From NCBI GenBank assembly GCA_003553485.1, contig PWEJ01000015.1, positions 1 to 35,989 on the forward strand: a stretch of DNA of 35,989 nucleotides, given 5' to 3'. Each line of letters starts with the position of its first letter. Position 1 is the stretch's first letter. The translations under genes and the position numbers were made by a program. The notes beneath the pieces are model-generated. The model worked only from the letters and a program-made list of their open reading frames with translations. It was not told where the DNA came from and did no database searches. Positions 1 to 35,989 of this stretch are shown one piece after another. This stretch comes from Halanaerobiaceae bacterium. GTDB taxonomy: Bacteria; Bacillota; Halanaerobiia; Halanaerobiales; Halarsenatibacteraceae.

Positions 1-9
1 AAAATAAAA

Positions 10-85
10 TGGAGCCGGTGATGGGACTCGAACCCGCAACCTGCTGATTACGATTCAGCTGCTCTACCAATTGAGCTACACCGGC
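10..85 (-). tRNA. tRNA-Thr (anticodon CGU)
   Basis: Read on the minus strand this is a complete 76-nt tRNA: acceptor stem GCCGGTG pairing with CACCGGC, D-arm GCTCAATTGGTAGAGC, anticodon stem GCTGA/TCAGC around the loop ATCGTAA (anticodon CGT, reading ACG), T-arm with GGTTCGAGTCC, U73 and an encoded CCA. It lies 19 bp downstream of the YibE/F stop codon on the same strand, so it may be co-transcribed with that gene or use a promoter inside it. Confidence 0.97.
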
Positions 86-104
86 TTAAAGTATTTATTA
101 AATT

Positions 105-1220
105 TTAGCGATGACCAAAAAACATCCCAGCAATAACTGCAGTAACTGGTATTGCTATGATAAGCCCTAGAGTGCCGGCAATACCACTGATTATTTCTGT
201 GGCTAAAAAATCCATGTTAATTATACGCACCCAGGACATCTCCTGAGCCATAATCAACAGTATCAGGGGAATGGCTCCTCCTACATAAGCTAAGATCAGA
301 GTATTTGCCATAGTTCCCATGATATCTCTGCCTACTGCCATAGCATGGCTAATTAATTCAGCAGAGCTAATGTTAGTAGAAGCCTCTTTCAGCTGATAAG
401 CGCTGGAAGCAACTGACATACCCACATCAGTTACAGCTCCTAATGAACCAATGATAATTCCGGCAAAAAGAAGACCACGAACATCTATAGTTTGAGCTCC
501 TACAGCTAACATCTGAGCTTCCTGAGTGCCAAGTCCAGACAGTTCAGCTGCATTTCCAGCATAATAGGCTAAAATTCCTGCTACACCAACACCTATACCG
601 GTCCCTACAATGGCTGCTGCAGTTTTACCATTAAGTCCTCCAATAACCAGCAATATTAAACCAATCATAACTAAAGCAGTTAAGGTGGCCACAGGTATAG
701 GGGAGTACCCCTGTAAAAGTAGAGGAAAGAGTACCTGGACTAATATATACCCGGTAATAAACAGGGTTATGATAGTTTTCAGACCCTTTACTCCCCCTAC
801 TATTAATAGAGCTAAGCCAAGCAAGTTAGCCATTCGCAGAAGAGTGTTATCTCGAGCTATATCCTGCAAATGAAATTTGCGCTCTTCATTCTCAACAAAG
901 GAAACCAGGACTATCTCCAAATCTTCTTCTAATTTGATATCAAGAAATCTATTTCCCTCTTCATATTGACTCTCTATTTGCGTTATTTCACCCTGATAAG
1001 GTCCGTCCGTTATTTCAACTTCTGCTTCCTGCCAATACCCCTGTTCAGTGGTTTGAGTTTCTACTTCTAAAACCTTTCCCCGATAATAATCCTCTTCTCC
1101 ACCGTGAAACTCAGAAGCCACCGGGCTTGGAGCTCCTGTGAGAAAATTAGTAATTACAGTTAACAGGATTAAAATTATTATTACAAGCCCCCATTTTTTC
1201 AGCGATATTTTAGATAACAT
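105..1220 (-). CDS. YibE/F family membrane protein
   Basis: Polytopic membrane protein of the YibE/F family, transport or regulatory function unknown. About 371 residues. There is one N-terminal membrane segment (residues ~10-30), a hydrophilic extracytoplasmic stretch of ~100 residues, then seven or so membrane helices. The family hallmark is present: GSLGAVTDVGMSVASSAY followed by GRDIMGTMANTLILAYVGG. I start at ATG 1220, preceded by AAAAGGAAAATA; the GTG 15 bp upstream sits directly against its own AGGGA and is less likely. The gene follows the HAD phosphatase gene by ~110 bp on the same strand and precedes tRNA-Thr. Family assignment is firm; a role is not known to me. Confidence 0.9.
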   Translation of the reverse strand: MLSKISLKKWGLVIIILILLTVITNFLTGAPSPVASEFHGGEEDYYRGKVLEVETQTTEQGYWQEAEVEITDGPYQGEITQIESQYEEGNRFLDIKLEEDLEIVLVSFVENEERKFHLQDIARDNTLLRMANLLGLALLIVGGVKGLKTIITLFITGYILVQVLFPLLLQGYSPIPVATLTALVMIGLILLVIGGLNGKTAAAIVGTGIGVGVAGILAYYAGNAAELSGLGTQEAQMLAVGAQTIDVRGLLFAGIIIGSLGAVTDVGMSVASSAYQLKEASTNISSAELISHAMAVGRDIMGTMANTLILAYVGGAIPLILLIMAQEMSWVRIINMDFLATEIISGIAGTLGLIIAIPVTAVIAGMFFGHR

Positions 1221-1330
1221 TATTTTCCTTTTCACTCCCTAATATATAAAATATTATGACAGATTATAATAAATTTCATACTAATTGATTATCTTATTTT
1301 ATAAATCCAATGCTCTAGCCCAATCTGAAT

Positions 1331-2212
1331 CTAAACCTGTTCTATCCAGCGGTTAAGAAGTTCACTTAATTCAGATAGGTTATTTAAAATTGGGCCCGTA
1401 TCCTGTTCAGCTGCAAAGGAATTAAAAGGGTCCAGTAATATTGATTGACAGCCCAACATTCTAGCAGGAGCAATATCATTCAAGAAATTATCACCTACTG
1501 TCAATAGCTCTTCAGCTATTATATTGTTTCTGGCAATTATTTTAGTGAAAAGTTGCCGTGATTGAGCCGGCTTGTCACAGGAGGTATGGGTTTCAGTGAA
1601 AAAACTATCCAATTGCAGGAGGTTTAAAATTCTCTTGGCATCAGCAGCGTCACTATTGGTAGCTAAAATTAATGTATAGTCTCTCTTTAACGCTGTTAAG
1701 GCTGAATTTAATTCAGGACGAGGAGTTAAAAAATCATCATTGGCAGCCAGCCATTCTTTTGTTTTCTGATAACAGCGCTCGGTAGATTCCACTCCATAGT
1801 GAAAAGCACAGGCAGCCGGTGGCCACCAGCCATCCCCAAGATAGAGCATATCAGTCATATTACAGTTGATTTTAGCTGGATAAAGTTCGGATATTGTTGA
1901 CTCAGATAAAGGCTCTTCCTGCCAGTTCCAGGCTTTTTTAATCTCACCCAGGGGAGTAATCTCTAAAATATTATCATTTTCAACATCATAAACTCTTCCT
2001 AATCTTAAAACATGCTCTCCCACTCGGCTCGCTGCTAGATCATGGAAAAAATCTTCCCGTTTCTCTTCCTCTAATTCTTCAGCTAAACAACTGGCATAAT
2101 AATCGAAATGCTCGGTATCTTCATATAGCGTACCATCTAAATCAAAAACTATAACTTTAATTGCAGCGGTATCCAGCTCTGTCAGGGCTCTTTCAACTTT
2201 ATCAATTGTCAT
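1331..2212 (-). CDS. HAD-superfamily hydrolase (probable phosphatase)
   Basis: Predicted cytoplasmic phosphatase of the haloacid dehalogenase superfamily, 293 residues. Motif I is FDLDGTLYED (nucleophile Asp24, acid/base Asp26), motif II is LATNSD, motif III the Lys in CDKPAQS, and motif IV GDNFLND, so the active site looks complete. The cap region (about residues 35-170) is helical and contains an unusual Trp/Pro/Cys-rich patch (LGDGWWPPAACAF). The start ATG has GGTGGGAG upstream. It lies 13 bp after the inositol-monophosphatase-family gene, so probably in the same transcript as the phosphonate-type transporter, which suggests intracellular dephosphorylation. The substrate cannot be read from sequence. 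Confidence 0.85.
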   Translation of the reverse strand: MTIDKVERALTELDTAAIKVIVFDLDGTLYEDTEHFDYYASCLAEELEEEKREDFFHDLAASRVGEHVLRLGRVYDVENDNILEITPLGEIKKAWNWQEEPLSESTISELYPAKINCNMTDMLYLGDGWWPPAACAFHYGVESTERCYQKTKEWLAANDDFLTPRPELNSALTALKRDYTLILATNSDAADAKRILNLLQLDSFFTETHTSCDKPAQSRQLFTKIIARNNIIAEELLTVGDNFLNDIAPARMLGCQSILLDPFNSFAAEQDTGPILNNLSELSELLNRWIEQV

Positions 2213-2225
2213 TATTCTCCCACCT

Positions 2226-3032
2226 TTAGAGATTTTCTTTTAATACATCTTCAATAAATTTATCGACTAGTTTAGGGTTGCCAGCTGTAATCTCTCCACT
2301 ATCGAGGCAGGAGTAACCTCCTGGTCCTGACGCCCATACTTTACCACCGGCTTCTTTAATTATTAATGAACCGGCTGCCATATCCCAGGCATTAGAGCGC
2401 GGCAAATAAGACAGATCAAACCTGCCCATGGCCGTATAGGCCAGCCCCAGCGCTTGAGAGCCAGGCATTCTTATATTAGCAAAATTTTCTCCCAGTCGCT
2501 GTAATATTTTAGTCTTTTTACTGGAATCAAGATAGCCTACATACTCTGTTGTAATACAGCTTTCCTGTAAATTATCCACCTCTCCTATCTTAATTTCTCT
2601 ACTATTAAGGAAAGCTCCTTTATTTTTACCAGCTGAAAAAAGCTCTTTCTGAAAGGGGTCATAGACCACCCCCACCACAACTTCTCCCCGGGCAAATAAA
2701 GCCAGCGATAGAGAAAAATAGGGCACCTCCCGGAGAAAATTCATCGTACCATCCAGGGGGTCAATTATCCAGAATCTTTCTCTATCGAGGCCAAAATTTA
2801 TATCTTCTTCTGACATTATACCATCTTCAGGCCACTGAGTCTCTATTACATCAGCAATTTTTTTCTCAGCTTCTAAGTCTATCTGGCTGACAAAATCACC
2901 GGGGGCCTTCTGCCAGCGCTGAGCTTTTTGGCGAAAACCTTCCATGACAATTTTGCCAGCTTCAATCACAGCTTCTTTAGCTATTTTTAATTCAAACTCA
3001 TAATTCTGCTCCCTATTATTTTCCTTTCCCAA
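2226..3032 (-). CDS. inositol monophosphatase family protein
   Basis: Mg2+-dependent phosphomonoesterase of the IMPase/SuhB/CysQ family, 268 residues. Metal-binding motifs are intact: DFVSQID near residue 47, SEED near 74, WIIDPLDGTMNF near 88 (Asp91 and Asp94) and AWDMAAG near 217. The family removes phosphate from inositol-1-phosphate and similar sugar phosphates, or from 3'-phosphoadenosine nucleotides; which one applies here is not evident. It begins with TTG, supported by AAGGAGAG about seven bases upstream. It sits 33 bp after the second permease gene of the phosphonate-type ABC transporter, so it is probably part of that operon and may process an imported phosphoester. Confidence 0.88.
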   Translation of the reverse strand: MGKENNREQNYEFELKIAKEAVIEAGKIVMEGFRQKAQRWQKAPGDFVSQIDLEAEKKIADVIETQWPEDGIMSEEDINFGLDRERFWIIDPLDGTMNFLREVPYFSLSLALFARGEVVVGVVYDPFQKELFSAGKNKGAFLNSREIKIGEVDNLQESCITTEYVGYLDSSKKTKILQRLGENFANIRMPGSQALGLAYTAMGRFDLSYLPRSNAWDMAAGSLIIKEAGGKVWASGPGGYSCLDSGEITAGNPKLVDKFIEDVLKENL

Positions 3033-3065
3033 TTAAAGCTCTCCTTCCTGGAACCAGGCTTAACT

Positions 3066-3857
3066 TTAAATAATCTTCTTTCTAATAAAGGCACTGCTGT
3101 AATCTAAAATTGTAACAACTACAATGATAACCAGCATGGTCATACCAACTATTGCCCAGCGGCGAAACTGTAGTGCCTGCATTAAAGTTACTCCAATACC
3201 ACCGGCACCTACCAGACCCAGCACACTGGCCTGACGAAGATTTAACTCAAAACGGTATAAAGTGGTACCGATAAACTCCGGTAAGACCTGAGGGATTACA
3301 GCATATAAAAACATTTCTGGATAGTTAGCTCCTGTGGCCTCGAGAGCTTCAATGGGACCTGGGTCAATAGCCTCCACAATTTCAGAGTTTAACTTCCCCA
3401 GCATACCAATGGAATTGATCCCTAAAGCCATCACTCCGGCCAGGGGACCCGGGCCATAAGAGGCAACAAAAAAGATGCCAAAAACTAAAGAAGGAAAAGT
3501 TCTAATGGCGTTTAAAATCTGTTTGCCGGCTGTGGAGACTGCCGTGGGCAAACCTAAATTTCGAGCCGCCATGAAAGAAACAGGGATTGAAAAAATAGCT
3601 GCAATAGTGGTACCAATAACGGCAATCTGAATGGTTTCAATCATACCAATGACAGAACTCTCAAGTCTAGCAGTATCCGGGGGTACCATTAAAGCTAAAA
3701 TTCTGCCCATGGCTGGAATGCCATCACTGATTCTTTCCAGGTTTATATTCATACCAATCATTGACCAGATGAAAAGCGCTAAAACAACAAAATAACCAAC
3801 GTACCATTTCATCGACTTTTTCTCATAGTCTCTTAAACTAGTGTTGGAAGTTTTCAA
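3066..3857 (-). CDS. phnE: phosphonate-type ABC transporter permease (second PhnE)
   Basis: Inner-membrane permease of the PhnE family, 263 residues, with about six membrane helices. The ABC-coupling EAA loop is EALEATGANYPEMF...AVIPQVLPEF, followed by SVLGLVGAGGIGVTLM, the typical PhnE ending. The start is TTG 3855-3857, overlapping the TGA of the upstream permease gene as TTGA, with GGGAGG seven bases before it; translation is therefore probably coupled. It is paralogous to the preceding permease and together they likely form a heterodimeric channel. Substrate (phosphonate, phosphite or related) is undetermined. Confidence 0.93.
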   Translation of the reverse strand: MKTSNTSLRDYEKKSMKWYVGYFVVLALFIWSMIGMNINLERISDGIPAMGRILALMVPPDTARLESSVIGMIETIQIAVIGTTIAAIFSIPVSFMAARNLGLPTAVSTAGKQILNAIRTFPSLVFGIFFVASYGPGPLAGVMALGINSIGMLGKLNSEIVEAIDPGPIEALEATGANYPEMFLYAVIPQVLPEFIGTTLYRFELNLRQASVLGLVGAGGIGVTLMQALQFRRWAIVGMTMLVIIVVVTILDYSSAFIRKKII

Positions 3858-4657
3858 ACTAATTCCTCCCTTAGCACATTACTTAGGTGATCAATTAATA
3901 CCACCACTACAAAAGTAGCTAAAATTACCATTGCTGCATTGGGATAGCGAAAAAGGTTTAAAGAGGTATCTAGATTAACGCCGATGCCACCAGCTCCTAC
4001 TAACCCCAGCACCGTTGAGGCTCGAATATTAATTTCAAAAACATATAAGGTATAACTGGCAAAGGTAGGTAAGATTTGAGGGGCTACGGCATATTTAATC
4101 ATTTCCAGTTTATTGCCACCACAGGCTTCAATGGCCTCTAGAGGTCCATCATCGATAGCTTCTAAACTTTCACTGGTAAGCTTGGCATTAACAGCCATGG
4201 AGAAAAACATCAGAGCCAACATTCCAGCAAAGGCTCCTAATCCTACTCCAGCCACCAGAATAGCTGCATAAAGCATAGGGTCAATAGTCCGCATTAAATT
4301 CATAAAGCCTTTAGAGGCAAAGTATAATGGGTTATTGCGGTTGACATTGCTGGCACATAATAAAATCAAAGGAATGGCCAGTAAAGTTCCTAAAATAGTT
4401 CCGGCAATAGCTGTCTGAAAGGTTTCCAATAGGGGGTTTATCAGCCTTATTGAGTAGGCCCAATTAGGGGGAACCATATCCCATAATAAGTTAAAAAAGC
4501 TGGGTAATTCTCCAATAATCTCAATCAGACTAAAGCCCACTCCTCTTGCACTCCAGATATATATAATAGCTACTAAAATAATAGCAAGAAGACCTTTGAT
4601 CTTCCCCATTACCAGCATAAAGCGAGAGGGTTTTTCTTCAGCAGCTGAATTAGACAT
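3854..4657 (-). CDS. phnE: phosphonate-type ABC transporter permease (first PhnE)
   Basis: Inner-membrane permease, about 267 residues, first of two adjacent PhnE homologues. It has an N-terminal helix (IKGLLAIILVAIIYIW), several further helices, and the EAA-loop motif EAIEACGGNKLEMIKYAVAPQILP with the ending STVLGLVGAGGIG. I prefer ATG 4657 because AGGGGG lies eight bases upstream; a GTG at 4666 in the same frame is directly abutted by that AGGGGG. The start overlaps the phnC stop by about 8 bp and the stop overlaps the next gene's TTG start, so phnC-phnE-phnE form a tight translationally coupled unit. Confidence 0.93.
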   Translation of the reverse strand: MSNSAAEEKPSRFMLVMGKIKGLLAIILVAIIYIWSARGVGFSLIEIIGELPSFFNLLWDMVPPNWAYSIRLINPLLETFQTAIAGTILGTLLAIPLILLCASNVNRNNPLYFASKGFMNLMRTIDPMLYAAILVAGVGLGAFAGMLALMFFSMAVNAKLTSESLEAIDDGPLEAIEACGGNKLEMIKYAVAPQILPTFASYTLYVFEINIRASTVLGLVGAGGIGVNLDTSLNLFRYPNAAMVILATFVVVVLIDHLSNVLREELV

Positions 4658-5438
4658 CTGCTTCACCCCCTGCCGTTAACTGATCATCAGCGGTAATAGA
4701 GCGGCCATAGATCTCCTCAAATTTAGCCTCGGTAACTTTACTGGCAGGACCCTGATAAACAAGTTCTCCTTCTCTTAAGCCTATAATTTTTTCTCCGTAT
4801 TCCTGGGCTAAATCTATAAAATGCAAATTAACCAAAGTGGTGATGCCATCTTCTTCATTTATCCGCTTTAAGTCCTGCATAACAGCATGGGATGTTGGTG
4901 GGTCCAGTGAGGCAACTGGTTCATCAGCCAGTAAAATTTTAGGTTCCTGGGCCAAAGCTCTGGCTATCCCCACTCTTTGTTGCTGACCGCCGGACAGCTC
5001 GTCTGCCCTGGAATCAGCTTTTTCTTTGATACCCACTCTTTCCAAACAGGAAAGGGCCTCTTCCACATCTTCCTCGGGAAATAAACCCAGCAATGTTCTC
5101 CAGGTCGGCACCTCTCTCAATCTCCCTGCCAGGACATTACGGAGAACGCTGGATCTATTTACTAAATTAAAATTCTGGAAAATCATCCCCACTTCACTGC
5201 GATATTCTTTTAATTCCTTTTTATCCAGGTTATTTATTACTCTGCCATCAACTTTGATAGTTCCTGTTGTAGGCTCTACCAGTCTATTAATCGTTCTCAA
5301 CAGAGTGGATTTACCGGCTCCACTTAAACCGACTACAATGACAAAATCACCGTCTTCTATGGTAAGGTCTACATTTTTCAATGCTTCAACTCCACCGGGA
5401 TAGGTCACTCCTAAACCTTCACATTCTATAATTTCCAT
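4650..5438 (-). CDS. phnC: phosphonate-type ABC transporter ATP-binding protein PhnC
   Basis: Cytoplasmic ATPase that energises the two PhnE permeases, about 262 residues. Walker A is GLSGAGKST, the Q-loop lies in GMIFQNFNLV, the signature is LSGGQQQR, Walker B is ILLADEPVASLD, and the switch region is VNLHFIDLA (H-loop). The RSSVLRNVLAGRL segment after the Q-loop is typical of PhnC. ATG 5438 is chosen: AAGGGGAG lies just upstream, whereas the more distal TTG at 5456 has no ribosome binding site. An 11-bp hairpin sits about 24 bp ahead of the start, between phnD and phnC. Assignment to the PhnC family is firm, the substrate is not. Confidence 0.94.
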   Translation of the reverse strand: MEIIECEGLGVTYPGGVEALKNVDLTIEDGDFVIVVGLSGAGKSTLLRTINRLVEPTTGTIKVDGRVINNLDKKELKEYRSEVGMIFQNFNLVNRSSVLRNVLAGRLREVPTWRTLLGLFPEEDVEEALSCLERVGIKEKADSRADELSGGQQQRVGIARALAQEPKILLADEPVASLDPPTSHAVMQDLKRINEEDGITTLVNLHFIDLAQEYGEKIIGLREGELVYQGPASKVTEAKFEEIYGRSITADDQLTAGGEADV

Positions 5439-5461
5439 CACTCCCCTTGACCACAATTATA

Positions 5462-5489
5462 AGGGAGATAGCCTTTAAGCTATCTCCCT
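5462..5489 (-). other. intercistronic hairpin between phnD and phnC
   Basis: A perfect 11-bp inverted repeat, AGGGAGATAGC and GCTATCTCCCT, encloses a 6-nt loop. On the minus strand it is followed by TTATAATTG, not a run of T, so it is a poor intrinsic terminator. Its place between the binding-protein gene and the ATPase gene fits a 3'-end stabiliser that lets phnD accumulate above the transporter genes, as seen in other binding-protein operons. The function is inferred. Confidence 0.6.
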
Positions 5490-5574
5490 GAGATTATTTT
5501 CTTACTAATAAGCTATTTTATCGCTTGTTTTTTCTAGGATCTAAAGCTATTTTGTTCTTTATCTTAACCGGCAA

Positions 5575-6477
5575 TTAAAAGTCTACATACTCTTCCATTT
5601 CTTCATAGGTTCTCCGAACTACATCATATCTTTCTGGTCCAGCCGGTACGAATCCAGATACATTATAGAGGGTATCCAGCAATTCTTCCCCCTCTTCTGT
5701 TTCACCGATATTTACAAAGGCCTGCTGAATATCAGCAACCAAATCAGGATCTAGTTCTCTTCTTACTGCGATACCGTCATTAGGGATTTCTTCTGTGAAT
5801 TCAAAGACATTTACTACATCCATTACATCAGGATATTCATCTTCTACATCTTCCCGGGCATCATCAAAGCTAACGCCAAAATCAGCCTCTTCGTTATAAA
5901 CAGCAATTACAGCAGCATCATGGGCCCCAGCAAAAATTTGTTCGCTGAGATCTTCATCAGGATCAATGCCATGGTCCAGCATGTGAACATAGGGGAACAA
6001 ATAGCCTGCAGTAGAAGCTGGATCAACGAAAGCTGCAGACTTTCCTTCCAGATCTTCTACCGATTCAATCCCACTATCTTCGCGGGCATAAAACTGAGCA
6101 AAATAATGATCTTCACCAAAGCGAATGGAATTTAAGATAATTTCTAAATCATGTCTCTCTTCCCCTAAAACCAGGGCAAAGGGACCAAATATACCTATAT
6201 CAACCCGGCCAGTTCCCATAGCTTCAATAACACTGGTAAAACTAGTCAAAACTGTGCCCTCTACCGGAATATCAAGCTCATCTTCCAGCATTTCAGTCAT
6301 GGGATCAATAGAATCCATCATGACGCCAGCCTCTCTTGAAGGTACCATACCTACCACTAAGTTTTCAGGTACTTCATCTCCTACATCAGCAGGTTCAGCA
6401 TCATCAGCAGCTACCCCCATGGTAAAGGTCAAAGTTACAGCCAACAGCAAAACCATAATAAAGCTTAGTTTTTTCAA
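5575..6477 (-). CDS. phnD: phosphonate/phosphite-type ABC transporter substrate-binding protein PhnD
   Basis: Exported solute-binding protein of the PhnD family, 300 residues. It has a Sec signal (LSFIMVLLLAVTLTFTMGVAA, cleavage near residue 24) without a lipobox Cys, which suggests a soluble periplasmic protein and hence an outer membrane. The mature protein is strongly acidic. Family features are the N-terminal GMVPSREA strand, DIGIFGPFALV, and the ligand-loop segment FVDPASTAGYLFP, in place of the more usual S-T-S-G. The start has GGGAGGAATTAAATT before ATG. It follows the nucleotidase gene by about 50 bp and precedes phnCEE. Ligand could be phosphonate, phosphite or a phosphate ester. Confidence 0.92.
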   Translation of the reverse strand: MKKLSFIMVLLLAVTLTFTMGVAADDAEPADVGDEVPENLVVGMVPSREAGVMMDSIDPMTEMLEDELDIPVEGTVLTSFTSVIEAMGTGRVDIGIFGPFALVLGEERHDLEIILNSIRFGEDHYFAQFYAREDSGIESVEDLEGKSAAFVDPASTAGYLFPYVHMLDHGIDPDEDLSEQIFAGAHDAAVIAVYNEEADFGVSFDDAREDVEDEYPDVMDVVNVFEFTEEIPNDGIAVRRELDPDLVADIQQAFVNIGETEEGEELLDTLYNVSGFVPAGPERYDVVRRTYEEMEEYVDF

Positions 6478-6528
6478 TTTAATTCCTCCCTGTAAGTATT
6501 TTTATGGTAAATTAATTGTTACCGTTGA

Positions 6529-8616
6529 TCAATTTTCCTTAACAGTAATTCTTTCCTCTGCTAATTCTTCCCCTAATTCCTCTAATTCATTGACATGTTC
6601 TAATAATATCTCTACTTCTATTCTATCAGTAGTGGAACTATCCAAGGGTGATACATCCTCACTGTAAAATTGATAAACATGACTATTAAAACCAACCTCA
6701 TATTCACCTTCAGGGTCAATTCTCTCTCCATCTTCGTAATACACTCTGGTTTCTATTTTCTCTCCATCTTCTTTAACTATTTCATAGGTGAAACCAGAGG
6801 GCTGGGTGGCAGGACCGCCATACCATTCATTTTGCCCGTGGAGCATTTTTTCAAGCATCTCTCCAGTTACAGTAGCTATAACCACGTTATTATCATAGGC
6901 AAAACTGTCATAAAGAACATTTTGCAGTACCTCTTCATAAACTGGACCTTCTGCAAATTCCACATCTGAAGCCAATTCGTCAGTAGGATAAGTGCCAAAG
7001 TCAATATCAAGCACTTTTCTGACTGCATCGGCTTTTAAATTACCTGCAGGAACAGAACCCTCATCTTTGCCTTCAGTAGTGAGAGGAACTTCTGTTCTGG
7101 CAATTTCCGTACCTTCTCCCCCTGGTACAGAGGAAGTGCTTATACGGTCAACATCCAGATAATGATCTAAATCACCAGGCTCTAAATCTTCTTCAATGTA
7201 TTCAATTATGACATCATTGGTGCGCCGATAAGTGTTTTCACCTTCAGTTTGGGCAGTAAAATCATAGGTTTCAGCCACATAATCACTTAAAGCTACTTCA
7301 TATACCTGGTCTGCATCTAAAGAGGTTCCATCGGGGTAGGTTAATTTTATATCCTCGATAGCACCGATGTCATTGACCACAACCTCATAATGAAGTCCTC
7401 CTGCCTGAAGATCAATGGCAAAACGCCGTTCATAGGAATATTGTAATAATGACTTGATATCATCTTTTGTCATTTCATAGACTACGATATCATTGCCAAA
7501 GGGCTCTAGCTCAAAAATGGTGCCCACAGTAATTTCACCGCCAATCTCACTTACGCGGATTCCACCATTATTTTGAAAGGCAAAGTCAGCATCAACTCTA
7601 TTCCGGGAAGCATCTGTCATCAGACTTCCAAGAGCCATGTTACCACTTAAATCTTCCTCCTGATAGTAAATCTCACGGGAGAATATATCATCTACTTGAT
7701 CTTCATAATAATCGATTTCAGCAGTAACTTCTGGGTCTCTATCTTCAATATCATCAACATCTATTAATCTACCCTCTTTAGAGGTTATATCTCCCTCTTC
7801 ATCCAGTTTAACATTGATTTTTCCTAAATATTCAGTATCTGCCCCGGCCTGAGCCACAAGAGCATCATTGATAACCGGAGGACTTTCTACTACTGAATGA
7901 GAATGGCCACCAATAACCAGATCCAAATCTTCCACTTCTTCAGCCAGATCCTGCTCCCAGCCATGTCCTAAATGGGTTAAGGCCAGAAATATTTCTGATT
8001 CCCCGGCCAAATAATCATACTCTAAAGCTACCTCAATGGGATCGTAAAATTCCATACCTTCTAAACTGCCAGGATGGGTAGCAGGAATACCATCATCACC
8101 AATCTGAACTAATCCCAAAACGGCAATTTCATTACCAGCCTCTGTTTCCAGGAAAATATAGGGCTCGGGCTGTTCTAAATAGGGAGCATCATCTGTGGAG
8201 AAATTAGCTAAAACCATCGGAAAGTCAGCCTGTTCCATCCGGTCTTGAAGAATGTCCTGACCATAATCAAATTCATGGTTACCTATTACCAGAGCATCGT
8301 ACTGGACCTTGTTCATTAGACCGATCATGGGCTTGCCGCGCAGGTTCTCCTCATCAATGACATATTCATCGACTACGGGATTACCACTAAAAATATCTCC
8401 CCCACTTACCAGAAAGACATTGTCATAATCCTCAGCTACTTGCTGCCGGTACCAGGAAATAGCATCAAAATTTTCAATAACTCCGTGTTCATCATTGGTG
8501 TGTAAAAACACCACCTCTTCCGCATAATCCTCTGCCGACAGGCCTGCTGTGAGTGCAAATATCATTGCCAGTGCTAAAGTAGCTGCCAAAAGTTTTCTTT
8601 TGGAAGCTGTTAACAT
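6529..8616 (-). CDS. exported 5'-nucleotidase / 2',3'-cyclic phosphodiesterase (UshA-like)
   Basis: Secreted metallophosphoesterase releasing phosphate from nucleotides, 695 residues. After a signal peptide (residues ~1-28) comes the calcineurin-like domain with FLHTNDEHG (Asp42, His44), SGGDIFSG, IGNHEFDYG and GGHSHSV, all metal ligands present. A 5'-nucleotidase C-terminal domain follows at ~305-485 with FQNNGGIR and LEPFGNDIVV. Residues ~505-690 look like a second, degenerate copy of that C-terminal domain (VPAGNLKADAVRKV; FAYDNNVVIATVTGEMLEKML; SGFTYEIV) lacking the NGGxR motif. The mature chain is very acidic, as in halophiles. It is first in the phn operon, just behind a candidate PHO box. 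Confidence 0.92.
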   Translation of the reverse strand: MLTASKRKLLAATLALAMIFALTAGLSAEDYAEEVVFLHTNDEHGVIENFDAISWYRQQVAEDYDNVFLVSGGDIFSGNPVVDEYVIDEENLRGKPMIGLMNKVQYDALVIGNHEFDYGQDILQDRMEQADFPMVLANFSTDDAPYLEQPEPYIFLETEAGNEIAVLGLVQIGDDGIPATHPGSLEGMEFYDPIEVALEYDYLAGESEIFLALTHLGHGWEQDLAEEVEDLDLVIGGHSHSVVESPPVINDALVAQAGADTEYLGKINVKLDEEGDITSKEGRLIDVDDIEDRDPEVTAEIDYYEDQVDDIFSREIYYQEEDLSGNMALGSLMTDASRNRVDADFAFQNNGGIRVSEIGGEITVGTIFELEPFGNDIVVYEMTKDDIKSLLQYSYERRFAIDLQAGGLHYEVVVNDIGAIEDIKLTYPDGTSLDADQVYEVALSDYVAETYDFTAQTEGENTYRRTNDVIIEYIEEDLEPGDLDHYLDVDRISTSSVPGGEGTEIARTEVPLTTEGKDEGSVPAGNLKADAVRKVLDIDFGTYPTDELASDVEFAEGPVYEEVLQNVLYDSFAYDNNVVIATVTGEMLEKMLHGQNEWYGGPATQPSGFTYEIVKEDGEKIETRVYYEDGERIDPEGEYEVGFNSHVYQFYSEDVSPLDSSTTDRIEVEILLEHVNELEELGEELAEERITVKEN

Positions 8617-8702
8617 AAATTGGAACCCCCTTTTTATAAATTAGCTCTTCTGTAAAATAATAAGAAAGATGATCAACCATCTTGTGAAAAGTACTTAAAA
8701 CT

Positions 8703-8745
8703 ATTCTAACTTTATGTAATTAAATTAAGGTTATGATAACGTTAA
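8703..8745 (-). promoter_or_regulatory. candidate PHO box and -10 element of the ushA-phn operon
   Basis: On the minus strand three hexamers TTAACG, ATAACC and TTAATT (plus-strand 8740-8745, 8729-8734, 8718-8723) recur at exactly 11-bp spacing, resembling the TTAACA-type direct repeats bound by PhoP in Bacillota. Nine bases after the last one comes TAGAAT (8703-8708), a good -10 box at the distance expected of PhoP-activated promoters. Translation starts about 85 bp downstream. The individual hexamers are imperfect (4 or 5 of 6), and AT-rich DNA makes chance matches possible. Confidence 0.45.
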
Positions 8746-8934
8746 AACTAAGTAAAATTTTCTTAATATATTTTCTTAGTATGTTAAAGATGTAATTATA
8801 ACTTTCAGGGCCATTTTAATTATTCTATATTAATTATTTTATTCCTGCTAAAAAGACTAAAATTATAATAGCTTGTTTATAAAGCAGGACAGGGAGCAAA
8901 TAAAAAAAGCATCTATTTGGCCAAATAAATGGCC

Positions 8935-8978
8935 AAATAAAAAATACTGGCCAAAAGAAAAAAATCGGCCAGTATTTT
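8935..8978 (-). terminator. intrinsic terminator after the SRPBCC gene
   Basis: A 12-bp perfect stem, AAAATACTGGCC (8941-8952) and GGCCAGTATTTT (8967-8978), with a 14-nt A-rich (plus-strand) loop. On the minus strand it is followed by TTTTTTATTT. It lies ~40 bp after the stop of the SRPBCC gene. Two further TGGCCAAATAA copies lie just beyond it (8918-8938). The stem could also work on the plus strand but has no gene to serve there. Confidence 0.8.
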
Positions 8979-9020
8979 CTTAGCTATAATTTAAAGATTA
9001 GATGAGACAATCAGAAGCCA

Positions 9021-9506
9021 TTAAGTCATCTTCTCTTTTTTTCTCCCTGCCAGTTTTTCTTCAGCCAGAACCTTTAAATTTTCTAATGAGTTGCTAATTC
9101 TATTTTCGTGCATTCTATCAATAACAGTGCTGCTAACCGTATCTTCTAAAGAACTTTTGGGAGATGTTATTTCAAATTGAACCATAATTTCTGTCTTGCT
9201 ACCTTTGGGATTATACTCATAAATCTGCTCACCCTTTACCTGACCATCCAGTTTTAAAGCCATGCGACACTTTTTAGGGCTGATATGATCTTCTGTAACT
9301 TCCACACTTAAGGGGAATCTTTGACCGGCAAAAAGTGAAGTAAAGTCGCCTGTGGTTCCCTTCTCACCTTTACCACGTAAATTTTTGGGGCCTTCCAAGC
9401 CTACATCCCAAAAACTCCACATTTTAGGGTCTCTTGCTATGCGGTATACCTCTTCTGGAGGGCCATCAACCATGATTTTCTTGATAATTCTTCTTTTTTT
9501 CTCCAT
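9021..9506 (-). CDS. SRPBCC-fold (START/polyketide cyclase-like) protein
   Basis: Small cytoplasmic protein, 161 residues, with the pattern of the SRPBCC ligand-binding fold: an N-terminal strand and helix IMVDGPPEEVYRIARDPKMWSFWD, the middle strands with MALKLDGQVKGEQIYEYNPKGSKTEIMVQFEI, and a long C-terminal helix (SSTVIDRMHENRISNSLENLKVLAEE). These proteins bind hydrophobic ligands; the ligand here is unknown. GGAGGTGA precedes the ATG at a slightly long distance. It is a single-gene unit with its own promoter and terminator. Confidence 0.8.
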   Translation of the reverse strand: MEKKRRIIKKIMVDGPPEEVYRIARDPKMWSFWDVGLEGPKNLRGKGEKGTTGDFTSLFAGQRFPLSVEVTEDHISPKKCRMALKLDGQVKGEQIYEYNPKGSKTEIMVQFEITSPKSSLEDTVSSTVIDRMHENRISNSLENLKVLAEEKLAGRKKEKMT

Positions 9507-9862
9507 TACTCTTAGTCACCTCCATCCTAATGCAAAAATAAATTTATAATTTATTATAGCAGATTTCAGTAATCGAGCAATCACATTCTGCTTAGATCTC
9601 GCTTATATATCACTAATAAAAACAACTAAAATTAATCTCGGTTCAATAAAGCCCTCCTGTAGTCACATAATTATTTGAATCTGTTTTTAGAACCAGGTTT
9701 TAAAGCCAACTATTTTATTATATGAAAAACTTTTGATTGAATTATTGCATTTGTTGTGTTAATATTAAAATATATTATTTATATTTTTGATATTTTGAGT
9801 ATTTATATGCATTTTTAGGCAGGTCAAGCAGGATAATCCATTATTTGAAGGGAGAACAAATC
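9507..9862. other. divergent intergenic region before the chemoreceptor gene
   Basis: About 356 bp of AT-rich DNA between divergent genes. Besides the minus-strand promoter at 9553-9580, the plus strand offers only a weak pair (TTGTTG, 16 bp, TATTAT near 9749-9776) for the chemoreceptor gene. No GCCGATAA-type flagellar sigma box, small gene or stable hairpin was seen. Confidence 0.5.
9553..9580 (-). promoter_or_regulatory. sigma-A-like promoter of the SRPBCC gene
   Basis: On the minus strand TTGCTC, a 16-bp spacer and a perfect TATAAT end about 47 bp before the ATG at 9506. The -10 box is consensus; the -35 box matches only in TTG. Confidence 0.5.
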
Positions 9863-11785
9863 ATGAAAGCAATTGGAGGCTTTAAAGGATTTAGGCTGGA
9901 AAAGCAGGCCAGGTTGGGATTATACACTCTCAGTGGGCTCACTATCCTGCTGTCACTTTTGTTTTTTGCAATTATCTGGCAGAGCGAGATGGCAAACTCT
10001 TTTCTGTTAGCACCACTTCTCTTTATACTACTAGCTTTTTTTATCTCCTGGCGATTTTATAAAGGCTTTCAAGAAAAGATGCAATCCAGTTTGAGAAAAA
10101 TAGATGAGGTGACCATAGAATGCGAAAATGATCTTAATACTTCAGATTCTTCTTTCCTGGATATCATTAGTAGCAATGAAGAGCTAGGAGAAGAAGTTGA
10201 CCGCTGCTTTGCCAGCATCCGCAAGATAAATCAGGCCAGTGATGCGAATAATCAGGCTCTCAAAGATGTGGAGAATACAATGGAAGAATCAACTGAAGCT
10301 GTAGAGATGATAGCTAAAGCTGCCCAAAAAATGATAGAGGATAACAAAGATTTGGCAACTGAGATCAGCAACTGTTTTAACAGTATTCGTGAAATTAACA
10401 AAACAAATAATGAAAATAATGCAGCCGTTAAAGAAGTGGTGCAGGTTATGAATAATGCTGGTAATGCTGTAGAGGAAATTGCTGAAGCAGCTCAGATGAT
10501 GGCTACAGAATCGGAAAACTTACAACAGCAGTTGCGGGATTGTTTTACCCAGATAAGAGAGATAAGTTCCTCAATAGAAGAAGGTTCTGCCTCTGTGGAA
10601 GAGGTGACAGATACTTTGGACAGTGCTGCCAAAGCTGTTGAAGAAATAGCCAGAGAGATGGAAGAAATATCAACAGTAGTGGCTGAACTGGCAGAAAACT
10701 CCAGTGAGGTTAATAATAATGCTGAAAACTGCGCTCGACGCATGAGTGAAACTAACGGCTTAATTAAAAAAGGTAGCTCAGTGGTCAATAGCTCTCTAGA
10801 TGAAATGAATAATCTCAATGACAAGATCAGAAAAGTTGATGAAATATCAGAAAAAATTAAAGAAATATCAGATCAGACCAATCTGTTAGCCTTAAATGCT
10901 GCTATAGAAGCAGCTCGGGCCGGTCAGGCTGGACAGGGCTTTAGTGTTGTGGCTGATGAAATAAGAGAGCTGGCTGAAAAAAGCAATGACTCCACTCTGG
11001 AGATACAGACTATTTTAGAAGCAATTAAAGGCCAGGCTGATATGGTGAAAAATTTACTGGATAGTGATTCCAGCAGCGCCAGTAGTGTAACCAGGATTTT
11101 CAAAGAGATTACGGAAAACTCTGATCTGGTTTATTCCTCTATGGAAGAAGTGTTAAGCTTAATGGAAGAGCAGGCTTCCCAGACTCAAGAGGCCAGTGCC
11201 TCAGTTCAGGAGGTCTCCGCCAATTCTCAGGAGGTCTCTGCTCAGGTAGAAGAGATAACCAGTACTATGCAGGAGATTTCAGGCCAGATGGATGATACTA
11301 CTAAAGCAAGTAAGGAACTGGATAGCATTATGGGCGATTTGGAAGAGACCAACGAGGAGTTTTCCGTGGGAGTAGAGGAGCAGGCAGCCAATTCCCAGGA
11401 AGTATCTGCTCAGGTGGAAGAAGTTCTCAGCAATATGGGAGAAATAACTGAACAGCTCGATGAAACTATGGAAGCCAGTCAGGAATTAGATGATATACTG
11501 GAAAATATTGAACAATTAAGTGCTGATTTTGGAGCCAAAATAGAGGAACAGGCTGCCAATTCTGATGAAGTCACTGCTCAAGTAGAAGAGGTTTTAGTTA
11601 ACTTACGGGACATGGCTAAAAAAATCAGCACCAACGTCGAAGCCAGCAAAAAACTGGATATGGTCATAGACGGAATAGAGGAGTTAAGTGAGAAAATCAA
11701 CAGCAAACTGAAAAACCAGACCGGCAGCAATGATAAAATTACTGCAAACTTGCAGGAAATCAAGAAGCAACTGCAAAGCATTTAA
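9863..11785 (+). CDS. methyl-accepting chemotaxis protein with no sensor domain and repeated coiled-coil arms
   Basis: Chemoreceptor signalling protein, 640 residues from ATG 9863 (GGGAG eight bases upstream; an upstream in-frame TTG overlaps that site). Two membrane helices (residues ~18-40 and ~46-64) are joined by only a few residues, so there is no external sensor domain, and no HAMP domain is seen. The hairpin tip is canonical: [20 protein letters not shown] then [16 protein letters not shown]. The N-terminal arm has three 56-residue repeats (Cys115, Cys171, Cys227 in RCF/NCF/DCF followed by an IR-I motif). The C-terminal arm has 56-residue repeats starting [11 protein letters not shown] at Asn454, Asn510 and Asn566, with a partial fourth at 622. 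It presumably couples to CheA/CheW, whose genes are not in the window. Confidence 0.93.
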
Positions 11786-11824
11786 AATTGATCTGCTGTT
11801 AGTTTCAATAGTTTAACAATAACC

Positions 11825-13021
11825 CTAGTAGTCAAGTAATTGCAGGAATTTTTCAGTATAATACTCATCTGCAAAAGTACCTGCCCCGATATGAGTATGA
11901 GAACTTTGCAGGCGATTTTCCCTGTGCCCCATGGGACTATTTAACAGAACCTCATGGGCATAGATTGAGTTGTTGACCCTAAAGGCCAGGTTTTCACTAT
12001 AGCTGTTAAAATCAATACCGGCCTCTACAATCCGGTCTCCTGGGCCGCCGGTAGTTGGTGAGTTATGACCCATAAAATCATTTTCAGCCATATCTATCGA
12101 ATGAGATCGGGCGACCTCTGATAACTTTTCATGCCAGTTTAGAGCGTCTAACCCTTCACGAACTCTAATGGCATTTAGAAGGTCGAACATTTGATATCCA
12201 TTGGCCAGTTCTACCTCTTTTCTCTCGGCAGCAGTTATTTGATAGGGGTTTAGCTCATCCTCCTGCCCAATAAAATGACTGCCAAATACGCCAGTAGCTA
12301 TAGTGCTGTCTGCATCCCCAATCAACATTGAAGTAAGCTTATCCCCATCATTAATATCAATAAAAAACTGAACAAAGGTGTCATAATCACTAGATTTAAC
12401 GGCAAAAGGCTGGATAACAATATCTATATCTCCGCTCTCATATTCTTGAACTGGATTGGTAGATAGAGAACGATCAGCTGCTTCAATATCAAAAAACTCT
12501 TCTACCTGATTTGTTGCCAGCAAATCAGCTAACTCCATTCCAATATAATAATCTTTAAAAGTCCAGTTGGGAGAATTGCTATATATCATAACAACCTCTC
12601 CATCTCTTACTCCAACCTGAAAATAATTATAATAATCCCGACTATATATATACCATTCATAGCCAAAGGGGGTAGGGTCTATTCTAACTGGTTCACAGAA
12701 CATCTCAACCAGATCTTCAACTGATATACCTAACACTAACTGAGCTAAAGCCTCTTCATTCAGGGAACCATTAGTTGATTCAACAATTTCCGAGGTTTGA
12801 TCAGAGGGCCGAACAATATCGTGGGAAAAACCTGAACAATTGGCCAAAGATAAATCAGTCTCAGTTTTTTCAGTTGCACTATTTTCAGACTCAGTATTTT
12901 CAGGATCAGAAATATTTCCAGCAGCAATTGGCCTTGCCAGAATCACTAACAGCAAAAATGTAATAAAGGCCAACAAAAAAATTTTATCGCTTAGTTCTTT
13001 TTTCATATTTTTTCTCACCAT
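11825..13021 (-). CDS. exported CAP-domain protein
   Basis: Secreted protein of 398 residues. It has an N-terminal Sec signal or anchor (KIFLLAFITFLLLVILARPIAAG), an acidic linker, a middle region (~85-255) resembling the CAP-associated N-terminal domain (LVLGISVEDLVEMFCEP; YIGMELADLL), and a C-terminal CAP/SCP domain (~270-398). The CAP domain shows LLNAIRVREGLDALNWHEKLSEVARSHSIDMAENDFMGHNSP, YSENLAF and SPMGHRENRL, with the conserved His and Glu residues. Bacillar relatives include YkwD-like proteins; their function is poorly defined. Start is uncertain: ATG 13006 (GGTGAG upstream) is as good as ATG 13021. The gene converges on the chemoreceptor gene with 39 bp between stops. Confidence 0.88.
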   Translation of the reverse strand: MVRKNMKKELSDKIFLLAFITFLLLVILARPIAAGNISDPENTESENSATEKTETDLSLANCSGFSHDIVRPSDQTSEIVESTNGSLNEEALAQLVLGISVEDLVEMFCEPVRIDPTPFGYEWYIYSRDYYNYFQVGVRDGEVVMIYSNSPNWTFKDYYIGMELADLLATNQVEEFFDIEAADRSLSTNPVQEYESGDIDIVIQPFAVKSSDYDTFVQFFIDINDGDKLTSMLIGDADSTIATGVFGSHFIGQEDELNPYQITAAERKEVELANGYQMFDLLNAIRVREGLDALNWHEKLSEVARSHSIDMAENDFMGHNSPTTGGPGDRIVEAGIDFNSYSENLAFRVNNSIYAHEVLLNSPMGHRENRLQSSHTHIGAGTFADEYYTEKFLQLLDY

Positions 13022-13091
13022 TACACTTTCTTTTTAATTTTAGTTAATTCATCAACAGACGAATAATATTTACCAGCAAAAGTTGGACATC

Positions 13092-13649
13092 TTAATAAGT
13101 AAAGGCCCTTAATTGCACTTCTGAAGTTAAGTCCTCTCTAGTCAACCTCCATTCAACCCTATTATCAGTTACTCTTGTTGAATTAGCCATATCAATATCT
13201 TTAGGCAGTTCTACAAAAAAGTTGAGGATAACCTCCTCCTGGGTATCCTGATAGACACTATCCTGAAAGCCGCTATCTAATACTGCCGGTATGTTTGCCA
13301 GAAATTCAAAACTGCCATCATCTTTTTCTTCAAAGACAAAATAATTGGAATTGCTGAGGTCTATTCTTTCTTTGCTAGTAAACTTAATGTTGACAAAATC
13401 TTGATAATTTATAGTAGTTGACTCTATTGTCTTATCATATTCTAGATCAAGCTCGGGAAATAAAAACTCTAACTGCCAGGCCAGGATCCTCGCCTCTTCT
13501 CCCCCGGAAAATTCATCGGCATTAATATCGATTAGAACGCTGGCTTCTCCTGCTTCATTAAAGGAGAAACCCCCTTCAAGTTCATAGCAACCTGTCAAAA
13601 GCAAAGTCAAACTTAAGATTAACCCCACAAAAGCAATTTTTTTCTTCAT
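13092..13649 (-). CDS. lipoprotein, LppM/DUF3153-like
   Basis: Predicted membrane lipoprotein of about 185 residues. From ATG 13649 (GGATGTGAT upstream) it has a signal peptide ending in the lipobox LLTGC (Cys near residue 21), followed by YELEGGFSFNEAGEASVLIDINADE, a pattern like the LppM/DUF3153 lipoproteins with a positive strand-rich domain. No C-terminal membrane helix is present, so it differs from family members that end in one. The frame is open 48 bp further upstream, but those codons would put a charged stretch before the signal. Function unknown. Confidence 0.72.
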   Translation of the reverse strand: MKKKIAFVGLILSLTLLLTGCYELEGGFSFNEAGEASVLIDINADEFSGGEEARILAWQLEFLFPELDLEYDKTIESTTINYQDFVNIKFTSKERIDLSNSNYFVFEEKDDGSFEFLANIPAVLDSGFQDSVYQDTQEEVILNFFVELPKDIDMANSTRVTDNRVEWRLTREDLTSEVQLRAFTY

Positions 13650-13769
13650 TAGCATCACATCCATCCCCGGTTTTTTGAAGATTAATACTTCTTTCACAAA
13701 TCAATTGGTTAAAGTTTATTATATAAAATAATATTCTCTACTTATTGCTTAATACCTTTTAATTTTCAT

Positions 13770-13797
13770 AAAAAAAACCAGCTAAATTAATAGCTGG
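13770..13797 (-). terminator. intrinsic terminator of the Lol-like operon
   Basis: Seven-bp stem CCAGCTA/TAGCTGG with a 6-nt loop, followed on the minus strand by eight T residues. It lies about 45 bp after the stop of the LolA-like gene and ends that operon. Confidence 0.85.
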
Positions 13798-13840
13798 CAA
13801 AAGTATTTTTATAATCTTCTATAGCTTTCATCTGGATAGA

Positions 13841-14599
13841 TCACTGTAGATTATCCAGGGAAAAAATATCGACAGAGAAATCATGGGAAAAATCCAGTTT
13901 ATTTAACTTGAAAACTGTTCGACTATTTTCCCGCAGCTGATCCTCCATAATTATTTTCATGGGGTACCAGCGCCCATCAGCCTGCTCTTCTATTTTTCTG
14001 GCAGTCATGATTTTCAAAAGTTGCCCATTACGAGCATATAGTTCTTCTTGCAGGGCTATAAAACGCTCGCTGTCTATCCAGATTTTTCTTTTAGCATAAG
14101 CCCCTTCTTCTCCCTCTTTGAGCTGGCCTTTCAGTAGATAAACTGGTCTCTCAGCTAACATCTCTTCTCCTAAGAGAGTAAACTCATAAATATCAGAGAG
14201 CCTATCAGACTCCATCATATCCTGATAGGAGAAATCACTACCCATCATGCTCTGATTAAGCATATGACCGGAGATTCTTACCAGGTCTTCTGCTGCAGGA
14301 AAAAACATCCAGAGTTCATCATCTATTAACAGATATTTGGTTCCCCGGTCTTGAGGATTGGTAAACTCCACCAGAGCCTTATCTCCTTGAATATATGAAA
14401 GCATCTTTTTTTCCATGACCCTTCTATCTTCAATAATTAAGCTGGCTTCCATATAGGCACTTTCAATATATTCATTGTCATCTCGATAGTTAATAATTTC
14501 TTCTGCTGTCAGAGCCTGAATTCTTGTAGTGGCTACAGTGCTTATTGCTAAAACAAGGACTATCAATAGAACAATTGAAACTTTGCTAATTTTTTTCAT
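13841..14599 (-). CDS. LolA-like outer-membrane lipoprotein-sorting protein
   Basis: Exported protein of 252 residues with a Sec signal (VSIVLLIVLVLAISTVATTRIQA) and no lipobox. The mature part has the half-barrel strand pattern of the 'outer membrane lipoprotein-sorting protein' family: RVMEKKMLSYIQGDKALVEFTNPQDRGTKYLLIDDELWMFFPAAEDLVRISGHMLNQSMMGSDFSYQDMM, where the NP-DRGTKYL and GSDFSY(E/Q)D motifs are characteristic. It is last in an operon with an ABC ATPase and two FtsX-type permeases, the arrangement expected of a Lol-like system that carries a lipid or lipoprotein across the periplasm. AAAGGAGGAAGG precedes the ATG. Confidence 0.87.
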   Translation of the reverse strand: MKKISKVSIVLLIVLVLAISTVATTRIQALTAEEIINYRDDNEYIESAYMEASLIIEDRRVMEKKMLSYIQGDKALVEFTNPQDRGTKYLLIDDELWMFFPAAEDLVRISGHMLNQSMMGSDFSYQDMMESDRLSDIYEFTLLGEEMLAERPVYLLKGQLKEGEEGAYAKRKIWIDSERFIALQEELYARNGQLLKIMTARKIEEQADGRWYPMKIIMEDQLRENSRTVFKLNKLDFSHDFSVDIFSLDNLQ

Positions 14600-14637
14600 G
14601 CTGTCCTTCCTCCTTTGATCATTAAAAAGCTGTTAAT

Positions 14638-15903
14638 TTAAGAATCATGATGCAGCGCTGTTACTGGATCAAGCCTGGCTGCTGAGCGGGCTGGCCATAA
14701 ACAGGTAATGGTTACCACTGTTGCTCCCAGGATAAAACTAACTAGCAGATTTTCCAGGTTAAAGACCGGATAAAAAGCAGGTTCCACCAAAACATCCATA
14801 CCTGAGATAGTGTCAGCATAAGCCTGAACATGCAGGCCAGCTCGGGAAAGATATAAATTAATTAATCCACCACTCAGTACTCCAAAGGCACTTCCTATAA
14901 TTCCCATTAGAGCTCCTTCTACCGTGAATATTTTTAAGATATCACGAGGTTTTAATCCCAGTGCTGACATCATACCGATCTCTGTAATTCTCTCCCGGAT
15001 TATCATTTTTAAGGTGCTAATTACAGCAATGGTCCCCATCAGTATAATAGCAATATAGATAAAGTCAAAGATGCTCTCCATTTCAAGAAAGAGCTCCAGA
15101 ATAGGATCGGTTCTCTGCCAGGCCAGAGCGGAGTAATTGTCAGTTCCATCTCTCTCCTGAAATAGTATAGCCAGGCTCTCTTCCAGTTCTTCAGCTCTAT
15201 CCCTACTGGTTGAGAAAACCATTATTTCAGTAGCCTGATCTTCCATTCCCAGCATGCTCTGAACAGTAGTCAAGGGGAGATAGAAAAAATTATCATCGAA
15301 TTCTGAGAAGCCACTTTCCCTCACCCCGACGATGGTAAAAGTTCTTCCCTGTAGAGATTGATAGTAGTTGGTAAACATGAAAGTTACTTGATCACCAATA
15401 TCAGCCTTTAGTTTATCCAGCAATCCGACCCCAACTAGAATTTCATTTCCCTCCTCTGGCATTCTACCCCTGTTAATCTCCTCTAGCAATAATCCATGAC
15501 GTTTTTCTGCAACTGGATCAATACCAAATCCAGCCATCCTAACCATCTCATTAGCCTGCCCCCCATAAAGAGCGCCGAATTTCAAACGAGGTACAATATA
15601 TTCCGTTTCTTCTAGCTCTTTAATCTCCAGTAACATATTTTCCAGACCAGCACCTTGAAAACCATCAATTCCATAATCCAGGGAAAGCAGAGCTTCTCGG
15701 TTACGATATTCTGACTGTATTATTCGGGCATGACCTAAATTATTATCAATATAAAGATCATAGGTGTTATCGCTAAAGCCCAGTATTAGCCCCCGACTGA
15801 ATACCACGATGGCAACAACCGTGGTGATAGCTAAAATGGCAATGACCGTCCTCACTTTGTTGCGATTTAAATTTCTCCAGGCAATTTTAAATAAATCTTT
15901 CAT
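14638..15903 (-). CDS. FtsX/LolE-type ABC transporter permease (second)
   Basis: Inner-membrane permease, 421 residues from ATG 15903, which has a perfect AAAGGAGGATTAAA site; the frame is open 87 bp further upstream but without a ribosome binding site. It has one N-terminal helix (VRTVIAILAITTVVAIVVFSRGL), a MacB-like periplasmic domain of ~220 residues, and three C-terminal helices with the FtsX signature ERITEIGMMSALGLKPRDILKIF. Likely partner of the permease encoded just upstream and the ATPase at 17263-18012, forming a LolCDE-type complex that extracts lipid-anchored cargo from the inner membrane. Confidence 0.88.
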   Translation of the reverse strand: MKDLFKIAWRNLNRNKVRTVIAILAITTVVAIVVFSRGLILGFSDNTYDLYIDNNLGHARIIQSEYRNREALLSLDYGIDGFQGAGLENMLLEIKELEETEYIVPRLKFGALYGGQANEMVRMAGFGIDPVAEKRHGLLLEEINRGRMPEEGNEILVGVGLLDKLKADIGDQVTFMFTNYYQSLQGRTFTIVGVRESGFSEFDDNFFYLPLTTVQSMLGMEDQATEIMVFSTSRDRAEELEESLAILFQERDGTDNYSALAWQRTDPILELFLEMESIFDFIYIAIILMGTIAVISTLKMIIRERITEIGMMSALGLKPRDILKIFTVEGALMGIIGSAFGVLSGGLINLYLSRAGLHVQAYADTISGMDVLVEPAFYPVFNLENLLVSFILGATVVTITCLWPARSAARLDPVTALHHDS

Positions 15904-16010
15904 TTTAATCCTCCTTTTGAGCCTTATCTCTCTTTTAATTCGACTTAAATCTATAAAAATCCCAAAGTTCTTCTTGACTATTTCCTCCACTGGTTTTAAG
16001 ATATAAATAT

Positions 16011-17258
16011 CTAACGATGATAAATAGCATCTACTGGATCTTTTCTAGCTGCCCAATAAGAGGGAATTAAGCTAGAGATTAGGGCTACTGTTACAGCCAA
16101 AGTAAAAAAGATAATAAAAGACTGCGGCTTCCAGACCCCGTAAATAGTACCCAAAATCGGAATTCCCAACTCCAAAGTGATATCACCATAGAGCAACTGG
16201 AGATCAAAGCCAATGTTTACCAATAAATAGGTTCCGACTGCGCCCAGACCGGCACCAATAAGACCTCCAATTACACCCAGGCCACTGGCTTCTATAGAAA
16301 AGATCTTGACTATCTGCTTTTCACTAAGGCCCATAGCTTTCATCATCCCAATTTCTTCAACTCTTTCCAGGGATGACAGTACCACGACATTAATTATCCC
16401 TATAGCTCCCACCAGCAGAATTAAAGCTACGATGAAATAAGTCTCCAGCTGACCCCAAACCTCCATAGCTACTAGCATATCAGAAACATCTCTCCAGGAA
16501 TTTACCTGAAAGTCTTTTGCTAGAGACCCCGTTAATTGTTTTTCCAGGCTCTCAGACCTGGCAACAGCAGAATGCCTATCGGTCATTTTCACTTTAAGCT
16601 GGTTAATCTCTGAACTGCTAACTCCCAGGGCTGAGGCTGCAAAACTCTGATCAATTATTACCGTTCCCAGATTCATACCAGGCTCTGGAGTGGCGGCAAT
16701 ACCAAGAATCTCACCCTGGATTGTATTCAGCGAACCGCCTTCTTCGCGAAATAGTAAAGTATAGAAGTCTCCTACCTGCAGGTCTAAAATTTCAGCTAAA
16801 TTCATGCCGATTACCAGACCAGAATCACCGGCTTGTAAGAAATCACCTTCAATCAGATAGTCCTGGTATCTAAAAACCTCCTTAAAACTTGCAGGAGCGG
16901 CTGCTCTAACTCTGACTGGATATTCTTCCCTGCCAGCCAGCATATTAGCAGAAAAGTCCAGCACCGGAGTAGTAGCAACGAAACCCGGAAGTTTCTCGAT
17001 TTCTGTCAACACCTCTTCAGTGGGAGTAAAAAGGTGGTCTAAAGGATCCTCATTATCAGCAAATAACTCCGGACGGGCAATCTGGAGATGAGCTGAATCA
17101 AAGTCAATAATATTACTAAAGGACATTTCCATCATACCGGCCATGAAAGTCTCCAGTATTATGGCAAAGAAAATAGCGAAGGCTAACACTCCAGCAATAA
17201 TCAGTGTTCGACCACTACGGCGAAATAAGTTTCTTAGGGCAATTTTACTTAAATACAT
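16011..17258 (-). CDS. FtsX/LolC-type ABC transporter permease (first)
   Basis: Inner-membrane permease of 415 residues, paralogous to the next gene in the operon. N-terminal helix LIIAGVLAFAIFFAIILETFM, MacB-like periplasmic domain (~50-270), then three helices with the FtsX motif ERVEEIGMMKAMGLSEKQIVKIFSIEA. It ends in the charged segment YWAARKDPVDAIYHR typical of LolC/E-type permeases. AAAGGAGGTAAAACC precedes the ATG, four bases after the ATPase stop codon, so the two are translated together. Confidence 0.9.
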   Translation of the reverse strand: MYLSKIALRNLFRRSGRTLIIAGVLAFAIFFAIILETFMAGMMEMSFSNIIDFDSAHLQIARPELFADNEDPLDHLFTPTEEVLTEIEKLPGFVATTPVLDFSANMLAGREEYPVRVRAAAPASFKEVFRYQDYLIEGDFLQAGDSGLVIGMNLAEILDLQVGDFYTLLFREEGGSLNTIQGEILGIAATPEPGMNLGTVIIDQSFAASALGVSSSEINQLKVKMTDRHSAVARSESLEKQLTGSLAKDFQVNSWRDVSDMLVAMEVWGQLETYFIVALILLVGAIGIINVVVLSSLERVEEIGMMKAMGLSEKQIVKIFSIEASGLGVIGGLIGAGLGAVGTYLLVNIGFDLQLLYGDITLELGIPILGTIYGVWKPQSFIIFFTLAVTVALISSLIPSYWAARKDPVDAIYHR

Positions 17259-17262
17259 GGTT

Positions 17263-18012
17263 TTACCTCCTTTCTTCCCTGGTTATTTTACCGTCTCTGA
17301 TCTCCAGCAGTCGACCTGCATACTCCATTACCATGGGGTCATGAGTGGAGAAAATAAAGGTGGTTTTGAGTTTACTATTCATCTCCAGCATAATTTCCAG
17401 AACTTCTTTGCTGGTCTTAGAATCAAGATTAGCAGTCGGTTCATCGGCCAGCACCAATCTTGGTTCCTTTACCAGAGCCCTGGCTATAGCTACTCGCTGT
17501 TTTTGACCACCAGATAGCTCATTGGGCCTTCTATCCAGCATATCTCCCAGACCAACCTGCTCCAGAATTTGAGCTGATCTTTCTTTACTATTCCTGACCG
17601 GGTTCCCGTTATTACTGCTTGAGATTTTCAAAGCAAATTCAACATTCTCATAAGCTGTCAATACTGGTATTAGGTTATAACTTTGAAAGACAAAACCAAT
17701 GTTGTCTCTTCTCAGCAGAGCCAGTCCATTTCTATCAAGTTCATTGATTATTGAACCATTGATCTTAACCTGGCCTTCGCTGGGTTTATCCAGAGCTCCT
17801 ATTAGATTGAGTAAGGTTGTTTTTCCTGAGCCTGAAGGCCCGTAGACAGTAGTGAATTCCCCTTCAGCAATTTTCAAGTCTATCCCTCTAAGTGCCCTGA
17901 CGGAAATCTTTCCATCCTCATAAGTTTTTTTGACTGAATCTAAACTGACTAAGACTGAATTTTCTAGCTTCTGATTGATTTTCTTCTCGGAATTTAAACT
18001 GACTACTAACAT
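17263..18012 (-). CDS. LolD/MacB-type ABC transporter ATP-binding protein
   Basis: Cytoplasmic ATPase of 249 residues. Walker A GPSGSGKTT, Q-loop FVFQSYNLIPVLTAYENVE (typical of the LolD/MacB/FtsE group), signature LSGGQKQRVAIARAL, Walker B LVLADEPTANLD and H-loop FSTHDP are all present. First gene of the operon ATPase-permease-permease-LolA-like; AAAGGAGGAATTATTCC precedes the ATG. The N-terminus carries ~20 extra residues before the ABC core. It powers the two FtsX-type permeases; cargo is inferred to be lipoprotein or lipid. Confidence 0.92.
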   Translation of the reverse strand: MLVVSLNSEKKINQKLENSVLVSLDSVKKTYEDGKISVRALRGIDLKIAEGEFTTVYGPSGSGKTTLLNLIGALDKPSEGQVKINGSIINELDRNGLALLRRDNIGFVFQSYNLIPVLTAYENVEFALKISSSNNGNPVRNSKERSAQILEQVGLGDMLDRRPNELSGGQKQRVAIARALVKEPRLVLADEPTANLDSKTSKEVLEIMLEMNSKLKTTFIFSTHDPMVMEYAGRLLEIRDGKITREERR

Positions 18013-18316
18013 GGAATAATTCCTCCTTTTAGAATTTTATCTTAATGATAGGTTAATTTTATCTCAGTAGATGGAAGTTTTGACCTGACAAATGTTAGGT
18101 TTCTGCTTGTTTGACTGTTGGTTTTTTTCCAGTTGCAATTTGCTAAAAATATGAAAGAGAAAAATATCAAAATTAGAGGATTTAAGAATTAAATGTCTAA
18201 TTATAGATTAAAAGACCTTAATTTTATTATCTTTTTTGCTAACTTAAGCAATGTTGGCTATAGATAATTTTTCCACTCTGTATCCAGCTCTCTGCTTTAA
18301 GAGAAAGGAACTTATT
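18013..18316. other. divergent intergenic region, no confident promoter
   Basis: About 304 bp between the divergent ATPase and symporter genes. It is AT-rich, with TAAAAT boxes on the minus strand near 18030 and 18045, but no properly spaced -35 element, inverted repeat or small gene could be supported on either strand. Confidence 0.4.
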
Positions 18317-20296
18317 ATGAGTGCTGAACAGCTTTTCCTGTTATTTGTACTTGCCTTCAGTGTCCTGCTTATTTTCGCAGGTTTATTAACTCGCCGCTGG
18401 ATCAGAGATTCCTCAGATTTTATTCTTGCTGGCCGAGAAATAAGTCTAATACTAAATATCTTTGGTGTGGCTGCCATCGGTTTCGCTGGCACCAGCATCG
18501 CTTTAGGTCCTGCCTTCACCCTGCAATACGGTTTCTGGACTTCTTTTATTGCAATGGGGGTTGTCTTCGCCCTTGGAGGGCTAGGTCTTTATGGAATATT
18601 TTTTACCAACTTTATCCGCAACTGCGGTGCTCAGACTTTACCAGAATGGCTGGAAATGCGATTTGATAGCAGAGTTAGATTGATAGTTACTATTGGTACT
18701 ATCTTAGGCTTAGCTGGAATAATGGCCAACAATGTAGTTTCAATGGCTGGAGTTGTTACCGGTTTTACTGGCTGGTCACAGTTTGTTACTGTTTCAGCTA
18801 TCTTCTTTCTTTTTATGTTCTTCTCTTATCTCGGCGGATTCTGGGCCATAACTCTCACAGATTTTCTACAGATCTCGCTGGGGTTGGTAGCTATTCCTCT
18901 ACTGGTTTACGCCTTTTTTGCTAATTATGGCGATATCAGCTGGCTGGAGGCTAACTGGACTGGAGAAGCCGGCTTCCTGCAGTCCGGATTAACTGGAGAA
19001 ACTATGCCCATATTTAGCCTGCAATACCCCAGTCTGCTAACTTTCATCTTCATCTTTGCTATTTTCTTGGTCTGGGGCAACAATTACTACTGGCTGAGAG
19101 CCGCTTCCTGTCGTAGTGCCAGATCTGCCCGCCTCTCTTTTTTCTGGGCCAGTATTCTCCTCTGTTTATTTTTTTATTTACCGCTCTGTGCGGTAGGTCT
19201 TTTTGCAGGAGCTGCAAATCCTGAACTTTTTAAACCTTTAGGGCAGATTGCCCCTACTGCTGCCTATGGGGTCTTCCTGCAGGAACTGCCAGTTTTTTTG
19301 GCTTCTTTTTTATTATTAACTCCTTTAGCCGCCGGGGTCTCAACCTCCACCACTGCTCACATTGGAGCCAGTTCCGTGGCTGTCCGTGATATTTATCAAA
19401 AACATTTTAAACCCAAAGCCAGTTCTCAGGAACTACTACTGCCTTCCCGAGTTATTCTTCTAATTTTAGGTCTACTGGTCTGGCTCTTGAATTTTTATCC
19501 CGGCGGTCCTGTTTATCTCTTTGCCTTTGCTACAGCCTGGCTGGGACCCCCTTCACTACTTGTTTTTTTAGGAATTGTTTGGAGAAAATTTTCCGCTACA
19601 GCAGCTTTCTGGTCAGCTATACTCAGCATGGCAACTATGTTCTTTTTGACCCTGCTGGAATTACTTGATATCTTTCTTATTTCTAATTACATGCATGTAG
19701 GTATCGCTGGTTATATTACTGCCCTTATTCCAGCTTTTATAATAAGTTATTTGACGCCCTCCCCCTATTTTGGTAGATCCAACTGGACGAGAGTGCCGGA
19801 AAAGTCAAATCGAGAAGAAATTGTTTTAGCTAAAAGAGATTATAAAATTCTAACTTTGATAAATGTGGATTATAATAATATGGCTGAACTCTCCGACCTT
19901 TTAGGACTGGATACCGGCCTTTTAAACCACCATATTGAAAAGCTTGACCGCGGAGGTTTAATTATACGCGATGCTTTAAAGGGGGCTAAATTTTACAACT
20001 TCAAAGTCAGCCCAAAAGGAAAAGTTAAACTGCCAAATTTTAATGCTGCAGAAGAAAAACTTCTCCAGGATAATTTAGACCAGGAAAGCCTTAAAATACT
20101 TAGCATAGCTGCTACTAATCCCGGATTTTTAAGGAAGTTGGTCAGCCAGGGAAAATATTCCTCTCTTAAGCTTTCAGTTATTCTGGCTAAACTAATCCGG
20201 CAGGAATATCTGGCTGAGGGAGGGCTTTGGCGAAGAACAATTACAATAACTACTGCAGGACAAAGGATACTGGAAAAGCATCAGCAGCTTTTGTGA
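18317..20296 (+). CDS. sodium:solute symporter with two C-terminal winged-helix-like domains
   Basis: Polytopic transporter of the SSS family (659 residues from ATG 18317; AAAGGAAC upstream). Residues ~1-480 hold about 13 membrane helices with family features such as DFILAGREISL, the small-residue-rich GVAAIGFAGTSIALGPAF, and AQTLPEWLEMRFDSRVR. The last ~160 residues are soluble and contain two apparent winged-helix segments. The first is KILTLINVDYNNMAELSDLLG and LLNHHIEKLDRGGLIIRDA (~509-570). The second is LKILSIAATNPGFLRKL, then VILAKLIRQEYLAEGG and ITITTAGQRIL (~590-655). Such a fusion suggests substrate flux is linked to DNA or protein binding. The next gene, 82 bp downstream, is a LuxR-type regulator. 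Transported solute unknown. Confidence 0.85.
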   Translation: MSAEQLFLLFVLAFSVLLIFAGLLTRRWIRDSSDFILAGREISLILNIFGVAAIGFAGTSIALGPAFTLQYGFWTSFIAMGVVFALGGLGLYGIFFTNFIRNCGAQTLPEWLEMRFDSRVRLIVTIGTILGLAGIMANNVVSMAGVVTGFTGWSQFVTVSAIFFLFMFFSYLGGFWAITLTDFLQISLGLVAIPLLVYAFFANYGDISWLEANWTGEAGFLQSGLTGETMPIFSLQYPSLLTFIFIFAIFLVWGNNYYWLRAASCRSARSARLSFFWASILLCLFFYLPLCAVGLFAGAANPELFKPLGQIAPTAAYGVFLQELPVFLASFLLLTPLAAGVSTSTTAHIGASSVAVRDIYQKHFKPKASSQELLLPSRVILLILGLLVWLLNFYPGGPVYLFAFATAWLGPPSLLVFLGIVWRKFSATAAFWSAILSMATMFFLTLLELLDIFLISNYMHVGIAGYITALIPAFIISYLTPSPYFGRSNWTRVPEKSNREEIVLAKRDYKILTLINVDYNNMAELSDLLGLDTGLLNHHIEKLDRGGLIIRDALKGAKFYNFKVSPKGKVKLPNFNAAEEKLLQDNLDQESLKILSIAATNPGFLRKLVSQGKYSSLKLSVILAKLIRQEYLAEGGLWRRTITITTAGQRILEKHQQLL

Positions 20297-20378
20297 TTTG
20301 TTTTTTCTGCATCGAGTTTAAAAGTAAATTCAAGAATAATTTTTGCTTAATTATTGGTTTGGTCTAGGAGTGGAAGAT

Positions 20379-23123
20379 ATGAAAAACCAAATTTTAGAGG
20401 AAAAATTAAATCCTCCAGTGATTTTTGAACCAATTAGAAAAGAAAATTTTTTTCGGGAGGTGACCCGGGCTCTTGAGATAGAAGGAGGTTTCTACCGGAA
20501 ATTAACCCTGATTACAGCCCCGGCAGGTTACGGTAAAACAACCATGTTAGTTGATTTTTTCAACTCTTTAAAACAGAAAAAATGCTGGTTAACCCTATCA
20601 GCTGAAGATAACCTCATCGATAGACTGACAACTCATCTTTTGGCTGCTGTTGCCAAAATATTTACAACTGATGATAAGCTAAAAACAAAAAAGTTTCTCC
20701 AGAACCCCGGCAGTTTTTCTGAAGAAGCAGAAGAAGATAGTAGCAAACAGATTATCAGCGAACTTCTCAGGGAGATTTCTGTCAAAGATATTTACCTGTA
20801 TCTTTTCCTCGATGAACTGGAGCAGATCAAATCTTCCCCCTCACTTGACCTTTTACAGTTCTTTTTAGAGAACCTACCAACTAATATGCATGTAATTGCT
20901 GCCAGCCGAGAAGAACCAGATTGGCCTTTGATCCAGTGGACCGCCCGGGGCAAAGCTAAAATTATCGGGCAGGAAGAATTGAAATTTAACTCTTCTGAAG
21001 TAGAGGATTTTATGAAACGGAATAAAATTTCAGTTTCTCCGGAAGAGGCGGTATCTTTAGCTCGGGTTACTGAGGGCTGGGTAACTGGACTGCAGCTGAT
21101 TTCACTGCTGCCAGACTTTTCTTTAGATAAGTTTACCAGTGACAGTTTTTCAGGTTCAAAGAAAAAAATTATGGACTTCTTGCTGGAAGAAGTACTGGCT
21201 CAACAGGAAGTTAAAATCCGGAAATTTTTGCTGCAAACTGCACCTCTATCTCGATTCAATGCTGCTCTTTGCGGAGCAGTAACTGACTTTGACAAAGTCA
21301 GTGAACTTCTCGATTTAATCCATAAAAAACAGCTTTTTCTCAAGATGATAGATAGCGAAGGTAATTGGTATCGCTATCACCAACTATTCTCTGCTGCTCT
21401 AAGCAGCCGGCTGGAGGCTGAAAATCCAGCCTTGAAGAAAGATATTCACAAATTGGCTGCCCAGTGGTATTATGAACAAGGACTTTTCAAGGAGGCAGTA
21501 GAAGAAGCATTAAATGGAGAAGAATATGATTGGGCTGCTAATCTCATTTTTAAGAAAAGTGGCCAATTTATGAGACAGGGATTGAGAGCCAGCATGATGT
21601 CCTGGCTGGATGAATTTCCCCGGGATACCTTAAGTCAACAACCTGGTTTACAAGTTTTGCAGGCTATTTTGGAGCTTTTTAAGGGGCATTTGTTGACTGC
21701 TGAGAACAAACTAAAACAGGTCCAGGTTGAGAAAGATAAGGGGGCTTTTAAAGAACTCAAAAAAGAGGATAGAGTATTCCTCACAGGAATGATTGCCGTT
21801 GGATTTTTAGTGCTAACTGTTTTTCAGGGACAAAGAACTGAAATTGCCAGGTATACTAAAGAAGCTCTGGAAAAACTAACCCCCGATAATTACTGGCGCC
21901 AAATTGCCATGATCTATCATGCTGATGATCAACTTTTTTCTGGAGATCTTACTGGAGCTCTGCAGAGCTACCAGATGGCCAGATTCAATGAGGGCCCTGA
22001 GAATTACGGCTTTTTTGTTCAGCTAGCCGGTTTGAAAGAAGCCTGGCAACTCTGGTGGATGGGGCGATTGGATGAGGCTGCTGCTCTCTGTGATAGCCTG
22101 CTTGAGCAGGCAGAGGGCACCGGTTTTTCTTATACTCCTCGAGCTGGGACTATCAGGGCAATAAGGGGTGATCTCTATTGTGAAGGAAATGAACTTGATA
22201 AGGGGCGGGAGTTGATTGAAGCTGCTCTTAAAATCAACCAGGGAGGAAGAGAAGTTATCGGTCAACTACTAGTTGGTATGTATCAACTAAGGTATTTATT
22301 TTCAAGCAGGAAGTTTGACCAGGCCCGTGAATCATTGGATCGGTTGCAAATTTTAAGCCAGGAAGAGTCCTTTGAACTGGTCATTGATAATCTCACCGGT
22401 TGGAAAGTTAGGTTCTGGTTGGAGCCAGAGTTTCCTGACCATCAGGATTGGATTAGAGCAGTAAATCTGCTGGCTTCCCGGGGAATTAAACCGGAAAAAA
22501 AGCCGGGTTTTGCTCAAGAGATGGAGTATCTAGCACTTAGTAGGGCCTTTATCTGTGGTGGAAGGTTTCAAGAAGCAGAAGAAATCATTCATTTCATTCT
22601 CAATCTCTCTCATCAAAATCAGGTTAGTCGTCGAGAACTAGAAAGCAGGCTTTTGTTAGTCCAGCTCAGAGAAAAACAGCAACAGAGAACAGAGGCCTTA
22701 AAACAACTTCGACAGGCTATTGATCTAGCTCGAAAAAAGGGTTTCTTACGCTCAATTCTTGATGAAGGGGAACCGATAACAAAGCTATTACCAGAGCTAT
22801 TGCCAGATAAAGACCGGCAGTATTATATTAATAGATTATTAAGATCAACTAACAAAACAGAAAAATATGATACAGGATCAGGTAATGATAAAGCTAAAGA
22901 GAATAAAAATAAACAGCAAAAGTTAATTGAACCTTTAAGTCAGCGAGAGCTGGAAATATTAGCTGAAATAGCTGCCGGCCTGGCCAATAAACAAATAGCT
23001 GAACGGTTAAATATTGCCAACGGTACAGTGAGGTGGCATACCAGCAATATATACGGCAAATTAGGAGTTGACAGTCGAACTCAAGCAGTGACCCGGGCTC
23101 GAGAAATTGGGCTACTGGATTAG
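20379..23123 (+). CDS. LuxR-family transcriptional regulator, MalT/LAL type
   Basis: Large ATP-binding regulator of the LAL family, 914 residues from ATG 20379 (AGGAG eight bases upstream; the in-frame TTG 36 bp earlier lacks a site). The N-terminal STAND-type ATPase domain has Walker A TAPAGYGKTT (~46-55) and Walker B YLFLDELEQI (~148). A winged-helix-like region and about ten TPR-like helical repeats follow (~350-800). The C-terminal LuxR helix-turn-helix is complete: LSQRELEILAEIAAG, NKQIAERLNIANGTVRWHTSNIYGKLGVDSR. Family members bind an inducer and ATP and then activate promoters; adjacency suggests control of the upstream symporter. Its last 12 bp overlap the convergent otsB gene. Confidence 0.92.
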   Translation: MKNQILEEKLNPPVIFEPIRKENFFREVTRALEIEGGFYRKLTLITAPAGYGKTTMLVDFFNSLKQKKCWLTLSAEDNLIDRLTTHLLAAVAKIFTTDDKLKTKKFLQNPGSFSEEAEEDSSKQIISELLREISVKDIYLYLFLDELEQIKSSPSLDLLQFFLENLPTNMHVIAASREEPDWPLIQWTARGKAKIIGQEELKFNSSEVEDFMKRNKISVSPEEAVSLARVTEGWVTGLQLISLLPDFSLDKFTSDSFSGSKKKIMDFLLEEVLAQQEVKIRKFLLQTAPLSRFNAALCGAVTDFDKVSELLDLIHKKQLFLKMIDSEGNWYRYHQLFSAALSSRLEAENPALKKDIHKLAAQWYYEQGLFKEAVEEALNGEEYDWAANLIFKKSGQFMRQGLRASMMSWLDEFPRDTLSQQPGLQVLQAILELFKGHLLTAENKLKQVQVEKDKGAFKELKKEDRVFLTGMIAVGFLVLTVFQGQRTEIARYTKEALEKLTPDNYWRQIAMIYHADDQLFSGDLTGALQSYQMARFNEGPENYGFFVQLAGLKEAWQLWWMGRLDEAAALCDSLLEQAEGTGFSYTPRAGTIRAIRGDLYCEGNELDKGRELIEAALKINQGGREVIGQLLVGMYQLRYLFSSRKFDQARESLDRLQILSQEESFELVIDNLTGWKVRFWLEPEFPDHQDWIRAVNLLASRGIKPEKKPGFAQEMEYLALSRAFICGGRFQEAEEIIHFILNLSHQNQVSRRELESRLLLVQLREKQQQRTEALKQLRQAIDLARKKGFLRSILDEGEPITKLLPELLPDKDRQYYINRLLRSTNKTEKYDTGSGNDKAKENKNKQQKLIEPLSQRELEILAEIAAGLANKQIAERLNIANGTVRWHTSNIYGKLGVDSRTQAVTRAREIGLLD

Positions 23124-24230
23124 AGTAAGAAAGCTTAAGAAGCTTTTAACTTCTTTAGGGTCGTGCAGGAAGTAATCTGCTTCAGTTGAAAGACTATTTT
23201 CGTTTTTTATATATACTGTAAAGCCAGGTCTGCTGAAATTAGCGAAAACATCTTCATCTGTAGTATCATCTCCTAGATAAATAGCTGGCTTAAAATCATT
23301 GCCTAACATTACATGAGAACGAATAAATGTTTTACCTTTGTTTCTAACTATATCTCTTCCCAGAGTGAACTCTTTTCTTAGCGAGTTTACTGCTTTACCT
23401 TTATCCCAGGCAGCAGGTCTAATCTCCATAACCTGACGACCAACAATAAGCTCCCAATTAGTGTTTTTCAGCATGTCTTTTAGTTGGCCCTCTAATGAGT
23501 CTGGAGAAAAACTTTTATTTTTAGATTTTTCCTTTGTTTCATCCCAGTGCAGGGCTAGTTGCAAGCCTTTATTTTCTAATTTAAGGTTTTTATTGCTCTT
23601 GGTGTTTTTTTTGAGTAATTTTTCAACCTCTGCTGGCAAGTCTTGCTTTGGCCTGGCCAAATAAACTCTCTCCTTTGAACCAGCAGGCAAATAAGCCAAA
23701 CCATGCAGGCCAGCTACAGCAATATTTTCCTTTGGTAAAAAGCCTCTTATCTCCTCTGGTTCTCGTCCGGTCACTATTACAACTTTAACTTTATTAAAAC
23801 TACTTAATTTAGCCAGCAGTTCTTTGCTTCCTGGTATAGGATATGCTTTCCCGGGGTCAGAATGGAAAGGAGCCAGTGTTCCATCATAATCAATAAAAAG
23901 ATGAAGTTCATCTTGTTTATTTTTGACTTCTGAGCTGCTAAGCCTGCTGTTAGATAGTTTGCTAGTTTTATGGCCCGGTGGGAACAGCTGATTATTTTTT
24001 GATCTGGTATATCTATATCTGGTTTTGTGGTTTTGTTTTGATTGAGGAAACTCTGGAGTGAAAAATTCAGCAAATAAACTTTTATATTTTAAAAAACTAG
24101 TATAGTTGAGAGCTTTTGAGCTTTTTAATAGGGTCACCATCTTTGTTTTAGGCAAAATTGAGCCAAGATAAGCTGGCCGATGATGCTTATCTTGGCTTAC
24201 AATTTTGTTGTTGAGTATATTCTTATCCAT
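23112..24230 (-). CDS. otsB: trehalose-6-phosphate phosphatase (OtsB-like) with a long N-terminal extension
   Basis: HAD-superfamily sugar phosphatase, 372 residues, expected to dephosphorylate the product of the adjacent synthase. Motif I is FIDYDGTLAPF (Asp114, Asp116), motif II IVTGR, then the OtsB motif EIRPAAWDKGKAV and motif IV YLGDDTTDEDVF. The enzyme core begins only near residue 108; the ~107-residue basic, Ser/Lys/Asn-rich, apparently disordered N-terminus is not normal for OtsB (usually about 240-270 residues). The start is nevertheless well supported: GGAGGAATTGTT then ATG, overlapping the otsA stop by 8 bp. The 3' end overlaps the convergent LuxR-type gene by 12 bp. Confidence 0.9.
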   Translation of the reverse strand: MDKNILNNKIVSQDKHHRPAYLGSILPKTKMVTLLKSSKALNYTSFLKYKSLFAEFFTPEFPQSKQNHKTRYRYTRSKNNQLFPPGHKTSKLSNSRLSSSEVKNKQDELHLFIDYDGTLAPFHSDPGKAYPIPGSKELLAKLSSFNKVKVVIVTGREPEEIRGFLPKENIAVAGLHGLAYLPAGSKERVYLARPKQDLPAEVEKLLKKNTKSNKNLKLENKGLQLALHWDETKEKSKNKSFSPDSLEGQLKDMLKNTNWELIVGRQVMEIRPAAWDKGKAVNSLRKEFTLGRDIVRNKGKTFIRSHVMLGNDFKPAIYLGDDTTDEDVFANFSRPGFTVYIKNENSLSTEADYFLHDPKEVKSFLSFLTLIQ

Positions 24231-25686
24231 AACAATTCCTCCATTCTTTGAGGAAAGTATCGCGCCACCAATCGAGATCTTGATTTTTAACCGCTTTAAT
24301 CATCCTGCTATAACGTTGTTTCTTTTCCTTTTCAGTCATCTCAATAATTTGGCGAATAGCTTCAGCTACCTGGTCAATATTATGAGGGTTTACCACTTCC
24401 GCTCCTGGCAATTGTTCTTTTACTCCAGCAAATTCTGATAAAATCAACTGTCCCTTTTCTCGACAGGCTAGATATTCTTTAGCTACCAGATTCAAACCAT
24501 CGACCAGAGGAGTGATGAGGGCAGAATCAGCCGCTAAATAATAAGGGATTAGTTTTTCTTGCGGCAGAGCCTGTTTAAAATAACGAATGGGTTCCCAGCC
24601 CCCAACATTATGACGCCCATTTATATCACCAATCGCCCGGTCGATTTTGCGCCTCATCTCTTTATATTCAGGTATATTTGTCCTGCTGGGACAAATTCTT
24701 TGTATCAAACTTACCTCTCCTCGATATTGAGGGTACTTTTCAAAAAGGCGATCAATTGCCTCCAGGCGAGATAAAATTCCTTTTGAATAATCAAGTCTAT
24801 CAATCCCAATAATTAGATGGTTAGCATTAAAATCTTGTCGAAGCTGCTTGGCCTGTTTCTTAAGTTCTTCCCGCTGTGCCGCTGAGGCAAAATAATCATA
24901 ATCAATACCTAAAGGATTGGAAATCACTTTAGTGGGCTGGCTATTTGGGTCCTGGGGTTTTACTATCTGTTCCTTTTTATCTACTTTAAAACCATTTTGA
25001 GCTGCAGTTTTTAGAAAATTTTCCACATAACTTTCGGTGTGAAAACCAATTAAGTCGTTGGCCAAGAGGCCATCTAAGAGCTTTTGACGCCAGGGGATGG
25101 TATTAAATATTTCATAGGGTGGCCAGGGTATATGCCAGAAAAGGGCCAGTTTAGCCTCTGGTTTCCTCTCCCTGATCATACCGGGCACCAGGCAAAGCTG
25201 ATAATCCTGGACCCAAATCCATTCATCACCTTCAATTTCTGCCAATGCTGATTCGGCATATTTTTCGTTCACCTGGCGATAACTTTTCCAGTTTTTACGG
25301 GAAAAGTTGGCCTTAGTAATGAAATTATGACAAATAGGCCAGAGAGTTCGATTGGAAAAACCATAATAAAAACCATCGACCTCTTCTTTGCTAAGTTTCA
25401 AACGTTTAAGTTGATAACCCTCTTGATCTGGCACCATAATGCTATTGTTGGCATCCACAACTTCAAAATCTGCTTCTTCCCGTCCCCAGGCCAGCCAGAG
25501 GTTACCCCTCTCCTGCATTAAAGGGTCGAGACCGGTGGTAAGACCTCCAGGCTGCTTTTCCTGAAAAATTTCTCCTGATTCTTTATTTTTAAATTTATGA
25601 GCATAGGGTTCATCATTAGAGATCATGACCAATCTTTCCTGGTGAGCCTGCTTATTTTGTTCATTCGAGGTTCTAAATTTTGTCAT
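24223..25686 (-). CDS. otsA: trehalose-6-phosphate synthase-like glycosyltransferase (GT20)
   Basis: Family 20 glycosyltransferase, 487 residues, expected to join a nucleotide-activated glucose to glucose-6-phosphate. Recognisable elements are PGGLTTGLDP, VQDYQLCLVPG (Asp kept, flanking His residues replaced by Gln), FWHIPWPPYEIF, IGIDRLDYSKGI (Arg and Lys donor ligands) and DGLNLVAKEYLA. The N-terminal loop reads ISNDEPY where relatives have SNR, so a conserved Arg that contacts the acceptor phosphate in E. coli OtsA is Asp here. A related activity such as glucosylglycerol-phosphate synthase is possible. ATG 25686 (GGAGG seven bases upstream) is preferred; another ATG directly precedes it. 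The product is probably a compatible solute. Confidence 0.88.
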   Translation of the reverse strand: MTKFRTSNEQNKQAHQERLVMISNDEPYAHKFKNKESGEIFQEKQPGGLTTGLDPLMQERGNLWLAWGREEADFEVVDANNSIMVPDQEGYQLKRLKLSKEEVDGFYYGFSNRTLWPICHNFITKANFSRKNWKSYRQVNEKYAESALAEIEGDEWIWVQDYQLCLVPGMIRERKPEAKLALFWHIPWPPYEIFNTIPWRQKLLDGLLANDLIGFHTESYVENFLKTAAQNGFKVDKKEQIVKPQDPNSQPTKVISNPLGIDYDYFASAAQREELKKQAKQLRQDFNANHLIIGIDRLDYSKGILSRLEAIDRLFEKYPQYRGEVSLIQRICPSRTNIPEYKEMRRKIDRAIGDINGRHNVGGWEPIRYFKQALPQEKLIPYYLAADSALITPLVDGLNLVAKEYLACREKGQLILSEFAGVKEQLPGAEVVNPHNIDQVAEAIRQIIEMTEKEKKQRYSRMIKAVKNQDLDWWRDTFLKEWRNCYG

Positions 25687-25802
25687 CATCTCACCTCCAA
25701 ATAAGAGACTAAGATTTATTCTATTAACAGGTAATTGACAGGGTGAAATTATTTTTAAGACTGACAGAAACTCTAGCAAACCAGCAATAAGTATTAGCAA
25801 AC

Positions 25803-25861
25803 AAAAAAAGTCTTACACGCCTTTTCCTGAACAAAAACTAGAAAAATAAGCGCATAAGACT
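25803..25861 (-). terminator. terminator-like hairpin in the otsA leader (candidate attenuator)
   Basis: On the minus strand AGTCTTATGCGC pairs with GCGTGTAAGACT (7 bp, a 2x2 internal loop, then 3 bp) around a 29-nt loop and is followed directly by TTTTTTT. It lies between the predicted promoter (25884-25912) and otsA, so it would end transcription ahead of otsA unless prevented. The long loop makes it weaker than a textbook terminator. Confidence 0.5.
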
Positions 25862-25883
25862 AATCGCCTAACAATTCACTAAA

Positions 25884-25912
25884 AGAATACAATAAATTTC
25901 AGAAAATTTCAA
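25884..25912 (-). promoter_or_regulatory. sigma-A-like promoter of otsAB
   Basis: Minus-strand TTGAAA, 17-bp spacer, TATTCT. It would give a leader of about 190 nt before the otsA start, containing the terminator-like hairpin at 25803-25861. The -10 box is imperfect (4 of 6). Confidence 0.45.
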
Positions 25913-26014
25913 GGGATCATCATGTGTATAATATACATTTTGTTTTGCTGCTCTAGTTCTTAATATTACCGTTTTTTTGGTCTATTGAATATATTGAATT
26001 TCTAATAATAACAC

Positions 26015-26043
26015 TTGACTTTGATAATATTATGCTATATAAT
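26015..26043 (+). promoter_or_regulatory. strong sigma-A promoter of the heptad-repeat coiled-coil gene
   Basis: TTGACT, exactly 17 bp, TATAAT: near-consensus. It lies ~124 bp before the start codon at 26167. The leader carries a 9-bp AT-rich inverted repeat, TTTTTCTAG (26070-26078) and CTAGAAAAA (26088-26096), and a second TATAAT at 26101 without a good -35 box. Confidence 0.75.
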
Positions 26044-26166
26044 TATTCCATATTTTACTATTTGGTGTTTTTTTCTAGTGAAAACTGCTAGAAAAATTGC
26101 TATAATATTATTATCTCCTATAAACAATTAAAAAAAGAAAATTTGAAAGAGGAGGTTAGCTCAAAC

Positions 26167-27021
26167 ATGAAGCAGGAAGAGAAAATGGACCTTATCCTGG
26201 AAAAGGTTATAGGTTTAGAAAAAGAGCAGTCCAGCATAAAAAATGATATTGGTGAAATTAGACAAGAACAATCTGAAATGAAAAAAGAGCAGTCCAGTAT
26301 GAAAGATGATATTAGCATTATGAAGCAAGATCAATCGGAGATGAAAAGGGATATCAGCGAGATAAAGATCGAGCAATCAAGTATGAAGAGCGATATATCT
26401 GATATGAAGCAAGAGCAGTCCAGCATGAAAGATGACATTGCTGGAATTAAACAAGAACAATCTGAGATGAAAAAGGATATCAGCGAGATAAAGATCGAAC
26501 AATCAAGCATGAAGAACGATATCTCTGATATGAAACAAGAACAATCCAGTATGAAAGATGATATTGCTGGAATTAAACAAGAACAATCTGAGATGAAAAA
26601 GGATATCAGCGAAATAAAGACCGAACAATCAAGCATGAAGAACGATATCTCTGATATGAAGCAAGAACAGTCCAGCATGAAAGACGATATTAGCGCTATG
26701 AAACAAGAGCAGTCCAGCATGAAAGAGGATATTAGCACTATGAAACAAGAACAATCCAGCATGAAAGAGGATATTAGCACTATGAAACAAGAACAATCCA
26801 GTATAAAAGTTCAACTTAGCAATATGATGGAGAAAATTGATAGAATAGCTGTTGAAACAGCAAATCTATCCTTATTTAGAAATACCACCGAAAATAAGTT
26901 GGATTCCATAATAGAGACTCTTGATTTCCAGACTAAAAAAATAGCTGATAACGAAAAAGAGATATATAGGTTAAAGCATAAAGAAAGGTTAGAAAGGGAA
27001 AAAGAAAACTTTGGTAATTAG
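26167..27021 (+). CDS. heptad-repeat coiled-coil protein
   Basis: Cytoplasmic-looking protein of 284 residues with no signal or membrane segment and no family I recognise. After a ~19-residue head (MKQEEKMDLILEKVIGLEK), residues ~20-215 are an almost uninterrupted coiled coil built from 14-residue (two-heptad) units such as MKQEQSSMKDDISD, themselves arranged in 42-residue super-repeats. The last ~65 residues are not repetitive: IAVETANLSLFRNTTENKLDSI then NEKEIYRLKHKERLE. This tail matches that of the protein at 31812-32831. ATG 26167 has AGGAGG eleven bases upstream; an in-frame TTG before it overlaps that site. It stands alone behind a strong promoter. Function unknown. Confidence 0.8.
   Translation: MKQEEKMDLILEKVIGLEKEQSSIKNDIGEIRQEQSEMKKEQSSMKDDISIMKQDQSEMKRDISEIKIEQSSMKSDISDMKQEQSSMKDDIAGIKQEQSEMKKDISEIKIEQSSMKNDISDMKQEQSSMKDDIAGIKQEQSEMKKDISEIKTEQSSMKNDISDMKQEQSSMKDDISAMKQEQSSMKEDISTMKQEQSSMKEDISTMKQEQSSIKVQLSNMMEKIDRIAVETANLSLFRNTTENKLDSIIETLDFQTKKIADNEKEIYRLKHKERLEREKENFGN
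26224..26814 (+). repeat. in-frame 42-bp tandem repeats (126-bp super-repeats)
   Basis: The coding DNA consists of about 14 copies of a 42-bp unit encoding two heptads. Three units form a 126-bp higher-order repeat whose middle copies are nearly identical, and the last three units (MKQEQSSMKEDIST) look like a recent local expansion. Copy number probably varies between strains. Confidence 0.85.
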
Positions 27022-27123
27022 CCGGGAATTATAAGTGGCAATTTTAAAAAATGTCTAATCGAAAAGAGGTTGTTAATTTATGGATTAAATCACCTTTTAA
27101 AACATAGGTATAACCATCTAGAA

Positions 27124-28497
27124 TTAAAAAATCTGTAATAGGAAAATAGTGCTCAAACCTAAATATATACTAACCCCAGTAATATCAGTTATAGTGGTGA
27201 GAAAAGGTCCTGTCATCATAGCCGGATCTTTGCCAAGTTTCTTGATAACAAAGGGCAATGTTCCACCAACAATACCGGCAACCATAACATTGATTCCTAA
27301 AGCTATACCAGCAATCAAACCAATAAGTGGATTACCCTCTAAGATATAAGCTAACACAGCAAATAAACTTCCCAGAGCCAGGCCATTTACAAAACCAATC
27401 ATTAGCTCCTTCTTTAACTCTTTAATAATTTCTCCTGGTTGAATTTCTCCTAAAGCCATACTTCTTATTGAAACTGATAGGGCCTGAATTCCTACATTTC
27501 CTCCCATATCAGTAATCATGGGCAGAAAAGCAGCCAGGATGGCTATTTGGGCTATAGTATCCTCAAAGCTACTGATAACGGCCACTGCTCCCAGATTTAA
27601 AAAAACATTTATTGCCATCCAGGGAAGTCGCATTCTGATGGCTTTTGTAGGCGGAGTAAAGAAACTCTCTTCTTCAGATGTACCGGTAATAGAAAGAAAA
27701 TCTCCTGTCATTTCTTCGGCAAGAAGATCAATAGCTGTATCTAAAGTTAAAACTCCTACGATAATATCTTCAGCATTCAGTACCGGAAGCATTTTGTAGC
27801 GACGATAACGCAATAGTCTGGCTGCTTCAATTGCCTCCTCATCAACTCTGGCCACCTGCATATTTTTCGTCATTATACTTTTAATTTTCTCTTTTTTATC
27901 ACTAAAAGCCAGCATTTGAACAGATGTTACACCCTTTAGACTTTTCTTTTCATCAACGGCATAAATATATTCAATATTGTCAGATTTCTTCTTCCGAGCC
28001 TCTTTAATAATCTCCAGGGCTTCAGCTACGGTTTTATCGTAATTAATTGTCAAAAATTCACTCTCCATATGGCCGCCAACAGAATCTGGAGGATATTTGC
28101 TGAGCTCTTCAACTTCCTCCTGTTGATGAGGAAGAAAGTAATTAACATATTTATCTCTTTCTTCTTCAGGTAAATGATCAAGCAAATCAGCTAATTCATC
28201 GCTATCCAAAAATTTTATAAATTCCTGCTGTTCTTCAGGTTTAAAACTCTTTAGCAAATCAAGAGTCATTTCTTCTGGCAGCCAGGCCGCAATCCGAGCG
28301 GTTCTGCTCCATCCTATCCCTCGCAAAAAGGGCAGAATAGACTCCTCCGGTGCCTGTATTAAAATATCAACCAGTCTACGACTTGACATTTTATCAGCCA
28401 GGCCAATGGCTTCAGTTATCCTTCCTTCAGTTAGATTTTCTTTTAAAAGCTCAATATCCTGTTTGAGTTGCGTGTTATCTAAATATATTGTCGACAC
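27124..28497 (-). CDS. mgtE: magnesium transporter MgtE
   Basis: Mg2+ channel/transporter, about 457 residues. Order of domains: MgtE N-terminal helical domain (~30-130, with LLDHLPEEERDKYVNYF), paired CBS domains (~135-260, starting SVGGHMESEFLTINYDKTVAEAL), a connecting helix, and a five-helix membrane domain (~285-457). The pore and ion-binding region is visible in FLPMITDMGGNVGIQALSVSIRS and the later GPFLTTITDITGVSIYLGLS. The N-terminal and CBS domains normally sense cytosolic Mg2+. The nominal GTG start (28497) lies inside the GGGAGGTG ribosome binding site itself, so true initiation may be at ATA 28488, eight bases after GGGAGG. No Mg2+ (M-box) riboswitch was recognised upstream. Confidence 0.93.
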   Translation of the reverse strand: MSTIYLDNTQLKQDIELLKENLTEGRITEAIGLADKMSSRRLVDILIQAPEESILPFLRGIGWSRTARIAAWLPEEMTLDLLKSFKPEEQQEFIKFLDSDELADLLDHLPEEERDKYVNYFLPHQQEEVEELSKYPPDSVGGHMESEFLTINYDKTVAEALEIIKEARKKKSDNIEYIYAVDEKKSLKGVTSVQMLAFSDKKEKIKSIMTKNMQVARVDEEAIEAARLLRYRRYKMLPVLNAEDIIVGVLTLDTAIDLLAEEMTGDFLSITGTSEEESFFTPPTKAIRMRLPWMAINVFLNLGAVAVISSFEDTIAQIAILAAFLPMITDMGGNVGIQALSVSIRSMALGEIQPGEIIKELKKELMIGFVNGLALGSLFAVLAYILEGNPLIGLIAGIALGINVMVAGIVGGTLPFVIKKLGKDPAMMTGPFLTTITDITGVSIYLGLSTIFLLQIF

Positions 28498-28575
28498 CTC
28501 CCAAATCTATCGATTATTTTATCAAGGCATTCTCGTACTATACTATTCTTGAAATATTAGTTAATTCCTTTAAAT

Positions 28576-28606
28576 GAAAAAACTCCCAGGTACAGAACCT
28601 GAGAGT
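28576..28606 (-). terminator. intrinsic terminator after the hybrid histidine kinase gene
   Basis: Minus-strand ACTCTCAGGT and ACCTGGGAGT form a 10-bp stem (one G-T pair) with a 5-nt loop, followed by TTTTTT. It lies ~124 bp past the kinase stop and just upstream of mgtE, separating the two transcripts. Confidence 0.85.
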
Positions 28607-28729
28607 CAGGGCAAAGAAGCTTTATTAGACTGAATAACATAACAAATTAAAGTAATTAATAATTATCTCTGGTTATGTAATAAGAATTAATTTGGCAACT
28701 TTATAAACTCAGTAAGCTATTTCAAAAAA

Positions 28730-31603
28730 TCAATTACTGTTAGTTACATCTTTAATTTTCACAAGCATTTTTTCTATATCAATGGGTTTAGAAATCAAAC
28801 CATCCATTCCCGCCTCTTCAGCTTTCTGGCGATGTTTTTCCATGACATTAGCAGTTAAAGCTATCACCGGTAGATCTTTTAGATTGAATTCCTTTCTGAT
28901 TTTTTCTGTAGCCTCATAGCCATTTATTTTTGGTAATTGAATATCCATTAAAACACAGTCATATGAAAAAGATTTAATTTTATCTAATGCTTCTTCTCCA
29001 TCTTCAGCAATATCAACTTTATAATCATAGCTTTCTAAAATCTCCTGAGCCAGAACCTGATTGGTTCTATTATCCTCAACTAAAAGAATTTGATCAGCAC
29101 TGCCAGCCTTTAATTCATCTTCAGTTAATTTCTGTTCCTGGGCTTTAGCTATATCCTGACTGGAATAACCAAAAACATTCATGATAGAATCAAAGAGGCT
29201 GGAAGGACTAAAGGGTTTAATTAGAAAGTCAGAAATATATTTAGCCCCCGGTTCTTTCATGATCTCCTCTTTCTCGTAAGCTGAGACTAGAATAACCTCC
29301 GGGTTAGCAGGCTTAACTGGCCTTTCCATGATTTTTTGCGTTATTTGTAAACCATCTATTCCCGGCAAATTCCAATCTGTAAGTAGCAGGTCATAACTAG
29401 TATGAGGGTTTTTTAATTTTCGCAAAGCACTCTCTCCATCTTCAACCACCTCAACGGCAAAGCCAAAAGCCTGCAGATATTCCTGGCTAATTTGCCGGGC
29501 AGAGGCGTTATCATCGACTACCAGTACTTTGAGGCCATCAAGTTCTGGAGGGGTGGTAATGGTTTTGCTTTCTTCTTCCTCGGGCCGGCCAAATTTAGCG
29601 GTAAAATAAAAAGTGCTTCCTTCTCCCGGCTCACTCTCCAGCCAGATTTCTCCCTGCATCAATTCCACCAATTGTTTAGAAATAGAGAGTCCCAATCCGG
29701 CTCCCCCTTCTCCAGCCTCAGTTGATCTTTCTGCCCGGTTAAATCTCTCAAAAATATATTCCTGTTTTTCAGGAGGAATCCCCGGACCAGTATCCTGGAC
29801 AGCAAATTGATATACTAATTGCTGCGCTTCTTTTTCCAGCATCTCGACACTGATCAAAATCTCGCCCCGGTCAGTATAACTGATGGAATTTTTGGTCAAG
29901 TTGGTTAAAACCTGGGTCAAACGAGTTGGATCACCAATTAATTTATTAGGTATTTCTGGAGGACGGGCAAATAAGACCTCTATCGGTTTCTTTTTAGCTC
30001 GTTCAGCTATAATCAGCCAGGTCTGTTCTAGAATTCGGTCAAGTTCAAAGACCTCTTCTATTAAGTTAATTTTACCGCCTTCTATTTTAGCCAGATCCAG
30101 AATATCATTGATGAGGGTTAAAAGATAATCAGCGGAGGCATTTATTCTTTTCAGATAGTTATTCCTTTTCTCTTCCTCAAAATCCTCTTTTACGCATAGC
30201 TCGCTTAATCCGGTTATAGCATTCATGGGAGTGCGTATTTCATGGCTCATATTGGAAAGAAACTCACTTTTAGCCTGGTTAGCTTTTTCTGCCCTCTTTT
30301 TTGCCTGCAGTAACTCCTCTTTTTGCTGCTCTAATTCCTGATTATATTTTTCGATATTTTTTTCAGCTTTAACTCGCTGGGTCACATCTAAAACAGTTTC
30401 AATATACCCTTTGATATTACCATTTTTATCTATATCGGGGATGCCCTTCATTTTCCAATAACTGCCATCAGGTTTTTTAATTATAGAGCTAACGACCTCT
30501 TTTTTCTCTTTAGCCTGCCGGATAGGACAGGTTTGACAGTAATCTGTAAGCCCCCATTTTTCATAACAATATTTATTATTTAATTCCTCTATATCCTTAG
30601 AAAAATAATCTATACCAGCCTGATTCACCCATTTAATTTTAAAATCTTTATTCATATAAATAATAATCTCATCAAGACTATTTAAGATGATATTTTCAAA
30701 AGTTTCCTTTTGCTTTTGGGCAGTAATATTTTCATGAGCAATAACTGCAGCATAATCATTCTCGCCTGTGATTTCCCCCTGAAAAGGCATCACCCTCATT
30801 TTAAACCATCTATTTTCAGCAGGGGAATGACAGGGATATTCAGTGATAAAGTAATCTGACTCGCCTTCAAGTACAGACTTTAATCCCTGAAAGACTTCAG
30901 CTGATTCTGCCGAATTTTCTCCCTCTGCTTCCTGAGTTACCTCTAAATAATTTAAGCTCGGGCCGACTTCATCTGAGGACAGACCATTATTCTCAGCAAA
31001 ATTATCCCAGGCTTCATTGGTGAATTTAATTATTCCCTTTTGATCAACAACTGCAATATGGGCTGATAAAGAATCGACTAAAGAACTAGTTAATTCCATC
31101 TGTTTTTTTATTTCTTTATTAATTCTCATGTTTTCCAGTTGGTTCTCCAGAGAGAGCTTAAATTCCTGCAATAATTCTTTTTCCTGATCTGTGAACTCTC
31201 TAGCCTTGGTATCGACTACACATATTGTCCCAAAGAGTTTTTGCTCTTTTCTATAATATAAAGGCAGGCCCAGATATGAGACATACCCCATTTCAAGCTC
31301 AATACTACCCTGCCATTTTTCTATGTTAGAAGCATCATTTATTTCTACCATTTGTCCTTTTATTGCTGTCTCCTGACAGTAGACCTCTGCTAGATTAATA
31401 ATTTTTCCAGGAGCAAATTTTGGTTTTTCAGAACTTTCGGCTTCCAGGCTGCTTTCTTCTATGATTTCAAGTTTTTCCTCATCAATTTTTGTGATAAAAC
31501 CAGCACTTGCATCTAATAACTCAACCAATAAATCCAAAATTCTATTCCAGTTTTCTTCAGCATAATTAACCTCTGGCAGGTTTAAGTCCATATTTCCCCT
31601 CAT
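28730..31603 (-). CDS. hybrid sensor histidine kinase with GAF, two PAS and two receiver domains
   Basis: Cytoplasmic hybrid kinase, 957 residues, no membrane segments. Domains: GAF (~15-158); PAS-1 (~170-297, with [20 protein letters not shown]); PAS-2 (~303-410) containing a C-x9-C-x2-C-P motif at Cys346, Cys356 and Cys359; coiled coil (~411-445); HisKA with [14 protein letters not shown] (His454); HATPase with [17 protein letters not shown] and GGAGLGLSI; receiver 1 (VLVVDDN, phospho-Asp in [10 protein letters not shown], Lys in IKPFS); receiver 2 (ILLVEDN, Asp in VLMDIQLP, Lys in SKPID). No output domain or partner gene is adjacent, so signal and target are unknown. AGGAGG lies seven bases before the ATG. 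Confidence 0.94.
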
Positions 31604-31627
31604 CCCAATCCCTCCTGGATAGCTACA

Positions 31628-31680
31628 ATTATAAAGACTGCCAAGTATTAAACATACTAAAAATACTACGTAAAAATACT
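31628..31680 (-). promoter_or_regulatory. candidate promoter and direct repeat upstream of the hybrid kinase
   Basis: A consensus TATAAT (31628-31633 on the minus strand) lies ~25 bp before the kinase start, without a good -35 box. Just upstream the plus strand reads TAAAAATACT-ACG-TAAAAATACT-GCG (31658-31667 and 31671-31680), an exact 10-bp direct repeat with 13-bp period, placed about where an activator would bind. Confidence 0.35.
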
Positions 31681-31811
31681 GCGACAGCTAATTATTAATA
31701 GTTATTAATATATTTCGATACTCTCCAATAAATTCCTGCATTAATTTTATATTTAGTATAAGATACCACCCCAGGATGGATCTGCATGCCAAAGTATTCT
31801 AGTATAAAACC

Positions 31812-32831
31812 TCAATCAGCTTCTGAAACCTCAAGCCTATCCACCAAACGTTCATACTGCTTACCAAGATAATGGATATTTCTTTCATTGCTTACGGTTT
31901 TGTTCAGCACAAAGTTGATCTCCCGCTTTATCTCTTCAGCCAGTCCATCAACCTTATTGGTGATTTCTGTTCTGAACTCCAGCAGACCTGCAGTCTCAGC
32001 TTTAATCATCTCAATATCCTCTGAATTTTTATCCACTTTATCTTCTAAACTCTTAATATCAGACCGCAAACCGTTTTCCATGGCTTTCATGTCAGCTTTA
32101 ATGTCTGATCGCAGGCCTTCTTCCATGGCTTTCATGTCAGCTTTAATGTCTGACCGCAGGCCTTCTTCCATGGCCTTCATGTCAGCTTTAATGTCTGCTC
32201 GCAATCCATCTTCCATAGCCTCCATGTCAGCTTTAATGTCTGACCGCAGGCCTTCTTCCATGGCCTTCATGTCAGCTTTAATGTCTGTTCGCAAGCCTTC
32301 TTCCATGGCCTTCATGTCAGCTTTAATGTCTGCTCGCAATCCATCTTCCATAGCCTCCATGTCAGCTTTAATGTCAGATCGCAAGCCTTTTTCCATAGCC
32401 TTCATGTCAGCTTTAATGTCTGTTCGCAAGCCTTCTTCCATGGCCTTCATGTCAGCTTTAATGTCAGATCGCAAGCCTTCTTCCATGGTTTTCATGTCTG
32501 ACCGTAATCCTTCTTCCATAGTATTCATATCTGTCTTTATATCAGACCGCAAATCCTTTTCCATGGCCTTCATATCAGACCGTAAGCCTTCTTCCATGGT
32601 TTTCATGTCAGACCGCAAATCCTTTTCCATAGCCTTCATATCTGATCGCAGGCCCTCTTCCATTGCCTTCATATCTGTTCGCAGGCCCTCTTCCATTGCC
32701 TTCATGTCAGACCGCAGTCTTTTCTCCATCGACTTCATGTCATTATTAATGCTCTTTTCTAAATTCTCAAACCTGCTATCAATACCAGCAAACTTCTTAT
32801 CAAAATACTCCATCAGTTCATTGTTTTTCAT
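31812..32831 (-). CDS. 11/15-residue-repeat coiled-coil protein
   Basis: Protein of 339 residues with no signal or membrane segment and no family I recognise. A 34-residue head (MKNNELMEYFDKKFAGIDSRFENLEKSINNDMKS, shown only as description of its range) is followed at residues 35-261 by 17 repeat units of two lengths: 11 residues (MEEGLRSDMKA) and 15 residues (MEEGLRSDIKADMKA). Both are coiled-coil periods, but of the right-handed hendecad/pentadecad kind. The tail (IKAETAGLLEFRTEITNKVD, then NERNIHYL and ERL) matches the tail of the protein at 26167-27021. ATG 32831 is used, with GGGGTGAG upstream. A perfect TGGTATAAT extended -10 box lies ~80 bp upstream. Function unknown. Confidence 0.8.
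   Translation of the reverse strand: MKNNELMEYFDKKFAGIDSRFENLEKSINNDMKSMEKRLRSDMKAMEEGLRTDMKAMEEGLRSDMKAMEKDLRSDMKTMEEGLRSDMKAMEKDLRSDIKTDMNTMEEGLRSDMKTMEEGLRSDIKADMKAMEEGLRTDIKADMKAMEKGLRSDIKADMEAMEDGLRADIKADMKAMEEGLRTDIKADMKAMEEGLRSDIKADMEAMEDGLRADIKADMKAMEEGLRSDIKADMKAMEEGLRSDIKADMKAMENGLRSDIKSLEDKVDKNSEDIEMIKAETAGLLEFRTEITNKVDGLAEEIKREINFVLNKTVSNERNIHYLGKQYERLVDRLEVSEAD
32049..32729 (-). repeat. in-frame 33-bp and 45-bp tandem repeats
   Basis: Seventeen coding repeat units, seven of 33 bp and ten of 45 bp. The 33-bp type dominates the 5' part of the gene and the 45-bp type the 3' part; the 45-bp unit is the 33-bp unit with 12 bp (I/K/A/D) inserted. Blocks of three 45-bp units are near-identical, pointing to recent expansion. 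Confidence 0.88.
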
Positions 32832-32913
32832 GCTCTGCTCACCCCAATTTCTCAATTTCTATTGTCATGGCCTAAGATATTCTTTATATTTCATTGGTAA
32901 AATTATATATTAA

Positions 32914-32922
32914 ATTATACCA
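32914..32922 (-). promoter_or_regulatory. extended -10 promoter of the 11/15-repeat coiled-coil gene
   Basis: Minus-strand TGGTATAAT is a consensus extended -10 element, about 83 bp before the start codon at 32831. No convincing -35 box is present, which extended -10 promoters tolerate. Confidence 0.6.
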
Positions 32923-32960
32923 CATTTAAATGTATTTATCATCACTTAATAATGGAAAAA

Positions 32961-33086
32961 TCAAGTGCGAACTGTGACTCTATTTCTACCCTGCTTTTTA
33001 CTAATATACATCAATTGATCAGCTCGTTTTATTACAGAGTCAATATCATCATCCGGGGTTACCAAAATTAATCCAAATAACCACCT
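32961..33086 (-). pseudogene. remnant of a GGDEF (diguanylate cyclase) gene, C-terminal end only
   Basis: A minus-strand reading frame ending in TGA at 32961 encodes FGLILVTPDDDIDSVIKRAD then QLMYISKKQGRNRVTVRT. This matches the C-terminal end of GGDEF domains (S-x-G-x-A, then ADxxMYxxKxxGRNxV). Nothing of the rest of the domain, including the GGDEF active-site loop, is found upstream; the sequence turns into AT-rich non-coding DNA beyond ~33090. It therefore looks like the stump of a deleted diguanylate cyclase. An AGGAGGTGG just upstream is probably incidental. Confidence 0.7.
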
Positions 33087-33158
33087 CCTATTAAAATGTT
33101 ATTATATTAGCTAGGCTCATAAAATTAGTGCCTGCTATTTAATCTCTCAATATTTTTA

Positions 33159-33186
33159 TTGACTTTTTTTTTATATAGGATATCAT
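33159..33186 (+). promoter_or_regulatory. sigma-A-like promoter of the exported-protein pair
   Basis: TTGACT, 16-bp spacer, TATCAT, ending ~98 bp before the ATG at 33284. Both boxes match consensus in five of six positions. Confidence 0.5.
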
Positions 33187-33283
33187 TATATTATATTAAG
33201 TTAGCTTAAGCTGTTTCAGAATAAGCCTCAATGTCAATAAGTACAAAAAACTTATAAAAACTAAAAGAAGGGGGATATCTATC

Positions 33284-34093
33284 ATGAAAAAATGGTTTTT
33301 AACGGGGAGCCAGGCTAATCGGGATTTTATACTGTTTTTCTTTTTAGTGCTATTTCTACTGCTGTTTTTTCCCATTCAAGCTCAGTCTGCAGCTGAAAAT
33401 CCCGCTGAGTTTTCCTCAGAATCGGTTGGCACAAGAGAGCCTGTGGGGGAAATTGAAGAGCAGAAAATGGAGACAACATTGAATCTAATACCTCTAGAAA
33501 AAGAAGCTGAGTTATGGATAGCTCTTTCTGATCTGCTTGATTACTTTAACTGGCAGTCCCACCAGGCAGATTCTCAGATAACTATCAAGACAGAGGATAA
33601 GGACCTGTCCTTTGGTATTTCAGAAAAAGAGTTTATGGGAACTTCTCTTCAGCAGGGAGCGCAAAAACTAAAAGAAGATATTTTACTAGGGCCTGATTTG
33701 CTCAGATTAATAATTGAAAGGTTGACTGGTGAACGACTCCACTACTTAAGCTGGCTGGAAATAGAATCCCAGACTGCAGCTGCTGGCGAAAAAATTCAGG
33801 CTGAAATCTACCTCTGGAATATCTCTGGTTATTCCAGGGCTTTAAATTTTAATAGCGGGCAAAATTATGAAATTGTTCTCTTAAGAGATGGAAAAGAGAA
33901 ATGGAGTATTTCAGAGGGCAGAGCCTATACCATGGCGCTGCGAGAAGTGGAGTTAGAAAAAGGAGAATACAGAGTTTATCAGGATAATCTCCGCTTACCC
34001 GAGGAGCTCGCTGGTGGCCCATATAATCTTTCAGGCTGGATGGTTTCTCAGCCGGCCATTCCCCTCAATAGCTGGGATATAAATTTAAATTAA
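33284..34093 (+). CDS. exported protein: copper-amine-oxidase-N-like domain plus BsuPI domain
   Basis: Secreted protein of 269 residues. The N-terminus has a long hydrophobic signal (FILFFFLVLFLLLFFPIQAQSA). Residues ~65-145 resemble the copper amine oxidase N-terminal (stalk) domain: LIPLEKEAELWIALSDLLDYFNWQ and ITIKTEDKDLSFGI, then a loop with GPDLLRLI. Residues ~160-260 match the BsuPI (intracellular proteinase inhibitor) beta-sandwich: IYLWNISGYSRALNFNSGQNYEIVLLRDGKEKWSISEGRAYTMAL, then GPYNLSGWM. In exported proteins BsuPI domains probably serve as cell-envelope binding modules rather than inhibitors. GGGGGATATCTATC precedes the ATG. The next gene starts 43 bp downstream, so the two likely form an operon. 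Confidence 0.75.
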   Translation: MKKWFLTGSQANRDFILFFFLVLFLLLFFPIQAQSAAENPAEFSSESVGTREPVGEIEEQKMETTLNLIPLEKEAELWIALSDLLDYFNWQSHQADSQITIKTEDKDLSFGISEKEFMGTSLQQGAQKLKEDILLGPDLLRLIIERLTGERLHYLSWLEIESQTAAAGEKIQAEIYLWNISGYSRALNFNSGQNYEIVLLRDGKEKWSISEGRAYTMALREVELEKGEYRVYQDNLRLPEELAGGPYNLSGWMVSQPAIPLNSWDINLN

Positions 34094-34136
34094 ATTTATA
34101 GTTTTTTGAATATTAAATAACCTGGAGGAATTAAAA

Positions 34137-35585
34137 GTGAAAAAAATATTTATTGTTCTACTTATTGTTTTATTTATTGGGGGCCTGACGGCAGATGTCA
34201 GTGCTGATAGAGGATCAATTCCCTTCTTACCACAGGTGGAAATATATGAGCCACTGCAACAGGCTGTGATAGCCTGGGACGGCCAGGAGCAAATTTTAAT
34301 TCTTTCCACTGACCTTTATGCTTCAGAGCCAACAAAGGTTTTAGAAGTTTTACCCCTGCCTGCAGAGCCTGAAGTTAAAGAGGCAGACCCCGAAATATTT
34401 CATAGGGCCCACCGACTTTATTATGAAAAACTATATCAGCAATTTACCTTTTTGCGAGGAGAAATGACCAGAGGAGAAACTACTGAAATTCCCCAGGCAG
34501 GAGAAGTAACTTTTCAAGATAAGATTGGAGCTTATGACATTAATGTTACCAGGGTTTTAAAGCCTGAAGCCTTTGTGGACTGGGTAAATAACTATCTCAC
34601 TCAGCAGGGAGTAGAAAATCCTACTATTCCAGAAGAAATGGGGGAAGTTATTGAAGAATATATAGAGGAGGGTTTTGACTGGTTTGTTTTTTCTGTTGTA
34701 GAGCTTGATTCTGAACCACATTCTCAGGAAGCTATTCAATATCGGTTTGAATCGGATGGAGCTTATTTTCCTCTTAAAATAACCCGGACTGAGGCTGGAG
34801 AAACTGAATTAGAGATTATGGCTTTTATGCCTCCAGCCCGGCCAGATTATAGCCATGTAAGCAGCCTCAATTTTTTACCCACCAGGTTTGCTGTGGGTGT
34901 CAATCGAAAAGAGATTTCAGAAGTTGATGAAGAAATGGGTGAACTGATGAAAACCCATGAAAACTCAGCCCTGCACCACTGGAGGATAGCAGGTAAATTA
35001 AGTGAATTCACCGAAGATTTTTATATAACTTTACCTGAAATAGATGAGGAAAACATTGCTTATTTCAGGGACATTCCCTTTATTGATCTTGAAGTCCACC
35101 CTGATTATAGGGAAGTAGCATCATTAGCTGAAAGTGTAATAGATGATGAAAACATATCATTGGCAGAAGAACCAGCAGAACGAGAAGGGAAAATTGTAGA
35201 TACCAGGCTTTTAGAGCAAGCTACCTTTTATACTGCCTTTTTGGATAATTACCTTTTATTTGATGCAGTAACAAATAGTTTTTTAGATAATTACGACTTT
35301 TTGCTGAACCAGGAGGTAAAAGTGAGAGGATATATTGGAGAGCTAGAAATGACAGCTGATGAACTGGCTCGCCAGGACCGCGATTTGTTTTTTACCCTGA
35401 TATATCTTGACCAAGCTGAGGAGGATATTTACAGCTTCCCGGTAATTTATGTCACCGAAATAGAAGGATATAATAAATACTGCGGTGAGCAGCTCTATTT
35501 CGAACATTACGAAGCAGTGCATGATGACTTTAGTCCCTTTTTATTTGGAGGAAGCGAATGTTTTTGGCACAGTTCTCTAGAATAA
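34137..35585 (+). CDS. DUF2330 domain-containing exported protein
   Basis: Exported protein of 482 residues with a Sec signal (IFIVLLIVLFIGGLTADVSA). The first ~240 mature residues match the DUF2330 pattern: DRGSIPFLPQVEIYEPLQQAVIAWDGQEQILILST, VLPLPAEPEV, GAYDINVTRV and FDWFVFSVVEL, then YFPLKITR. The remaining ~240 residues are acidic and unassigned, ending GEQLYFEHYEAVHDDFSPFLFGGSECFW with two late Cys. No C-terminal membrane helix is seen, although many DUF2330 proteins have one. It starts with GTG, well supported by CTGGAGGAATTAAAA. It follows the BsuPI-domain gene and may act with it in the envelope; function unknown. Confidence 0.8.
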   Translation: MKKIFIVLLIVLFIGGLTADVSADRGSIPFLPQVEIYEPLQQAVIAWDGQEQILILSTDLYASEPTKVLEVLPLPAEPEVKEADPEIFHRAHRLYYEKLYQQFTFLRGEMTRGETTEIPQAGEVTFQDKIGAYDINVTRVLKPEAFVDWVNNYLTQQGVENPTIPEEMGEVIEEYIEEGFDWFVFSVVELDSEPHSQEAIQYRFESDGAYFPLKITRTEAGETELEIMAFMPPARPDYSHVSSLNFLPTRFAVGVNRKEISEVDEEMGELMKTHENSALHHWRIAGKLSEFTEDFYITLPEIDEENIAYFRDIPFIDLEVHPDYREVASLAESVIDDENISLAEEPAEREGKIVDTRLLEQATFYTAFLDNYLLFDAVTNSFLDNYDFLLNQEVKVRGYIGELEMTADELARQDRDLFFTLIYLDQAEEDIYSFPVIYVTEIEGYNKYCGEQLYFEHYEAVHDDFSPFLFGGSECFWHSSLE

Positions 35586-35620
35586 TCTAACTGAAATATT
35601 TGGACATATGTACTGTAATT

Positions 35621-35703
35621 GGATATCGGTTATAACTTCCTTACAACTCTTTAAATATATTTTTTGCTAACAATTAAAATTCTGGAGTTATTAACCGGTG
35701 TCC
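35621..35703 (+). terminator. possible long-loop terminator after the DUF2330 gene
   Basis: GGATATCGGTTA and TAACCGGTGTCC can pair over 12 bp in a plus-strand transcript (two G-U pairs), enclosing 59 nt and followed by TTATTTATTTAAATTTT. The two wobble pairs would be A-C mismatches on the other strand, so the fold belongs to the plus strand. The loop is long for a terminator. Confidence 0.3.
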
Positions 35704-35795
35704 TTATTTATTTAAATTTTAACTTGCTAACTGTACACAAGAAGGACCAGTTTTACTTTCTAAATTTAAACTACGAATTTCTATATATTCCAAGC

Positions 35796-35989
35796 TTATA
35801 TTCTAAAGAATACAAAAAACCTTAAAGACGAAAGAAATGCTCCAATGACTAATATACCAATAACAATTGGTGCTATAATTGCCAATAGATATAGTCCACC
35901 TGAAATTAATACAAATATTCCAAAGTATTTCAGGATAACTTTAAAATCCAATTTCTTTTCACTCCTACCATGAAGATTTATCTCTGTGG
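35796..35989 (-). CDS. C-terminal end of a small hydrophobic membrane protein (partial)
   Basis: A minus-strand frame stays open from the window edge to TAA at 35796, giving 63 residues: a charged stretch (TEINLHGRSEKKLDFKVILK), then ~40 hydrophobic residues with the look of two closely spaced membrane helices (YFGIFVLISGGLYLLAIIAP and VIGILVIGAFLSSLRFFVFF) and the end FRI. No family recognised and the start lies outside the window. Confidence 0.45.
   Translation of the reverse strand, partial: TEINLHGRSEKKLDFKVILKYFGIFVLISGGLYLLAIIAPIVIGILVIGAFLSSLRFFVFFRI

Follow-up and report, generated by a model that had tools for sequence, protein, structure and literature searches.

The stretch of DNA analysed here (hereafter the window; 35,989 nucleotides of contig PWEJ01000015.1, Halanaerobiaceae bacterium) encodes a protein which, judging by its MCPsignal domain and conserved tip, is a methyl-accepting chemoreceptor (MCP) (Table 1). 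A tip motif of 17 protein letters is present, and a canonical tip segment of 23 protein letters lies in the hub. The two transmembrane (TM) helices, in whose region a KQ and a P are invariant among relatives, are joined by a few residues and are followed directly by the coiled coil; an external domain is absent, as an earlier reading of the sequence alone (the sequence-only reading) had proposed. Two genes located upstream of the receptor gene, on the - strand and divergently oriented, code for a phosphonate-type ABC substrate-binding protein (5575-6477; TIGR01098, E=1e-65) and for a 5'-nucleotidase-like protein (6529-8616). Gene neighbourhoods differ across genera, and no conserved neighbour or partner gene was found beyond close relatives.

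Table 1. Chemoreceptor gene of the window and its parts (positions in the window)
Feature	Position	Strand	Basis or remark
Ribosome-binding site AAGGGAG, upstream of ATG 9863	9848-9854	+	Called good; sequence
Chemoreceptor gene, 640 aa (start ATG 9863, stop ends 11785)	9863-11785	+	MCPsignal PF00015, E=4e-43
Two TM helices (~residues 18-41 and 46-66), few-residue linker	9914-10060	+	Sequence; model helices 9-40 and from 45; relatives
N-arm half repeat, membrane-proximal (residues 87-114)	10121-10204	+	Register alignment with relatives
N-arm repeat N1 (residues 115-170)	10205-10372	+	
N-arm repeat N2 (residues 171-226)	10373-10540	+	
N-arm repeat N3 (residues 227-282); predicted first-arm methylation region	10541-10708	+	
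Signalling hub, conserved (residues 283-453); hairpin tip 354/355	10709-11221	+	PF00015 and 2ch7 matches
C-arm repeat C1 (residues 454-509); predicted second-arm methylation region	11222-11389	+	
C-arm repeat C2 (residues 510-565)	11390-11557	+	
C-arm repeat C3 (residues 566-621)	11558-11725	+	
Partial C repeat, terminal (residues 622-640)	11726-11782	+	Ends level with the membrane surface

Repeat architecture of the two arms

In the N-terminal arm, Cys115, Cys171 and Cys227 each open a CF..I(R) unit, with a spacing of exactly 56 residues, and in the C-terminal arm a unit beginning NS.EV(S/T)AQVEE opens at residues 454, 510 and 566 and, in degenerate form, at 622, again spaced exactly 56. The sequence-only reading had described this common spacing, together with one Cys at the start of each N-arm repeat, and both points were confirmed: offset 56 outscored every other offset in self-similarity, both for the N arm (25% identity, mean BLOSUM62 +1.16) and for the C arm (34.5% identity, mean BLOSUM62 +1.60), with offset 112 second in each. 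Chance coiled-coil periodicity was ruled out as the source of this period by shuffles in which the residue composition was preserved at every heptad position (n=5000), none of which matched, for the N or the C arm, the top score observed among multiples of 7 (z at offset 56 of 6.8 and 9.3, respectively).

The strongest period in each arm thus corresponds to eight heptads. The end of TM2 (~residue 68) is separated from the tip by 286 residues (69-354), and the tip from the C-terminus also by 286 (355-640), which brings the end of the terminal partial C repeat level with the membrane surface. The protein therefore has ~41 paired heptads (roughly 82H), in agreement with the ~570 cytoplasmic residues and ~80 heptads estimated previously. 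Division into 56-residue steps, counted from the tip, yields a half repeat, N1, N2, N3 and the hub for the N arm, and the hub, C1, C2, C3 and a partial repeat for the C arm; an incomplete repeat closes each arm on the membrane side. The repeats of both arms overlap in the hairpin with a phase offset of ~27 residues: mirrored about the tip, the N repeats (115-282) land on residues 427-594, and the C repeats occupy 454-621. What is matched between the arms is the number of repeats, not their boundaries. Furthermore, the a/d phase is unbroken in both arms of the four members tested, the same two residues modulo 7 being hydrophobic along both arms, so that the insertions never break heptads.

Profile searches of 59 genomes of the bacterial class revealed eight members of the family, six of which are the six loci present in the named genome collection. 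The full repeats per arm number (i) 1+1 in five members (L018 and L019 of Halanaerobiales, L020 of Halanaerobium saccharolyticum, L021 of H. kushneri, and L022), (ii) 3+3 in two members, namely the window protein and L016 of genome G004, which are 68% identical, and (iii) 4+4 in one member (L017, from the isolate genome of Fuchsiella alkaliacetigena); only three of the eight are thus long. Unequal arms were found in none of the eight. The earlier proposal that both arms had grown by matched blocks of eight heptads with the register kept is strongly supported by these equal counts in three different states, and the search that it had suggested for relatives with a one-sided gain returned none. 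The distance from tip to C-terminus is 175, 286 and 343 residues in the 1+1, 3+3 and 4+4 forms (about 25, 41 and 49 heptads), the difference between 343 and 175 being exactly 3 x 56; it is 166-180 residues in the remaining short members and 295 in L016, which has a short tail. In an unguided MAFFT alignment, the gaps of the short relatives fall as whole repeats in each arm. An assembly artefact was ruled out, since the 3+3 layout recurs in a second genome (G004) and the 4+4 layout stems from an isolate genome. No convincing member was found outside the class, either in 398 genomes of the phylum or in the named genome collection. The gene is patchily distributed: no member was found in G001, G002 and G003, three further species of the genus to which the window belongs.

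Structure, methylation sites and cysteines

AlphaFold2 models predict an antiparallel helical hairpin both for the window protein and for a 1+1 relative. In the relative (mean pLDDT 80), a single helix (44-240) extends from TM2 as far as the tip; after a turn at 241-244, the return arm is composed of two helices (245-287 and 289-414). The window protein shows the same hairpin with a turn at 355-359 and a moderate pLDDT of 63; low-confidence kinks at 197-201 and 512-517 occupy mirror positions about the tip. Residues 205-495 match the Thermotoga maritima receptor 2ch7 by sequence (E=5e-23), and residues 212-512 align to it by fold. Matches to pore-forming and BAR proteins in the structure library were discarded as generic long-helix similarity.

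A HAMP domain had been reported as lacking, and this was corroborated: Pfam gave no HAMP in the N-termini of the family even at E=10; the positive control, an ordinary receptor encoded in the window's genome, scored 4e-14. The N-arm unit is close to HAMP in length, and one 16-letter segment loosely resembles the second HAMP helix, so that the arm could be conceived as a chain of degenerate HAMP domains (~50 residues each) and not as slabs of a bundle. Such a chain is extremely improbable, however, given the Pfam result, the absence of a connector, the unbroken heptads, the single continuous helix in the model of the 1+1 relative and the identical period in the C arm; the HAMP or poly-HAMP reading was rejected on the Pfam searches and on that helix model.

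Candidate methylation sites lie at tip-115, in N3, where the strict consensus is present, and at tip+109, where it is strict in the window protein and also in L016-L019; both positions recur in L001, a 44H receptor encoded by the window's genome. The repeated C unit holds the canonical methylation helix. Together with the AVEE-I motif repeated in the N unit, the recurrence of near-consensus sites 56 residues further on (one extra copy in L016, at +165, being strict) and the single CheR encoded in the genome, this is what would be expected if the copies multiplied the adaptation region, each slab adding methylatable Glu residues that widen range or gain, with length as a by-product. We regard this as unlikely: the strict consensus occurs mainly in the canonical, hub-proximal slab, which argues against extra adaptation sites, most extra copies are degraded in the window protein and in L017, and small residues are scarcer in the membrane-proximal repeats of both the window protein and L016.

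The window protein has two further cysteines (Cys87 and Cys290), and all five share one heptad position, which is a core position; the three long members have Cys171, Cys227 and Cys290 in common. On these grounds, the cysteines of the N-arm repeats could form disulfides across the dimer and make the protein an internal redox sensor. A core position is also suited to plain packing, however, and the short relatives carry Ser or Thr in place of the Cys, while that of the first repeat is Tyr in Fuchsiella. With the core position and the Ser or Thr replacements, the redox idea has little support, and it appears highly unlikely.

In the N arm of the Fuchsiella protein (L080, P0002), a Gly recurs every 56 residues, at tip-113, -169, -225 and -281; it is possible that it provides a built-in flexible joint in each slab.

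Evolution of arm length

In a tree of the hub rooted with ordinary receptors as outgroup, the family is monophyletic (UFBoot 97) and the three long members are grouped (UFBoot 78) and nested within the short ones; as the short forms are basal, the greater length is a derived state. At the DNA level, copies within the Fuchsiella gene reach 89% identity for N2-N3 and 85% for C2-C3. Matching pairs of the two arms have similar NG86 dS values, namely 0.45 for N2-N3 vs 0.50 for C2-C3 (with wide bootstrap intervals of 0.20-0.97 and 0.21-0.98), 0.82 for N1-N3 vs 0.97 for C1-C3, and 1.14 for N1-N2 vs 1.08 for C1-C2. Given the width of the intervals, these values are consistent with paired events, proof of which is not claimed.

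In the repeat trees, the repeats of the window protein and of Fuchsiella are not grouped position by position. A single ancestral repeat set, common to both proteins position by position, is weakly disfavoured, the AU test being marginal (p 0.03 for N2 and 0.06-0.27 for the others). Independent amplification or homogenisation of the repeats in the two proteins is favoured but not proven.

Both arms of the 1+1 forms already carry repeat-like segments at a distance of 56 residues, a possible starting point for unequal crossing-over. Lengthening might then be neutral: the 168-bp repeats would expand by recombination, purifying selection would let only in-register outcomes with equal arms survive, and the added length would serve no function of its own. 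The up to 89% DNA identity of the Fuchsiella copies also points in this direction. We nevertheless find neutrality rather doubtful, since the 3+3 state has been retained between the window protein and L016 at 68% identity and with synonymous sites near saturation, and since a passage through unequal intermediates would be expected to lower fitness unless greater length is advantageous.

Receptor height and array membership

The window protein resembles the 44H chemoreceptors (T. maritima TM1143, PDB 2ch7; Bacillus subtilis McpA and McpC) in its hairpin tip, hub and heptad register. Unlike them, it has neither HAMP nor ligand domain and carries ~19 extra paired heptads as tandem 8-heptad slabs; with 286 aa and ~41 paired heptads per arm, it lies beyond the 22 paired heptads of the 44H class, and it also falls outside the class in which a HAMP follows TM2. 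It shares a few-residue TM linker and the absence of a sensor domain with the two-TM chemoreceptors that have no ligand domain but, unlike these, has no obvious partner gene adjoining it. The length classes 24H-64H are reportedly those of Alexander and Zhulin. As in these classes, length in the window family changes symmetrically around the tip. The family differs from them in reaching ~82H and ~98H, by increments that are recognisable tandem 8-heptad copies and not single heptads. Even 64H, the longest named class (32 paired heptads), is exceeded, with ~41 paired heptads here and 49 in Fuchsiella, and the window protein is among the longest chemoreceptors described. Profiles of the named classes, from 24H to 64H, are available in MiST3 (PMC6943060), length changes between classes have been described as symmetric heptad insertions around the tip (PMC5907407), and rare receptors above 64H have been mentioned without description (PMC6628036). 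In the present family the individual increments can still be made out as tandem copies, in the states 1+1, 3+3 and 4+4, which allows the history of the matched arms to be reconstructed and dated.

At 10.5 A for each paired heptad and 35 A for each HAMP (PMC6628036), the estimated height is ~26 nm for the short members (25 paired heptads, no HAMP), about 26-27 nm for an ordinary 44H receptor (22 paired heptads and one HAMP), ~43 nm for the window protein and ~51 nm for the Fuchsiella protein. The short members thus have the calculated 44H height, which the long ones exceed by 17 and 25 nm, and the family constitutes a natural series for asking whether height alone separates chemosensory arrays. 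Receptors differing in length have been found to segregate into separate arrays, for which a 14-residue insertion suffices (PMC6759762). The suggestion of the sequence-only reading that the repeats could set the distance between membrane and CheA array is plausible and agrees with the published length classes. In the genome of the window, seven ordinary receptors measure 155-159 aa from tip to C-terminus vs 286 in the window protein, and the CheW-domain proteins found comprise a single one of CheA type and two CheW.

Taken as a whole, these data are probably best explained by a tall, slab-lengthened receptor that stands outside the ordinary arrays and whose length has been selected. From the membrane to the tip and back, the cytoplasmic part is one antiparallel coiled-coil hairpin, predicted to dimerise to a four-helix bundle. 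The descending arm has gained as many blocks of eight heptads as the ascending one, each slab moving the tip ~8.4 nm further out, so that hub, methylation region and heptad phase stay in register. This anatomy and the equal counts are established, and what follows is inferred from them. Length itself would be the selected property, and the extra slabs would act as spacers raising the tip. A tip at ~43 nm could not share a base plate with the HAMP-bearing 44H receptors of the same cell (~26 nm), and the protein would therefore form its own taller array or signalling complexes. These would use CheW and the single CheA found; with only one CheA-type protein, the same kinase would have to serve tall and ordinary arrays alike. 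As a ligand-binding domain is absent, input could come from the membrane helices, from a membrane partner or from the coil itself. Function and array membership are deduced here from length, and a tall receptor outside the ordinary arrays is the likeliest reading.

A bolder version can be put forward tentatively, as a possibility that is less probable than its opposite: the family would grow in quanta of eight heptads, both arms having been amplified together repeatedly in separate lineages (at least for the 3+3 and the 4+4 forms), and would build tall single-receptor arrays with base plates at ~43 and 51 nm. If true, such arrays would add a separate signalling layer to the cell: they would share CheA with the ordinary arrays, and their height would be all that keeps the two apart.

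Other chemosensory genes were observed in the course of this analysis. Genome G021 (locus L075; 93% complete) encodes four chemoreceptors, including one 1+1 member; neither CheW nor a CheA-type CheW domain was found in it, which may reflect assembly gaps, as the congener G018 has three. In the genome of the window, one receptor (L010; G000:C161:90140-93622) carries a sensor-like domain (MCP-like_PDC_1, weak) that is not extracellular but placed behind the hairpin. Another chemoreceptor of this genome (L009; G000:C33:4897-8358) has an N-terminal membrane anchor and, behind the hairpin, a complete glycine-betaine-binding domain (OpuAC, E=1.5e-42); on the basis of these domains, it is likely a cytoplasmic osmolyte sensor in this halophile.

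Follow-up and report, generated by a model that had tools for sequence, protein, structure and literature searches.

To our knowledge, few bacterial transceptors are known. Among the proteins that serve transporters, FeoC has the winged-helix fold. It binds and protects the FeoB transporter and does not serve it as a transcription factor (PMC10710835). Idle MalFGK2 anchors the MalT regulator at the membrane (PMC10427625). Symporters of the SSS/SLC5 family (PutP, PanF, CHT1; PF00474, TC 2.A.21) with a regulatory C-terminus are already known, namely, the SLC5-STAC histidine-kinase transceptors (CbrA, CrbS, MxtR), and CbrA, whose STAC domain is docked beneath the SLC5 core, provides a structural precedent (PMC13022988). 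A review of SSS proteins in prokaryotes covers fusions to sensor-kinase domains but describes none to winged helices (PMC7918813), and our searches of the open-access literature for an SSS/winged-helix fusion found none, an absence that is weak evidence.

The window, that is, the whole stretch of 35,989 nucleotides from a Halanaerobiaceae bacterium that was analysed here, encodes a protein that resembles each of these systems in part (Table 1). It shares with the SSS/SLC5 symporters the PF00474 match, the 13-TM fold and S342/T343 near the sodium site but differs from them in having a tandem winged-helix tail and in falling below all NCBIfam equivalog cut-offs. Like the SLC5-STAC transceptors, it joins an SLC5 carrier to a conserved, putatively regulatory cytoplasmic C-terminus; unlike them, it ends in two winged helices, and a Pfam scan of the whole protein and of the tail found in the tail only winged-helix families and no STAC, PAS, HisKA or HATPase domain. 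Each tail domain has the fold of the MarR-family transcription factors, whereas the tail as a whole is a membrane-tethered tandem that lacks the D-x-R wing and in which domain 1 is acidic. As in the MalFGK2-MalT system, a transporter is genetically coupled to a MalT-like STAND-LuxR regulator; here, however, the carrier is secondary rather than ABC, and the putative contact domain would be the winged-helix tail rather than MalK. The likeness to FeoC, a small, separate and Fe-S linked protein, is one of role, a winged-helix domain serving a transporter.

The symporter and its C-terminal domains

The open reading frame at 18317-20296 (+) encodes a 659-residue SSS/SLC5 symporter. The coordinates and start given in the sequence-only reading are right: an AAGGA ribosome site lies just 5' of the ATG at 18317 and the corresponding Met is invariant in a 53-member alignment. 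A longer version starting at the ATG at 18251 was rejected, its extension being unaligned in homologues and without a ribosome site.

Table 1. Features of the symporter locus, in window coordinates
Feature	Position	Strand	Evidence
Divergent ABC-transporter ATPase, first gene of the MacB/FtsX exporter and LolA_like cluster	17263..18012	-	PF00005 2e-36; conserved in L003, L010
18-bp palindrome ACCTGACA-AA-TGTTAGGT, divergent intergenic region, candidate operator	18083..18100	.	conserved with L010
SSS/SLC5 membrane domain (residues 1-485), 13 predicted TM helices	18317..19771	+	PF00474, full-length model, CHT1
Juxtamembrane linker (residues 486-505)	19772..19831	+	secondary structure of full-length model
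First winged-helix domain (domain 1, residues 506-575); DNA-facing elements acidic	19832..20041	+	model pLDDT ~95; 2qww; charge test
Second winged-helix domain (domain 2, residues 576-659); basic, with a shortened wing	20042..20293	+	model; YusO 1s3j; charge test
MalT-like STAND ATPase-TPR-LuxR regulator, next gene	20379..23123	+	TPR_MalT 8e-39, GerE 8e-21

The SSF profile (PF00474) covers residues 35-436 with an E-value of 8e-28 (97.9 bits against a gathering score of 22.8). In the full-length AlphaFold2 model (pLDDT 88, pTM 0.87), the membrane part has the LeuT-type 13-TM SLC5 fold: residues 2-480 superpose best on the solved structure of the choline transporter CHT1 (8j74; Z 41.8), ahead of NIS (Z 36.2), SMCT1 (35.1) and SiaT (34.5). 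CHT1 spans the membrane with 13 TM helices and its C-terminus lies in the cytoplasm, and the symporter tail is therefore placed, by homology, on the cytoplasmic side of the membrane. Residues A338, S342 and T343 are invariant across the 53 homologues and belong to a stretch that we take to be the region holding the Na2 site in PutP and vSGLT; with the conserved S342/T343 in the expected region, sodium coupling is predicted. No NCBIfam substrate-level model reaches its cut-off (PanF, 58 against 328 bits; PutP, 50 against 515; VC_2705, 37 against 321), and the only NCBIfam models named are the general SSS ones; as the symporter falls below every equivalog cut-off, its substrate is left unassigned.

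The last ~155 residues make up a pair of winged helices of the MarR fold, as indicated by AlphaFold2 prediction combined with superposition; the fusion claimed in the sequence-only reading thus stands, and both fold prediction and profile searches of the tail (MarR_2, HTH_45, HTH_24) point the same way. The tail model (pLDDT 94.0, pTM 0.87) consists of two helix-helix-helix-strand-strand units, with, in tail-model numbering, helices 17-27, 33-40 and 44-56 and strands 60-62 and 72-75 in unit 1, and helices 100-111, 115-121 and 127-139 and strands 143-146 and 152-155 in unit 2. In VIA-align superpositions, tail-model residues 12-85 fit MarR protein 2qww (Z 11.5, rmsd 2.2, 71 aligned residues) and residues 85-170 fit YusO (1s3j; Z 10.7), with MepR and FabT at Z of about 10.2 and many further MarR-family chains scoring close below. 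The Foldseek E-values for the tail are weak (best 0.016), so the case for winged helices rests on the Z-scores, the profile matches and the model together. Taken alone, the tail encoded in the window passes the curated Pfam cut-off of the winged-helix family HTH_24 (23.5 against 21.9 bits), and in the homologue set of 53 tails, MarR_2 is matched by 47 (best 3.5e-10) and HTH_45 by 30 (best 7.4e-12). The K/T-rich wings initially described were not borne out: the wings are short, and K/T-richness is not a general feature of them. A STAC or histidine-kinase tail was also rejected, given the lack of any such Pfam match and the end of the protein at residue 659.

Distribution and genomic neighbourhoods of the family

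The genome collection was scanned with two peptide patterns, EWLEMRF and VWGNNYY, and because both lie in the membrane domain, the scan was blind to the tail. It recovered 66 loci from Bacillota, Spirochaetota and Binatota. The survey of these SSS proteins for similar tails found both winged-helix domains in every member whose frame is intact and not truncated at the edge of a contig, across all three phyla, with the conserved motifs present in both domains. Five further genomes of the phylum encode the full-length symporter with the tail; a search of 348 genomes of the phylum with the tail only returned the same five and no other architecture, and neither a stand-alone form nor a second copy of the tail was found in this genome or in those 348. 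In one of the five, the next-best SSS protein (2e-37) matches residues 6-439 only. Because tail and symporter co-occur one to one in three phyla despite differing neighbour regulators, the function of the tail appears to be tied to the transporter.

Across the membrane domain, the protein encoded in the window shares 85% identity with its nearest relative; across each of the two tail domains, it shares 65%. The dN/dS of the tail in close pairs is 0.02-0.54, below 1 throughout and generally higher than that of the membrane domain; the tail evolves under purifying selection. A chance fusion, a misassembly or a frame artefact was rejected on the basis of a 79%-identical syntenic homologue and of the relatives in three phyla. 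A viral origin was likewise rejected: of two pattern matches in viral contigs, neither encodes a relative, and the viral structure matches are generic HTH folds. The copy in Piscibacillus salipiscarius (L072 5001-6938) has a broken frame, open for 266 aa with homology extending to residue 652, through either sequencing error or pseudogene formation. Genomes of Binatota/Desulfurellaceae each encode two paralogues of symporter plus tail (L057/L067, L058/L065, L059/L062, L060/L063, L066/L070), one of which lies beside a histidyl-tRNA-synthetase-like gene (by eye), a context unlike that in the other phyla.

The gene next to the symporter was originally called MalT-type. Its resemblance to MalT and its pairing with the symporter within the clade are upheld, but its score against the MalT equivalog PRK04841 (352 bits) falls short of the cut-off of 537, and on these profile matches, it is MalT-like STAND-LuxR rather than MalT proper. 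The two genes are adjacent in the window, in L003/L010 and in Spirochaetaceae; the ~82-bp gap between them in the window contains no terminator-like site, and in all six intact Spirochaetaceae loci, they share a 4-bp stop/start overlap (ATGA or GTGA). A clade of nine, supported with an SH-aLRT of 99, includes the window as well as two cyclase-linked Bacillota, a relative from the Halanaerobiaceae and members of the Spirochaetaceae; in this clade, the MalT-like regulator lies 3' of the symporter in the Halanaerobiaceae and Spirochaetaceae members. Because the MalT linkage is limited to one clade, it cannot represent the ancestral role of the tail.

A LolA_like gene (PF17131) and an exporter adjoin the symporter/MalT-like pair in the window (13841-18012, minus strand) and in L020, L021 and L032, the exporter being a MacB/FtsX ABC system in the window and an RND-like protein in Spirochaetaceae (by eye). 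The recurrence of these genes in both groups suggests a shared envelope or hydrophobic-substrate function. Convergent with the MalT-like gene, the window contains, at 23112-25800 (-), genes for trehalose-6-phosphate synthase (Glyco_transf_20, 1e-129) and, judged by eye from a DYDGTLAP motif, for a probable trehalose phosphatase.

In most clades, the neighbours of the symporter are a PF04199 cyclase (38 loci), BKACE (27) and a thiolase (17), and the adjacent regulators are TrmB (10 loci) or sigma-54 activators (25; named by eye). Cyclase, BKACE, thiolase and CoA-transferase genes occupy positions -1 to +3 in L005-L054 and others, among them L054 on a contig from Eubacterium ramulus and L047 on one from Flavonifractor plautii. 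The cyclase/BKACE/thiolase set resembles a described phloroglucinol-degradation cluster, which includes a 'major family transporter' (PMC10470551). In the cyclase-linked loci, the symporter is accordingly placed, by gene context, as a candidate substrate importer. Phloroglucinol was rejected as an assigned substrate and stays a lead because the cyclase residues named for recognition (PMC10470551) seem unconserved by eye and the window lacks these neighbours.

Possible DNA or protein contacts and the candidate operator

The original proposal was that of a membrane-tethered DNA-binding transporter, against which a tail lacking a basic recognition surface would count. The part of it that stands is the double winged helix, cytoplasmic by homology; by sequence charge, the DNA-facing elements are acidic in domain 1 and basic in domain 2. 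We compared the DNA-facing segment (alpha2, alpha3 and wing) with that of 25 control MarR proteins encoded by related genomes within the same order. The mean net charge, calculated from sequence charges and not from surface electrostatics, is +1.76 in MarR, -1.60 in domain 1 (Mann-Whitney p 3e-10 against MarR) and +4.25 in domain 2. The D-x-R wing motif, a MarR hallmark although not one that every DNA-binding winged helix needs, is present in 25 of 25 MarR proteins and in none of the 53 copies of either domain. With its acidic DNA-facing elements and no D-x-R wing, domain 1 is unlikely to bind DNA; domain 2, being basic, may do so. The wing of domain 2 has four residues fewer, and at one site in its recognition helix, where 17 of the 25 MarR proteins have Ser, 45 of 53 copies have Leu or Met, which would fit a protein interface.

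The palindrome lies 217 bp upstream of the symporter gene. The form ACCTGACA-NN-TGTTAGGT is common to the window and L010 (4663-4680), where the intergenic region is otherwise diverged; the exact palindrome is single-copy in the genome, and a second copy with 2 mismatches, among IF2/rbfA/truB-like genes (by eye), looks unrelated. In Spirochaetaceae, ACCTGCCGAAAGTMAGGT is found upstream of the same symporter/MalT-like operon, with one-mismatch variants in two loci; loci with the palindrome include L034 (1397-1414) and, upstream of the symporter, L020 and L032. The consensus ACCTR-N8-YAGGT (also written ACCTG-N8-YAGGT) occurs upstream in MalT-linked loci only, and also at scattered places at a near-chance rate, so the cross-phylum match is best regarded as suggestive. 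Since the palindrome tracks the MalT-linked loci, the LuxR-type HTH of the MalT-like protein seems the likelier reader of this candidate operator.

We favour, with the case judged about evenly balanced, the reading that the tail is a cytoplasmic regulatory module acting via protein contacts, which gates the carrier and, in the clade of the window, holds the MalT-like factor. This reading is suggested by the acidic domain 1, the absence of D-x-R from all 53 tails, the Leu/Met in domain 2, the one-to-one association of tail and symporter, and the adjacency of the MalT-like gene; the charge of domain 2, which is more positive than in the MarR controls, counts against it. The tail would sense the conformational or occupancy state of the transporter, or a cytosolic ligand, and would gate the symporter through protein contacts. 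In the window clade, it may keep the MalT-like STAND regulator encoded next to it bound at the membrane while no substrate is being transported, a step that we infer from the gene coupling and the MalFGK2 precedent. On release, the regulator would act at the divergent promoter, with the conserved palindrome as its likely operator. In other clades, the tail could serve other partners or the transporter alone.

The principal competitor is a purely autoregulatory role, comparable to those of MetN C2, CBS or FeoC: the tail would sense a cytosolic substrate or product and inhibit transport, or shield the carrier from proteolysis, without any part in transcription. In favour of this role, the tail stays with the transporter irrespective of which regulator lies nearby, and accessory cytoplasmic domains commonly modulate transporters (PMC10710835), but this scheme leaves the MalT coupling in the window clade unexplained, and no pocket or ligand has been identified; we consider it possible, if doubtful. 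The protein could instead be a membrane-tethered one-component regulator, in which the tail, mainly domain 2 and perhaps dimerised, binds operator DNA near its own operon with an affinity altered by transport. The MarR fold of both domains, the strongly basic alpha2-alpha3-wing of domain 2 and the conserved palindrome upstream of the gene are all compatible with such a regulator, and yet the charge of domain 1 and the missing D-x-R wings weigh against it. The palindrome as the tail's own operator was rejected, being absent upstream of non-MalT members with the same tail, and so appears to follow the regulator and not the tail. Moreover, a separate dedicated regulator (TrmB, a sigma-54 activator or the MalT-like protein) is encoded at 38 of 70 loci, and with another regulator at about half of the loci, the tail is less necessary as the transcription factor of the operon. 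Direct DNA binding by the tail is therefore, in our estimate, unlikely. A tail that serves passively for dimerisation or as a scaffold, without any part in signalling, and in which the acidic domain 1 and the basic domain 2 could pair in trans, is hard to reconcile with the conservation of motifs in both domains across phyla, even though the rate of evolution is higher in the tail than in the membrane domain, and we regard it as very improbable.

Possible significance for transporter signalling

If the favoured reading, regulation via protein contacts, is correct, the novelty of this family would lie in an SSS transceptor with a winged-helix regulatory C-terminus, the mechanism being a proposal. 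It would represent a tractable second architecture in which a nutrient carrier bears a fixed cytoplasmic regulatory module. Besides this halophile, the family is present in cultured anaerobes such as Flavonifractor plautii, Eubacterium ramulus, Fusibacter and Tissierella, and its study would show whether a winged helix on a transporter can function in protein signalling rather than in DNA binding. If, on the other hand, the DNA-binding reading is true, a single polypeptide would couple solute flux to transcription.
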